DNA of 54,394 bases from Planctomycetales bacterium. Lineage in GTDB: Bacteria > Planctomycetota > Planctomycetia > Isosphaerales > Isosphaeraceae. The DNA is taken from assembly GCA_027449865.1 (NCBI GenBank), contig DAIDKV010000182.1:1-54394 (forward strand), written 5' to 3'. The notes below the pieces were generated by a model. The model worked only from the letters and a program-made list of their open reading frames with translations. It searched no databases and was not told the DNA's origin. Positions 1 to 54,394 of the stretch are shown piece by piece. The first letter of the stretch is position 1; every line of letters begins with the position of its first letter. The translations under genes and the position numbers were made by a program.

Positions 1-731
1 AGTGGGCTCGACCGGGTTTCGAGACCGGCATCAACAGCCCCGAGTTGAGGCATCCTGACGAATGCCGGGCTCCTGATGTCGCAGACCGATTTTAATGGGA
101 ACCGCCGAAGGTCATTTTCGCCCGAGCGTGCAATCCGCTTCAAGCCCTCCGCATACATCTCGGCCCGACGTTCACCCGACTGTCGCATCAGGGCGCTCAG
201 CGCCACTCCGAGCAAGTTCTCACCCGTCGCGTAATCTTCCGCCTGTAGCTCCGGCAGGCCGACGTAGGCGTATTCAAACCGGACGATCCGCTCCTCCCAG
301 AAGTGCTCTTCATACACATCCCGGCCAATGCCATCCAGCCCGACACGGAGCAGCAAGGCGATCGGCAGAACCGGCAAGCCGGTGTCGCTGCGAAGTTGGA
401 CATGGTAGTCGAACATTCGGGGTCGGAAAGTCGCGACGCTGTCGCGCGACTCGACCTTGACGGGCACCAGCGCCACCAGGTCGGTGGCGCCGTCGCGGGG
501 CGGGGGGGCATCGGGCCGGAGTTTCATGCGGGCGATCAGGTCGAGCAGACGTTTCTCGCCCTGGGACGGACTGGTGAACAGTTCCTTGTCCAGCCATTCG
601 ATCTCGGTGAATTCAAAGCGGGCCGCCCAGATCGGGAAGAAGCAGAGGAAAAACGCTTCGAAGAACTCCTTGAGAAGCAACTTGGGGCGTTGATCGTGGT
701 CCTGGGATTCGGGCTGCGGCACGATCGACAT
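1..731 (-). CDS. Rpn/DUF4351-type putative PD-(D/E)XK nuclease, partial
   Basis: The frame opens at ATG 731 and runs off the left edge with no stop (243 codons visible). The first ~190 residues read like the cytosolic Rpn/DUF4351 family of transposase-related putative nucleases: an N-terminal KLLLKEFFEAFF helix, EWLDKELF, LLDLIARMK, a VKVES strand followed by RPRMFDYHVQLR, then LPIALLLRVGLDG and YEEHFWEERIVRFEYAYVGL. Family knowledge: these proteins carry a PD-(D/E)XK fold. The strand that usually reads E-x-Q or E-x-E reads K-V-E here, so catalytic competence is doubtful. After LRRFPL near residue 208 the sequence stops resembling the family tail (normally an acidic YLPLDE-type segment), which may mean truncation or recombination just outside the window. 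A GAAGGA ribosome-binding site abuts the start, and an 11-bp inverted repeat lies immediately upstream. Confidence 0.7.
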   Translation of the reverse strand, partial: MSIVPQPESQDHDQRPKLLLKEFFEAFFLCFFPIWAARFEFTEIEWLDKELFTSPSQGEKRLLDLIARMKLRPDAPPPRDGATDLVALVPVKVESRDSVATFRPRMFDYHVQLRSDTGLPVLPIALLLRVGLDGIGRDVYEEHFWEERIVRFEYAYVGLPELQAEDYATGENLLGVALSALMRQSGERRAEMYAEGLKRIARSGENDLRRFPLKSVCDIRSPAFVRMPQLGAVDAGLETRSSP

Positions 732-735
732 TCCT

Positions 736-765
736 TCAGACCCGGCCCCAGATTGCCGGGTCTGA
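736..765 (-). repeat. 11-bp perfect inverted repeat in the leader of the Rpn-like gene
   Basis: TCAGACCCGGC (736-746) and GCCGGGTCTGA (755-765) are perfect inverted repeats with an 8-nt loop. On the minus-strand transcript the hairpin ends right at the GAAGGA ribosome-binding site of the start at 731, so it could modulate translation or be an operator. There is no T-run, which argues against a terminator. Confidence 0.6.
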
Positions 766-1088
766 CCAATAACGACGGTCTCTTTCGAATAGCGGGGAAG
801 CCCGATATTCTACCTGCGGGATCGGTGGTCGGCAGCGTGGTCTGGCTCTCTGGCCAACGCACGGACCGCATCGGAACGACATTCCGCGACGCTTTCTTTG
901 GTCGGTAACCTTGCCGTTATGGTGCCGAGAATCGGCTGACAAAGCCAGCCTTCTGTCTGGGTTGAGGTGGGTATCCCGATCACGAACGGAGCCTTGTTGT
1001 GGTCCAGGGATCCCTTGCCAGACTTGACAAACGTCTCCGCCCCTGCGACGGTCGACTTTTGTTGAACCTTAACGGCAGGAGATGCGCC
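766..1088. other. Divergent intergenic region
   Basis: This stretch separates the minus-strand Rpn-like gene from the plus-strand PPC gene. No open frame here shows protein-like composition. A TTGACA at 1024-1029 on the plus strand could be a -35 element for the PPC gene, but no good -10 follows at 16-18 bases. A TAGAAT-like hexamer on the minus strand (807-812) has no matching -35. Nothing else is recognisable. Confidence 0.4.
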
Positions 1089-3434
1089 ATGAGAATCCGA
1101 CGAGCCGTGGAACAGGCGATGGTCCTCGGTCTCCTCGCCGCCCCGCCGGCCCTGATCGCGGCGCCGCAGATCAAGGAGATCGCCCCGGCAGGTGTCCGCC
1201 GGGGTGAGCTGGCGGAGGTGGTCTTCAGTGGGTCGGCGCTTGGAGGTAGTCCTCGCCTGGTCGCGCCGTTTCCAGTCCGGGTCGAGACGATCCAGGGGAG
1301 CGACGCCGCCTCGTGGAAGGTCCGGCTGACCGTGGATCCGGCCGTCGCGGTTGGAGTCTACCCTGTCCGGATCCAGACCGACGACGGCGTCTCGAACCCG
1401 TTCTTGCTCGCGGTCGGCCAGTTTCCGCAGGTGATCGAGAAGGAAGAGAACAGCAGCTTCGAGCAGGCCCAGGCCATTCCTGAGCCGCCGGTGATCGTCG
1501 AGGGAAAGGTGCCGGGGAACGATGTCGATTTCTTTCGGTTCCGCGGGCGGAAGGGGCAGCGGATCGGGGTCGATGCTCGATGCGCCCGAATCGGATCGGG
1601 GATTGATCCGACCCTTCGTCTGACAACCGCGACCCCGAAACGGACCTACGTGGCCTCGGCCGACGACACACCTGGTCTGCTGACTGACGCCCGTTTCACG
1701 GCCATCTTGCCCGAGGACTCGGATTATGTCGTCGAGATTTCTGACACGCGATACCAGGGCGAGGGGCGCCCGGCGTATCGGCTCCTGATCGGCGATGTGC
1801 CGATGGCCGAGGAAATCTATCCGCTCGGTGGTCGGTCGGGCGAGACGGTTGGGATCGAGCTGCGCGGCGGGACAATGCCCGGAGTGCGGGTCGCCGCCGC
1901 GACGATTGCGTCGCCGTTCGGCACCGACCTTTTCCGCCCACGTATTACGGCTGGGATGGCGGGCTCGACCTCGCCCGCACTTCGAGACCTCGATTACGAA
2001 TCCCTGCCGATGCTGACCGTTTCGGGGTATCCCGAGCTGCGCGAGCCGGCCGATGCCTCAGCGCCGCCACTCCTGGCCGCTGGTCCCGTGGGCCTTAACG
2101 GGAGACTCGATCCGGCCGGCGACGAGGACCGGTTCCGGGTCGCGGTCACGCCCGGGACCCGGGTCCGATTCGCCGTGAAAGCGTACGAACTGGGCTCGTC
2201 GCTCGATGCCGTCTTGCGGGTCGAGCAAAAGACAGGCGGCTCGATCGCCAGCGCCGACGACCAGACCTTCAAGCTTCCGCCGAAGAACGGAATGGCGCAA
2301 TCGCTCATCCTTCCCGATCCCATCATCGAGACCACGATCCCGAGCGGCGTCACCGAGGTCGTCGTCGTGATCCGTGACCTGGAACATCGCGGCGGGATTG
2401 GTTTCCCGTATCGAATTGTGGTCGAGCCGCTCGAGTCGGATTTTAACCTATCCGCCGGCGTGACCGAGGTAAGCGTCCCGCGCGGGGGGACGGCGGCCGT
2501 TCCGATCTCGGTCAAGCGGAACGGCTACACCGGTCCGATTGAGGTTACCATTGACGGGCTACCGATCGGGCTCTCGGTCCGGCCCGGAACGATTGCCGCG
2601 GGACAGTCCGCCGGAGTCCTCACGCTAAGCTCATCGGCCGACGCCGCTTTCCCCGCGACGGCGATGAAGCTCGTCGGCCGGGGGAGCGGAACCTCCGGTA
2701 CGATCGAGCGTATCGCCTCGACAGCGATCGTCTTCGCCCGGCAGTCGAACCTGGCGACCAACCAGGTCACCGAATATGGGATCGTCGGGGCACCGGCGTG
2801 GCCCGAGCCTCTTCGGCTCGACGTCGGAGCGGCTCCGATCGAGGTCGCCCACGGCTTCGGCGCGACGATCCCGCTTAAGGTCACGCGCGACAAGGGCGCC
2901 ACGGGCGCGCTGGCGGTCTCGGGACTGGTTCTGCCGGCCGGGGTGACGATCCCGGGCGAGAAGGTCGACGAGAAATCCGAGGCGGTGGCGGTTCGCGTTC
3001 AGTCGGCGGTGGAGGCCCCGCTCGGAACGTCGACGCTGGCCCTTCAGGCGAAGGGAAAGGTCGCCGGCACCGACCGAACCCTCGTGGCGCCCTTGGTGAC
3101 CATCGCGATCGTTCGCCCCGCGTCGGTCGAGCTGTCGGCGCCGGCTGTGGAGGTCAAGGCCGGCCAGACGGTCGAGGTGAAGGGGCGGATCGTTCGCAAG
3201 GGAACGTTCAACGAGCCGGTCACGGTCCGCCTCAACGGCCTCCCCGCCGGGCTCAAGGCCGACCCGGTCACCCTCGCGGCCGGGGCGAAGGATTTCGGGC
3301 TTCGGATCGTCGCCGAGGCGAAGGCCGCTCCGGCATCGGCTGGGGCTCAGGTCGTCGTCGCCTTCCAGGTCAACAAGAAGGATTACCCCGTGCCCCCCAC
3401 GCCCCTCTCGGTCAAGGTCTTGCCGAAGAAGTGA
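1089..3434 (+). CDS. Secreted PPC-domain (pre-peptidase C-terminal) protein
   Basis: A 781-residue protein starting at ATG 1089 behind GGCAGGAG. Residues 1-25 form a signal peptide (basic MRIRR, hydrophobic core, ALIAAP), so it is exported. An N-terminal IPT/Ig-like segment follows (IKEIAPAGVRRGELAEVVFSG). Two PPC-type beta domains show the usual GxxxxxDVDFFRFRGRKG and GDEDRFRVAV patterns, near residues 135-235 and 340-480. The second half is a run of Ig-like beta modules with the repeated phrase GLPxGLxxxP. Family knowledge: PPC proteins of this size usually stand beside cytochrome-c or DUF1501/DUF1549 genes in planctomycetes and have no assigned reaction. The downstream WD40/cytochrome gene begins 41 bases after this stop on the same strand, suggesting an operon. 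Confidence 0.85.
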   Translation: MRIRRAVEQAMVLGLLAAPPALIAAPQIKEIAPAGVRRGELAEVVFSGSALGGSPRLVAPFPVRVETIQGSDAASWKVRLTVDPAVAVGVYPVRIQTDDGVSNPFLLAVGQFPQVIEKEENSSFEQAQAIPEPPVIVEGKVPGNDVDFFRFRGRKGQRIGVDARCARIGSGIDPTLRLTTATPKRTYVASADDTPGLLTDARFTAILPEDSDYVVEISDTRYQGEGRPAYRLLIGDVPMAEEIYPLGGRSGETVGIELRGGTMPGVRVAAATIASPFGTDLFRPRITAGMAGSTSPALRDLDYESLPMLTVSGYPELREPADASAPPLLAAGPVGLNGRLDPAGDEDRFRVAVTPGTRVRFAVKAYELGSSLDAVLRVEQKTGGSIASADDQTFKLPPKNGMAQSLILPDPIIETTIPSGVTEVVVVIRDLEHRGGIGFPYRIVVEPLESDFNLSAGVTEVSVPRGGTAAVPISVKRNGYTGPIEVTIDGLPIGLSVRPGTIAAGQSAGVLTLSSSADAAFPATAMKLVGRGSGTSGTIERIASTAIVFARQSNLATNQVTEYGIVGAPAWPEPLRLDVGAAPIEVAHGFGATIPLKVTRDKGATGALAVSGLVLPAGVTIPGEKVDEKSEAVAVRVQSAVEAPLGTSTLALQAKGKVAGTDRTLVAPLVTIAIVRPASVELSAPAVEVKAGQTVEVKGRIVRKGTFNEPVTVRLNGLPAGLKADPVTLAAGAKDFGLRIVAEAKAAPASAGAQVVVAFQVNKKDYPVPPTPLSVKVLPKK

Positions 3435-3475
3435 TCGGCCCGCCCGCGACCACCCCGCCCAGGGAGAACGTCTCG

Positions 3476-4939
3476 ATGCCCCGAATCCTCCCCGTCCTCC
3501 TGATCCTCGCGATCATCACGCCTGCACTCGCCGGCGACCAGAAAAAGCCCGAGCCGGCAAGGACCGCGACGCCGAAGGCGCCGAAGGTCGAGAACGCGCC
3601 CGCACCGAAGGCCGGATCGAAGACCGAGGTTAGCTTCATGCGCGACGTCGCGCCGATCCTGGTCGAAAACTGCATCGCCTGCCACAATCCCCGAAAATCC
3701 GAAAGTAAATATGTGATGACAACTTTTGCCCAGCTTGCTCGGGGCGGTCAACAGGGGGAGGGGATCACGCTGGTCCCCGGCAAGCCGGACGAGTGCTACC
3801 TGGTCGAGCTGGTTCGTCCGGAAGGCGAGCCCCGGATGCCGTACAAGCAGGACCCCCTCACACCCGAGAAGATCGCGACGCTCGAGCGATGGGTTTCGGC
3901 CGGTGCGAAGTACGACGGTCTCTCGCCCACCGAGGACTGGACGATCCTCCTGCGCAAGAATCAAAGTGTGAGCGTACCTTTGGTCTATCCCTCACCGGTT
4001 CCGATCACGGCGCTGGCGTTCACGAGAGACGGATCGGCGGTGCTGGCCTCCGGCTACCACGAGCTGACGACGTGGAAGGTGGCCGACGGTTCGCCCGGTC
4101 CGAGGCTCGGCGGTCTGGCCGAACGAACCTACGCGATCGCGACCAGCCCGGATGGCAAGTGGATGGCGACCGCCAGCGGCGACCCCGGCATCTACGGAAT
4201 CGCCCGCCTCTGGTCGGTCGGAGCCGGCAACGAACCGCCGAAACTGGCGCGAGAACTGGTCGAAACCCAGGATGTCGTCTTCTCCGTCGCCTTCAGCCCC
4301 GACAGCAAGAGGATCGCAACTGCCGGCGCTGACCGCGCGATTCGGATCTACGAGGTCGAGTCGGGCAAAATGGTCTTCCAGGTCGAGGATCATGCCGACT
4401 GGATCTTCTCGGTCGCCTTCAGTCCCGACGGTAAACGACTCGCCAGCGCCAGCCGGGACAAGACGTGCAAGGTCTTCGACGTGGAAAAGAAGGAATCACT
4501 GGTTACCTTCCCCACCCACGCACAGCCGGTCTACGCAATTGCGTTCAGTCCCGACGGCAAGTCGGTTGTTAGTGGCGGCGAGGACAACGCGATCCGATTC
4601 TGGAACCCCGACGCCGAGGGGAAGCAGGTCCGCCTGGTCGGCGGATTCGGCGGGACCGTCTTCCGCCTTGCCTTCTCGCCCGATGGCAAGACCCTCGCCG
4701 CGTGCAGCGGCGACCGGGCCGTTCATCTGTTCAAGCCCGACGGCTCCTCTCGACGCAAGCTGGAAGGGCATCGCGACTGGATCTACGCGGTGGCGATCTC
4801 CGGCGACAGCAAGACGATTGCCTCGGGAAGCTGGGACGGCGACGTCCACCTCTGGAACCTTGCCGACGGCAAGCCGATCCGCGATTTCATTGCTGCCCCC
4901 GGCTACAAACCGGCCAGCACGAAGGCCGCCTCCCGCTGA
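3476..4939 (+). CDS. Planctomycete cytochrome c (PSCyt1-like) fused to WD40 repeats
   Basis: A 487-residue exported protein. The ATG at 3476, with AGGGAG ten bases upstream, is preferred to the GTG-type start at 3431 because it begins a clean signal peptide (MPRILPVLLILAIITPALAG). A Lys/Pro/Ala linker follows, then a cytochrome-c-like domain with the haem motif CIACH at residues 66-70 and the family ending TLERWVSAGAKYDG. From about residue 160 there are at least seven WD40 blades, marked by repeated VAFSPDGKxxAS and TFxxH-type strands, enough for a complete propeller. Inference: a periplasmic haem protein with a protein-interaction propeller, co-expressed with the PPC protein upstream. The haem group and partner cannot be determined from sequence. 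Confidence 0.88.
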   Translation: MPRILPVLLILAIITPALAGDQKKPEPARTATPKAPKVENAPAPKAGSKTEVSFMRDVAPILVENCIACHNPRKSESKYVMTTFAQLARGGQQGEGITLVPGKPDECYLVELVRPEGEPRMPYKQDPLTPEKIATLERWVSAGAKYDGLSPTEDWTILLRKNQSVSVPLVYPSPVPITALAFTRDGSAVLASGYHELTTWKVADGSPGPRLGGLAERTYAIATSPDGKWMATASGDPGIYGIARLWSVGAGNEPPKLARELVETQDVVFSVAFSPDSKRIATAGADRAIRIYEVESGKMVFQVEDHADWIFSVAFSPDGKRLASASRDKTCKVFDVEKKESLVTFPTHAQPVYAIAFSPDGKSVVSGGEDNAIRFWNPDAEGKQVRLVGGFGGTVFRLAFSPDGKTLAACSGDRAVHLFKPDGSSRRKLEGHRDWIYAVAISGDSKTIASGSWDGDVHLWNLADGKPIRDFIAAPGYKPASTKAASR

Positions 4940-4953
4940 GAAGGGTGTTCGGA

Positions 4954-5064
4954 GGAACCACGAAAAACCCAGCGAACACGAAAAAAGACATTCAGATTGC
5001 TCGAATTTTAATGCCTTGAATCGAGAAATCCTGATTTTTCGTGTCCTTCGTGTTTTTCGTGGTT
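4954..5064. repeat. Inverted-repeat element between convergent genes
   Basis: Two 31-base arms, 4954-4984 and 5034-5064, are inverted copies. Fourteen bases at the outer end (GAACCACGAAAAAC) and nine at the inner end (CACGAAAAA) match exactly, with a diverged block between. The 49-base centre is AT-rich compared with the rest of the window. Each arm contains the short iterated unit CACGAA. The element fills the gap between the stop of the WD40 gene and the stop of the DUF1501 gene, so it may also act as a bidirectional terminator. Similar CACGAA-rich intergenic elements are common in environmental bacterial genomes, as I recall; that part is not shown here. Confidence 0.7.
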
Positions 5065-5070
5065 CTTCTT

Positions 5071-6177
5071 CTATGCGAAGAGTTCGCGGATGGGCGGGTG
5101 GGATTCGTCGTCGATCCCCAGACCGTGGTACATCGTTCCGAGGATCTCGGGGAGAGTGACCGGCCGGTCGATCGGTTCTCCACCCACTGGATCGGTGGCG
5201 CCGATGATCTGACCACCGCGAACGCCTCCGCCCGCGACCACCACGCTCCAGGCCCCCGGCCAGTGGTCGCGACCGCCCGAGGCGTTGATCCTCGGCGTCC
5301 GGCCGATCTCGCCGGCTGCCACCACCATCGTCGATTCGAGCCGACCCGATCGCTCCAGATCGTCGAGCAGGGCGCTGAAGGATCGGTCGAAGGTGGGGAG
5401 AATCTGGCTCGCATAGTCGTCGAACGTACTGAACGGCGAGCCCCCGTGGACGTCCCACGAGAGACGGCTGAAGACCGTCGAATACATGTTGACCGTCACC
5501 ACGCGGACGCCCTCTTCGATGAGTCGTCGCGCTTGAAGGCAACTCCGGCCGAATGCGGTCGGGCCGTAGGCCGATCGGATTCGATCCGGAACGGTGGTGA
5601 GGCTCGGAGTCCTGGGGACGATCGGCTCGAAGCTCGGTCCGAGAGCGCCGGCGGACTGTCCGCGCGAGATCTCCACCCCGGTGCTCGCGATCGGACCGGG
5701 GATCAGGATCGGGGCGCGGACTGGCCTTCCGATGCGTTGATCCCGATGAGCGACGACCGAGCCGAAATGCGGAGGTTCCTCGCCGGGTTCGGCGAGCCGT
5801 CCTGTCTGGAGGAGTTGCAGGCCGACCTCGTGAATCGGCGCTCCCTCGTGGTGCACCGAACGAATCAACGCCACTCGATCCATTCGCTCCGCCAGCCCTG
5901 GCAGGTGCTCCGAGAGCCGGACGCCCGGGATCCTCGTGGCGATCGAGGCGAAGGGACCGCGGACGTCTTCCGTCGCATCGGGCTTCGGATCAAACGTCTC
6001 GTGCGCGCTAGGGCCTCCAACGAGCAGCAACAAGATCACCGATCGCTCCGAGCCCAGCGGCTTTACGCTTCTCGGGCGATGTAGACCTGTCGCCATTCCC
6101 ACCCCGCTCGCCCGCAGGAAATCGCGGCGAGAGAACTCCAGGCCCTCGATCCATCCATTCCGTGGCATCTCGTGCAT
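5071..6177 (-). CDS. DUF1501 family protein with Tat-type leader
   Basis: A 368-residue protein. ATG 6177 is chosen over 6207 because GGGAGG sits six bases upstream of it. Residues 1-45 carry a twin-arginine leader with SRRDFLRAS followed by a hydrophobic stretch, so export in folded form is expected. The body shows DUF1501 hallmarks: SVILLLLVGGPSAHETFDPKP, an LP.LA.RMDRVALIRSV.HE segment, WDVHGG, an MVVAAGEIGRTPRIN segment and the C-terminal block DHWPGAWSVVVAGGGVRGG. Family knowledge: DUF1501 proteins resemble the alkaline-phosphatase/sulfatase fold and typically pair with cytochrome-bearing DUF1549/1553 proteins. Here no such partner is adjacent; the nearest cytochrome protein lies convergently across the inverted-repeat element. 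Confidence 0.9.
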   Translation of the reverse strand: MHEMPRNGWIEGLEFSRRDFLRASGVGMATGLHRPRSVKPLGSERSVILLLLVGGPSAHETFDPKPDATEDVRGPFASIATRIPGVRLSEHLPGLAERMDRVALIRSVHHEGAPIHEVGLQLLQTGRLAEPGEEPPHFGSVVAHRDQRIGRPVRAPILIPGPIASTGVEISRGQSAGALGPSFEPIVPRTPSLTTVPDRIRSAYGPTAFGRSCLQARRLIEEGVRVVTVNMYSTVFSRLSWDVHGGSPFSTFDDYASQILPTFDRSFSALLDDLERSGRLESTMVVAAGEIGRTPRINASGGRDHWPGAWSVVVAGGGVRGGQIIGATDPVGGEPIDRPVTLPEILGTMYHGLGIDDESHPPIRELFA

Positions 6178-6443
6178 TGCGATCCTCCCGCTTTCTCTGA
6201 TCTCCACGTCATCTTATCGCTCGACAGACGCGTCCAACAGGCGGTCGCCGCAAGTCGGCTCTCTTTTGTTTGTGCCGAGTTTGTCGATTGTCGTGATTTT
6301 GGGGACTACGGGAAAGGTGCTGAGATGCCGCGAAATCGGCAAGCTGGGATCGATTCGAATCCCGGGTCGGACCGATAGAAAACGACGGGCCGCGATCCGA
6401 GGGACACGGGCGCCGGTGCAAACGTCCAGGAGGGCGTGAAACG

Positions 6444-8054
6444 ATGGCAAGAAACCAGATGGCCTGGGGAATGATCCTGCTCGCAATGACGGAGGCGGTG
6501 ATCCTCACGCCCGAAGCTCTGGCGCAGGCTCCCGTGATCCAGGAGTCGGGAATGCTCCCCTCCGGAGTCATGACTCGGCCAGGGGGGACGCAATCCACAC
6601 TCGGGGTGATGCCTGGCGGAGGGGCGAATCTTGGGTCCCAGCCCGGGCGAGACGAAATGCTTCTCGGCGGTCGGCCGGGGCCGTCGTTCCCGAGGGTTCC
6701 GTCGTCCATCACGATGCCGGGAGGTGGCTATCAAGGGCCTCCCTCGACGCTCGGAGTCGCCGCTCCTCAGCCAACGCCCTCGCCCCGGCCGCCGTTCTTT
6801 GGAACGCTGGAGGTCGGCCGAGGCCCCGAGGATCCGGGACCGGCGAATGGCCTGACCATCGAGCAGGCGATCGACCTCTACATCCGGAACAACCCGGCGC
6901 TTCGGGCACTGGCGTTGGAGCTTCCCCAGGCGAGGGCCGATGTCCTGACGGCCAGCCTCAGGGCCAACCCCATCCTCTATGCCGACAGCCAGCTCATTCC
7001 CTACGAGACCTACAGCCGTCAACGGCCCGGCGGCCCGACGCAGTATGATCTGAACATCTCCCATCCGATCGATTATTCCCGCAAGAGGAAGTCACGCATC
7101 ACCTATGCCGAGGTCGCTCTCAAGGTGATGGAGCAGCAATATCAGGACGCCGTCCGGCGCGGGATTGGTGATGTTTCGATGGCCTATGTCGACGTCCTGG
7201 TCGCCCGACGCACGCTCCACTACGCGGAGGTCAACGCGAGGGGCGTCGACGAGGTCCTCAAGGTGACCGAGGCCCTCTACCGGCAGAATACCCTTACCAG
7301 CGCCGACGTCGAGCAGGCGCGATCGGAAAGCGCGGTGGCGGCGGTCAGCCTGGACGACGCGATGGAAGGGCTCCGGCAGCGAAAGAGGACACTCGCCGCT
7401 CTGCTGTACCTGCCTCCCGACGAATCCGACCGGTTCGAGGTGCACGGCGAACTGGAGCGGATCGGGCCAGAGCTTCCGCCCAACGACGAACTGATCCGCA
7501 TGGCGCTGGAATCAAGACCGGACGTTGCTTCCTTCCGGCTTGGAGTCGAGGCCGCCGAGGCCGCCTACCAGCTTGCCCGCGCCAATCGGTTCGCCGACGC
7601 CTACCTGCTCTACCAGCCCTTCACGTTCCAGAACAACGCACCCTACGGTACCAAGAGTGCGACCTCCTGGGCGCTGGGGCTCACCGTTCCGTTGCCGGTC
7701 TATAACCGGAATCAGGGGAACATCGAACGCGCTCGGATCAACATCTATCAATCGCAAGTTCAGCTTGGTGACCGCGAGCGCCAGGCGACACTCGAGGTCC
7801 AGCAGGCGGTGGGCGAATATCGGATCAGCGGCCGGCTGACCACCGACATTCGCGATCGCGTCTTGCCCGTCGCCCGCCGGGCCGTTGAGAGCCGGCTTGA
7901 GCTCCTGCGCGAGGGCGAGGTGGATGTGTTCGCCGTGCTGAATCAGCGGCGGAACCTCAACGATAAGGCGAAAGCCTATCTCGACACCGCCGCGCGCCAT
8001 CGCAAGGCGATGCTCAATCTCAACACCGTGGTGAGCCAGAGACTTCTGCCCTGA
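6444..8054 (+). CDS. TolC-family outer membrane efflux protein
   Basis: A 536-residue protein starting at ATG 6444 with GGAGG eleven bases upstream. A signal peptide ends near residue 30 (ALAQA). A Gly/Pro-rich linker of about 100 residues follows, longer than usual. The outer-membrane-efflux domain then begins at LTIEQAIDLYIRNNP and contains two similar halves: long amphipathic helices with SADVEQARSE and a second half starting near ELIRMALESRPDVASFRLGVEAAE, with beta segments SHPIDYSRKRK and LGLTVPLPVYNRNQGNIERARINIYQ. Family knowledge: it would form the outer membrane channel of an RND or ABC exporter. No inner membrane pump or adaptor is adjacent, so substrate is unknown. It is followed by a convergent ArsR-type regulator. 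Confidence 0.9.
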   Translation: MARNQMAWGMILLAMTEAVILTPEALAQAPVIQESGMLPSGVMTRPGGTQSTLGVMPGGGANLGSQPGRDEMLLGGRPGPSFPRVPSSITMPGGGYQGPPSTLGVAAPQPTPSPRPPFFGTLEVGRGPEDPGPANGLTIEQAIDLYIRNNPALRALALELPQARADVLTASLRANPILYADSQLIPYETYSRQRPGGPTQYDLNISHPIDYSRKRKSRITYAEVALKVMEQQYQDAVRRGIGDVSMAYVDVLVARRTLHYAEVNARGVDEVLKVTEALYRQNTLTSADVEQARSESAVAAVSLDDAMEGLRQRKRTLAALLYLPPDESDRFEVHGELERIGPELPPNDELIRMALESRPDVASFRLGVEAAEAAYQLARANRFADAYLLYQPFTFQNNAPYGTKSATSWALGLTVPLPVYNRNQGNIERARINIYQSQVQLGDRERQATLEVQQAVGEYRISGRLTTDIRDRVLPVARRAVESRLELLREGEVDVFAVLNQRRNLNDKAKAYLDTAARHRKAMLNLNTVVSQRLLP

Positions 8055-8055
8055 A

Positions 8056-8132
8056 GGTCTCTCCTGCCGGACGCGAGGTCGTCCACCGCCCCGAGGCATC
8101 GGGGCGGGAGGGACGGTGGTCGGGGAGAGACC
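8056..8132. terminator. Nested inverted repeat between convergent genes (likely bidirectional terminator)
   Basis: The outer arms GGTCTCTCC (8056-8064) and GGAGAGACC (8124-8132) enclose a perfect 9-bp hairpin, CCGCCCCGA (8086-8094) with TCGGGGCGG (8099-8107) and a GGCA loop. The structure lies wholly between the stop of the TolC-type gene and the stop of the ArsR gene. There is no T-run, so it is a stable GC-rich structure rather than a classical intrinsic terminator. Confidence 0.5.
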
Positions 8133-8170
8133 GGCATGGTCCAGGTAGGGGCTCAACGTGGGGCGCCGGA

Positions 8171-8542
8171 TCAGTCAATCAGATTGGTGACCACGCGGGC
8201 CAGTTCGGTTCCCGTCTCGGTCAGGCTGTAGAAGTTATTCTTCCCCTGTCGGCGCGGGGCGATGATCCCGCCATGGCGCAGCAGCGCCAGGTGATGGCTG
8301 ACCGCGGGCTGGCTCTGTTCGAGCTGCTCGCAGAGAGCGCCGACATGCCGTTCCCCCTCGGCCAGGATCAGGATCACCTGGAGGCGTGTCGGGTCGCTGA
8401 CGTGCTTCAGCAGGATCGACGCACGGCGAGCCTTGTTAAAACGCTGCTCGACACCGCGGAGACCCTTCGGCTTGGCGGCGACTGTCTTTGTCGCCGTTGC
8501 CGTCGCGGCCTTGGCGCCGGTCTTCGTCGTCGTTGGTGGCAT
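8171..8542 (-). CDS. ArsR-family winged-helix transcriptional regulator
   Basis: A 123-residue protein. ATG 8542 has GGAGAGGAG ten bases upstream and is preferred to the TTG at 8563. Residues 1-30 are an unusual Ala/Thr/Lys-rich basic tail (TTTKTGAKAATATATKTV). The winged helix follows: LKHVSDPTRLQVILILAEGE, the recognition helix around EQSQPAVSHHLALLRHGGII, and the wing RRQGKNNFYSLT. I see no ELCVCDL-type metal-binding Cys motif, so it is probably not a classical arsenic sensor. Inference: a homodimeric repressor, possibly self-regulating from the promoter at 8823-8850 or acting on the TolC-type gene it faces. Confidence 0.88.
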   Translation of the reverse strand: MPPTTTKTGAKAATATATKTVAAKPKGLRGVEQRFNKARRASILLKHVSDPTRLQVILILAEGERHVGALCEQLEQSQPAVSHHLALLRHGGIIAPRRQGKNNFYSLTETGTELARVVTNLID

Positions 8543-9054
8543 CGGTATTGAACTCCTCTCCAAGAAACGGAATCATTCGGACCACCCCGCGGACCCGGAG
8601 CCCTCCGGTATCCACGCCTCTCCCCCGCAAGGGGCGACGCTCCGGCTTTCCGGCGCGATCGATCCTCTGTCACCACGGTCCAGAATCGCCCCCCGCCGTG
8701 GCGGGCCGTTCGTCGGGATTCGTCAGGCAGATCACTCGGTCGGCACGCAGCCCCGCGTCACCCGATGAACTGGCTCCGTCACCATCTCGCGCCAACGCAT
8801 CCCAGGGTGGGTGATTATGGAAATCTTAAACTCCCGCGAGTCTCTGTCAACAGTAATCTGCAAAATTCATCCTGCTTTGATTCGGTACATCTGTTCGACC
8901 GTGTTCGACCCGCGTCGTCGCGCCCGGACAGTCGGCATCGCCCCCGGACGCCAAAAGCATATGCTAAGCTTCGCGTCCCAGCAAGAGATCCGAGACAGCA
9001 CCCGTGATCCCGGCACGATCGAGTTCATTTTTTGTGCGGATTCGATTGGCTTCC
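8543..9054. other. Intergenic region: long leader of the ArsR gene and 3' flank of the SCO gene
   Basis: About 500 bases with no protein-like open frame. The left ~270 bases would be the untranslated leader of the ArsR mRNA if the promoter at 8823-8850 is used; it is GC-rich with several short inverted repeats but matches no riboswitch I recognise. On the minus strand a 36-codon frame (8964-9074) overlaps the end of the SCO gene, but it lacks a ribosome-binding site. Confidence 0.5.
8823..8850 (-). promoter_or_regulatory. Sigma-70-type promoter upstream of the ArsR gene
   Basis: On the minus strand TTGACA (8845-8850) is followed by a 16-base spacer and TAAGAT (8823-8828), a strong match to the housekeeping consensus. 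The spacer holds the small inverted repeat ACTC-CCGC-GAGT, a plausible operator for an ArsR-type dimer (inference). Transcription would start near 8815 and run about 270 bases before the ArsR start codon. Confidence 0.6.
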
Positions 9055-10032
9055 TCAGCGAGGGAGTTGGCCATAGATGGTTCGGAGCAGGTCACCGCTC
9101 TCCCAGGCGTTGGCCTGTCGGCCGACTTCGAGCCGGGCAAGCCGGCCGTCGGGGCCGACGACGGCCGTGCAGAGGTTGTGGAGAATCTCCTGGCCGTTGG
9201 CGCCGAAGACGAGTCCCAGGCGGGGCGCGACCTTCGCCAGCTCGTCATGCGAGGCCACCGCATAGGTCCAGAGTGGCGGCCGCGCGCCCTGCCTCTCGGC
9301 ATGTTTCGCGAGAATGGCCGGCGTGTCGTGCTCGGGGTCAAACGAGACGGAGAGCAGCCGGATCGCCTTCGCGCGATCGGGGAACAGGCTCGCTTTCTGG
9401 GCCAGCTCCGTGAACTTCCGATCCATCGCCGGGCAGAAGTCGGGGAGCGGGCATCGCGTGTAGATGAAAGTGAGAACGACCACCTTCCCGCGCAGCTCGG
9501 AGAGCCGGAACGCATTGCCGGTCTGGTCCGTCATCGCGAAGTCCGGAACCAGTTCGCCGACCTTCAGGATCGGCGGAGGCGGGTGAGCCTCGAATCGGCT
9601 GGCCTTCGACAACGGCCGCTGGGTCTCGGAGGGCGGTGGGGCGGCCTTCGTCCGCTTCAGATCACGAAGCTGGTAATTCCGAACCGCGCCGTCGCGCTTC
9701 TCCACGTGGAGGACGCCCTCGACCTCGTCGCCCGGTTGGAGCAGTCCGAGGATCGATTCGTCCTCGAGGTTGAACGGCATGGTCATCGCCGGCATGAACC
9801 CCGGAATCCTCTCGTGGCGGATCACGACCCGGCCAGCCTCCGGAACCACGGCCCCGACCACCCCCCGAAGCGTGTAGTCGAACGTTGTCACCGGGCTCTC
9901 GGCCTTCCGAGGAGGCGGGGTCTGTTCCGCCGCCTTCTCCTGGCAGCCAGCCGCGGCAAGGGCGATCGCCGCGACCGTGACGAGCCCGTGCATGCGTCGA
10001 ACGAGGCTCGATCCGAGCCCATCGATCGTCAT
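9055..10032 (-). CDS. Lipoprotein fusing a CusF-like copper-binding domain to an SCO/SenC thioredoxin-like domain
   Basis: A 325-residue protein with ATG 10032 behind GAGGAGAG. Residues 1-30 form a lipoprotein signal ending in AAAGC (Cys30), so it should be membrane-anchored outside the cytoplasm. Residues ~47-127 resemble the CusF/copper-binding family, with the hallmark MPAMTMPF (residues 80-87). The SCO domain runs from about 155 to the end: VGELVPDFAMTDQTGN, VVVLTFIYTRCPLPDFCP with cysteines 194 and 200, LLSVSFDPEHDTP, and ILHNLCTAVV carrying the expected histidine. The cysteine spacing is CX5C instead of the classical CX3C. Family knowledge: SCO proteins deliver copper to the CuA site of cytochrome oxidase or act in redox. 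It lies 23 bases after a creatininase-family gene in an apparent operon. Confidence 0.9.
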   Translation of the reverse strand: MTIDGLGSSLVRRMHGLVTVAAIALAAAGCQEKAAEQTPPPRKAESPVTTFDYTLRGVVGAVVPEAGRVVIRHERIPGFMPAMTMPFNLEDESILGLLQPGDEVEGVLHVEKRDGAVRNYQLRDLKRTKAAPPPSETQRPLSKASRFEAHPPPPILKVGELVPDFAMTDQTGNAFRLSELRGKVVVLTFIYTRCPLPDFCPAMDRKFTELAQKASLFPDRAKAIRLLSVSFDPEHDTPAILAKHAERQGARPPLWTYAVASHDELAKVAPRLGLVFGANGQEILHNLCTAVVGPDGRLARLEVGRQANAWESGDLLRTIYGQLPR

Positions 10033-10055
10033 GAATCTCTCCTCGAGCCCTTCGA

Positions 10056-10823
10056 TCAGAACGGGAAGGTCGCGTCCACCCGAGCGGCGGCCAGATCGCA
10101 AAGGAATCCGCCAATCCGCTCGACAACCAGGTCCGTCACCGCCTCGCCCTTGGCCGCCGACGCCCGACCGGGGTCGCCGGCTCCCGAATTGGTTGTCAGC
10201 AGGTGCCAGGGGCGGGTGATCTCGACCCATCCTCGGTTGACCGCCTCAAACCGGCTCGCGCGGACAGCTCCAGGATCGGCCCGTTCCATCTCAACCAGAT
10301 GGCCGAAATGCGCGAGCCCCATGCTGGTCTCCATCTCTCCGGCGTGGTCGTCCCTCGCTTCAAAAATCGTGGGATACGCATCAGCGATCATCCGAAACCA
10401 GTTGCAGAGGAACAATTGCACCTTCGACGATCGATGCATCTCGCGAAGAACCCACTTCAGGTCGTTCCCTCCGTGCCCGTTGAGAATCAGGCATCGGTCG
10501 ACTCCATGTGTCTCCAGCGAGTCCACAAGGTCGCCGATGACCCGGGCAAGGGTTGTCGGATTGAGATTCATCGCCATCGGGAACCGCATCTGGTTCGTCT
10601 CGGTCCCATACGGAATCGACGGCAGCAGGACCACCCTCGCCCCTCGTTCGTACGCCCAGGCACACGAACGATCGGCAATCACCTCAACCTGGAACGTGTC
10701 CGTCCCATAAGGTAGATGCAGATTGTGAGGCTCGGTCGCGCCCAGCGGCAGAACAGCGACCTTGATCGGTGGCTCTCCCTTGATTCGGCCGTAGTTTATT
10801 TCGGCCAGCCGCCATGGTTGCAT
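10056..10823 (-). CDS. Creatininase-family amidohydrolase
   Basis: A 255-residue protein starting at ATG 10823 with GGAAGAGA upstream (a GTG directly precedes the ATG). The creatininase pattern is clear: AVLPLGATEPHNLHLPYGTDTF supplies the metal ligands Glu, His and Asp, followed by LPSIPYGTETNQMRFP, the HGVDRCLILNGHGGND loop and DDHAGEMETSMGL with the second-sphere His and Glu. Family knowledge: these are zinc or manganese cyclic amidohydrolases acting on creatinine or on cofactor-like amides such as the mycofactocin precursor; family members in planctomycetes are mostly uncharacterised. The SCO lipoprotein follows on the same strand after 23 bases, a pairing with no obvious functional logic. 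Confidence 0.9.
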   Translation of the reverse strand: MQPWRLAEINYGRIKGEPPIKVAVLPLGATEPHNLHLPYGTDTFQVEVIADRSCAWAYERGARVVLLPSIPYGTETNQMRFPMAMNLNPTTLARVIGDLVDSLETHGVDRCLILNGHGGNDLKWVLREMHRSSKVQLFLCNWFRMIADAYPTIFEARDDHAGEMETSMGLAHFGHLVEMERADPGAVRASRFEAVNRGWVEITRPWHLLTTNSGAGDPGRASAAKGEAVTDLVVERIGGFLCDLAAARVDATFPF

Positions 10824-11018
10824 CACGTCTCTTCCATCCGGGAATCACGAAAGCCTTGAAGTTCCCATCGCTGGCACCGGTCTTATTGAGACCCGTTTCG
10901 GGAGGGATTGCAAGCCTTGCGAGCGGCGGGCCCGGTTCGTTACGATCGGGCGGGTCGGGCAGAGGATCACCGATTCAATCTCATCATAGTCTATCATCAT
11001 CCGAGGAACGGCCTTCCG

Positions 11019-12248
11019 ATGCAAGCCTTCGAGGCGACGAATTACTATTTTGATCAGGCAGCTCGGCGGCTCGACCTCTCGGAGAATATCCGGACCCTCC
11101 TCATGACGCCCGACCGCGAGGTCCGCGTCGAGGTCGCCATCGAACTCGATTCCGGCAAAATCGGCAACTTCATCGGCTACAGGGTCCAGCACGACAACGC
11201 CAGGGGACCCTACAAGGGCGGCCTTCGCTACCACCCCGCCGTCGATCAGGACGAGGCCCGATCGCTCGCCAGCCTCATGACCTGGAAAACCGCGGTCGTC
11301 GACCTCCCCTTCGGCGGTGCCAAGGGAGGCGTCAACTGCGACCCCACAAAACTCTCCCGCGGTGAACTCGAGCGGCTCACCCGCAAATTCATCGAAAAAA
11401 TCCACGACATGATCGGCCCCGACAAGGACATCCCCGCCCCCGACATGGGTACGGATGCTCAGGTCATGGCCTGGATTATGAACGAATATGGCAAATACGA
11501 AGGCTTCCAACCCGCCTGCGTGACCGGCAAGCCGGTCGAGTTCCACGGCTCCGCCGGTCGCGAGGCCGCCACCGGCTTCGGCCTCGCGATCGTGACCCGC
11601 GAGATGCTCGGACGATCGAACCGAACGGTCGCCGGCACGACCTTCGCCATCCAGGGATACGGCAATGTCGGCAGCTTCACCGCTCGATTCCTCGGCCAGA
11701 TGGGAGGCAAGATCGTCGCGGTCTCCGACGCCTACGGCGCCATCGTCAACCCCGAGGGGCTCGACCTCGCCGAACTCGACCGGCACGTGAGCGTCTCGCA
11801 CAAGGTCGTGGGCTACAAGGGAGGCGACGCCGCGACTAACGAGCAGCTCCTCACCATGTCCGTCGACGTCCTGATCCCCGCTGCCCTCGGCGGCGTCTTC
11901 GATCGCGACCTCGCCCGCGCGGTGCAGGCTGGGCTCATTGTCGAGGCGGCCAACGGGCCGACCTGGCCCGAGGCCGACGAGGTCTTCGTCGAACGCGGCA
12001 TCCCGGTTGTCCCCGATGTTCTCGCGAATGCCGGCGGCGTGGTCGTCAGCTATTTCGAGTGGGTCCAGAACCTCCAGCATTTCCGCTGGCCGATCGAGCA
12101 GGTCCAGCGAGAGGAGGAGCGCCGGCTGGTCGACGCCTTCCGCGAAATCCACGATCTGGCCGAGCGCAAAAGCGTTTCCCTGCGCACCGCGGCCTTCATG
12201 AAGGCCATTTCCAGGGTCGGCCGGGCCAAGATTCTCGGCGGAATTTGA
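11019..12248 (+). CDS. gdhA: Glu/Leu/Phe/Val-type dehydrogenase (probable glutamate dehydrogenase)
   Basis: A 409-residue protein. ATG 11019 (GAGGA upstream) begins the typical N-terminus of short hexameric glutamate dehydrogenases, so the longer frame opening at 10908 is rejected. The substrate domain holds RGPYKGGLRYHP (Lys66), MTWKTAVVDLPFGGAKGGV (Lys90 and Lys102) and the catalytic Asp in PAPDMGT. The NAD(P)-binding domain begins at TFAIQGYGNVGS with the GxGxxG pattern. C-terminal ANAGGVVVSYFEWVQN is also typical. It would interconvert 2-oxoglutarate plus ammonium and glutamate; the exact amino-acid specificity is inferred from the closest family memory. It is transcribed divergently from the creatininase gene. 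Confidence 0.88.
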   Translation: MQAFEATNYYFDQAARRLDLSENIRTLLMTPDREVRVEVAIELDSGKIGNFIGYRVQHDNARGPYKGGLRYHPAVDQDEARSLASLMTWKTAVVDLPFGGAKGGVNCDPTKLSRGELERLTRKFIEKIHDMIGPDKDIPAPDMGTDAQVMAWIMNEYGKYEGFQPACVTGKPVEFHGSAGREAATGFGLAIVTREMLGRSNRTVAGTTFAIQGYGNVGSFTARFLGQMGGKIVAVSDAYGAIVNPEGLDLAELDRHVSVSHKVVGYKGGDAATNEQLLTMSVDVLIPAALGGVFDRDLARAVQAGLIVEAANGPTWPEADEVFVERGIPVVPDVLANAGGVVVSYFEWVQNLQHFRWPIEQVQREEERRLVDAFREIHDLAERKSVSLRTAAFMKAISRVGRAKILGGI

Positions 12249-12291
12249 TTCCTCGCCTGCCATCCATCCACCGGACCTCGGGGAACACGAG

Positions 12292-13788
12292 ATGTTCTTT
12301 CCTCTGGCATCGTGGCTTGTCTTCGCGGTTGCTGGGCAGGGACCAGCCGTTCTCGCCTCGCAAGGGCCGATCCCCTCCGAGAATGCCAGGCCAGGCGCGA
12401 CCGACTGGCAGCTCACTCGCGTCCGGGCCGATCGCGAGGGCTTCCGAACCCCCTGGATCGAGGGCTATGGCTCGAAGCCGAGCGTCTCCGCCGGCGAGTC
12501 GATCGAGATCATGGTCTCGACCCGTCCTGCTCGATCCTTCCGGCTCGAAATCTTTCGGATGGGATATTACGGCGGCCGAGGTGCCCGACTCGTCCAGTCG
12601 CTCGGCCCAATCGAGGGCAAGGAACAGCCCGAGCCGAAGCCCGGCGCCAACAATATCCACGAGTGCCGGTGGGAGCCCTCCGCCCGCCTGACGATCCCGC
12701 CCGACTGGCTCAGCGGTGTCTATATCGGCCGGCTGACGACCATTCCGAAGGACAACTCCGAGCCCTATTGGCAGAGTTACATCATCTTCATCGTCCGCGA
12801 CGACCGCCCGGCCGACATCCTCTTCCAGTGCTCGGACAACACCTGGCAGGCGTACAACCGATGGCCCAATAATTACTCGCTTTACACACATCCGAAGGAC
12901 GGGCAGGGGCCCTGGGCCCACGTGAGTTTCGACCGGCCCTACGGCCGGGAAGCCCAGCATCAGGCGGTCGTCAACGACCCGCTCACGTTCGGCTCGGGCG
13001 AGTTCTTGCCGCTCGAATTCCCACTGGCCTACTGGCTCGAGCAGCACGGTTACGACGTGTCCTATTGTTCAAATCACGACATGATTACGCCGGACCGCGG
13101 CCTCAAGTGCAAGGCATTTGTGAGTGTCGGGCATGATGAGTACTGGGACATTCGCCAGTATCGGAGTGTCGAGCGGATGCGGGACGAGGGCGTTAGCCTG
13201 CTCTTCCTCTCCGGCAACGCGATCTGCTGGGTCTCGCCGTTTGGGCCGTCGAGCGATGGCCGGCCCGATCGAACGATCTTCCGGGGCGGGCCCTACGGTG
13301 CGGGGAATGATTACGCTCGCCGAAGAGAGGCCGAGCACGGTCCTTTCCCCGAGCACGGGCCGGACGAGGGCCTGCTCATGGGTGCCCGGAACATCGAGCC
13401 GGTCAACGGCGGCGGCGACTGGATCATCCGCCGGCCCGATCACTGGATTTTCGAGGGGACCGGCGTCAGGTCCGGCGATCGGATTCCCGGACTCATCGGC
13501 TGGGAGTACCACGGCGACCCGCCGAAGCTTCCGGGGCTGGAAGTGGTCGCGAGCGGTACGGCCTGGGTGAGCGGTCAGTCGCCGCAACATTGGACGGCGG
13601 CCTGTTACCCTGGCCCGAAGGGGAATTTTGTCTTCAACGCCTCGACCATTTTTTGGGCCCAGGGGCTTTCGTCACCCCCGGGCCACACACTGCCCTGGTC
13701 GCACTGGTCGCGACCTCACGGGCCCGACGAGCGCGTTCAGCGGATCACTCACAATTTGCTCCGACGGGCGATCGCTCGAAGGCCCTGA
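12292..13788 (+). CDS. Secreted N,N-dimethylformamidase beta-subunit-like protein
   Basis: A 498-residue protein opening at ATG 12292, 43 bases after the dehydrogenase stop. An N-terminal signal peptide (about 23 residues, ending AVLASQG) suggests export. A beta-sandwich segment follows (AGESIEIMVSTRPARSFRLEIFRMGYYGGRGARLV). The large C-terminal domain shows the signature of the dimethylformamidase large-subunit C-terminal family: VRDDRPADILFQCSDNTWQAYNRWP, YDVSYCSNHDM, FVSVGHDEYWD and LLFLSGNAICW. Family knowledge: in true dimethylformamidase this subunit carries a mononuclear iron site; here the small alpha subunit is not adjacent. Export and the missing partner make formamide hydrolysis doubtful, so the role is unknown. 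Confidence 0.8.
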   Translation: MFFPLASWLVFAVAGQGPAVLASQGPIPSENARPGATDWQLTRVRADREGFRTPWIEGYGSKPSVSAGESIEIMVSTRPARSFRLEIFRMGYYGGRGARLVQSLGPIEGKEQPEPKPGANNIHECRWEPSARLTIPPDWLSGVYIGRLTTIPKDNSEPYWQSYIIFIVRDDRPADILFQCSDNTWQAYNRWPNNYSLYTHPKDGQGPWAHVSFDRPYGREAQHQAVVNDPLTFGSGEFLPLEFPLAYWLEQHGYDVSYCSNHDMITPDRGLKCKAFVSVGHDEYWDIRQYRSVERMRDEGVSLLFLSGNAICWVSPFGPSSDGRPDRTIFRGGPYGAGNDYARRREAEHGPFPEHGPDEGLLMGARNIEPVNGGGDWIIRRPDHWIFEGTGVRSGDRIPGLIGWEYHGDPPKLPGLEVVASGTAWVSGQSPQHWTAACYPGPKGNFVFNASTIFWAQGLSSPPGHTLPWSHWSRPHGPDERVQRITHNLLRRAIARRP

Positions 13789-13822
13789 GATCCCGATCGA
13801 CCCTTGAAGGCATCGGACGCGA

Positions 13823-13966
13823 TCAGAGCCCGCGTCCGCCGGCGCGCTTGGCCTTGCGGGGGTTGCGCTTACCGTGAATCTTGGCACGCCTCCCCTTCGC
13901 GACCGGGGAGCTGTCCGCCTTCTTCCGCCACTTGTAGCTCTTGCGATGACGCGTCTTGACCTTCAT
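13823..13966 (-). CDS. Small, very basic 47-residue protein
   Basis: An open frame from ATG 13966 to TGA 13823 encodes 47 residues, of which over a third are Lys or Arg (begins MKVKTRHRKSYKWRKKADSS, ends with RKAKRAGGRGL). A GAGG ribosome-binding site lies six bases upstream. Composition resembles small ribosomal or nucleic-acid-binding proteins, but it does not match bL32-L36 as I know them. It lies convergent to the dimethylformamidase-like gene. The coding claim rests on the ribosome-binding site, the composition and the otherwise empty interval. Confidence 0.65.
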   Translation of the reverse strand: MKVKTRHRKSYKWRKKADSSPVAKGRRAKIHGKRNPRKAKRAGGRGL

Positions 13967-14152
13967 GTGAATCCTCGAACTCCCCGCGGACGCAATTGAG
14001 ATCCCGACAGCGCCGGGCGCAAAGCACTATTATTGGGAACCAGGGGCCGGCGTTCAAGTCAATCTGCCGCGAGTTCCCGATTCCCTGATTCCTGGTCGTG
14101 CCCTGGGCTCCTGCCTTCGGGTCGATTGGAATGGCTGCCGGCCCTCGCGTTG

Positions 14153-15037
14153 TCATTTCTTCGCGTGCGATGAACCCGGCTGGACCTTGACCTCGAAAAC
14201 GGGGCTAACTCGGCTGAGATTGCCGGCCGTGTCGTATGCCCGGATTCGGAAGGAATAGACTCCCGGACTCAGCGATGTGCTGATCCTCACCTTGTAATTG
14301 TTATTCCTGCGGACGACAGCCGTTCCGACCACATCGCCCGAGGGCGTCACCACCTGCACGTGAGTATGGAAGTGATAGGTTCCGACGAGGTCGGGATGTC
14401 GAAGGCTGGTCTTGATGTGATTCGCGTTGGCCTGAATGCCCTGGTTCTTCGCGATCCTCGGGAGCGAGGGTGGAGGCATCGGCCGGCCGATCGAAAGAGC
14501 GGTCTGGAGGATCAGCGAGTAGTCGTTGGTTGCCAGGAAGGCGGGTTGAGGACTCGCGGTGTCAACCTGCGTGACCAGTTTGTAGACCGACGACTTGAGA
14601 CTATCGATGAGCTGGGGCGAAGCCGAGGCGGCAGTGAGCACCGAGCCGAAGTTGTTGTTGAGCGTCTTGGCGTCGGCGGCCGTGATCGACTGCTTGCCAA
14701 CGATTGGCCGGAGACTGGCGTTGTAGTTGTTTAGCGAGGCGGTGGACGGCTTGTGAATCGTCGAGATGATTTGCAGGAGGTCCGACTGGATGGTCTTCAT
14801 CTCGGCGGAAGGCAGGTAGCGCCCGGGTCGGATCTGTTCGATGTAGAACGGGAGGTGCTCGACCCGTAATTCCTTCTGCTGAAAAGTGATCGGGATATTG
14901 ACGTTGGAGGTGAGCTGGTAGCCGAAGATGCTGTTGATTCCGCTCTGGTGTGTGTAACTGGAGGTTGGAAAAAAGGCGGTCATGAGCGCGCGGGATTCCA
15001 TTCCTTCGGAGGCGGGCAAGAAGCGGCGGCGATCCAT
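14153..15037 (-). CDS. Secreted or surface protein with LEPR-XLL-like N-terminus
   Basis: A 294-residue protein starting at ATG 15037 (CAGGAG eight bases upstream). Residues 1-20 (MDRRRFLPASEGMESRALMT) resemble the arginine-rich, LEPR-XLL-like N-terminus found on many planctomycete extracellular proteins. The middle is Asn/Ser/Thr-rich with predicted helices (KTIQSDLLQIISTIHKPS, SITAADAKTLNNNFGSVL). The last ~90 residues look like a beta-sandwich (YHFHTHVQVVTPSGDVVG, then SPGVYSFRIRAYDTAGNLSR), similar to Ig-like modules. No catalytic residues are recognisable. Its Asn/Ser content differs from the Arg/Ala-rich proteins around it, as expected for an exported protein. Confidence 0.65.
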   Translation of the reverse strand: MDRRRFLPASEGMESRALMTAFFPTSSYTHQSGINSIFGYQLTSNVNIPITFQQKELRVEHLPFYIEQIRPGRYLPSAEMKTIQSDLLQIISTIHKPSTASLNNYNASLRPIVGKQSITAADAKTLNNNFGSVLTAASASPQLIDSLKSSVYKLVTQVDTASPQPAFLATNDYSLILQTALSIGRPMPPPSLPRIAKNQGIQANANHIKTSLRHPDLVGTYHFHTHVQVVTPSGDVVGTAVVRRNNNYKVRISTSLSPGVYSFRIRAYDTAGNLSRVSPVFEVKVQPGSSHAKK

Positions 15038-15329
15038 CGCGCGGGGCTCCTGACAGAGCGGGACGCGGGCAAGTCCCGAAGATAGGGCCCGATCGGGCCG
15101 GCGCGTCCGGACAGAGCCGGACGGACGCACCCTTCCCTGGGTGCGGCCTCTAGTTACCAGAAAGGCGGATCCTTGGGAAGGGCGAGCGGGCCGAGAGTCA
15201 GGCCGTTTCCTTCTCAAGCCAAACGGCGAACGGGCCCGGGCACCGATCCAGGCCCCCCAGAGGCGGGTCCCACTCTCTCGGCCAGGATGAAAAGGAAGCA
15301 TCCATGGGTCGAGGGCCTCGCCGATCCCG

Positions 15330-15614
15330 CTACCGGTTCGCGGAGCCTGGATGGGGGACTTCAAGGCGGCTCCGCCAATCGGGGTCATATTCCCGGGAAA
15401 AGATGCGCTGGATGGTCTCGGCGCGACCGGGGCCGGGCTCGATCAGGGCTTCCAGGGCCTGGCGGAGCTGGCCGAGACGCGGGTCGGGATGCTCGCCATG
15501 CTTGACTGGTGCCCGATCGAGCCGATCCAGGGTCGCGGCCAGTTCGAGAACCTTGCCGCGCGTTTCCAGAAAATCGCTCTCGAGAACCACTATCGCGTCA
15601 CGCTGGCCGGTCAT
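15330..15614 (-). CDS. Conserved-looking 94-residue cytoplasmic protein
   Basis: ATG 15614 has an excellent GGAGGGGGG site immediately upstream. The product is a soluble, helical, charged protein (LESDFLETRGKVLELAATLDRLDR, trimmed here to its core pattern of leucine heptads) ending in FSREYDPDWRSRLEVP. There are no transmembrane segments or Cys residues. I do not recognise a named domain. It lies about 290 bases downstream of the start of the surface-protein gene, in the same direction, and is divergent from the repeat-rich exported protein at 15866. Confidence 0.6.
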   Translation of the reverse strand: MTGQRDAIVVLESDFLETRGKVLELAATLDRLDRAPVKHGEHPDPRLGQLRQALEALIEPGPGRAETIQRIFSREYDPDWRSRLEVPHPGSANR

Positions 15615-15865
15615 GGTCCACCCCCCTCCAAGCTGGTGACTCGGATTTTCCCAGAATCGGGCCGGGCTTGCAAATCCCGAGACGGATCGAATCGCTCGAT
15701 GACATAAATCCGCTCGTGGCAAGGGGAACGCCCAGGGCGCTAGGGGCAGTCCCTTGGTTCGAGCCAGGGGATCTGTTATCGTGGGAACATGGCCACGCGT
15801 TGTGTCGATATCAGCGATCGACGCGGTTACGGCCCCTCGTTCACCCCGTTTCCTGGAGACGAGCG

Positions 15866-17140
15866 ATGCGATCGTTCGGCTTTCGATCAACGTCCCTGGT
15901 CGCGCTCTTCTGGGCCGCGATCGCCCCGGCCGCCGGCGCCAACGGCCATTATCGCGACGCCGTCGAGACGGTGTACGTGATGCCGTCGTCCTTCAGCGTC
16001 CCGGTGGCGACCTCCTACGTGGTCTCGACCTCGCGCGTGGTCTCGACCTCGCGTGCGGTCCCGACGGCCTACGCCGTACCTACCTATTACACAACCGCCT
16101 ACTGGATGGATCCGGTTGCCGTGGCCCAACCGCTCTACGCCGAAACGGCCTACGTTCGGCGCGGGGGGTTGTTTGGCCGTCGATGGGTCGTCGAGCGGCC
16201 GGTCGTCGCGACCATGTACACGAACTCCGCCGTCCCCACGACCTACCTGGCTCCCACGACCTACCTGGCTCCGACGACGGTCTACCGATCGACCTCGTAC
16301 GCCCTGGTGGATCCGTTGGTCTTGCCCGGCTCGTATCTCACCGAGACGGAATGCATTTGCCCGACGACGGTGGCTTCGGCCGCTCCGAAAGCCTCGGAAC
16401 CGGTCCGGAGCGAAGCGAGCCCGGGCTCCCGGGCGATCCGGAGCGAGGCGGAAGATCGCCGGACGATGAGCTCGGACGTCGAACCGCCGCCGAGCCAGTT
16501 GAATCCGGCCCATCCGGGCGGAGCGTCCGCGCCGGTCACGGGTACGCGGGCAGAAGACGAGCCGGCGATGCCGACCAGCGTCAAGGAGACCTCGCCCCCA
16601 CCCCCGCCCGCCGCCGTGAACCCGCCTTCGCCCTCTCAGGCTCCAGTGACAAAGCCGGAGGCGATCAAGAAGGCGCCGACCAGCCCGGCGGAGTCCGGAG
16701 GCCCTGGGACGAAATCCACCGTCGAGCCGACGTCGCCGCCGGTCGCTCCGGATCAGCCGTCGCTGGATTCCAACGCCCTCCCGCCGATCTCCCCGGCCGG
16801 CTCGGGCCGTCGCGAGTCGTTCAAGCCCTCGACCTACACCATGCGGCCCGTCCCGGCCGAAATGCGGAACGTCCTGGTCGGGACCGTCCGATCCCGGACC
16901 GACGGCGAGCTTCAAGAAGGCGTTCGGATCAGCCTTCGAAAGGCCGGCACCAGCTCGGGCAAGGAAACCATGACCAACGCCCTCGGGAACTTCGCGGTCC
17001 GGCTGACCGATGGAGCCTGGGATGTTGACGTCACCATGCCCAGCGGACGGGTCTACGTCGTCAGCCGCCTTCGCGTCAGCGACGGGACCATCGTCGACGA
17101 CCTGGGCCGTCGCGTCCCCTCGCTGGAGATCACCCGATAA
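15866..17140 (+). CDS. Exported Pro/Thr/Ser-rich repeat protein with C-terminal carboxypeptidase-regulatory-like domain
   Basis: A 424-residue protein; ATG 15866 with GGAG upstream starts a signal peptide ending near AAGAN (residue 26). Residues ~35-150 are Tyr/Thr/Val-rich with short tandem repeats (VVSTSR twice with variants, TYLAPT twice). Residues ~170-340 are a disordered Pro/Ser/Glu linker. The last ~85 residues (VLVGTVRSRTDGELQEGVRISL, KETMTNALGNFAVRLTDGAWDVDV) resemble a carboxypeptidase-regulatory or SpaA-like beta-sandwich. Inference: a cell-envelope structural or adhesion protein; no enzymatic motif is present. Confidence 0.7.
   Translation: MRSFGFRSTSLVALFWAAIAPAAGANGHYRDAVETVYVMPSSFSVPVATSYVVSTSRVVSTSRAVPTAYAVPTYYTTAYWMDPVAVAQPLYAETAYVRRGGLFGRRWVVERPVVATMYTNSAVPTTYLAPTTYLAPTTVYRSTSYALVDPLVLPGSYLTETECICPTTVASAAPKASEPVRSEASPGSRAIRSEAEDRRTMSSDVEPPPSQLNPAHPGGASAPVTGTRAEDEPAMPTSVKETSPPPPPAAVNPPSPSQAPVTKPEAIKKAPTSPAESGGPGTKSTVEPTSPPVAPDQPSLDSNALPPISPAGSGRRESFKPSTYTMRPVPAEMRNVLVGTVRSRTDGELQEGVRISLRKAGTSSGKETMTNALGNFAVRLTDGAWDVDVTMPSGRVYVVSRLRVSDGTIVDDLGRRVPSLEITR
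16229..16276 (+). repeat. Short tandem repeat in coding sequence (TYLAPT unit)
   Basis: The 18-base unit encoding TYLAPT (acgacctacctggctccc) occurs twice in tandem around 16238-16273 with one mismatch. A second pair of near-identical 18-21-base units encoding VVSTSR lies at about 16018-16056. Both sit in the exported repeat protein and are plausible sites of length variation. Confidence 0.55.
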
Positions 17141-17219
17141 TTCCGGGAACCTGGGCCGGGCGGCCGACCCTCGCGTCGCCCCCCGGCCCGTCGCGTCCCG
17201 ACGAACGGAGACACCCCCG

Positions 17220-17477
17220 ATGGATGAGGTCAAGGAAATCCAGCTTTGCGAGGTCGCCAACGAGGTCGAGGCGACGCTCGTGGTCAACCTGCTGAAGGAA
17301 GACGGCATCCCAGCCTGGAGCGACGCCAGCCCGGCCACGCCGGTCTTCGGCGGCCTCCCTTTCGAATCCGGGCATCGCGTCTTCGTCCCGGCCTCGATGG
17401 CCCACAAGGCACGCGAGATTCTCGGGCATTATCCCCACTTCCACAACCTTCGAAACGTCCACGAGCCTGAGCTCTGA
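17220..17477 (+). CDS. DUF2007-like small protein
   Basis: An 85-residue protein from ATG 17220 (ACGGAGA upstream). The pattern LCEVANEVEATLVVNLLKEDGIPAW, a variable loop, then HRVFVPASMAHKAREIL matches the DUF2007 putative signal-transducing family, which folds into a small ferredoxin-like alpha/beta unit. Family members are often N-terminal to zinc ribbons or stand alone next to membrane genes. The following glycosyltransferase frame begins at or just after this stop, so the two are likely translationally coupled. Confidence 0.8.
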   Translation: MDEVKEIQLCEVANEVEATLVVNLLKEDGIPAWSDASPATPVFGGLPFESGHRVFVPASMAHKAREILGHYPHFHNLRNVHEPEL

Positions 17478-17542
17478 TCTCCCAATCCGCCAATCCGATC
17501 GATCCCGCGCCGGCCGATGGCCCTCCGCTCCGGATCGCCTAC

Positions 17543-18670
17543 GTGGTCAGTTACTTCCACCCCTTCGCCAGTGGTGCCGAGGGACAGGCGCTGGCGCAGG
17601 GGATCGAGCTGGCCCGGCGCGGGCATCAGGTCCACGTTGTCACCCGCGAAGTCCCCGGTTACCCGGTGGTCGATGAGGATCACCACGGCGTTTTCATCCA
17701 CCGATGGGTCCGGACGCGATCGATCGGCCCGCTCTTCGGGCTGAGCTTCGTCTCGGGGGTGATCGGCTCGCTCCGGCGGCTCCGCCGCGAGATCGACCTG
17801 GTCCACACCCATCAGGGACTTTGGGAGGCCGTCGCAACGGGCCTGGCGCACCGGAGAATGCCGGCGCTCCCCACGCTCGTCCAGCCGGCCAGCGCCGGCT
17901 ATTACGGCGAGGCGGATGAGCTGCGACGCACCCGAGGCGCTGGTCTCCTTCGTCGGCTGATCCTCGGAAATACGGCCTTCGCCGCGATCTCGGCCGAGAT
18001 CGCACGCCAGTGGCGGGAGCTGGGCGTCGGACCGGAGCGGATGATCCGGATGGCGAGCGGCGTCGACGCGGAACGGTTCCGGCCCGGCCCCAGCGCGGTC
18101 GAATCGACCTTGCTTCCGCGACCGAGGGTCGTCTTCACGGGTCGGATGCACCCGCAGAAGAATCTTCCCATGCTCCTCCGCGCGTGGGTGGAAGTGGCCC
18201 GGAAGTCGCCGGCCAACCTGATCCTGGTCGGTCCTGGCAACGACCGCCGGACGCTGGAAGACCTGGTCGGAACGCTTGGTCTGACCGATCGCGTCCAGTT
18301 CACGGGCGGGGTCTCCGACCCCTCCGATTACCTCCGAGCCGCCGATCTGTTTGTCCTGCCGAGTGTCGCCGAGGGGATGAGCAATTCGCTCCTGGAGGCG
18401 ATGGCGACCGCGTTACCCTGCCTGGCCTCTCGCATTCCCGGCAACACCGACCTGATCCACGACGGTCGGACCGGCCGGCTGATCGACCCGAAGGATGGTC
18501 CGGCCTGGACCTCCGCGATCCTGGAACTGCTCGACGCGACCGACCAGGCTCGCCGGCTTGGCGAAGCCGCCAGAAGCCGGATTGACGAGGAATTCGCGCT
18601 TCCGGTCGTCGTCGACCGGTACGTCGATCTCTACCGCCGGATGATCGCCGGGAGCTGGCCTTCGCGTTGA
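17543..18670 (+). CDS. GT4-family glycosyltransferase
   Basis: A GT-B glycosyltransferase. The listed start GTG 17543 is the first conventional codon, but the frame is open from 17471 and the residues before it (LRIAYV) complete the first beta strand of the family, so translation probably begins upstream, possibly at CTG 17474 that overlaps the preceding TGA. The N-terminal domain has SYFHPFASGAEGQALAQG and the DLVHTHQGLWE loop. The C-terminal nucleotide-sugar domain has VVFTGRMHPQKNLPMLL and the EX7E-type region SVAEGMSNSLLEAMATALP. It would transfer a sugar from an NDP-sugar to lipid or polysaccharide in the cytoplasm; donor and acceptor are unknown. Confidence 0.9.
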   Translation: MVSYFHPFASGAEGQALAQGIELARRGHQVHVVTREVPGYPVVDEDHHGVFIHRWVRTRSIGPLFGLSFVSGVIGSLRRLRREIDLVHTHQGLWEAVATGLAHRRMPALPTLVQPASAGYYGEADELRRTRGAGLLRRLILGNTAFAAISAEIARQWRELGVGPERMIRMASGVDAERFRPGPSAVESTLLPRPRVVFTGRMHPQKNLPMLLRAWVEVARKSPANLILVGPGNDRRTLEDLVGTLGLTDRVQFTGGVSDPSDYLRAADLFVLPSVAEGMSNSLLEAMATALPCLASRIPGNTDLIHDGRTGRLIDPKDGPAWTSAILELLDATDQARRLGEAARSRIDEEFALPVVVDRYVDLYRRMIAGSWPSR

Positions 18671-18892
18671 GGAACGAGGTCTGATCCCGGCAGAACCCGC
18701 ACGATCGTCATGACGCCCTTCGCGGAGCCGGTCGGCGGCACTCGACGACAGTCGAGAGTCACCTAGAATAGTAATAACCGGCTCGATGGCGCCATGCCGG
18801 AAGATTGGTCCTGTTTTTGCTAAAGTCTTGATCCGAGCCGAGGCAATGGGCCTGGCGATCGAGGCAAAGGGTCCGATGACGGCGTACGGGCG

Positions 18893-19744
18893 ATGATCCC
18901 TCGAATCTCCTTCGCGCGACTGGATGATCCGATCGTGCTGGCCCACGGCCTGGGCGGATTCTCGCGGATCGGCGTGGGACCGCTAACGATCGCGACCTAC
19001 TTCCGCGGCATTCCCCAGGCGATGCAACTGTCGGGGAACCGCGTGCTGGTGACTCAGGTGCCTCCGCTGGCGGCCTCCGACGCCCGCGCCCATCGACTCG
19101 CCGAACAGATCGAGGCCGCCTTTGGCGATCAGCCGATCCACCTGATCGGCCACAGCATGGGCGGGCTCGACTCGCGTCGCTTGCTCGCGGATCCGTCCTG
19201 GCATCGCAGAATTCTCAGCCTGACGACGATCGGAACGCCCCACCTGGGGAGCTGGCTGGCCGACTTCGCCAAGCTCCGCGTCGGCCGGATTTACCGGCTG
19301 CTGGAACGAATGGGCGTTGATCATCGAGGCTGTCTCGACGTGACCCGGGGCGAGGCCGGGCGATTCCACGATCGACATCCCGCGCCGGGTGACATCCCGA
19401 TCTTCAGCGTCGCGGGCGAGCCGATGGCGGAGACGGTCTGCTGGCCGCTGAAGCGATTCCACGCGATCCTCGGTGAGCTGGATGGTCCGAACGACGGACT
19501 GGTCTCGACGACGTCGGCGCTGGCGTTTGGGACGCCACTTCCCGTCTGGCCGGCCGATCATCTCCGCCAGATGAACTGGCTGGTCAACGGATGGGCCCAC
19601 TACCACGGACCGCTCCCGCTGGAGCTTTACGCCCAGGTCATCGCTCACCTTGCCGCGTTAGGGTTCGGGCGAGATGCGGGATCGGCCGAGGCGCTGGAGC
19701 ACGTGGTTCGCTCGATCGAGGGGCCTGGGTCGCCGGTTGTCTGA
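18893..19744 (+). CDS. Alpha/beta-hydrolase, lipase-like
   Basis: A 283-residue protein. The N-terminal DPIVLAHGLGG oxyanion-hole strand, the nucleophile elbow LIGHSMGG (Ser88) and the TIGTPHLGSWLAD segment are typical of triacylglycerol-lipase-like and PGAP1-like hydrolases. A later GPNDGLVSTTSA segment supplies the usual catalytic Asp, and WAHYHG is a candidate for the catalytic His. No signal peptide is visible, so it may be cytoplasmic unless the true start is upstream. The ribosome-binding site is weak. The 222-base gap before it contains no other gene. Confidence 0.8.
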   Translation: MIPRISFARLDDPIVLAHGLGGFSRIGVGPLTIATYFRGIPQAMQLSGNRVLVTQVPPLAASDARAHRLAEQIEAAFGDQPIHLIGHSMGGLDSRRLLADPSWHRRILSLTTIGTPHLGSWLADFAKLRVGRIYRLLERMGVDHRGCLDVTRGEAGRFHDRHPAPGDIPIFSVAGEPMAETVCWPLKRFHAILGELDGPNDGLVSTTSALAFGTPLPVWPADHLRQMNWLVNGWAHYHGPLPLELYAQVIAHLAALGFGRDAGSAEALEHVVRSIEGPGSPVV

Positions 19745-19783
19745 CCGGATCGTCCAGCGACATGGAGCCGATCGAGTGGAATC

Positions 19784-19799
19784 GGGCGGTACAACGCCC
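19784..19799. terminator. Small hairpin between convergent genes
   Basis: GGGCG (19784-19788) and CGCCC (19795-19799) flank a six-base loop in the 63-base gap between the lipase-like gene and the convergent GH39 gene. The stem is short and lacks a T-run, so function as a terminator is only suggested by position. Confidence 0.3.
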
Positions 19800-19807
19800 A
19801 GGTTTCT

Positions 19808-21307
19808 TCACGGACGCACCTCAATCAGCGCCAGGCCGTGCGTCGCGAGGGAGATTGTCAGCACGCCGTTTTGAAGCGGGAGTCGCTGGGCCTCGGGCCT
19901 TTTCGCCGCGTCTCGGAGCGTCTGCTGCTGCTCGCGACTCGGGAACGCCGGCTCGCCCATCTTTCGCCAGGCCGAGAGCGCCGAGCCGTGCTCCTCGTCG
20001 AGGATCGTGACCGCGGCCGAATCGCCCCTCGGCAGGTGAATCGCGAATTCGCGAGGCGAACCAGTTGCGCCCGGCTCGGCATAGTTCCAAACGGCGATCA
20101 CGAGGGTGCCGTCGGCACGTCGAGTGACGAGGGCGTCTTTCAGGTCGGGAGCCAATCGCTGGTCGCCGAGCCGGTGCAGGAGCGCGAAGGCGTTGAAGGC
20201 GGCCTTGGGGATGTTCCCCGCGGCGATCAGTCCATAGCCGCCGTAGAACGGCCGCTTCACCACGCCCTGTTCCTCGAAGACGTCGGAGAGGCACCAGTAG
20301 GCCATGATCGTCGTCAGGCCGTCGCATTGCCGGATGTTGTTCGCCAGCCAGGGGCCCATGAAGGCCGAGTCGGTCACCTCCGGCTGATTCATGTAGGTGG
20401 CGTTGTATTCTGACCAGATGATCGGTAAGTCCGGACGCGGCGACGCCTTCACCTCGTCGTGGACCTTCCGCGCCGATCGGGCGACCATCTCGGATTGCGG
20501 GATCTTCTCGTCGGTTCGGAAGACGTCCTTCGACGAGTCGTTCCCGTAGACGTGGGTCGAGACGTAGTCGAGGGGGACGTCCTTCTCGGTGCAGTGGCGG
20601 ATGAAGTCGCCGGTCCAGGCCGCCTGGGCGGTCGCCGGGCCTCCGATCCTCAGGCGCTTATCCACGGATTTCACCGCACGGGCCGCCGAGTCATAAAGGC
20701 GGAAATATGTCTCCTGGGCCGGCTTGCCCGACCAGAAGTCGATGTTCGGCTCGTTCCAGACCTCGAAGTACCATTGCCGAACCTCACCGACGCCATAACG
20801 CTCGACCAGGTGTCGCGTGAGCGCGGCGACCAGCTCGCCCCATTTCTCATAAGACTTCGGTGGGTTCGGCAGCGGTTTGTACCAGAACGGGTGCGGCTTC
20901 TGCGAGGTCGCCAGCGCCGAGGGCATGAAGCTTAGCTCGACAAACGGCCGGACTCCGTTCTCAAGTAATCCGTCGTAGATTTGATCCACGTAAGACCAGT
21001 TGTAGATGGGTTTCCCGTCCTTCGACTCGGCATAGACGCCGTTGTGGTCGTCGAGGATGCCGTGGAAGCGGACGAATTTCAGATCGGTGATGGATTGGAC
21101 GGACCGCAGGTCCTTGCGCCAGTTTTCGCGGAGTGTGAGGTTCGCCCGGCCCGAGCCGAAGACCTGTTCCCAGAAGTGCGGGAACGGCCTCGACGGCGCC
21201 GAGGGATCGACGCGGATGACCTCGGGAGCCGGCTGCGCAAGCAGTATCCCGGGCGACAGGAAGACCAGCCCCACGACCGTGCATGTGATCCATCGAGATC
21301 GCCGCAT
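19808..21307 (-). CDS. Secreted GH39-type glycoside hydrolase (beta-xylosidase-like)
   Basis: A 499-residue protein; ATG 21307 with AAGGAAG five bases upstream is preferred to TTG 21325. A signal peptide ends near LLAQP (residue 26). The TIM-barrel part shows the GH39 pattern: LKFVRFHGILDDHNGVY, YEKWGELVAALTRHLVERYG, the acid/base motif EVWNEPN (Glu186) and the nucleophile strand LPIIWSEYNAT (Glu300). A C-terminal beta-sandwich begins around RRADGTLVIAVWNY. Family knowledge: GH39 includes beta-xylosidases and alpha-L-iduronidases with retaining chemistry. The substrate cannot be fixed here. It is 22 bases downstream of the DUF1559-like gene on the same strand. Confidence 0.9.
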   Translation of the reverse strand: MRRSRWITCTVVGLVFLSPGILLAQPAPEVIRVDPSAPSRPFPHFWEQVFGSGRANLTLRENWRKDLRSVQSITDLKFVRFHGILDDHNGVYAESKDGKPIYNWSYVDQIYDGLLENGVRPFVELSFMPSALATSQKPHPFWYKPLPNPPKSYEKWGELVAALTRHLVERYGVGEVRQWYFEVWNEPNIDFWSGKPAQETYFRLYDSAARAVKSVDKRLRIGGPATAQAAWTGDFIRHCTEKDVPLDYVSTHVYGNDSSKDVFRTDEKIPQSEMVARSARKVHDEVKASPRPDLPIIWSEYNATYMNQPEVTDSAFMGPWLANNIRQCDGLTTIMAYWCLSDVFEEQGVVKRPFYGGYGLIAAGNIPKAAFNAFALLHRLGDQRLAPDLKDALVTRRADGTLVIAVWNYAEPGATGSPREFAIHLPRGDSAAVTILDEEHGSALSAWRKMGEPAFPSREQQQTLRDAAKRPEAQRLPLQNGVLTISLATHGLALIEVRP

Positions 21308-21329
21308 TTGGCTTCCTTTCGGCAAGTGT

Positions 21330-22118
21330 TCAGAGATCCTCGACCACGATTAGCTCGCCCCCGTCGATCGTCGTCATCGCCTGGATTGTCTTCGGAGACG
21401 TCGAGTCCTTCACGAACCAGACCCGGCCGTCGGCCGTCACGACGTTCGCGCCGTCCGGATGCAGGCTGCCGATGCTCGGCTGCCTCGGATCGTTGATTTC
21501 GAAGCTCATCGTGCGGACGTCGAGGTCGATCGGCGCGGTCCAGGGGATCGGGACGTTGTTCACTTCCACGATGGAGATGGTGTTTTCAAGGCCATCCCTG
21601 ATCTCCGACCGCCGGACGGACGAGGCGCCGGGGAACATCGTCCCGGGTCCGGTGATTGCCGCGTAGTTGGTTGCTCCGATCAGGTAATGTTTCTGCTCGG
21701 GGCATCGGAAGAAGCCCGGCATCCGGTTGAGGAGCCGGATGTTGTGCGGGCCGTCCCAGGGCTCGGAGAATTCGTAATCGATCGGGTCCATGAGATCGAG
21801 GAACGGCAGGACCAAGGCCCTCCAGCTATGCATCCGACGGCCACTCGCGTCGGCAGTGTAGGCCGGAGGAAACGTGCCATACTTCTGCTCATACGCCTGA
21901 ATGGCGAGCTGGATCTGCTTCAAATTGTTGGCGCACTGCGTTCGCCGTGCTGCCTTCCAGTCGCAGTAAGTCGGAGTGAACAGCAACGGAATCGCGATCA
22001 GGCTGCCGCCCACGGCGAGGAGCACGTAGAAGGTCTGCCGCATCGGCGAAGGCTCGCGCACCGGGTTGCGAGGCACCTCGGGGCTCTGCGGACCATCCAG
22101 CTCGAAGTCGTGGATCAT
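21330..22118 (-). CDS. DUF1559-like type II pseudopilin-related protein
   Basis: A 262-residue protein. ATG 22118 is chosen because GGAGG lies seven bases upstream. One transmembrane helix (residues ~29-48) precedes the conserved CANNLKQIQLAIQAYEQKYGTFPPAY segment typical of DUF1559 proteins, and SWRALVLPFLD plus the C-terminal HPDGANVVTADGRVWFV (the H-x-DG block) complete the family pattern. Unlike standard DUF1559 proteins there is no prepilin-type leader with Gly-Phe cleavage site; a ~28-residue cytoplasmic tail replaces it. It reads into the GH39 gene with 22 bases between, suggesting co-transcription. Confidence 0.82.
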   Translation of the reverse strand: MIHDFELDGPQSPEVPRNPVREPSPMRQTFYVLLAVGGSLIAIPLLFTPTYCDWKAARRTQCANNLKQIQLAIQAYEQKYGTFPPAYTADASGRRMHSWRALVLPFLDLMDPIDYEFSEPWDGPHNIRLLNRMPGFFRCPEQKHYLIGATNYAAITGPGTMFPGASSVRRSEIRDGLENTISIVEVNNVPIPWTAPIDLDVRTMSFEINDPRQPSIGSLHPDGANVVTADGRVWFVKDSTSPKTIQAMTTIDGGELIVVEDL

Positions 22119-22193
22119 GGCTCGGCCTCCGGCGATCGACGATCCCTTGATCATAATCCACCGGACGCCCGCCTCGCGAGGACCGACCCATCC

Positions 22194-22982
22194 CTATCGT
22201 CGCGTCGCGAAGACCATCCAGCCACCGGCGCGGAGGGTGTGCAGCATCCCCGGCCATCGGATCGGCTCGGCGGTGATCTCGTCGAGCGGGATGACCTCGT
22301 CGATCCGGAATCCGGCCGCGAGCATCGAGCTTTTCAGCTCGCCCCATCGATAGAGATGCACTCGCATTCCGGGGATGCCGCGATAGGTCATCCTGCGCTC
22401 GCCCAGTTCATCACGTCGGAGGATCGTCCGAAAGGCATGCTTCAGGAGCCAGCCCCGGCCCTGTCGGTCGCGGAGGTTCAGCCAGAGGTTGTGCGCGTGC
22501 AGCGCGAGCCGTCCGCCGGGTCGGAGGATCCGCGACCATTCCGCAAGAGCCCGACTACGGGCGTCGGAGCCTCGGATCATCCCCAGCGTGCTGAACATCG
22601 AGAGGGCGTAGTCGAACGTCGCGTCAGGGAAGCCATCCAGGCGGCAGAGGTTGGCCTCGACCCGAAGGATTTCGACGCCCGCCGAGGCCGCCTTCTGACC
22701 GACGATTTCCAGCATCGATCGCGAGAGATCGACGGCGGCGACGTGGAATTCTCGCTGAGCGAATCGGATCGCGTGCCGACCCGCGCCGCAGCCGAGATCG
22801 ATCAGCCGACCGAGCTCCGTGAACCGCTCGTCGAGCAGTCGGGCGTCGACCTCGAAGAGGGGATGATCCGAGAAATAAGCATCTTCCTCGGCCGCGAGGC
22901 GGGGCGTGTGCGCGTACTGCCAGAGCGGAGCATCGACCCCCTCGGGGAGTCGCCACGACGGCGGGACTCGGAACGTGCTCAT
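22194..22982 (-). CDS. Class I SAM-dependent methyltransferase
   Basis: A 262-residue protein from ATG 22982, 22 bases after the amylase stop. Motif I is LIDLGCGAGRHAI (residues ~60-72), followed by VAAVDLSRSMLEIV with the acidic ribose-binding residue, the FDYALSMFSTLGMI loop and LRPGGRLALHAHN. The C-terminal part includes YRWGELKSSMLAAGF, common in small-molecule methyltransferases. No ribosome-binding site is obvious, consistent with translational coupling to the amylase gene. Substrate unknown. Confidence 0.88.
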   Translation of the reverse strand: MSTFRVPPSWRLPEGVDAPLWQYAHTPRLAAEEDAYFSDHPLFEVDARLLDERFTELGRLIDLGCGAGRHAIRFAQREFHVAAVDLSRSMLEIVGQKAASAGVEILRVEANLCRLDGFPDATFDYALSMFSTLGMIRGSDARSRALAEWSRILRPGGRLALHAHNLWLNLRDRQGRGWLLKHAFRTILRRDELGERRMTYRGIPGMRVHLYRWGELKSSMLAAGFRIDEVIPLDEITAEPIRWPGMLHTLRAGGWMVFATRR

Positions 22983-23004
22983 GGCCGATCGATCGATTCG
23001 GATC

Positions 23005-24477
23005 TCAGGACGAGGGCCGGGGTGTCGAGAGCACCAGGCCCGACCTCGGGCCCAGCTCGATCCCGCGCACCGTGGCTCCCTCCACACGGACGGAATGCCT
23101 CGCCCACGATTGTTCCAGGACGGCGCCGTCGGGCAAGAGGTTGCCCGTCTCGAGATCGAATCTCCGGGGCATTCTCGAGGCGTTGATCGCGATGAGAACC
23201 ACCTCGTCCCCGAGTTGCCGGGCGTAAACGATCACGTCGTTCTCGGCGTGGAGGAACCGAAACGAGCCGCGGCGAAGGGCCGGGCGAGACCGCCTCAGCG
23301 CGATTAACCGCTGGAAGAAGTGGAGGAGCTCGGTATCCCACGCGTCGGGACGATGCCAGGGAAACGCGGCCCGGTTGGCCGGGTCGTGACCGCCGGCCAG
23401 GCCGATCTCGTCGCCGTAGTAGATCGATGGGGCGCCGGGGTAAGTCATCTGGAAGAGCGTCGCCAGTTCTAGCGACGATCGATCGCCGCCGGCGAGCGTG
23501 AGGAACCGGGCCATGTCGTGGCTATCGAGAAGGTTGAGCATCACGGCCGAAATATTCGGGTGATACAGGCCGATCAGCCGCTCGATTGACTTGCGGAAAG
23601 CCGGGGCGCCGGGGTCGCCGGTCGGGTGCAGGCTGGTTCGCTTCAGGTCGTCCATGTTGAGGACATCGCCGGCGAAGAAGGCGAGGCAGGCCCGGGTGAA
23701 CTGGTAGTTCATCACGGCATCCCACATATCGCCGCCAAGCCATCGGACGGCGTCGGACCAGACCTCGCCGACGATGTATGCCTCGCGGTTGACCGCGCGG
23801 ACCCTCCGGCGGAACTCGCGCCAGAATTCGTCGTCGTCGATCTCGTTGGGGACGTCGAGCCGCCAGCCGTCGGCGCCGAACTCGATCCACTTGCGGCCGA
23901 TCCCCCAGAGGAACTCGCGGACCTCGGGCGACTCGGTGTTGAACTTCGGGAGCGCGGGCAGTCCCCACCAGGCGGCGTAATTGGGAGCCTTCTCGGAATC
24001 GTAGGCGTTGAGCGGGAACTCCTTCACGGAGAACCAGTCAAGGTAGGCCGAATCCGAGCCGTTTTCGAGGATGTCGTGGAACGGGAAGAAGCCCCGGCTG
24101 GCGTGATTGAAGACGCCGTCGAGCACGATCCGAATGCCTCGATCGTGGGCCTCATCGATCAGCCGCCGGAGCGCGGGGTTGCCCCCGAGCATCGGGTCGA
24201 CCTTCTCGTAATCGTGCGTGTGATAGCGGTGGTTCGAGGCCGACTGGAAGACAGGCGTGAAGTAAATCGCGTTGATGCCGAGATCGGTCAGATAGTCGAG
24301 ATGTTCGACCACGCCGAGCAGGTCGCCGCCCTGGTAGCCGTGATAGGTCGGCGGGGCACCCCACTCGTCGAGGTGCCTCGGCTTTGGCACAAGGACGCTC
24401 CGCGCGAACCGGTCGGGGAAGATCTGGTAGAAGATTGCGTCGCGGACCCAGTCGGGGGTCTGGGGTTCGTCGGCCAC
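23005..24477 (-). CDS. GH13 alpha-amylase family enzyme (neopullulanase/cyclomaltodextrinase-like)
   Basis: A 490-residue protein. GTG 24477 (GAGG eight bases upstream) is chosen because the longer frame would overlap the upstream gene and the family begins at [16 protein letters not shown]. All four GH13 regions are present: DGVFNH (120-125), GWRLDVPNE with nucleophile Asp208, GEVW with acid/base Glu238, and LLDSHD with Asp321. GYQGGDL and the [14 protein letters not shown] calcium or loop segment fit the GH13_20 cyclomaltodextrinase-like group, though the N-terminal N-domain of that group is missing. There is no signal peptide, so it probably acts on maltodextrins in the cytoplasm. Confidence 0.92.
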
Positions 24478-24526
24478 CGCGTTTTTCCTCGGGGTCGGGG
24501 GATGCCTCGAATTCTGGATCGCCGCC

Positions 24527-26878
24527 CTATCGGATGGAAATCCTGTGCCAGTAGAGTTGCTCGCGGTCGCCTCGGACACGGAGGTCGTCGAGCATCGATT
24601 CCAGGTCGAGCTTGAGGATTCCTCGCCGCCCGTGAATGATGTCCTTGCGATTCACCCGGATGGTTACGCGAGGAACGCCCGGCTTCTTGAAGTTAAGGAT
24701 CTGCGGATTGAGCCAGACGTCCAGCGCCCGGACGCCCTTGACGTCGAGGCGGATGAGATTGCTCTCGCGACTCGACCCCATCTTGATCTCAGCCGGTCGG
24801 AGGTTCTGGCCGAGAACCTCCGCGGCCTCGGGTGCCGTGGTCCGGCCGTCGGCAAACTCCTTGACCACGATCCCGAAGAACCGATTGTCCGACTCACGGG
24901 CGGTGAGGATGTCGAACGATCTTGGGTAGGGATCGCGACGGTGCCGGTCCATCCAGTCGAACGCTCTGGGGACTTCCTCGGGGATGACTTCGAGCCCTCG
25001 CCGCTGGTACTCGACATAGGTGATGTCCCAGGCCTTGAGGATCATCGGCTTGAGGAAGCGGTCATAGACAACCTCGCCTGCGGCTGGAGCCAGTTCGCCG
25101 ATCACGCAGTAGAGTGGAACCAGTTCCTGCTGCTTCGGGGCGTAGATCGGGACGTACTTCGCTGGCAGGCCCGAGATCACCACGGCGCCGGCGAAGAGGT
25201 CGGGGTGGGCGAGCGAGTAATCCCAGGCCATGTTGCCGCCGGTAATCTGTCCGGCGACGAAAACGCGGTCGCTGTCGATCGCGTATCGCTTGCGGGCGTC
25301 TCGGAGGGCGAGTTCCACGGCCGCGTGTTCGCTGGTCGTGTATCGGTAGTCGTGGGGGAGTCCCCGAACATTGTACTGGGGAGCGATCAGGATGTAGCCA
25401 TGTCGGTTGGCCTCCGCGGCCCACTCGTCGACCGCCGTGGCCGGCCCTGGACCCGAGTGCAAGACAATCAACGCGGGATATCGGCGAAGCGGATGGTATT
25501 CCGGTGGAAGACGGACGGCGTACTCGGTCGGCTCGGCGTTCTCGTCGTCGAGGACGCGATGAAGCGCCGTCTTGCCGGCGGGCTCGTCCGGGTCGTGGCG
25601 CGGGGGCGGCATGAGCTGGACAATCTTCGTGAGCAGTTCGAGCCGGTAGACCGGGTCGGCCATCGCCTGGGCGACCGGCCAGGAGAGCCCTTCAAGACGG
25701 GCGGCCTGGCCGCTTCGGTCGGCCGGCTCGTTGGCGACCAGATAGCCGCGGGCGGCCTCGCGAGCCTGCCAGAGAACCTCGGCCGCCTTCAGGTCGGGCA
25801 GTGCCATCTCCTGGCCAACAATGTAGCCCGACATCGCCAGCGCGAACTTCTGCTCGTCACTCGTCTTCGGGTCGTCACGCACCTTCTGCCAGGCAATGAA
25901 GCGGTCGCGCACGGCGTCCGGGGCCTCGTCGATCGCCTTGAGAATCTCGACGAGCGCCTTCTGCCAGGGGCCTCTCGCCTCGGAGCTTAGCCGACCGGCG
26001 AGCCGCCGCAGGTCGACGGCGAGAGCCCGATCCGAGGCAGCCTGCTGCTGGTCCCGCCGCTCGATTTCCCGGGCCTCAACCTGCAACTCGGTGCTAACTT
26101 CCTTGTCCTGGAAGGTCTTCAGCAGTCGGGCCACCTCTTTGTATTGCTGGGCCTTGCGACGGAGATCCAGCTCACTCCTTCGCTGGACGGCCTGGGCCTG
26201 GGTAATGAAGCTTCGAGCACCGGCGGCGCGCCGGCTCAACTCGGTGTTGGGGAAGTCGCGGATCAGCCGATCGATCTCCTCCAGAGCCTCGGGATACCAG
26301 GCCGCGTCGATCAGGAACCGGACGACGCGTTCACGCTCCTCGGCGTTCGACTGGTCCACTCGGCCAATCAGCGACATCACAACCGGGCGCGGGACCTGGC
26401 TTGTTTCCTGGACGCCGACCCAGAAACCGTCGATCCCGCGGAAGCGGACGACGTGCGGACCGATCTCGTTGATCGCCTGCTCCATCCGGATCATCCGGCT
26501 CGACTTCGAGCCGAAGTAGCGGAAGTCGCGGCGCCCTCGGTCGTCCCAGGGCCCGGCCTCGACGCTCAGAACTTCCTTCGGCATCGATCCGCCGTGGACG
26601 GTGATCGGCTGGATCAACTGGAACTTCTCGCCGGTCCGGTAGTCGTTCCCCGGAACTGTCTTCTCAACCTTCGAGTCGCGGACGACCACCCGCTTCACCC
26701 CGTCCCAGATGTAAAGGAGCGTGTTGTCCTTGTCGGGCGGGCCGAGGCTGACATACACCAGCCCATTCTTCATGATGATCCGGTCGGCGCGGGCGGTCGC
26801 CCACGGCCGAGTCATTACAAGGGCCAGGGCCAGCAGGAGCACGCCGCGACGCCCGCGAACCGGATGAAGGCCCCTCAT
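24527..26878 (-). CDS. Large secreted alpha/beta-hydrolase-fold protein with degenerate active site
   Basis: A 783-residue protein; ATG 26878 with GAGGAGAG upstream starts a signal peptide ending near TARAD (residue 32). Residues ~33-170 form a beta-rich planctomycete-type module. Residues ~175-400 are helical and charged (tetratricopeptide-like spacing, coiled-coil tendency). The alpha/beta-hydrolase domain spans ~450-660: [26 protein letters not shown], a DSDRVFVAG elbow and [14 protein letters not shown]. The nucleophile elbow reads GQITG (543-547) instead of GxSxG, and the segment where homologues have GHE reads GLE (Leu629), so both Ser and His appear lost. A C-terminal beta domain follows. 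Inference: a binding or structural protein derived from an esterase. Confidence 0.75.
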
Positions 26879-27120
26879 GCCGCTCTCCTCGTGCTGGTGG
26901 CCGTCGGATAATCCCTGATCCGTCTCGAAAAGCCCGGCGATGCCGGGCCGGCGCGGCTGGCGATGGGTGGGAACCCCTTGACGCGATCCGCGGGGAGATA
27001 CAGGCTTTATTGTGACAGCGATGCCCGACAGGTCAAGCCGCCGTCGTCCCCGGGCCGACGGCCACCCATCCCCCCCGGCCGCCGCGATCAACCGAAGGCG
27101 CGCCGACCCGAGGAGCCGCC

Positions 27121-27921
27121 ATGCCTCCGCCGACCGCCGATCGGCTCAAGGTCCGATGCTACCGTTGCAACCAGCTCCTCGCCGTGGCTCTGAGCAAGGC
27201 GGGATCGGTCGTCGCCTGCCCCCGGTGCAAGGCCGAACTGCTGATTCCCCACCCCGAGCCACAGCCAGACGCCGAGGAAAGGTCCGAATCCTCGGTGCTC
27301 TCGCTCGGATCCGGAACCTTCGAATCGCTCGCGCCGGTCCCCAATCCGTCCGAACCCCCTCCACGCGCCGAGGATCCTTCGCCGCCCAGCTTCCTCGACG
27401 AAATCTCGGCGCTGATCCCTCCGGAACTCGCCTCACTCCGGCCCGAGGACCTTCGTGTCGAGGCCGATGTCTTCGGTGCGATCGTCCGGCAGCCGACTCC
27501 GACGCCTGCCCCGCCTTCGCCCGTCGCCGACCCGTTCCTCCTCCCAGGTTCGCTCTCCGGCTCGGGATTGCGCCCTTCACCCTCGACGGTCGAGCCGACC
27601 GTGACCGAGCCGCCTCCTTCTCCAGGCGAGACGTCTCCAACTCCGAACGCAACGTTGCCGATCGCCGTCGATCTCCCGCCGCCTTTGCCCAGTTCTCGAA
27701 CGGCCCAGGCATCCGAGGCGAGCGTCGTTATCCCGCCGATCCGCGTCGAGCCGGATCCGATTCGAGGCGATTCCACCGTCGAGCCCCGCCGCGCCATTCG
27801 CGAGGTCGTCCTACCCGCCTCGGTCGTCCTGGCCTGGTCGCTCTTTGTCCTCTCGGCCATCCCAATGGCCTTCCTGGCCGGTCTCCTTATCGGGCATTTC
27901 CTCTGGAAAGCCGGGCCCTGA
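27121..27921 (+). CDS. Zinc-ribbon protein with proline-rich linker and C-terminal membrane anchor
   Basis: A 266-residue protein starting at ATG 27121, directly behind GAGGAG. Residues 10-45 hold a CxxC...CxxC zinc ribbon (CYRCNQ and CPRCKAE). Residues ~45-225 are a low-complexity Pro/Ser/Glu linker. Residues ~235-262 form a transmembrane helix (ASVVLAWSLFVLSAIPMAFLAG, cited by its core). This layout, cytoplasmic ribbon, linker and tail anchor, recurs at 33680-34600 in this window. Function unknown. It is divergent from the hydrolase-fold gene and convergent with the polytopic membrane protein at 27932, only ten bases away. Confidence 0.7.
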   Translation: MPPPTADRLKVRCYRCNQLLAVALSKAGSVVACPRCKAELLIPHPEPQPDAEERSESSVLSLGSGTFESLAPVPNPSEPPPRAEDPSPPSFLDEISALIPPELASLRPEDLRVEADVFGAIVRQPTPTPAPPSPVADPFLLPGSLSGSGLRPSPSTVEPTVTEPPPSPGETSPTPNATLPIAVDLPPPLPSSRTAQASEASVVIPPIRVEPDPIRGDSTVEPRRAIREVVLPASVVLAWSLFVLSAIPMAFLAGLLIGHFLWKAGP

Positions 27922-27931
27922 GAACGTCGCC

Positions 27932-29935
27932 TCATCCTACGGCGACCGGGCCCGTGGGTCGGACCGATCCTGTCCGCCAGATCCCCAGCAGGAGGAGTGC
28001 CCCGACGAGATGCACCGCGATCCCGATTCCGAATTCGGGGGGCTGAATCCTCAACTCCAGCCGACCCGAGGCGTCAGCCGACGCGGCAAAATCGAGCATC
28101 AGCTCGGCGCATCGGCGGCCCTCGAAGATACGACGCCCGTTCGCCAGCCACCAGGATCCGGGGTTCTGATTGACGTGGACCGTCTCGCCCGGGCGGACCT
28201 GGAACACCAGAAGATTGGGGCTCCAGTAGACCGGTCGAACCTCGCCCGCGTCCGTCCAGGCCTCGCCTTGATAGCCCGGCTCGCCCCTCGCCTTGCGCAG
28301 CGTCGGCGCGTTGCGGAAGTAGCTCAGCATCGGCTCGTAGCCCTCGATCACTCCATAACCGCGTTGAACGCAGGGATAGCCAGGACCCGAGCGGATCTGA
28401 ATCATCTCCGTCACCGGCGGCCCGGGGAACATCGTGGGATCCGCATGAACGGAAAAGGCCCGCGGCAACTGCTCGTGGGCGAGGCTGACGTAATCGCCGG
28501 CGATCGCCAGCGCCACCACCGCGGCAATCGCTGGGCGGCCCTTGCCACCCTCGATTCGCCATCGAGCGACCACGCTGCCGGCGGCCAGGCCGAAGCCCAG
28601 CATCGTCACGATTCGCCATCGCGTCACGACGTGAGCCGATCCAAGCATCGGCCAGTCGGAAAGCCATCGACTCGGCTGATACCATTGCACCGACCCAATC
28701 GCCAGCCAGCCGGTCACCACGATCATCGTATGCCACCACCTCCAGCCCCGAGACAGGCTAAAGATCACCAGCGCCGCGACGATGTATCCGATATAGCTGG
28801 TGAGCGAGCAGTAGGAAGCCCAGGCCCGACCGGGCAAGACTTCCATCCAGTCGGGGGGTGGGCGATCGAGCAGATATCGCACCGCCGAGCCGAGCGACTC
28901 GTCCCAGTAGGTGACGCGCTCGCGACGATCCTGAAGCAGAACCGGCACCATCGTCGCGCATCGCCAACCAGCGAGGAGGAAGAAAGTCCCGGCCGCCGCC
29001 ATCAGCGGTCGACATCTCTCGCGCCATTCCGAGGGCGTCTGGATTCTGGCACCTCGAAGCAAAATCGCGAGGACGAGAAAGGCTCCATGAATCGTCGTGT
29101 ACTGGATGCCGTTGAGCACGGCGAAGGCGGACCAGAAGCCCAGTCCGATTCCCTGCCGGACGCCCTCTTGAATTCGGAAAGCATGGTAGGCCAGCCAGGG
29201 GAGGCTGCTGTATCCCATCACGATGATATAACCATCGACCGTGTTGACGATCGCGGCGCCGTTGATCGCGTAAACGATCGCGGCGACGGCCGCGCCGATG
29301 GCATCGCCCAGCCAGAGTCGGGCGAGTCGATAGGAGCCTTCGACCGCGATTCCGATCTGAAGGACCGCCGCGATCCGGAGGCCGACGCTGGTTCCAAACG
29401 CCAGAACGATGGGCGTCGCGATCGAGGCCGCACCGATCTGCGGCTCGGCGGCGAGCGGAAAGCCGCCGCGGCACCAGGGGTTCCACCAGGGAAACTGACC
29501 CCAGATCAGGACCGTCCGCCGGATCGCCTCATACTTATCCATCACGAAATCCCAGTCGGCGATGCCGATCGCTTCGGGGTCGTGCAGGATCGGTCCGAGC
29601 ATTGAAGCGACGGCCAGCCGGAGGGCCCAGGGAATCCAGGTCTCCAACCTGGTTTGGCCGGACAGGGTCGGCAAGGTCTCTCCTGGCTTGACGCGAAGGA
29701 GCCGCCAGATGCCCGTCGCGAGCAGGACGAGCAGGGTTGACTGTCCAAGCCACCCGGCGACCTTCTGTGGGATGGCGTCGATCCCAACGAGAATCCAATC
29801 CCAGGCCAGCGGCCCCACGAGCAAAAGGATGGAGGCCATGACAAGCACGACCATCGGCCTTCCTGTTCGAAGGTCGAACCACGGGCGGAGAACCTCGCCC
29901 CACCCCCGCCACGATCGCCTGTCCCTGGTGACCAT
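27932..29935 (-). CDS. Polytopic membrane protein, YfhO/GT-C glycosyltransferase-like
   Basis: A 667-residue protein if ATG 29935 is used; the frame continues to 30100 but that would overlap the divergent MFS gene. Some twelve hydrophobic segments are visible. The loop after the second helix group, WNPWCRGGFPLAAEPQIGA, and the later SYRLARLWLG, WLAYHAFR and FFLLAGWR segments resemble bacterial YfhO-like and dolichol-mannosyltransferase-like GT-C proteins, which use a polyprenyl-phosphate sugar on the outer membrane face. A soluble C-terminal domain of ~170 residues contains SWWLANGRRIFEG. Acceptor and donor are unknown, and the start is uncertain. Confidence 0.72.
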   Translation of the reverse strand: MVTRDRRSWRGWGEVLRPWFDLRTGRPMVVLVMASILLLVGPLAWDWILVGIDAIPQKVAGWLGQSTLLVLLATGIWRLLRVKPGETLPTLSGQTRLETWIPWALRLAVASMLGPILHDPEAIGIADWDFVMDKYEAIRRTVLIWGQFPWWNPWCRGGFPLAAEPQIGAASIATPIVLAFGTSVGLRIAAVLQIGIAVEGSYRLARLWLGDAIGAAVAAIVYAINGAAIVNTVDGYIIVMGYSSLPWLAYHAFRIQEGVRQGIGLGFWSAFAVLNGIQYTTIHGAFLVLAILLRGARIQTPSEWRERCRPLMAAAGTFFLLAGWRCATMVPVLLQDRRERVTYWDESLGSAVRYLLDRPPPDWMEVLPGRAWASYCSLTSYIGYIVAALVIFSLSRGWRWWHTMIVVTGWLAIGSVQWYQPSRWLSDWPMLGSAHVVTRWRIVTMLGFGLAAGSVVARWRIEGGKGRPAIAAVVALAIAGDYVSLAHEQLPRAFSVHADPTMFPGPPVTEMIQIRSGPGYPCVQRGYGVIEGYEPMLSYFRNAPTLRKARGEPGYQGEAWTDAGEVRPVYWSPNLLVFQVRPGETVHVNQNPGSWWLANGRRIFEGRRCAELMLDFAASADASGRLELRIQPPEFGIGIAVHLVGALLLLGIWRTGSVRPTGPVAVG

Positions 29936-30066
29936 TCCGCCTGACCCGCCGAGTGGTGCCTCGCCGCCGGTCCCGCGCCGGATCGGCCAGTCGAACTTCT
30001 GTAAGATAGCGTGGACCGGCTTCCGGAACAGCCGGGGAACGTTCGAGGTAAGGGGAGGTTTTCCAG

Positions 30067-31290
30067 GTGTCGGATAAACAGGGAACGGCCGGACTACCAC
30101 GCAATGTGAAGCTGCTGGGTCTCGCCAGCCTGATCAACGATATCGCCAGCGAGATGATCTATCCGATGATCCCGACATTCCTGATCGGGGTTCTCGGAGG
30201 AAATCGAGTTCAGCTTGGCTTGATCGAGGGGGCAGCCGATTCTGTTGCAAGCCTTCTTAAGCTGTGGTCGGGAGGGAGGTCGGATCAGGTCGGACGGCGG
30301 AAGGGGTTTGTGGTCTCCGGTTACTTGCTGGCGACGGTCGCTCGCGGGCTGCTGGGGATGGCGACGGCTCCCTGGCAGTTGTTCGCGATTCGGGTTGGCG
30401 ATCGGGTTGGCAAGGGAATTCGCACCTCGCCGCGCGACGCCATGATTGCCGACTCGACGGCGCCTGGGATGCGCGGCCGGGCGTTTGGCTTTCATCGGGC
30501 GATGGACCATCTCGGAGCGGCGATCGGTCCGGTGCTTGCCGCGGCGTTTCTCTGGGCCTGGCCCGGGAGGTTGCGCGAGCTTTTCCTTCTGGCGATGGTG
30601 CCGGGGATCGTTGTGGTCGGGATTTTGACCCTCGCTCTTCGCGAGCCTGGCAGGTCGGCGATGTCGCGGGAACCTTTCCGAATGACGATGGCTCCGTTCG
30701 GCCGCGACTTCCGCCGGCTGCTGGTGGCCCTGGTCGTCTTTACACTCGGTAACGCGAGTGATGCGTTTCTGCTCGTGCGCGCCGGGGAGCTGGGCGTCCC
30801 GGAGTTCCAGTTGCCGATCCTCTGGTGTGTCTTCCACGTGGCGAAGAGCGCCGGATCGTTGGTAGCGGGACGGGCTTCCGACCGGCTGGGAACCCGTCCG
30901 CTGATCCTTGCCGGCTGGGGCGTTTATGCCCTGATTTACCTGGCGTTCGCGATGGCGACGGCGGCCTGGCAGGTCTGGGCGCTCTTCCTGGGCTACTCGC
31001 TTTTTTATGCCCTGACCGAGCCGGCCGAGAAGGCAATGGTCGTCGAACTGGTCGGCGGGGAACGGAAGGGGCTGGCCTTCGGCTGGTACAACCTTGCGAC
31101 CGGAGTGGCCGCCTTGCCATCGAGTCTGATCTTCGGAATCCTTTATCAGACGTTGGGGGCCTGGGCGGCGTTCGGATTTGGAGCGGGGATGGCCGCCGCG
31201 GCGGCCCTGATTCTTCCCATGGGAGGGAACCGGAGCCCACGCACGGGGAACGAGCCCGGGCCGGTCGGGTCGGCGGTCCCACGGGAATGA
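30067..31290 (+). CDS. Major facilitator superfamily transporter
   Basis: A 407-residue protein starting at GTG 30067 with GGAGG eight bases upstream. Twelve hydrophobic segments alternate with the MFS loop motif SGGRSDQVGRRKG between helices 2 and 3 and the related RASDRLGTRP in the second half. GDRVGKGIRTSPRDAMIAD between helices 4 and 5 is characteristic of the MFS_1 group often annotated as multidrug or sugar-phosphate exporters in planctomycetes and deltaproteobacteria. The first 12 residues are cytoplasmic. Substrate cannot be inferred. Confidence 0.88.
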   Translation: MSDKQGTAGLPRNVKLLGLASLINDIASEMIYPMIPTFLIGVLGGNRVQLGLIEGAADSVASLLKLWSGGRSDQVGRRKGFVVSGYLLATVARGLLGMATAPWQLFAIRVGDRVGKGIRTSPRDAMIADSTAPGMRGRAFGFHRAMDHLGAAIGPVLAAAFLWAWPGRLRELFLLAMVPGIVVVGILTLALREPGRSAMSREPFRMTMAPFGRDFRRLLVALVVFTLGNASDAFLLVRAGELGVPEFQLPILWCVFHVAKSAGSLVAGRASDRLGTRPLILAGWGVYALIYLAFAMATAAWQVWALFLGYSLFYALTEPAEKAMVVELVGGERKGLAFGWYNLATGVAALPSSLIFGILYQTLGAWAAFGFGAGMAAAAALILPMGGNRSPRTGNEPGPVGSAVPRE

Positions 31291-31311
31291 CTGGATTCCA
31301 TCGGGCCGCTC

Positions 31312-31638
31312 TCAAACTTCGGTTCCGGTCCTCGGGCGACTCGACCGTGCGGTCTCATGGGTTTCGGACCGGGTTTCCATCGCTGGGGTCGAGCCAGAAC
31401 CACTTTGCATCGATCCCTCTCCGGTCAAGAGCCAGTGGGGATCGACCTGGCAGGCCGCGATCAGCCGGAGAATCACCGTCGCGGGGATGACGACCCCCGC
31501 CTCGTAGTTCGACCAGGTCCGCACTGGAATTCTCAGAATCTCGGCAAGATGAGCCATCCCGTCCTCACCGAAAAGTTCCCGTCGAACCTCGCAGACCCTC
31601 CGGGTCAGCATGGTTCGCTCCCATTCTCGATCGGGCAT
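31312..31638 (-). CDS. XRE-type helix-turn-helix protein
   Basis: A 108-residue protein. ATG 31638 has GGAGG five bases upstream; the frame extends to GTG 31710 without a better site. The helix-turn-helix is [19 protein letters not shown] followed by [20 protein letters not shown], a close fit to the Cro/CI family, with the unusual WSNYE in place of WSRIE-like sequences. The C-terminal ~25 residues are Ser/Thr-rich. It is convergent with the MFS gene, 21 bases away, and is the first of nineteen consecutive minus-strand genes. Confidence 0.8.
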
Positions 31639-31931
31639 CATCGCCTCCAATTGGACTGCGATCGGGTCAGCAACAAGGGTGGGCGTGTCGGCAGTATCGG
31701 GGCCGGACACAAAACGACTCAGTCTGCCGCCATGGCAGGCCGGCGCTTTCCACCACCTCGGATCGAATTATCCGTGGCACGGAGCCTGGGGAATTATGGC
31801 TTTTTGTTGCTAGTCTGGGAAGATGGTCGTTGTGAAATTCGCATCAATCTGGCCCGATTATGCGGAAGATGGCCTGCTCGGGATGGCAGGGAAATTGGGA
31901 TAGGGAGTGGAAATCTGGGTCATCGGCGGGC

Positions 31932-33593
31932 TCAGGAGACTTCAAGTCCTTCGGAGGTCCACCAGGCTTCCGCGCGATTGGGTCCCCAGTCGGAGGCCGA
32001 GGTGCATTCGGCCAGGGCGTCGCCGAGCGCGCGGACGGAGGGATATCGATCCGAGGGCCGTTTCGCCAGGCAGCGAAGGACCACCTCTTCAAGATCGGCC
32101 GGCAGTCCAGGGATTCGTTCTGAGGGTGGGACGACCGGATCGCGAACCTGGGACATCATGATGGCGAAACCCGACTCACCCGTGAACGGCGGGCAGCCCG
32201 TCAGGGCGAAATACATCATCGCCCCGAGCGCGTAGATATCGGCCCGGGAATCAAGGGATCGGTCGGCGGTCGCCTGCTCGGGAGCCATGTACATCGGCGT
32301 TCCGCTCACCGTGAGCTCGCGAGAGATCTCCACGGCACCTGGATCCTGAGTGAGCTTTACAAGACCGAAATCGAGAACCTTTGCCACATCGGCCTCGCCG
32401 CCCCGGACGGCCAGGAACAGGTTGCCCGGCTTCAGGTCGCGATGGACGAGCCCCAGTCGATGCGCTTCGGCCAGCCCGGCACAGACCTGGCGGAAGATGT
32501 AAATCACCCGTCCCGGTAGGAGTGGGCCATCGCGCCGGACCAGGTCGGAGAGGCTCATCCCCTGAAGGTATTCCATGACATAGTAGAAGGTCCCGTCACC
32601 CGTGTGGCCGTAGTCGTAGATCTCGATCGTGTTCGGGTGCGAGAGCCGCGCCGCCGATTGAACCTCGCGCTCAAATCGCGCCAATGCGATCGGGTTCGAT
32701 CCCGACTCTCGCTTGATCAGTTTCAGGGCGCACGGCCGCTTCAGCAGCAGGTGCTCGGCGAGATAGACCTCGCCCATGCCTCCTTCGCCGAGCTTGCGGA
32801 TCAGCCGGTATTTGCCGAACTTCCGTGCCCGATGCAACTCGATCCGAAGTCCGTTCAGGAGGATCGAGCTGAAGGTCGCGATGATCGCCGCCATCAAAAG
32901 AAAGAGCGCGTTGGACCCGGTGAACTCGGCGGCCGACATCTTTTCGGAAAACGCGGCGAGCCTCGGGTTCTCCGATAGAAACGCGTGGCTAAAGAGTGGT
33001 GCCGCCGCCATCAACACGACAACCCAGGCCACGGTCCTCGGACGATTGGGGATCAGAGTCCCATACATGAGAATCAGGGTGACCATCTGGATCACTCCGT
33101 TCTTCATGAAGGCGACCAGGCCGATCTCCTTCTCACGCTCGAGGACCTCAAGACTCACGAAATACTGGGCGAGTACAACGATCGCGGTCAGGCCGCCAAA
33201 GAGGACGATCTCCAGCGTGCGAACCTGCCCCACGGTCAGTCGGATGGGGCTGACGAGCACTGCGGCGACGATCGTGCACAGGACAAGCCGGGAGGCGAAC
33301 AGACCCCAGGTGTAAGGTCCGTGCGAGGACCGGTAACTCAGGTGCCAGACCAGCAGTGTGGCGAAGGCGAAGGTCAGCAGGAGAGCGGTGGCGGCGAGCC
33401 GATCCCGGCGCAGGGCTCGCATCTCGCCCGAGGCGCTGCTGGGGGCCGGGTCGATCGGCCGGGCATCCCTCATCGTTTCCGAGGAGGTTGAGGCCATCGC
33501 GGCGCGAAGCCCGTCGAACGCCGGGTCGGGTGAGGGCTCCAGGTCGATCACCTCGAAGGCGTCAACCGATTTGTCGGTCGTGGACATCGACAT
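31932..33593 (-). CDS. Membrane-bound Ser/Thr protein kinase
   Basis: A 553-residue protein. Residues ~65-250 contain about six transmembrane helices with a short linker; the kinase domain lies C-terminal, ~262-540, the reverse of the usual PknB layout. Kinase motifs: LGEGGMGEVYLAE glycine loop, ALKLI with Lys291, catalytic HRDLKPGN (Asp386) and LDFG (Asp408). VSGTPMYMAPEQ and DIYALGAMMYFALTG confirm an active-type Hanks kinase. Inference: a sensor integrated in the membrane that phosphorylates cytoplasmic targets. It lies ~290 bases upstream of the XRE regulator gene and 86 bases after the zinc-ribbon membrane protein. Confidence 0.92.
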   Translation of the reverse strand: MSMSTTDKSVDAFEVIDLEPSPDPAFDGLRAAMASTSSETMRDARPIDPAPSSASGEMRALRRDRLAATALLLTFAFATLLVWHLSYRSSHGPYTWGLFASRLVLCTIVAAVLVSPIRLTVGQVRTLEIVLFGGLTAIVVLAQYFVSLEVLEREKEIGLVAFMKNGVIQMVTLILMYGTLIPNRPRTVAWVVVLMAAAPLFSHAFLSENPRLAAFSEKMSAAEFTGSNALFLLMAAIIATFSSILLNGLRIELHRARKFGKYRLIRKLGEGGMGEVYLAEHLLLKRPCALKLIKRESGSNPIALARFEREVQSAARLSHPNTIEIYDYGHTGDGTFYYVMEYLQGMSLSDLVRRDGPLLPGRVIYIFRQVCAGLAEAHRLGLVHRDLKPGNLFLAVRGGEADVAKVLDFGLVKLTQDPGAVEISRELTVSGTPMYMAPEQATADRSLDSRADIYALGAMMYFALTGCPPFTGESGFAIMMSQVRDPVVPPSERIPGLPADLEEVVLRCLAKRPSDRYPSVRALGDALAECTSASDWGPNRAEAWWTSEGLEVS

Positions 33594-33679
33594 GAATTAT
33601 CCCCTCGAATCGCTCCGGGATCTCGCGACCAACCCTTCGTTCCCTCGCCTTCGATACGGTTCGATGCAGGAGATCGATC

Positions 33680-34600
33680 TCATGGGATCTGACGAGATCC
33701 CCTTCCCGGGCGCCCGCGAGTCGCTTCGGGTTGCCCCGACTCGAGTTCACGGGCCTTCTCGATCAGCACCCGAACTTCACCCTTCATCTCGTCCTCGAGG
33801 TCCTCGGCATTCCGCTCGATCCGCTCGGCGAGCGGAGCCTGGAGGGACCGCTCGTTCGAGAGCCAGGGAATGAATGTGAACGCCAGAAAGACAAGGGCGA
33901 TGGTGGCGGCCGGCTCGACCACCTCTCGGGTCGACTTCAGCAACCTGCGGCCGTCCAGGCCGTCTCGGAGGACGGTCAGCACCAGAGCCGGGAATCCGGC
34001 GGCCAGCCGGCCCAGGTTCAGCAGTACCACGAATGTCGCGCCGAAGAGAGCCAGTGGCCGAGCCTTCACGGCGGTTCCGAAGAGCAGGATCATCAGAAAC
34101 GGCAGCGAGGCGAGGTAGGCCCCCTCGTTCAGCCACCGGAAGAATCGCGAAAACGGTCCGAGCACCTTTCGCCAGAGCCGTCGGATTCCGCCCGGGCCGA
34201 TCGGCCTCGGCTCGCCGCCGGAGGGAAGCGGTCCCGGTCCCGCCAGGGCATAAGGGGTGGAATCATTGTTGTCCGAGAGGGCCGGCGGCAGGACCGGCGC
34301 GGGCCGTATGGCTGGCGCGCTGAGCGGGGCCAGGCCGACCTGGCTGATCCCCGTTCGGAGCCAGTCCAGGATCGAGGGAGGATCGGTCACGATCTCCGAG
34401 GGCCCGGCTGGCTGGGCCATCGAGACTCGAACCGCGTGCCCGGAGGCCACCCCAACCCTCGCGCCGGTCGCGGTCAGTTCTTCGGGACGAGGAATCTCCG
34501 TCTCCTGGCCGCAGACACGACATCGTCCACGTTTCCCAGCCTTCGCCGGATCAACGTCGAATCGCGATCCACAACTCCAGCAGTAGAAAATGATCCCCAT
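33680..34600 (-). CDS. Zinc-ribbon membrane protein with acidic C-terminal tail
   Basis: A 306-residue protein; ATG 34600 has GGGAG seven bases upstream and begins right at the ribbon. Residues 6-32 hold CWSCG...CRVCG, the same ribbon type as the protein at 27121 (FDVDPAKAGKRGRCRVC). A Pro/Ala linker follows, then three hydrophobic segments between residues ~165 and 255 (SLPFLMILLFGTAV, ATFVVLLNLGRLAAG, TIALVFLAFTFIPWL). The tail (residues ~262-300) is charged, with EDLEDEMKGEVRVLIEKARELE, likely a coiled coil. Function unknown. The short membrane gene at 34645 ends 44 bases upstream. Confidence 0.75.
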   Translation of the reverse strand: MGIIFYCWSCGSRFDVDPAKAGKRGRCRVCGQETEIPRPEELTATGARVGVASGHAVRVSMAQPAGPSEIVTDPPSILDWLRTGISQVGLAPLSAPAIRPAPVLPPALSDNNDSTPYALAGPGPLPSGGEPRPIGPGGIRRLWRKVLGPFSRFFRWLNEGAYLASLPFLMILLFGTAVKARPLALFGATFVVLLNLGRLAAGFPALVLTVLRDGLDGRRLLKSTREVVEPAATIALVFLAFTFIPWLSNERSLQAPLAERIERNAEDLEDEMKGEVRVLIEKARELESGQPEATRGRPGRGSRQIP

Positions 34601-34644
34601 CGAATCGAGCACTCCCGCCGCCTGTCTCGCGACTTTGTTGCCTT

Positions 34645-34998
34645 TCAAAACCGGACAACAAGCAGACCGAGGAGCAGGAGCGTCCAGAAAATCACACCCT
34701 CGTCGAATCGTGAGAGGAGCCAGAAATACAATGTCGAAAGCAGGAGGGTCTCGCCCAGAAACGCGATCTCGGGAGTGGTCCCGGCCATGCGGGCCGCCTG
34801 GATCTGCCAGTCAGCCCAGGGGAATTTCTGCCAGTTAAACAAAAACACATAACTGAGTAGCGCCACGCCGGCGGTATAGATCCCGGCGAGGAACAGCCAG
34901 TGTTCCTTCATCGTTTCGAACTTGACCTGGATGCGAACCAGACTGAAAAAGAGCATCACCTTGAAGACATAGTAATAGAGCAGGGCGGACAGGAACAT
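34645..34998 (-). CDS. Small four-helix membrane protein
   Basis: A 117-residue protein from ATG 34998, with GGGAGG six bases upstream. It is almost entirely hydrophobic: four segments (SALLYYYVFKVMLFFSLV, LFLAGIYTAGVALLSYVFLF, FLGETLLLSTLYFWLLS, GVIFWTLLLLGLLVV) separated by short loops including FNWQKFPWADWQIQAA. No catalytic or metal-binding residues stand out. It reads toward the zinc-ribbon membrane protein, so the two may be co-transcribed. I do not recognise the family. Confidence 0.72.
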   Translation of the reverse strand: MFLSALLYYYVFKVMLFFSLVRIQVKFETMKEHWLFLAGIYTAGVALLSYVFLFNWQKFPWADWQIQAARMAGTTPEIAFLGETLLLSTLYFWLLSRFDEGVIFWTLLLLGLLVVRF

Positions 34999-35204
34999 TG
35001 TTCACCTCCCGCCTTTGGGAGATCCTGGACCCGGGGCATGCTCGGCATCGATGTCCATCGGCCCCGGCCCTCCTCTCGGGGGGCGGCGACCGCAGCGTCT
35101 CCCGCGAACCCCATTTCCGGGTCAATATAATCTTTGCATGTTCCCGTATCAAGCCGATCGTTTGCGAAGTGTGGCCTGGCGGAGACAAAATGGAGCGGCG
35201 ATCA

Positions 35205-36320
35205 TCATCCGGTAACAGCCCGTCGGATTTGGCCATCGTTCAGACGAGGGGCGTCGGCCTCACTGGGCAGGCCGGGGATTCGGGCGATCCCGTAAAGACT
35301 GAGCGCCGAGATGATGAACACGATAACGATCGCGATGGGCGTGGCGAGGCTCGCGACGACCGTGATCGCGATCACGGCTCCGGTCGTTCCCATCAGCCTG
35401 GCCTTCGAGCCCAGGCTCAGTCCGTGCCGTTCCTCCCACTCGACCAGCACCGGGCCCAGCACGGGCATCCGCCGGAGGCGGGCATTGAGCGTCGGCGAGG
35501 ATCTCGCAAGATAGTAGCTCGTCGACAGAAGAAACGGGACTGTGGGGATGCCCGGTACGATCAGGCCGACCACGCTCAGCACGAATGACCCGCCGGCCAG
35601 AATGAGATAACGGATGCGACGGAGCCCCGAGGCGACGGCGACATCCTCGGCTTGGCCTCTCCTCAATGACGATCGACGGACCTGGACGGTTCGCAGTTCG
35701 TCCTCCACCTTGTCGACGAGCCGGCGGGCGATTGGGGCGCCCGGGCGATGGGCGATGGTGAGCGTCTTCGACCAGGGCGAGAAGCGACTCTGCTCGATCC
35801 CTTCGTACTCCGCCAGGATCTCGGCGAGCGCGCCGAGATCATCCTCGGCGCGGGTGGACGGCTCGTGGCGGAGCCGGATCTCTCCCGAACGCGACTCGAT
35901 CGTCTCCCACCAGGAGAGCCCTTCCGGGGCGCGAAAGGCGGAGATCCGCGACCATCGTCCGTCCCGACGCCACCAGGGCCCGTCGCCGATCGGCCCAGAG
36001 GATGCCTCGCGTACGGCCGAGGTCACGGCGTCGGCCATCGATCGGGCGTTCGCCGAACCTGGGTCGAACCTGAGTCGGCAGGAGGCGGCGTGGAGGTCGA
36101 CCTCGGCCCGCTCGAATCCCGGATGCTCCGCGGCCGACGCGATGAGCCGCCGGCAGAATCCACGCCGACCGACGCGAAACGCTCTCGGGTCGTGAATGTG
36201 GAGCCACCCCTCTCGCTCGTCGATCTCGATCTCCAGCGAGCCTCTCGGCGGCTCGGAGGCTAGATCAACCCGTTCGGACCGGACCGCGCCGACGACCTTC
36301 CGGATCAGCGTTCTTGCCAT
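35205..36320 (-). CDS. YbaN/DUF454 membrane protein with HMA-like N-terminal region
   Basis: A 371-residue protein. Residues ~230-360 are the DUF454 (YbaN) membrane domain: LILAGGSFVLSVVGLIVPGIPTVPFLLSTSYYLARSS is its signature (given in part), followed by RMPVLGPVLVEWEE and two more helices. Residues ~25-105 and ~125-215 look like two ferredoxin-type HMA modules lacking the CxxC metal site (HIHDPRAF...RRLIASAAEHPGFERAEVDLHAASCRLRFDP; RLRHEPSTR... LAEILAEYEGIEQSRFSPWSKTLTIAH; cited as patterns). The same non-metal HMA style occurs in the pseudo-ATPase at 38498. Inference: a component of a metal-handling membrane complex. Confidence 0.75.
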   Translation of the reverse strand: MARTLIRKVVGAVRSERVDLASEPPRGSLEIEIDEREGWLHIHDPRAFRVGRRGFCRRLIASAAEHPGFERAEVDLHAASCRLRFDPGSANARSMADAVTSAVREASSGPIGDGPWWRRDGRWSRISAFRAPEGLSWWETIESRSGEIRLRHEPSTRAEDDLGALAEILAEYEGIEQSRFSPWSKTLTIAHRPGAPIARRLVDKVEDELRTVQVRRSSLRRGQAEDVAVASGLRRIRYLILAGGSFVLSVVGLIVPGIPTVPFLLSTSYYLARSSPTLNARLRRMPVLGPVLVEWEERHGLSLGSKARLMGTTGAVIAITVVASLATPIAIVIVFIISALSLYGIARIPGLPSEADAPRLNDGQIRRAVTG

Positions 36321-36483
36321 CGGTGAACCGCCCGGGACTCAGGGAAGTGGTTTCATCGGGGCCGCCATCAACCATTCTACCGATCGGGGAGGCTTCGTTC
36401 CATCAAGGAATTCCGGGTCATTCCATCAGAATTCCTCGCGCGGAGGCATTGAGTGGGCCTTGCGAATCCTCGGACAGCACCCC

Positions 36484-37419
36484 TCAACCTTCGGAGGTCT
36501 CGCCGTTCCGGCCGAGGCCGAGAACCTGGCGTCGGTAGGCCGCCGGGGTTGTCTTCAACGTCCGACGGAAGACCTCCGTCAGGTGGCTCTGCGACGAGAA
36601 GCCGACGGCCAGCGAGACCTCTGTGATCGGACGGTGTGGGTCGCGGAGCAGTTCGCAGGCGCGGGCGATCCGCAATTCGGTGACGTAGCGATGGGGGGTC
36701 TGACCGGTCACCTCGCGGAACGCCCCCAGAAAATAGTTCGGGCTCAGCCCGGCGAGGGCGGCGAGCGTCTCGAGCGAGACATCGTCGCGGAGATTCCTTC
36801 GGATGTAGTCGATCACGGGCGAGAGCCTCGGATCGCTCAGGGTTTCCTCGTCCCCCGGCCGGCGGACGATCGTCGAATGATCCCAGAGCAACCGGACAGC
36901 GATCAGCTCCTGGTACGCGGAGGCCATGGCGCGTGAGCCGGGATTAGGTTCGAGAATCCGGTCCGCCATCCGCGATCCGAGGTCCCACAGTTCCTCGTCG
37001 TCGCGATGCAGCCCCTCGATGATCCGATACGCCGACGCCATCTCCGGCCACTCGTCTCGGGCGAGCGGATCGAGTCGGTCCGGGTCGACGGGATGCAGAA
37101 ACGCCTCGATGGGTTCCACCACCCGGATACGGTGGCCCTCGCCTCCGGGCGCGACGAGCAGATCGCCGGCCCGGATCGTGAGCCTGGAGAACCGATTCCC
37201 GCGCCGCCAGTCGAGCTGGGATGTTCCCTTCCGGACGAAGAGCAGGAACGGGAACACCGCGGAGAGGTCCACAAACTCGGCGATTGGGCCGGCGAGGACG
37301 ACGCCGTGGATTCCCTCCCACCCGGCCGCTTCGGTTGAAGCAACGACGGTTTGTCCCCTGGGCGGCATCCGGGCGAGCCATTCTCGAGGAGTCCCGGCGG
37401 GCGGGCAGGGGGGATTCAT
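36484..37419 (-). CDS. AraC-family transcriptional regulator
   Basis: A 311-residue protein from ATG 37419 with GGAGAG seven bases upstream. The N-terminal ~170 residues form a cupin-like effector domain (GDLLVAPGGEGHRI typifies the barrel). The C-terminal two-helix-turn-helix domain spans ~205-300: VSLETLAALAGLSPNYFLGAFREVTGQTPHRYV, then ITEVSLAVGFSSQSHLTEVFRRTLKTTPAAYRR (given as the two recognition units). It binds DNA and responds to an unknown small ligand. It is embedded in the minus-strand metal-related block between the small membrane gene and the YbaN gene, so it may control these genes. Confidence 0.9.
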   Translation of the reverse strand: MNPPCPPAGTPREWLARMPPRGQTVVASTEAAGWEGIHGVVLAGPIAEFVDLSAVFPFLLFVRKGTSQLDWRRGNRFSRLTIRAGDLLVAPGGEGHRIRVVEPIEAFLHPVDPDRLDPLARDEWPEMASAYRIIEGLHRDDEELWDLGSRMADRILEPNPGSRAMASAYQELIAVRLLWDHSTIVRRPGDEETLSDPRLSPVIDYIRRNLRDDVSLETLAALAGLSPNYFLGAFREVTGQTPHRYVTELRIARACELLRDPHRPITEVSLAVGFSSQSHLTEVFRRTLKTTPAAYRRQVLGLGRNGETSEG

Positions 37420-37636
37420 CGTCGGCTCTCCTCGGCCGCCGGGCCTGGATCGGCTCGACCCGGACGGACAGGGCCCGGAACAACCCGGATTGGATCCAGC
37501 ATAGCGCGCCTGGCAGGACGGCTCAACGCGGATCTCGCCCTTTCAAACGGGGCAGGCCGGATCGGGCCGCCCCGGAAGTCGCCCTGTCCGGCGTTGGCCT
37601 CGGCGTCCACAAGAGTGACCCGACCGCGATTTCGAC

Positions 37637-37840
37637 TTAATGAACTGGTGTGGGGACATGAGGCCGAAGCTGGCCGCTTTCGACCATGCTTTCGAGGGCA
37701 TCGGCGATCCGGCTTTCCTGCTTGTCGAAGACGTTGAAGACCTTGCGCAGCTTGTTCCTTCTTCGATTGATTTCGTAACCGAGATAGAGAGCCACACAGG
37801 TTCCGACGACAGCCGGGAGAACGGGGAATTCTTCGTTCAT
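37637..37840 (-). CDS. Small single-pass membrane protein
   Basis: A 67-residue protein from ATG 37840, with GAGG six bases upstream. Residues 6-24 form one transmembrane helix (LPAVVGTCVALYLGYEI), followed by a strongly basic RRRNKLRK stop-transfer segment and an amphipathic helix (SRIADALESMVESGQL). It begins 14 bases after the preceding gene's stop, so the two are coupled. Its position in the same group as the pseudo-ATPase and HMA/YbaN genes recalls the small membrane genes that accompany some metal-ATPase clusters; that link is inference. Confidence 0.72.
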   Translation of the reverse strand: MNEEFPVLPAVVGTCVALYLGYEINRRRNKLRKVFNVFDKQESRIADALESMVESGQLRPHVPTPVH

Positions 37841-37854
37841 GGGGACCTCGGGCC

Positions 37855-38403
37855 TCACTCGATGAGCATTTCGACGGAAGTCTCGCGGAGAATCTTGACG
37901 ATCCCCTCGATCCCTTCGCGATGGAGCTCGCGGCGTACCTCGCGATCGAGCCGCGCGACCGATCGATTCAGGGTGATGAACCGGACGAATTCCTGCAACC
38001 GGGCGAGCGCCTGTTCGGGATGCCGCATCAATCCGAGGTTCAGCCGGAAGCCTCGGTATCCGCCGGCTTTCGATTGGTGGCATCCGTAGAGATCATAAAC
38101 GATGATCGTTGGATCGCAGCCGATGAGTTCCGGATCGTGCCCCTGGATCACGGCCGATTGCTGCGTCGTGAGCTCGAACAGGCTATCCGGCTCGAAAACA
38201 CCGCCGATGCCAAAAAGCCCCCTCAGGTGGAGGCGAACGACCTTCGAGACAGAGGCGTTCCAGCCGGTGTCGACCAGGAAGATGTTGAAGCGTTTCGTGG
38301 ATCGGTCGGGGGGTAGGCTGCTGACGCGCGTTCGGAGGTCCATCGGCTCGGATGGCTCGCGTCCGGGGCCCGAGTGCGCCCGTTCCTGCGCGGTTTTTGC
38401 CAT
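37855..38403 (-). CDS. Conserved-looking 182-residue cytoplasmic protein
   Basis: A soluble protein with no signal or membrane segment. A flexible N-terminal ~35 residues precede a compact alpha/beta domain: FNIFLVDTGWNASVSKVVRLHL, FELTTQQSAVIQGHDPELIGCDPTIIVYDLYG, and NLGLMRHPEQALARLQEFVRFITL. A C-terminal helical tail is rich in Arg and Glu (DREVRRELHREGIEGIVKIL). I do not recognise a named family; the opening strand and a later DPTIIVYD strand are thioredoxin-like in spacing but the Cys residues are absent. It lies between the pseudo-ATPase and the small membrane gene. Confidence 0.7.
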   Translation of the reverse strand: MAKTAQERAHSGPGREPSEPMDLRTRVSSLPPDRSTKRFNIFLVDTGWNASVSKVVRLHLRGLFGIGGVFEPDSLFELTTQQSAVIQGHDPELIGCDPTIIVYDLYGCHQSKAGGYRGFRLNLGLMRHPEQALARLQEFVRFITLNRSVARLDREVRRELHREGIEGIVKILRETSVEMLIE

Positions 38404-38497
38404 GAGGTTCGCGTCCGTTGGTGTCGGTCGTGTCGAGCGGAGGCGTCTCGCGGTGCTCGGAGTGGGGAGCGTCCGAGCGATCCTCGTTACGAATAAT

Positions 38498-40516
38498 TTA
38501 CGACGCGGAGGCGGCTGACGCCAGGGGCGCTCTGCTGTCCGTCTCGGCGACGTCGAGGCACATTCGGGCGGCGATCGCTCGGCGGACCTCCATATGGTGC
38601 CTGCGATCGGCCTCCAGGCGAGCGGCTCGCCGGAGTCCTGGGCCGGCCATCGCCATGGCGGCGACGGCCGACAGATTGTTGATGGCGATGGAGCCCAGCA
38701 CGCTCAGGCCCGCCGCGAAAACGGCGGCGACGGCCCCGAGATTCGGCAGGAAGACCAGCGACCAGGAGCGCCGGAGGTTCCGGTCGAGTTCCTGCCCGAT
38801 CGCCAGCAGGTCGAGCAGCCGATCGGGATTTCCGTCGAGAAGCACGACGTGGGCAAAATCGTCCAGCCCTTCGACGGCTCGGAGTGAGATCGCGACCTGG
38901 ACGGAATGGGCCAGCTCGGGCCCGATGATCCGATCACCGAGGTAGCAGGTTTTCCGACCATCCTGGCGGAGAGAGCGGCACGGGCCGGCAAGGTCGAGAT
39001 CCGGCGGAACCTCGATCATCTCGATCCCGATCGCCCGAAGGGCCGAGATCATCGCGGATCGATCGTGGCCCTCGGCCTGGCCGAGGTCGAGGAGGACCGT
39101 GTCGATCCCTCGGATTCGATCGAGGGCATCGGGATCCTTGAGGACAATCCCCGAGTGAGCCGCGAGCGAGATGGCCGCGATCCAGGAAAGAGGCGTGGCC
39201 ATCCGGAGTCCCGTTCCGAAATCGCGGCCGAGGACGGCGAGTGCGCCGGCCGGTCCGATGGCGGCCATCCCCGCGATGGCGAGGGCGGCCGTTGGCAGGA
39301 TCGCGAGGCCCGCGATTTTATCCCCTTGTCGAGAGGCTTTCGGAGACCAGTCGGCGGCTCGATCGAGGAACTGCCCAATCCGGGCGGCGGTCGTTTCTTC
39401 ATCCCTCGACATGACCTCGATCTCCATTCGGCCGGCCATCGCGATCGTCGAGGCGAGTGCGAGGGCGCCGGGTCTCTGGATGGTCGTGGTGGTCGCGAGG
39501 TGGAGTGGAGAACCGTCGAGGAGAGCGCCGCCGCTGACGATCCGGCCATCAATGGGGACGACCTCGCCCGCTTCGACGACCACGCGATCTCCCGGGCGGA
39601 GCCGGTCAACCGGTCTCCGAACGAGGACGCCGCCCTCTCGGGCGCGGGCGATCGCGGGTCGCTTGCGGAAGCCGTCGAGCAGGAGCCGCCGGGCATCCTC
39701 GCCCGACCGATTGGCGAGCGTTTGACCGACGCCGAGGCACCAGACAAGCAGAGCGCCCGGGAGGACCAGGGAGGTACCCAGGCATCCGAGGACGACCGCC
39801 GAGTCGAGAATCTCGGTTCCGAGTCGTCGCTCGCGGACGACTGCCCGATGCGCCTTCTGGAAGATCGGGACAGCCGCGAGGGCACACAGGACGCCCGCGG
39901 CCGGCAAGAGCCCGGGAGCGGCGAACTGGCCGATGGCCGCGACAGGCACCGCCGCCGTGGCGAGGGTCAGGTGCCAGTCGACCGGCTCCATCGCGCCGGG
40001 GTCCGGACATCTCTGGACCGCCCCCTCGACGATTGCGACCAGATCGCGCCCGAGAAGCTGCGCCGGGTCGTAATCCATGCGGACGTATCCCGAGGCCGGG
40101 ACGATTCGGTAGTCCTCGACACCGAGCGTCGCCGAGAGTTCCCGCGCGATGGCGCGAAGGAGTGGCGGACGGCGTCGGATGGCACGGTTCGTCATCACGA
40201 GTCGGCCTGGGCGAACGAGTTGGATCTCCCATTCGCCGGGATCGCGATCGCTCTCGATGGGATCGCCGTCACCGCGGAGAGCGGCGGCGAGACGCGAGAC
40301 CACGGTTTCCAGCCGGCCCTTTCCAGGACGGAACCGGATCTCGGCGTGTGGGACTTGCCTCGCCTGGATCGTGACGCCGAGTACCTCCGGGACGCCCGCG
40401 ATCCGTTCGAGGAACAACCCTCGCGCCGGGTTCTCGGCATCGCCGAAGAGGGTGGCACTCTCCAGCCGGATGCGGCCGCGCCCTGGGAACGTCACGGTCA
40501 GGTCATTCAACATCAT
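38498..40516 (-). CDS. P-type-ATPase-like membrane protein lacking catalytic motifs
   Basis: A 672-residue protein. Residues ~1-85 and ~95-170 are two HMA-like ferredoxin modules without CxxC. Residues ~180-270 hold the first transmembrane bundle, ~271-385 an actuator-like domain (RLRPGDRVVVEAGEVVPIDG is the typical lead-in), ~400-460 the central helices and ~580-625 the last ones. Every catalytic motif is altered: TGE is replaced around LDGSPLH (333-339), the CPC-type site by ATPLSW (440-445), DKTGT by DLGQA (477-481) and GDGxND by LGDRIIG (526-532). The nucleotide-binding N-domain is missing, making the protein ~100 residues short. It lies 35 bases after terC. Inference: a non-pumping metal-binding or scaffold protein. 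Confidence 0.82.
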   Translation of the reverse strand: MMLNDLTVTFPGRGRIRLESATLFGDAENPARGLFLERIAGVPEVLGVTIQARQVPHAEIRFRPGKGRLETVVSRLAAALRGDGDPIESDRDPGEWEIQLVRPGRLVMTNRAIRRRPPLLRAIARELSATLGVEDYRIVPASGYVRMDYDPAQLLGRDLVAIVEGAVQRCPDPGAMEPVDWHLTLATAAVPVAAIGQFAAPGLLPAAGVLCALAAVPIFQKAHRAVVRERRLGTEILDSAVVLGCLGTSLVLPGALLVWCLGVGQTLANRSGEDARRLLLDGFRKRPAIARAREGGVLVRRPVDRLRPGDRVVVEAGEVVPIDGRIVSGGALLDGSPLHLATTTTIQRPGALALASTIAMAGRMEIEVMSRDEETTAARIGQFLDRAADWSPKASRQGDKIAGLAILPTAALAIAGMAAIGPAGALAVLGRDFGTGLRMATPLSWIAAISLAAHSGIVLKDPDALDRIRGIDTVLLDLGQAEGHDRSAMISALRAIGIEMIEVPPDLDLAGPCRSLRQDGRKTCYLGDRIIGPELAHSVQVAISLRAVEGLDDFAHVVLLDGNPDRLLDLLAIGQELDRNLRRSWSLVFLPNLGAVAAVFAAGLSVLGSIAINNLSAVAAMAMAGPGLRRAARLEADRRHHMEVRRAIAARMCLDVAETDSRAPLASAASAS

Positions 40517-40551
40517 TGGTGAGGAGCCCGGGGCGTGGAATCGAGGTCTTC

Positions 40552-41415
40552 CTACAGTTTAGCTTCCGAACCACTGATGCGGCGATCCGAGCTCGTGAAT
40601 CCGTCGACCTCTCCCGCGCCGGCCGCTTCGCCCGGAACCTCGGAGGATTCGTCGGCCTCGGATAACGCTTCCGATTCCAGGAGTTCCAGATTGCTGGACA
40701 TCGGTTGAGAGGGGCCGCTCGGGCGGATCACAAAACTGAAAACCGCGATCAGCAGCATCACCGACCAGAAGACCCAGTCGTTGATGTGGAATGGGATGAT
40801 CTCCCCGGAATGAAGTCCGCTGACGACCAGTTTCAGCCCGATCCAGGCGACCAGCACGTAGGCTCCCTGGGCCAGTCCTGGGAATCGGTCGAGCAGGATG
40901 ACGAAATATCGGACCACGAACCGCATCGTGATGATGCCCAGCACGCCGCCGGCGAGGACGATGAAGAACTTTCCGTTGTCGCCGAACCGGGCCGGGAACT
41001 CATCAGCCATGGCGACGGCGGCCAGGATCGAATCGATCGAGAAGGCAATGTCCGTCAGCACGACCGAGACCACCATCCCCCAGAACTTCGATCGGCGTCC
41101 GTCGCCAGCGGCCTCGTGCCCCGTATCCGACTGGAGAAAATGCCTGATCGCAAGGTAGAGCAGATAACCGCCGCCGATCAGCTTGAAGATCCAGAATTTG
41201 AGGAGGATCGCCGAGAGTCCGACCGCCACGACACGGAACAGAATCGCTCCCCAGATCCCCCACTGAAGAACCTTCCGCTGCTCGCGCTTCGGCAGGTGGC
41301 GGACCATCAGTGCCAGGACCAGCGCATTGTCGGCGCTCAGGAGCCCTTCGAGGAAGACCAGCACTCCGATGTACCACGCGATGAGGGGGACGTCGGAGAG
41401 CGAGAACGGGATCAT
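40552..41415 (-). CDS. terC: TerC-family integral membrane protein
   Basis: A 287-residue protein from ATG 41415, with GGGAGG nine bases upstream. Seven or eight helices are visible, and the TerC signatures EGLLSADNALVLALM and VLTDIAFSIDSILAAVAM contain the conserved acidic residues thought to bind the metal. The C-terminal ~60 residues are an acidic, Ser/Glu-rich cytoplasmic tail. Family knowledge: TerC proteins export manganese or calcium-type cations and supply Mn to secreted enzymes; some are linked to tellurite resistance. It is the first gene of the group that contains the pseudo-ATPase, 35 bases apart. Confidence 0.92.
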   Translation of the reverse strand: MIPFSLSDVPLIAWYIGVLVFLEGLLSADNALVLALMVRHLPKREQRKVLQWGIWGAILFRVVAVGLSAILLKFWIFKLIGGGYLLYLAIRHFLQSDTGHEAAGDGRRSKFWGMVVSVVLTDIAFSIDSILAAVAMADEFPARFGDNGKFFIVLAGGVLGIITMRFVVRYFVILLDRFPGLAQGAYVLVAWIGLKLVVSGLHSGEIIPFHINDWVFWSVMLLIAVFSFVIRPSGPSQPMSSNLELLESEALSEADESSEVPGEAAGAGEVDGFTSSDRRISGSEAKL

Positions 41416-41802
41416 TTCGAGGGACCTCCCGCGGACCGACCCGGCTCGGGATGAATTCCAGGTGGAGAGTTCGGGGTGCCTCCGGCCGTCCGGAAGACGC
41501 GAAGATTCAACATCTTAACCGGAGTCCGCGCTCGCCGCGACCCTGCCTCGGCCGCAAGGCCGGGCCGGTTCGTTTCCTTCGGGGACCGCCGGGAAAACGG
41601 AGACTGCCTCCGGATAATGGCGGAGGTGCCTGTCCTCATTTCGTGGGCGAGGCGGTTCAGGGACGGGGACCGGTCAGGGGACGACCGATCCCTTTTTTCG
41701 CGTGGACCCAACCGTAGTGAGGAGGAACTGCCCTGAGAGGCCATCGATGCGACCCGACCGCGGGACCCTCCGCGAGAATAGGGTCGTCCCTCGGGACGGT
41801 CG
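41416..41802. other. Intergenic region upstream of terC
   Basis: 387 bases without a protein-like frame. A small hairpin with arms CGTCC and GGACG (41785-41798), just after the response-regulator stop at 41803, could terminate that gene. On the minus strand a CCTCCG/CGGAGG hairpin occurs near 41608-41627. Because terC genes often carry a yybP-ykoY manganese riboswitch I looked for GGGGAGUAG-type conserved loops and did not find them. Confidence 0.45.
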
Positions 41803-42228
41803 TCAGGCCAGGACGGAGCCGACCATCGTCCTCGTGATCCGGCCGGTCGACGGTCTCGACAGCTCCCGATGAATCCGGTCGAGCAAATCCAGGGGATGAT
41901 AGGGCTTGGTGAGGAACTGATCGACCTTCATCTCATGAAGCGCGACGATGTGGGCGTCGAGGATCGCCGCGCTACAGATCAGGACCGGCTGGCTCGGCCG
42001 CATCGCCTTGATCCGCCGACAAACATCCACACCCGAGAGGTAGGGCAGATTCAGGTCGAGGAGAACGAGGTCAAAGTACGGGTGGTCGGCATAGATCGAG
42101 GCCCCTTCGGAACCGTCGGCCGCCTCGATCACCTCGTACCCCTCGCCGCGGAGGAAGTCGGCGATCAGACGACGCAGGACGGGTTCGTCCTCCACCAGCA
42201 AGAGCTGACCACGCCCGTTCCCTACCAT
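41803..42228 (-). CDS. Single-domain response regulator (CheY-like receiver)
   Basis: A 141-residue protein from ATG 42228 (CAGGAG upstream). The receiver fold is complete: LLLVEDEPVLRRLIADFLRGEGYEV with the acidic pair, the phosphorylated Asp in LVLLDLNLPYLSGVDV (Asp about residue 60), Ser at VLICSAAI and the conserved Lys in FLTKPYHPLDLLDRI. There is no output domain, so it signals by protein contact. No histidine kinase is adjacent. It ends the long minus-strand group that starts with TolQ, though 243 bases separate it from the small membrane gene. Confidence 0.92.
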   Translation of the reverse strand: MVGNGRGQLLLVEDEPVLRRLIADFLRGEGYEVIEAADGSEGASIYADHPYFDLVLLDLNLPYLSGVDVCRRIKAMRPSQPVLICSAAILDAHIVALHEMKVDQFLTKPYHPLDLLDRIHRELSRPSTGRITRTMVGSVLA

Positions 42229-42471
42229 ATTCGTCTCCTGCTCGTGAGACCGCGACTCCTCGCGGTCAATCTGGACGTACCGGGTCGGCGCGATCGATTC
42301 CCACGCCGCTTTGATCCTACCTTTTCCAGAGGGGGACAAGCGGAGGATCATAGCGAAGCGAATACCTCGCGCCCACTGGGTTTTCTTCACAATCCAAATC
42401 CCCACGCTCCTTCGATTCTCGAGTCGGGAAGACCGGATAGAACGGCAAGGTGGGCAAACGAGGCGATCGCC

Positions 42472-42702
42472 TTATGACGACGAGACTTCGGGAGTGATCT
42501 CAGTGGAGGAAGCCGGGGAATCCGAAGCGTTTCGGTTCACTCCCAGAGCCTGGCATAAATAGGCGACGAGCAGGTGTTTGCTAATATTCAGGCCGAGGAT
42601 GCCCCAGAGAACCCCCAGCCGAAAGAGCCAGATGTTGATCGCAATCCCGGCGACCAGGCCGAGCATCATCGCGACGGTCATCTGGGCGGTGGGACGTTCC
42701 AT
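42472..42702 (-). CDS. Small two-helix membrane protein coupled to the SPFH genes
   Basis: A 76-residue protein from ATG 42702, five bases after the stop of the HflK-like gene, so it is translationally coupled. Residues ~8-50 form two hydrophobic helices (MTVAMMLGLVAGIAINIWLF and VLWGILGLNISKHLLVAYLC). The C-terminal ~25 residues are Ser/Thr/Glu-rich. No family is recognised. Being the last gene of the ATPase-SPFH group suggests it is a small partner of that complex (inference). Confidence 0.7.
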   Translation of the reverse strand: MERPTAQMTVAMMLGLVAGIAINIWLFRLGVLWGILGLNISKHLLVAYLCQALGVNRNASDSPASSTEITPEVSSS

Positions 42703-42707
42703 GCGAT

Positions 42708-43685
42708 CTAGTGTTGGCGACCGGCGGGTTTCCGGGGAGAGGCTCCCTCGGAACGGGTGATTGGTGCCTCCGGTGGGACCGGGGTGAACCGCCCGAGGAC
42801 GGTCAGGTCGGGCACCTGGCCAGGCGGAAGGATCAGCTTTCGGCGAACGCCCGCGAGCATGGCCTGAACGCTCTGGATGTAGATCGTCCGCCGGGTGAGG
42901 TCGGGCGACTTGCGAGCCTCGACGAGCAGGGCGAGGAAGCGATCGGCCTCGGCCCGGGCGGCGAGGAGGATTCGGCCCGCCTCGGACCTCGCCGATTCGC
43001 GGAGCGCTTCGCCTCGCGATGTTGCCGTCGCACGCTCGACCGCCTCGTGAGCGCGAGCGACCTGAATTCGGTCGTCGCGGCGGCTCTCGGCCGCCTGAGC
43101 CTCCGCGAAGTCGGCCGCGACCTCCGACGGCGGGCGGGCGTCGGTCAAACTCACGCCAAGGATTCGGAATCCCAGGCCCTGGGTCTCCACAAAGGACTGC
43201 AAGTCGTCGCGGGTCTCCCGCGCGATCTGGAGGCGGTCTGACCGGAGCGCCGCGTCGATCCCTCGACGACCGAGCGACCGCGAAAGCGCCGCCTCGGCGG
43301 CACCAGGGAGCAGAGCCTCGGCCCGCTCGCCCTGGATCGCGACCGCAACCGGGTCGGAGACGCGATACTGTAACGTCGCCTCAACGCGGAGGAGGTTCCA
43401 ATCGCCGGTCAGGAACTCGCCCGCCGACGGCTCGCGATCGGCCGACGCCGGCGCGGCCTGCCCGATGGTCAGGCGACGGACGGCATCCGTCGCGATCCGG
43501 TCGACGCGGTCGATCCCGAGCGGAATCCGCCAGTGCAGGCCAGGCCCCCAGGGTGGTTCGACGACCCGGCCGAGTCGGCGAACGACCGCGACCTCACCGG
43601 GCGCGACACTCACAAACCCCGACCCGAGGATCCCGAGGATCGCCAGAAACAGGACCGAGACCACGACAGTCCGGGTGCGTCTCAT
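42708..43685 (-). CDS. HflK-like SPFH/prohibitin protein
   Basis: A 325-residue protein with one N-terminal helix (residues ~5-25). The SPFH domain follows: VAPGEVAVVRRLGRVVEPPWGPGLHWRIP is the HflK-type opening (given in part), then ETQGLGFRILGVSLTDARPP and a long helical region (AEAQAAESRRDD, AHEAVERATATSRGEALRESARSEAGRI) that drives ring assembly. Family knowledge: HflK and HflC form a membrane cage around FtsH. No ftsH gene is present here. Two bases separate its start from the HflC-like gene upstream, so the pair is translated together. Confidence 0.88.
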   Translation of the reverse strand: MRRTRTVVVSVLFLAILGILGSGFVSVAPGEVAVVRRLGRVVEPPWGPGLHWRIPLGIDRVDRIATDAVRRLTIGQAAPASADREPSAGEFLTGDWNLLRVEATLQYRVSDPVAVAIQGERAEALLPGAAEAALSRSLGRRGIDAALRSDRLQIARETRDDLQSFVETQGLGFRILGVSLTDARPPSEVAADFAEAQAAESRRDDRIQVARAHEAVERATATSRGEALRESARSEAGRILLAARAEADRFLALLVEARKSPDLTRRTIYIQSVQAMLAGVRRKLILPPGQVPDLTVLGRFTPVPPEAPITRSEGASPRKPAGRQH

Positions 43686-43687
43686 GG

Positions 43688-44656
43688 TTATCGAGCCGCC
43701 TTCTGGATGGCCGGGGAGGGCTCGGCGCGACCGGCCTCTCGGGGCGCCTCGGCCGAGGAAACCGGCGCGGGTCCCTGAACCAGCAGCTTCAATAGCGGGC
43801 TGGTCGCCGAGAGAACCACCGTGGCGCGGTCGTCGAGAATCGATCGGTAGGCTTCAAGCGTCCGAAGGAACTCGAAGAACCGGGGGTCGCGGGCGTGCGC
43901 CTCGTTGAGCAGACGCGTGGCCTCGGCCTCGGCATTCCCCCGAATCCGGCTGGACTCGGCCTCGGCCTCGGCGAGGATCGTGTCTCGGGCGCGATCGGCC
44001 TGGCTGGTGATCGTCAAAAATTGTGCCTCGCCCTCGGCCCGGAGCCGGGCCGCGACCTGCCGGCGCTCGCTTCGGATCAGCTCGAAGACGGCCGGCCGGA
44101 CCTCCAGCGGATGACCGAACCGCCGGAGGCGGATATCGACCACTTCCACTCCCAACTCGTCGCGAGCGGCCGGGGCCACCGCGCCGAGAACCTCGCGAGT
44201 GACCGTGTCGAGCCCCCATCGGCCGGGGTCGGTCGAGGCCAGGCTCGCCAGTTCGCGGCGGCCGATCGCGTCGCTCAGGCTCGCCGAGACTCGCTCGTCG
44301 ATCCTCGCCTCGGCCAGCTCCGCCGTCCCCGAGCCTCGAAGAAAGGCGACCGGGTCCGCCACTCGCCAGACCACATACGCCGCCACCTCAAGGTTCCGCT
44401 TGTCACCCGTGATCACCTCCCGAGGCGCGGGATCGAAAACCCGGAACCGCCGGTCGATCTTGATGGCCGACTGCCAGGGCGCCTTGAAGTGCAGTCCGGC
44501 CCCGGTCGATCCTTCCCCGTAAACCGCCGAGACCCGGCCGAAGCTCGTGACCACGACCATCTCCGTCTCGTCGACGATCGCAACCGACGACGCCACCACC
44601 CCTACCAGGACGGCGATCCCAGGAACGATCACAAATCCACGCCGGAATCGGTTCAT
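43688..44656 (-). CDS. HflC-like SPFH/prohibitin protein
   Basis: A 322-residue protein with an N-terminal helix (IVPGIAVLVGVVASSVAIV). The HflC-type domain is recognisable by VTSFGRVSAVYGEGSTGAGLHFKAP, a REVITGDKRNLEVAAYVVWRVADP strand pair and EVVDIRLRRFGHP (given as separate pieces). A long helical C-terminal region is rich in Arg, Glu and Ala (RSERRQVAARLRAEGEAQFL). It lies ten bases after the ATPase-SPFH fusion and two before the HflK-like gene, so the three SPFH domains should be made together. Confidence 0.88.
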   Translation of the reverse strand: MNRFRRGFVIVPGIAVLVGVVASSVAIVDETEMVVVTSFGRVSAVYGEGSTGAGLHFKAPWQSAIKIDRRFRVFDPAPREVITGDKRNLEVAAYVVWRVADPVAFLRGSGTAELAEARIDERVSASLSDAIGRRELASLASTDPGRWGLDTVTREVLGAVAPAARDELGVEVVDIRLRRFGHPLEVRPAVFELIRSERRQVAARLRAEGEAQFLTITSQADRARDTILAEAEAESSRIRGNAEAEATRLLNEAHARDPRFFEFLRTLEAYRSILDDRATVVLSATSPLLKLLVQGPAPVSSAEAPREAGRAEPSPAIQKAAR

Positions 44657-44666
44657 TCAGATACCC

Positions 44667-47600
44667 TTATGGCGATCCCACTGGAGCGCCGGTGCCGGGG
44701 AGAACCTGACGGAGCGCTGGGAGCAGTGCCCGGTCGGCGGCATCCGGGACGATCAGATGATGACGGCGGCTCGGATCCTCGTCGAGCAGGAGCTTTTCCC
44801 GGTTCGCGAGCGCCCCGGATACCGCCGACCAGAACAGGCGTAGATCGGTCAGCGCCGGTGAATATTCGCGAGCGGCGAGCATCGTCGCGAACGTCTGGGC
44901 GGTCGCTGATGCCGTCGCGATCCGGCGTACCCGATCGGACTCGGCGGATTCCCGGACGGCCTGGGCCTGCCCGCCGGCCTCGGTGACGACCCGGTCGCGA
45001 TACGAGATTCCCTCATTGATCCGGCGCTGGCGGTCGCTGACCGCTCGCGAGACGTCTCGGTAGGCGTCGAGGACCGGGAGCGGCGGATGCATATCCTGGA
45101 ACGAGACCCGGCGAACGGCGATCCCGAACCGATGGGCGGCAAGCCGTTCGCGCAGCAGGAGGGCGGCGGCCGTCTCGGCGGACTCTCGGCCGGTTGTCAG
45201 AAGGTCGAGCAGCTCCCGGCGCGCGATGACCTCGCGGACGGCTGATTCCGCCATCGGCCCGAGAGACGCCTCGACGTCGTCGAGAGCGAAGACAAATCGC
45301 TCGATTGCGGTGGGGTCGGATCGATCGACCGCATATTCGAGTGTCGCCGAGACCTCGACGTATCGGCCGTCACCGGTGAGAAGTAGGCCCGCATCGTCTT
45401 CCGGACCGCCGCCCGTCCGGCCGTGGCTGGAGCCCCAGCCTGGATCGTCCTGCTCGGCGGGCGGGAGCCGGAAGCCAATCGGAAGCCCCCGGACGCGGTC
45501 GGGTGAGACGACGGTCACCCGCTCGATCGGATACGGCCAGCGTAAGTGCAATCCCGGATCGAGCGTCCCGGCCGAGCGGCCGAATCGCCGGAGAACGCCG
45601 ATCTCACCGGGGGCGATGGCCCTCCATCCGCTCGTCAGATAGGCTCCCATCAGGAAGGCAAGTCCGGTCAGCGTCGCGATTCGGCGACAGGACCAGATCC
45701 AGCCGGCGATGGAGCCCAGGTCGATCTGATCGTCAAGCTGATGGATGCGCGCTCCGAGACGCCGGATCGCCCGGACTGGCGGCAGCTCGTGCCAGTCGCC
45801 ATGAATCAGCAACCGCATCGAGTTGAGCAAAACGAGCAGTGAGCCGATCTGGTGCAGAACCGCCGCGGCAATCGGGCCGAGCAGGCCGAACGTCGCCGAG
45901 AGCATCGCGACGGCGTTGAACCCGAAGGCGAATCCGATGATATTCTGGCGGATGATCGCGACGGTCCCACGCGCGAGCCCGACCAGGTCAGGCAGAACGC
46001 GTAGCGGGTCGCCGAGGAGGATGATATTCCCGGCCTCGGCGGCGAGATCAGCGCCCGCGGCGCCGAGGGCGATCCCGGCGTCGGCGGCGGCCAGCGCGGG
46101 AGCGTCGTTGATCCCGTCGCCGACCATCGCGACTTTCCGCCCGGCCGCCTTGCGCTCCTCGATCCATCGAGCCTTGTCGGCCGGGAGTAGCTCGGCGGCG
46201 ACCGCGTCGGCGTGGATCTTCTTCGACGCCGCCCGAGCGGCCGGCTCGCGGTCGCCAGTCAGGATGACGACCTCTCGGATGCCCAGGTGCCGCAGGTCGT
46301 GAACGACGTCGTGCGCCTCACGCCGGATCGGGTCGTGCACGGCGATCACGCCCGCGAGGCGACCATCGATCGCGACGATCAGGGCCGTCTCGCCCCTCGC
46401 GTCGATGGCCGAGAGCTTCGACCCGATCGCCTCATCAGGCTCGATCCCGTGCTCGGCCAGCAAGCGGCGATTGCCGACGAGAACGTTCCGAGCCTCGCCA
46501 TGGGATCCTCGACACGTCGCCTGAACGCCGGCCCCCGGCAGGGCCCTCGAATCCTCGCTGGGCGGAAGTTCGATCGCTCGAAGGCGAGCCTCGGCCACGA
46601 CCGCAACGGCGAGCGGGTGTCGGCTCGAGGATTCAGCCGAGGCGGCCAGACCAAGAACGGTCGCCTCGTCGTTTCCGTCGATCGGTTCCAGGCCGCGGAA
46701 GGCCGGGCGGCCGAGGGTCAGGGTGCCGGTCTTGTCGAAGGCAAACGTGTCGCAGGCGGCGAGGCTTTCCAGCGCTGTTCCGCCCTTGATGAGGACCCCG
46801 TGCCGGGCCAGCCAGGCGATCGCGGCGAGCATCGCGGCTGGAGTCGCCAGGACGAGCCCGCACGGACAGGCGACCACCAGCACCGCGACGGCCCGCGACC
46901 AGGCATCCGGCCATCCGGCGAGGTATCCGATGAGAAGGGTCCCGCCCGCGACCACTTCCACGACGGGGAGGAAGTAGCGAGCCATCCGATCGGCGGTCTT
47001 CTCCAGCCTTGCCCGGCGCTTCCGGGCCTGATCGACCAGCTTGAGGACCTGGCCCATCGTCGTCTGATCACCCACCTTTTCGGCGTCGACCTCGATCGCG
47101 CCGAACTGGTTGATCGTCCCGCGGAAGACCGGATCGCCCGGACCTCGGTCGACCGGAATCGGCTCGCCCGTGAGCGCGGAGAGGTCGACCGTCGATTGTC
47201 CGCTGACGATGGACCCATCAACCGGAATCCGATCGCCGGGGCCGATCAGAACCCGATCGCCGATCAAGACTTCACTCGCGGGGATTTCCTGATCGATCCC
47301 ATCCCGGCGAACGCGGGCCGTTCTCGGGGATTGTTCCACGAGCCGGCCGAGGGCGCGCCGGGTGTGGGCGAAGGTCCACGCTTCAAGGACCTCGCCGAGA
47401 AGCGCGATGAAGACGACCTCCGCCGCGACGAACGGCTGCCCAATCAAAAGGGCGGCCAGGCAGGCCTGCGCAAGGGCGATGTCGGCACCGATCCGGCCGT
47501 GAAGCATCGCCTGCAAGGCTCCGTGAACGATGTAGACCGCACCCAGGAGCGCGGCGATCATCGTTGGCGAGAGGCCCATCGGATAATGTCGAGGGCCCCA

Positions 47601-47762
47601 GCCAGGGAAACCAAGGAGCAGGTCGAGCCCGATCAGGCCGCCGAGAACCGCCGTGAAGGCGATTAGCGCGCGTTCCTCGGCGAGAGGATCGGCCTGGACG
47701 ACTTCAAGGCCGGTCCCATGATGGTGGTGGTGCGTTTCGTCGTGGCGATACTCGCGGTGCAT
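44667..47762 (-). CDS. P1B-type metal ATPase fused to an HflK-like SPFH domain
   Basis: A single 1031-residue frame. ATG 47762 lies 23 bases after the upstream stop; ATG 47822 has a GGGAG site but overlaps the upstream gene, so the start is not certain. Residues 1-20 are His-rich (five consecutive His at 11-15). ATPase motifs are intact: TGE (198-200), CPC (299-301) in a transmembrane helix, DKTGT (Asp343), HP (382-383), TGD (502-504), GDGIND (548-553), and GSLLVLLNSMRLL near 640-652. After a ~35-residue linker a transmembrane helix (~696-712) leads into the SPFH domain: IAPGEIGVLRRFGRSAGTLDPGLHLRWP (in part), then AESAVREVIARRELLDLL and a helical C-terminus. The metal cannot be fixed from motifs. 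Confidence 0.9.
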   Translation of the reverse strand: MHREYRHDETHHHHHGTGLEVVQADPLAEERALIAFTAVLGGLIGLDLLLGFPGWGPRHYPMGLSPTMIAALLGAVYIVHGALQAMLHGRIGADIALAQACLAALLIGQPFVAAEVVFIALLGEVLEAWTFAHTRRALGRLVEQSPRTARVRRDGIDQEIPASEVLIGDRVLIGPGDRIPVDGSIVSGQSTVDLSALTGEPIPVDRGPGDPVFRGTINQFGAIEVDAEKVGDQTTMGQVLKLVDQARKRRARLEKTADRMARYFLPVVEVVAGGTLLIGYLAGWPDAWSRAVAVLVVACPCGLVLATPAAMLAAIAWLARHGVLIKGGTALESLAACDTFAFDKTGTLTLGRPAFRGLEPIDGNDEATVLGLAASAESSSRHPLAVAVVAEARLRAIELPPSEDSRALPGAGVQATCRGSHGEARNVLVGNRRLLAEHGIEPDEAIGSKLSAIDARGETALIVAIDGRLAGVIAVHDPIRREAHDVVHDLRHLGIREVVILTGDREPAARAASKKIHADAVAAELLPADKARWIEERKAAGRKVAMVGDGINDAPALAAADAGIALGAAGADLAAEAGNIILLGDPLRVLPDLVGLARGTVAIIRQNIIGFAFGFNAVAMLSATFGLLGPIAAAVLHQIGSLLVLLNSMRLLIHGDWHELPPVRAIRRLGARIHQLDDQIDLGSIAGWIWSCRRIATLTGLAFLMGAYLTSGWRAIAPGEIGVLRRFGRSAGTLDPGLHLRWPYPIERVTVVSPDRVRGLPIGFRLPPAEQDDPGWGSSHGRTGGGPEDDAGLLLTGDGRYVEVSATLEYAVDRSDPTAIERFVFALDDVEASLGPMAESAVREVIARRELLDLLTTGRESAETAAALLLRERLAAHRFGIAVRRVSFQDMHPPLPVLDAYRDVSRAVSDRQRRINEGISYRDRVVTEAGGQAQAVRESAESDRVRRIATASATAQTFATMLAAREYSPALTDLRLFWSAVSGALANREKLLLDEDPSRRHHLIVPDAADRALLPALRQVLPGTGAPVGSP

Positions 47763-47785
47763 CGGGGCGGGGCCGGTCGGTTGGA

Positions 47786-48724
47786 TCAGGTTGAGACGTC
47801 GCCCGGGGCGGGCCTGGCCCATGATTCTCCCGGATCCGGACGCCCCGCACCACTGGCTTCCCCCTCCCGAATTCCCAGGCTCGCGTCGGAATCCGGTTTT
47901 TCCGGGTTGGCGGGCGTTGGGTTTTCCGGCTCGTCGGCCGCGCTTCGGACCCAGCGATCGAGGGCCTCGGCGTCGATCTCGTCGGTGGGCGAGAACCGAG
48001 CGGCCGGGCGATCGCCGCGACGGAAGCTCCCGCGAACGGTCGCCAGCCATCGGACCAGGGTCACCACGAACATGACCGCGAGCAGAATCAAGGTCCACCG
48101 GAGCGTCGAGCCCGAGCCGGGCGCCTTCGCGAAGGCCGACTGGCTCGCGTCCCAGCCAATCCGGCCGATCAGCAGCGGGGCGCCCCGGGCGACATCGCCC
48201 GCCTGGTACTTCATGATCTTGAGGAAGTATCCGTTGAAGACGACTCGCTCGGAGACGTTCGGACCGATCGGGAATCCCTTCGGCGGATCCTCGAAGACGC
48301 AGACGTACGGATAACGGCCCGTCTCGGGCGTCTCGATCCAGGCCTCGTACAGCCACCCATTCCGGCTGAGCTTCGACTCGTAGCGAAGGACGCGAAGCGC
48401 GGTCCCGTCGATGTGAACCGGAACGCCTCGATAATGCTCGGGCCGCTCCCAGAAGTGGGTCAGGAAAAGGTCGCGACGGCTCTCGGCGGCAAGCTGGACC
48501 GCCGATTTCCCTCGCGCCCGGTGGATCAGGAGCGAGTACGCCGCGGTGTCGCGAAGGGTCATCGGGGTGCGATCGCTGACGCTCTCGAACTCAACCGAAC
48601 GATCGGGCTCGACCGGCTTCGGCGGCGGCCCCGCCACCGCCGGGGGGACGACCGGAATCGGCCGCGACCGACCGTATTGCCAGAACGCCCAGATACCTCC
48701 CACCAGCACGGCCAGCAGGATCAC
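47786..48724 (-). CDS. Two-helix membrane protein of the TolQ/ExbD group
   Basis: A protein of about 312 residues with a helix near the N-terminus (LLAVLVGGIWAFWQYG) and a second near residues ~205-225 (WTLILLAVMFVVTLVRW). The loop between contains a compact domain: LLIHRARGKSAVQLAAESRRDLFL, HFWERPEHYRGVPVHIDG, WIETPETGRYPYVCVFEDPPKG. A charged C-terminal tail follows. The listed start is GTG 48724, yet the frame stays open to the preceding stop with the residues STFFRGSEFSRF just before it, so the true start is likely upstream. It follows the ExbD gene closely; a role as a partner of the ExbB/ExbD motor is inferred. Confidence 0.7.
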   Translation of the reverse strand: MILLAVLVGGIWAFWQYGRSRPIPVVPPAVAGPPPKPVEPDRSVEFESVSDRTPMTLRDTAAYSLLIHRARGKSAVQLAAESRRDLFLTHFWERPEHYRGVPVHIDGTALRVLRYESKLSRNGWLYEAWIETPETGRYPYVCVFEDPPKGFPIGPNVSERVVFNGYFLKIMKYQAGDVARGAPLLIGRIGWDASQSAFAKAPGSGSTLRWTLILLAVMFVVTLVRWLATVRGSFRRGDRPAARFSPTDEIDAEALDRWVRSAADEPENPTPANPEKPDSDASLGIREGEASGAGRPDPGESWARPAPGDVST

Positions 48725-48826
48725 GAACCGGGAGAATTCCGAGCCTCGGAAAAAGGTCGAACTGGTCCGGCCGGCGATGGCCCACCCCCTGGTCTTTCCC
48801 TCGGTGACGGATCGCCCCCCGATCGT

Positions 48827-49324
48827 TCAGGCACCCGGGGGCAACTCCTCGAAGCTGATGTTGGGCGGCTTCTTCGCCCGCTGAAAGGAGTTCGAGAAGG
48901 CGTTGATCACCCTCATCAACTCGGAATACTTCAGGTTCGGATCCACCTTGAGCACGGTCTGATCGAACGGCAGGGTCGGATCCTGCAAGTACTTGTCCAG
49001 TTCCTTCTCGAGCTCGGCGGGGGTGGTGGGAACCGCCTGTTCGCCCACGATGATCTCGCCGAGCGACCCGCCCGGACCCGCCTTGAGAGTCGTCGGCAGG
49101 GTACGCAGCTCGGCCGGGAGCTTGTCCGAGGCCGCGTCGCTCGCCGCCTCGGCACTCGACGTCGACGGGATCGCCGGGAGGAGGTTCATCAGGAACTGCC
49201 CCTCCTGCGGCATCGGATGATAGGTCAGGATGAAGAAGGTCAGGAGCTGGAAGGCCATGTCGAGCATCGGCGCGATCTGCACCGTCGGCTCCTCCGCCCT
49301 GCGCACTTTGCGACGCTTCGACAA
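48827..49324 (-). CDS. exbD: ExbD/TolR-family protein
   Basis: A 165-residue protein from TTG 49324, six bases after an AGGGGGA site. One transmembrane helix (residues ~16-36, APMLDMAFQLLTFFILTYH) carries the Asp that channels protons in this family. The periplasmic domain is longer than in typical ExbD, with an Ala/Ser linker and the VLKVDPNLKYSELMRVINAF strand-helix unit. It works with the ExbB/TolQ protein encoded upstream to couple proton motive force to outer-membrane or envelope processes. A second exbD-like gene precedes it, 27 bases away. Confidence 0.88.
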   Translation of the reverse strand: MSKRRKVRRAEEPTVQIAPMLDMAFQLLTFFILTYHPMPQEGQFLMNLLPAIPSTSSAEAASDAASDKLPAELRTLPTTLKAGPGGSLGEIIVGEQAVPTTPAELEKELDKYLQDPTLPFDQTVLKVDPNLKYSELMRVINAFSNSFQRAKKPPNISFEELPPGA

Positions 49325-49351
49325 GGATCGATCCCCCTTGCCAGTGGCCAG

Positions 49352-49819
49352 CTAGCTGTTCATCGCCTTCAGGGCGAACTTGCGAAACCCGTTCGACTGG
49401 CAAGCCTTGATCAACTCGTGCACCGACGAGAACGAGGTGTCCCGATCGGCCCGAAGCACAATCGTGGTCGGCAAGCTGCCGCTGGTGTCGAGCTTCTTGC
49501 CGGCCGCCTTCAGGTTCAGCTTGATCAGGTCGGCCTGCCGCTTGATCGTCTGCACCGCCTGGTGGATCGGCTGAACCTCGCCACCCATCAGAAGATGGCC
49601 GTCCTTGTCGATGTTCAGAACCAGCCGATCCTCGTCCACCTGGCGGTCGTCCTCGATCGGCCGGGCCGAGCCCGCGACCGGGAGCGTGATCCGACGATCG
49701 TAGTTGTCCGAGCTAAAGTTGATCATCAGCATGAAAAACGTGATCAACTGGAAGACCACGTCGAGCAGCGGCGTGAGATTGGGCTCCGCCTTCAGCTCGG
49801 TCGACATCTGGGCGGACAT
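49352..49819 (-). CDS. exbD: ExbD/TolR-family protein, second copy
   Basis: A 155-residue protein; ATG 49819 with GGAG eight bases upstream. The helix LTPLLDVVFQLITFFMLMINF contains the family Asp. The periplasmic part has PTTIVLRADRDTSFSSVHELIKACQSNGF, the core ExbD fold (pattern only). It differs from the downstream copy mainly in the linker, so the two may form a heteromeric stator. It is 41 bases after the ExbB/TolQ stop. Confidence 0.9.
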   Translation of the reverse strand: MSAQMSTELKAEPNLTPLLDVVFQLITFFMLMINFSSDNYDRRITLPVAGSARPIEDDRQVDEDRLVLNIDKDGHLLMGGEVQPIHQAVQTIKRQADLIKLNLKAAGKKLDTSGSLPTTIVLRADRDTSFSSVHELIKACQSNGFRKFALKAMNS

Positions 49820-49860
49820 CGCGGGCTCCACTCGGTTTCGGCTCGAAGCGAATCCGTCGA

Positions 49861-50775
49861 TCAGGCGGACTTGGCCGCCTTCGCGGCGGCGACCAGCGAG
49901 TTGATCGTCCGGTCGGCCACACGAGTGGCCTCCATCGTCATCTGGGCGATCCGGTTGCGGAAGAAGGCGAAGAAGAAGATCGCCGGAACCGACAGCGAGA
50001 CCCCTTCCAGCGTGATGAAGAGAGCCATCGAGATACCCATCGCGACCTTCTCGGGACGAGGCTGGGCCCCTCCGGCGATCGCGATCTCCTTGAAGCTATC
50101 GATCATCCCCGCGATCGTCCCGACCAGACCGATCATCGGACCGAGCGTCCCGATAATCGCCAGGTAACTGATCTTCATCTCCAGGCTGGTGACGATCTCG
50201 TCGGAAGCTTCCATCATCGCCTCCTTGGCCTCCTGGCGTCCATTCGGCAGGTTGGCGATCCCGACCCGGACCAGTCGCGCCAGGTACGAGTCGTTATCCT
50301 TGCAGGCGTCGTAGGCGTCCTGGAATTTCTTCTCGGCGATCGCGGCTTCCAGCCGCTCCACCAGCGCTGTCGGGACCGCCTCGCTGACCCGAAGCTCCAT
50401 GAAGAGCCGGATCACCAGTGCCGTGAAGTAAATCGAGAGCAGCAGCAGGAATCCGCCGATCGGGCCCGACGCCCGGATGGCGAGCATCAGCAGGCTCTGG
50501 GGGGCGTCCGGGCTGGTTCCCGCGCCCGCGGCGTTATTGGGCATGGCGTTGCCGGCGGCGTCGGCCGCTGGGGCCGGCTCGGAAGCGGGCGCCGGCGCTT
50601 CCTCCTTGGCGGCGGGGGCGTCCTTGGCCTGGGGCGCCTCGGCCTTCATGTCCTGGGCCAGTAGCCGCGTGACCTCGCCCGTGCCCAGCCATGCCAGCAG
50701 CCCGCATAGCACCGCGACGACCAGCCAACGCCGGTCCGAGGTCCCGCCCGGCCCGGGTGCAATGAGCTGCCGCAT
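49861..50775 (-). CDS. exbB: MotA/TolQ/ExbB-family proton channel protein with N-terminal extension
   Basis: A 304-residue protein from ATG 50775 (GGAG nine bases upstream). Residues ~15-40 resemble a signal or first helix, then an Ala/Pro-rich linker (residues ~45-95) not found in standard TolQ. The core has LMLAIRASGPIGGFLLLLSIY, then EMKISYLAIIGTLGPMIGLVGTIAGMIDSF and SMALFITLEGVSLSVPAIFFFAFF (cited as motif pieces), which are the conserved MotA/TolQ/ExbB helices. Transcription probably begins at the promoter at 50955-50983. This gene opens the ExbB-ExbD-ExbD cluster common in planctomycetes. Confidence 0.9.
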   Translation of the reverse strand: MRQLIAPGPGGTSDRRWLVVAVLCGLLAWLGTGEVTRLLAQDMKAEAPQAKDAPAAKEEAPAPASEPAPAADAAGNAMPNNAAGAGTSPDAPQSLLMLAIRASGPIGGFLLLLSIYFTALVIRLFMELRVSEAVPTALVERLEAAIAEKKFQDAYDACKDNDSYLARLVRVGIANLPNGRQEAKEAMMEASDEIVTSLEMKISYLAIIGTLGPMIGLVGTIAGMIDSFKEIAIAGGAQPRPEKVAMGISMALFITLEGVSLSVPAIFFFAFFRNRIAQMTMEATRVADRTINSLVAAAKAAKSA

Positions 50776-51191
50776 CGATTGTGTCTCCACCGACGGATCG
50801 GAGTCGATTCTGTCTGGGCCTCGCCTCGGCCGGCCATCCATCCCAACGGACACGCCGGCTCCCCTGCGACCTACAAGCTTACGACGCCGGGTGGCCTCTG
50901 GTGACATCCCCCCTCGGGGACGCTCGGCCTTTTTCCGCGGGTCCGATTGAATTCACTATCCGACGGGACGGGGACGCTGTCAACAACCGAGACCCGCCCA
51001 GATTTCAGCGAATCGCCGGCCGATTGGCGCGCGCGGCCGCCCCGGTCGACGCAACCCGGACGATCGATACCGGCACGACGGTTGCTGACTCTCGCGAGAG
51101 CGAATCCAGACCGGCGCCTCGGTATGGCAAGACCCGCGAACCCGGCCCGACCGGCATCGGACGCACTCTCTCGAAGGGAGCGAACAACCGC
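50776..51191. other. Divergent intergenic region between tolQ/exbB and the SDR gene
   Basis: 416 bases with no protein-like frame. The minus-strand promoter at 50955-50983 is the clearest element. The open reading frame that runs through the region on the plus strand (into the SDR gene) has no ribosome-binding site and is unlike the SDR family N-terminus. Confidence 0.5.
50955..50983 (-). promoter_or_regulatory. Sigma-70-type promoter for the ExbB/ExbD gene group
   Basis: On the minus strand TTGACA (50978-50983), a 17-base spacer and GATAGT (50955-50960). The -35 is a perfect match and the -10 matches at four of six bases. Transcription would start near 50948 and reach the exbB start after ~170 bases of leader. 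Confidence 0.55.
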
Positions 51192-51920
51192 ATGGCGAAC
51201 AACCTGGAAGGTAAGGTCGCCCTGGTGACCGGGGGCGGGCAGGGGCTCGGCGCGGCGATCTGCCGGACGCTCGACGAGGCCGGCGCCATCGCGATTCCGG
51301 CCGATCTCCGCAAGGAGGCCGCCGACGAGGTCGCCCGATCGCTTCGATCCGCCGGCCGCGACGCTCTGGCCCTGGCGCTCGATGTCCGGTCGGAGGAGCA
51401 GGCCAGACGCGGCTTCCAAAAGATCGTCGACACCTTCGGCCGGCTCGACGTGCTGGTGAACAACGCCGGAACCGATCGGACCGTCTCGATCGCCGAACTG
51501 CCGGTCGAGGACTGGGACCGGATCATGGCGGTGAATCTCCGAGGCCCGTTCGTCCTGTCGAAGCTCGCGATGGAGGTGATGGCCAGCGCCGGGCGCGGAC
51601 ACATCGTCAACATCGTTTCGACGGCCGCGAAGCGGGCCTGGGCGAATGCCGCCGCCTACCACGCGAGCAAGTGGGGGCTCCTCGGGTTCAGCCACGCGCT
51701 TCATGTCGAGGCCCGGGCGCAAAACATCAAGGTCACCGCCGTCCTGAGCGGAGGGATGCGCACGCCGTTCCTGCTCGACCGATTCCCCGATCTTGATCCC
51801 GCCGTTTTGCAGGACCCGAAGAACATCGCCGAGACCGTCCGCTTCGTCCTCCAGCAGCCCGACGAGACGGTGATTCCCGAGGTGATGGTGATCCCGATGC
51901 GAGAGACCTCCTGGCCCTGA
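51192..51920 (+). CDS. Short-chain dehydrogenase/reductase
   Basis: A 242-residue Rossmann-fold oxidoreductase. ATG 51192 begins the family N-terminus MANNLEGKVALVTGGGQGLG (cofactor motif GGGQGLG). NNAGT at ~90-95, the catalytic Ser in IVNIVSTAAK and YHASK (Tyr and Lys of the active site) are all present. An Asp at ALDVRSEEQ suggests NAD(H) or NADP(H) binding as in classical SDRs. The GGAG-like site lies somewhat far upstream (twelve bases). It opens a four-gene operon with 14-, 21- and 5-base gaps; substrate unknown. Confidence 0.92.
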   Translation: MANNLEGKVALVTGGGQGLGAAICRTLDEAGAIAIPADLRKEAADEVARSLRSAGRDALALALDVRSEEQARRGFQKIVDTFGRLDVLVNNAGTDRTVSIAELPVEDWDRIMAVNLRGPFVLSKLAMEVMASAGRGHIVNIVSTAAKRAWANAAAYHASKWGLLGFSHALHVEARAQNIKVTAVLSGGMRTPFLLDRFPDLDPAVLQDPKNIAETVRFVLQQPDETVIPEVMVIPMRETSWP

Positions 51921-51934
51921 TTACGAGGCGCTTT

Positions 51935-52312
51935 ATGACCTTCCGCGAGACGCTCGACAGGCACCTGAAGGCTATCCAGGACCGCGACCTCCGGGCGCTG
52001 ATCGAGACCCTCCCCGACGAGAAGCTCACGCTCGTCATGGCCGATGGCCAGCTCGTTGAAACCGTGCACGAGTACATCGAGCTTCACCGAGGTTGGTTTG
52101 AAAAGACCACCTGGACGCTCGATACACGCATCGCCGCCGTCCACGAGTCGCCTCGGATGGCCTGCGCGACGATCCACCTGGCCTATCGCGATGAAGCGCC
52201 CGACGGAACCCGAATTCAGGAAACCAGCCATCTCTCGCTGGTCTTCGCCCTCCACGGAGACCGATGGGCGATGGTTCTTGACCAGAACACTCCGATTCGG
52301 GCGCGGGGTTGA
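51935..52312 (+). CDS. Small NTF2/SnoaL-like protein
   Basis: A 125-residue protein from ATG 51935, behind GAGG. The fold pattern is that of NTF2/SnoaL-like proteins: an N-terminal helix (FRETLDRHLKAIQDRDLRALIETLPDEKLTLVMADG in outline), the EYIELHRGWFEKTTWTLDTRIAAVHES region and a curved beta sheet ending WAMVLDQNTPI. Such small domains act as isomerases, dehydratases or ligand-binding proteins. It follows the SDR gene by 14 bases. No catalytic residues are certain. Confidence 0.72.
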   Translation: MTFRETLDRHLKAIQDRDLRALIETLPDEKLTLVMADGQLVETVHEYIELHRGWFEKTTWTLDTRIAAVHESPRMACATIHLAYRDEAPDGTRIQETSHLSLVFALHGDRWAMVLDQNTPIRARG

Positions 52313-52333
52313 TCGACCACGAAGGGAATGCCG

Positions 52334-53203
52334 ATGGCGAATCCGGATCCTCGGGTAGGGATCGTGATGATTACCCACAACAGGGTTGGGGAGTTGCTCC
52401 ACTCCCTCGACGCCCTGACCCGACTCCCCGAGCGCCCCCGGATCGTGATGGTCGACAATGCCTCGACCGACGGAACGGCCGAGGCGGTCGCCGCCAGGTT
52501 CCCGGCCGTCGAAATTCTTCGATCCGGGGAGAACCTGGGCGCCGCTGGTCGAAACCTGGGTGTCGACCGTCTGGAAACGCCGTTCGTCGCCTTCTCGGAC
52601 GATGACACCTGGTGGGAACCAGGCTCGCTTCGGCGGGCGGCCGATCTGCTCGAAGCTCATCCGAGCGTCGCGGTGGTGACGGCCCGGATTCTCGTCAACG
52701 ACCGGGAAGCATCGATTTGCCGGCTGCTCGAACAGAGTCCGCTCCCCTCCGAGCCGGGCCTTCCGGGAATCGCGCTGGCCGGTTTCCTCGCCGGGGCCTC
52801 GGTGCTCCGGCGCTCGGCGTTCGTGGATGCGGGCGGGTTTGACCGCCGGTTCTTCGTCGGCGGCGAGGAGGAGGTCCTCGCCCTCGATCTGCTCGCCCGG
52901 GGCTGGAGACTGCGATACATCCGTGAACTGACGCTGCATCACGCGCCCTCGACGCACCGCGACGTCGCGACTCGCAACCGGACGGCTCTCCGCAACGCTC
53001 TCTGGTCGGCCTGGCTTCGTCGGCCCGTCCGAAGCGCCTTGCGGCGCACCTTCTCCCTCACCCGTGGTCTTCTCAGGGACCGGGGCACGCGCGAGGGGCT
53101 CGCCGCCGCGATCGCCGGTCTACCGTGGGTTCTTCGCGAGCGCAGGGCGATCCCCGGCGAGGTGGAGCGAATGCTTCGCCTTCTGGAAACGGCTCCCAGG
53201 TGA
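52334..53203 (+). CDS. GT2-family glycosyltransferase
   Basis: A 289-residue protein. ATG 52334 has AAGGGA six bases upstream and is preferred to ATG 52328, which would sit on the site. GT-A features: VGIVMITHNRVGELLHSLDAL, MVDNASTDGTAEAV, NLGAAGRNLG and the metal-binding DXD in FSDDDTWWEPGSL. The ...GGFDRRFFVGGEEEVLALDL block supplies the acceptor/ED motif region. It would transfer a sugar from an NDP-donor, inverting; no membrane helices, so it is cytoplasmic. Acceptor unknown. It overlaps in context with the deacetylase gene, five bases away. Confidence 0.92.
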   Translation: MANPDPRVGIVMITHNRVGELLHSLDALTRLPERPRIVMVDNASTDGTAEAVAARFPAVEILRSGENLGAAGRNLGVDRLETPFVAFSDDDTWWEPGSLRRAADLLEAHPSVAVVTARILVNDREASICRLLEQSPLPSEPGLPGIALAGFLAGASVLRRSAFVDAGGFDRRFFVGGEEEVLALDLLARGWRLRYIRELTLHHAPSTHRDVATRNRTALRNALWSAWLRRPVRSALRRTFSLTRGLLRDRGTREGLAAAIAGLPWVLRERRAIPGEVERMLRLLETAPR

Positions 53204-53208
53204 CGCCC

Positions 53209-54264
53209 ATGCTCTTCCAGATCGATATCAAGGCCGACCGGCTCCCGCCCCGAACCATCTGCCTGACCTACGACGACGGACCCGGCCCGCGAACCGCCGA
53301 GCTGGCCGCCTATCTGGCCGATTCTGGGATTGCGGCGACATTCTTCGCGATTGGTCGGCACGCGGAGGGCCAGGAAACGCTCCTCCGACAGATCCGGGAC
53401 CAGTGTCACCTGATCGGCAACCATAGCGATTCCCACCCCGGGCTGGCGAATCTGGCCGCCTCGGGTGGCGATGTCGTCGAGGAGATTCGGCGGGCCGACG
53501 CGATCCTCGCCCCGCATTTCGGCTCCGACCCCCGATTTCTTCGACCGCCCTACGGCAACTGGCGCCCGATCGACGCCGACGGCCGCGACTCCCCCATCTC
53601 GATCGTCGCCCGAGCCCTCAACCGCGACCCGGACTGCCGTCGGTACGTCGGCCCGATCAACTGGGACATCTCGGGGCAGGATTACGATTTCTGGCGGCAG
53701 GGTCTCCCCGCCGACGCCTGCGCCCGCCGCTACCTCAACCGCATTCGAGCGATCGGTCGGGGAATCGTTCTGATGCACGACAGCTCCGAGGAAGCCGACT
53801 CCCGCCGGCACAACCGCGCCGACGAGGTCACGCGGAGGATTGTCCCGATCCTGCAATCCGAGGGCTTCCAGTTCGTCCGCCTCGACGAGATTCCGCAGGT
53901 TCGGACGGCGTTGGCGGTATCGTCGGTGATCGCCCTCCGAGGCGCGGAGGGTTCGTATCTGACCTGGACCGAGAATCCACCCGGCCGGATCATGGGCGGA
54001 CCGCGATCGATCGGAGCCCGCGAGCAGTTCGGAGTCGTCGGGATCGGCTCCGGCCGGGTGGTTCTTCGGGCGACCAACGGATTCTTTATCGCCGATCGGC
54101 CAGGCAGTAGCGGGCTGGTCGCCGACGCCGATAACCTCGAAGAAGCTCTCGCCATTGAGAACGAGGGTGAACGGATCGCGTTGCCGATCCCTCGGGCTGA
54201 GGGGCTCGTTCGCTTCCAGATGCGGAACCTCTTCGACGAGACGGCCGACGATGCTAAGGAATAG
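53209..54264 (+). CDS. Polysaccharide deacetylase with C-terminal fascin/beta-trefoil-like domain
   Basis: A 351-residue protein; ATG 53209 has an AGGTGA site that overlaps the stop of the GT2 gene. The NodB-type fold (residues ~15-215) has the catalytic motif TYDDGPG (Asp22/Asp23), the metal ligands in NHSDSHPGL (His72 and His76), RPPYGNW and a VLMHDSSEEAD segment. Family knowledge: these de-N-acetylate chitin oligomers, peptidoglycan or polysaccharides. Residues ~225-340 (VSSVIALRGAEGSYLTW, AREQFGVVGIGSGRVVLRATNGFF) look like a fascin-type beta-trefoil, probably binding carbohydrate. No signal peptide is evident. Confidence 0.88.
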   Translation: MLFQIDIKADRLPPRTICLTYDDGPGPRTAELAAYLADSGIAATFFAIGRHAEGQETLLRQIRDQCHLIGNHSDSHPGLANLAASGGDVVEEIRRADAILAPHFGSDPRFLRPPYGNWRPIDADGRDSPISIVARALNRDPDCRRYVGPINWDISGQDYDFWRQGLPADACARRYLNRIRAIGRGIVLMHDSSEEADSRRHNRADEVTRRIVPILQSEGFQFVRLDEIPQVRTALAVSSVIALRGAEGSYLTWTENPPGRIMGGPRSIGAREQFGVVGIGSGRVVLRATNGFFIADRPGSSGLVADADNLEEALAIENEGERIALPIPRAEGLVRFQMRNLFDETADDAKE

Positions 54265-54285
54265 GCCAGGGATAACTTCCCGATC

Positions 54286-54394
54286 TCATGCGGGCTGAGG
54301 GACGGCCGTATAGTTCCACTTGGGGAGGATCTCGTCGAACACGATCTTCATCGACTCCTTGAAGCCCGCGGTGCATTTGCGGCCCGTCTCATAC
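54286..54394 (-). CDS. Partial 3' end of an unidentified minus-strand gene
   Basis: Only the last 35 codons are inside the window: the frame runs from the right edge and ends at TGA (54286-54288), 21 bases after the deacetylase stop. The visible residues are YETGRKCTAGFKESMKIV then FDEILPKWNYTAVPQPA. I do not recognise the family with confidence; the WNYT ending resembles that of some transposases, but this is too little to assign. Confidence 0.5.
   Translation of the reverse strand, partial: YETGRKCTAGFKESMKIVFDEILPKWNYTAVPQPA

Follow-up and report, generated by a model that had tools for sequence, protein, structure and literature searches.

A single gene of a Planctomycetales bacterium encodes both a P1B metal ATPase and an HflK-type SPFH domain in one polypeptide of 1031 amino acids. 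The gene lies on a 54,394-nucleotide stretch of DNA (contig DAIDKV010000182.1 of assembly GCA_027449865.1, referred to here as the window), is widely conserved among relatives and is partnered with genes for HflC and HflK. It is one member of a wider set of SPFH-subunit fusions, and the fusions that carry exporters constitute a real, conserved and apparently undescribed family. With a probability of roughly one half, such a protein acts as an HflK subunit with built-in cargo, placing exporters in the periplasmic HflK/HflC dome and thereby forming an efflux platform. There is a fair chance that this represents a new use of SPFH domes. The contents of these domes are debated, and most candidate cargos come from co-purification and are disputed. 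Here, evolution seems to have welded the cargo to a dome subunit, more than once and with metal exporters of different kinds; the cargo is thereby named, and the question can be tested directly.

The fusion and its neighbours are all encoded on the minus strand and are given below in order of transcription.

49861..50907, minus strand: ExbB/TolQ-like proton channel (Pfam MotA_ExbB, 1.1e-22); recurs near the fusion
49352..49831, minus strand: ExbD-like protein 1 (Pfam ExbD, 7.4e-20); recurs near the fusion
48827..49324, minus strand: ExbD-like protein 2 (Pfam ExbD, 5.6e-11); recurs near the fusion
47786..48724, minus strand: 312-aa protein that contains hydrophobic stretches, separated from the fusion by 23 nt on its upstream side; also found next to the fusion in other genera
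44667..47762, minus strand: the 1031-aa fusion of a P1B metal ATPase (residues 1-655) and an HflK-type SPFH domain (residues ~690-1031), from translation, Pfam and NCBIfam
45798..47762, minus strand: P1B-ATPase part of the fusion, with His-rich N-tail (1-30), A domain, catalytic motifs and M5-M6
44667..45695, minus strand: C-terminal part of the fusion, with the end of the linker, a single transmembrane helix (~695-713), the HflK-type SPFH domain and a long coiled-coil helix (Pfam Band_7, 1.1e-17; TIGR01933; AF2 model)
43688..44656, minus strand: HflC-like SPFH protein, 322 aa (TIGR01932, 165.0 bits, above the cut-off of 134.4), 10 nt after the fusion
42708..43685, minus strand: HflK-like SPFH protein, the third gene, 325 aa (TIGR01933, 146.6 bits, below the cut-off of 159.4), after a gap of 2 nt
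42472..42702, minus strand: small ORF for a membrane protein of 76 aa, separated from HflK by 5 nt; retained in genomes of the same genus

Translation of the window from 47762 to 44667 on the minus strand gives 1031 codons without a stop. The listed reading frame extends upstream to 48356; a start there was ruled out, and the ATG at 47762 was taken instead, because the nearest homologues all begin MHREY. In the window's own family, a His-rich tail usually follows these residues. The catalytic motifs of the ATPase are complete, comprising CPC at residues 299-301 in M4, DKTGT at 343-347, HP at 382-383, TGD at 502-504 and GDGIND at 548-553, so that the combination defining a P1B-type ATPase, CPx in M4 with DKTGT, HP and GDGxND, is present in full. 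The M5-M6 region contains HQxGSLxVLxN at residues 637-647, and no HMA domain was detected in the fusion. Pfam recognizes the E1-E2_ATPase, Hydrolase and Band_7 domains. In NCBIfam, the P1B-ATPase family TIGR01525 matches residues 96-651 with 561.8 bits (cut-off 346.25), and the HflK family TIGR01933 matches residues 715-998 with 148.3 bits, which lies below its equivalog cut-off of 159.4. The original prediction, made from the sequence alone, of one frame with the full set of P1B motifs, followed after one transmembrane helix by an HflK-like SPFH domain, is borne out by these matches. The join itself is genuine: the proportion of G and C at third codon positions (GC3) is high right across it, and a paralogue and many other genomes have the identical join, which excludes a frame error.

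The separate HflC-like and HflK-like genes that had been reported directly downstream, with gaps of 10 and 2 nt, are confirmed by their coordinates. Directly upstream stands a block of ExbB, two ExbD proteins and the 312-aa protein, with gaps of 29, 27, 102 and 23 nt down to the fusion; a Pfam search for a known family returned no match for the 312-aa protein. This block is seen again close to the fusion in several genera, at L031, L050, L061 and L066, and on the opposite side at L056. It is possible that a proton-driven ExbB/ExbD motor is linked to the SPFH dome.

The genome, 8.48 Mb in 278 contigs, contains a second fusion (C44:34879-37875) that is 49% identical to the first and is also followed by HflC and HflK; every HflC/HflK pair in this two-cassette genome adjoins a fusion. 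Within the same family, a clear one-frame fusion is present in 17 of 25 sampled genomes, and in 2 more it is cut by contig ends. In the class, a query spanning the junction, made up of the pump end (M5-M6), the transmembrane helix and the SPFH domain, found matches in 62 of 155 sampled genera (126 of 298 genomes), and the frames that it hit almost always had a length of about 1000-1200 aa. Single-contig genomes such as G035 and G405 are among those with the fusion, and one genome outside the class (G194) has it as well. The domain order is therefore found far beyond the genome in which it was noticed, and its homologues are not consistently two separate genes, the outcome that would have spoken against the original prediction. 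One scan beyond the phylum, in which outside phyla were barely covered, found fusions in Planctomycetota only, plus one unfused ATPase from Bacteroidia. When plasmids were searched with tblastn, the matches among the best 5000 records covered the ATPase part only, and none reached 80% of the query. In one single-contig genome (G016, fusion at L066:6920-10313, plus strand), the ATPase part is divided, at a distance from the join, between two frames that overlap, possibly owing to a frameshift.

To identify other cargo, a profile of the fused SPFH domains (A1) was searched over 392 Planctomycetota genomes, and the sequences of those loci that had long frames were retrieved and inspected. An ArsP_1/SO_0444 permease (PF03773) precedes the same SPFH domain at 12 loci, L075 and 11 further ones; the fusion at L118 scores 368.5 against a cut-off of 300 for the SO_0444 Cu/Zn efflux equivalog. 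At L076, a CDF transporter is fused to the SPFH domain, and this protein exceeds both the CDF cut-off (120.3 against 82.35) and that of HflK (186.4 against 159.4). A search for its relatives, over the two genomes available from its order and class, gave no match besides G077, so that the CDF type is represented by a single genome. The commonest partner other than P1B is an unnamed multi-helix domain of about 250 residues, fused to the SPFH subunit at about 23 loci, for which no Pfam match was obtained in the 9 representatives scanned. Loci of this type (L126, L127, L131, L132, L134, L137 and L139-L152) have the same three-gene order and are common across Planctomycetota. Since these versions occupy the slot too, a purely metal-based reading is weakened, and with a partner that has no known transport function the slot need not concern metals. 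Long N-termini before third-gene HflKs (for example at L118, L119, L124, L144 and L123) were treated as overextended reading frames rather than fusions.

Gene order was counted at loci where the sequence continues for 2.5 kb or more downstream. The succession of fusion, HflC and HflK holds at 20 of 29 P1B loci, 11 of 11 ArsP loci, 21 of 22 multi-helix loci and the single CDF locus (1/1). A quick maximum-likelihood tree of 127 SPFH domains is largely divided into fused first-gene domains and third-gene HflKs, with weakly supported deep branches (80-87). The fused domains form separate branches for P1B (31 rows, support 98), ArsP (11 rows, support 100) and the multi-helix type (23 rows, support 100), while L073 (P1B), L130 (ArsP) and L076 (CDF) are placed apart; the tree requires six label changes to account for the five labels. 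The third-gene HflKs cluster mostly by the type of their partner, from which it follows that the cassettes have mostly been inherited as units.

The pumps themselves are also related to one another. A 37-row tree, which also contained the unfused pumps of this genome and one outside pump, unites the fused ATPases in a single branch with support 86, or 100 when L073 is left out. They share CPC in M4, H-Q/E-x2-S in M6 (HE in two rows) and N in M5, and most of those in the window's family have the His-rich N-tail. The unfused P1B pumps of the genome instead carry D or SS in M6, or SPC with HEGS, which we take to be ZntA-like (Zn), CopA-like (Cu) and CoaT-like (Co) classes, respectively. The M5/M6 residues of the fused pumps fit no known substrate class (Cu, Zn/Cd/Pb or Co) and differ from those of the unfused pumps. 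With CPC in M4 and this M6 signature, the metal cannot be read off; the most plausible guess would be a divalent cation, for instance Zn. At L075, a ZIP-family gene (10710-11450, minus strand) lies ahead of the SO_0444-SPFH fusion gene and overlaps its start, a hint of zinc.

Among solved structures, the SPFH domain of the fusion is closest to HflK by both profile and fold. The fused SPFH profile matches E. coli HflK (7vhp, 7wi3 and 9cz1) at 2.9e-61, and Foldseek matches the modelled domain best to HflK of the nautilus HflK/C-FtsH assembly (9cz2, 7.7e-18), with high rmsd values that are probably due to the long helix. This AlphaFold (AF2) model of residues 690-1031 (pLDDT 74.7) places a membrane helix directly before the SPFH fold and includes a helix of 73 residues. 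The full-length model was too poor to use (pLDDT 48), so the predicted topology is drawn from hydropathy and from what is known of the family. P1B pumps end with their C-terminus in the cytoplasm, and one extra helix would take the SPFH domain into the periplasm.

These predictions suggest how a cargo-bearing subunit could work. From the cytoplasmic end of the ATPase, the added transmembrane helix would carry the HflK-type domain to the periplasm, the side on which the pump is expected to deliver metal and on which E. coli HflK and HflC build their dome. The E. coli proteins form a 24-subunit assembly whose SPFH domains lie at the periplasmic face of the membrane, with FtsH inside (PMC12048511). 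Together with the HflC and HflK of its operon, the fused subunit would build a mixed SPFH dome in which it fills some of the places of HflK; several pumps would be clustered at the dome rim, and metal would be discharged into or beside the dome. In relatives, an SO_0444 permease, a CDF transporter or the unnamed multi-helix domain would take the same subunit position. Co-assembly into one dome, the clustering of pumps and any effect on metal handling are all inferred, and the crowding of many pumps round one ring may be limiting. The earlier proposal that an SPFH structure tethers or gates the metal pump is plausible. If the cargo reading is correct, metal efflux would have a structural platform, possibly connected with the machinery of quality control around FtsH. 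A bolder extension, which we put forward tentatively and consider less probable than the platform itself, is that Planctomycetota possess a third kind of HflK/C subunit that holds interchangeable membrane cargo, often metal exporters, and turns the dome into a metal-export compartment of the inner membrane. If true, at least three unrelated exporter families would have been recruited to one slot in a new use of SPFH assemblies.

FtsH, a zinc protease, is at the centre of the main rival to the platform reading. According to this unlikely, though not negligible, alternative, the fused SPFH domain serves as an adaptor into the HflK/HflC-FtsH complex, so that FtsH degrades or turns over the exporter, or metal status steers FtsH. 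HflK and HflC are known modulators of FtsH (PMC12048511), and in Bacillus subtilis FtsH is linked genetically and physically to Mn-exporting TerC proteins, becoming essential once these are lost (PMC10550928). A TerC gene lies near the operon (40552-41415), but this proximity is seen in near relatives only. The original statement that no FtsH is encoded here is correct for the window and incorrect for the genome, in which FtsH is found at C86:8942-10453 with 776 bits; its presence allows such control, but the cassette itself does not include it. The link of FtsH to the fusion is inferred, and control by FtsH does not account for the choice of exporters over other membrane proteins as fusion partners.

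Alternatively, the SPFH domain may be a mere stabilizing or oligomerizing tail of the pump, with no dome and no contact with HflC or HflK. Some fusions (for example L068-L070, L074 and L117), among the P1B type about 30%, have no adjacent HflC/HflK, as a simple tail would allow, but the genomes with lone fusions that were examined (G026, G031, G035, G405, G248, G020 and, for one copy, G008) keep HflC and HflK elsewhere. With this, and with the strong conservation of the three-gene succession at the other loci, the explanation is improbable.

It is quite improbable, too, that exporter and dome together create a local metal pool for loading periplasmic or secreted metalloenzymes, as proposed for TerC and Sec in Bacillus. 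The occupation of one position by several exporter types, the TerC gene near the operon in the window and the predicted DUF3604 proteins beside some second-type cassettes would agree with such a metalation site; against it, the context genes differ between genera, the DUF3604 matches are weak and no enzyme client was found. An artefact, in which two genes were joined by a sequencing or assembly error, has a negligible probability: the window does come from a draft assembly of 278 contigs, but the same junction occurs in the paralogue and in more than 100 other genomes, including the single-contig G035 and G405, and codon composition is even.

Returning to the efflux platform, its nearest published idea, by analogy, is the mycobacterial PacL/CtpC platform, in which P1B pumps are gathered by a scaffold protein of their own, independently of flotillin (PMC9374683). 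Clustering of P1B exporters by a membrane scaffold, as proposed for the planctomycete fusion, is thus a shared idea, but the mycobacterial scaffold is a separate small DUF1490 protein, whereas here an HflK-type domain is covalently joined to the pump; no DUF1490 (PacL) match was found in the pump or in the tested operon neighbours. The E. coli HflK/HflC-FtsH system resembles the cassette in its HflK-type SPFH domain after one helix, its co-encoded HflC and HflK and its fold (9cz2/7vhq). However, its HflK has no transporter, whereas in the cassette a third SPFH gene carries the exporter and FtsH is encoded elsewhere. Compared with ZntA, CopA and CoaT, the fusion has all catalytic motifs, CPC in M4 and a TIGR01525 score of 561.8 bits, but differs in M6 (H-Q/E-x2-S) and in its C-terminal SPFH domain. 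Likewise, the L118 and L076 domains score above curated cut-offs as SO_0444 Cu/Zn efflux and CDF transporters, but are joined here to the same HflK-type domain. By its title, the structure of stomatin bound to aquaporin-1 (PDB 9zd2) also shows an SPFH assembly that holds a membrane transport protein, but it is human and non-covalent, and the protein is a water channel. No description of an exporter-SPFH fusion was found in the openly licensed literature, within which the original claim that no such system had been described stands; databases may display the architecture without comment.

Further downstream of the operon, the window contains a TerC-family membrane protein gene (40552-41415, minus strand; Pfam 3.4e-49), situated between the SPFH operon and an adjoining gene for a 672-aa P-type ATPase homologue (38498-40516, minus strand) that is kept in the same genus. 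Pfam recognizes only the actuator domain of this homologue, which is likely an inactive pseudo-ATPase, since CPC and DKTGT are absent by eye. TerC and the degenerate ATPase are seen together only in close relatives. In addition, several genera have a predicted protein of about 1000 aa behind the second-type cassette, at L047, L062 and L065 (and, by position, at L051 and L060); some copies of this protein have weak DUF3604 matches.
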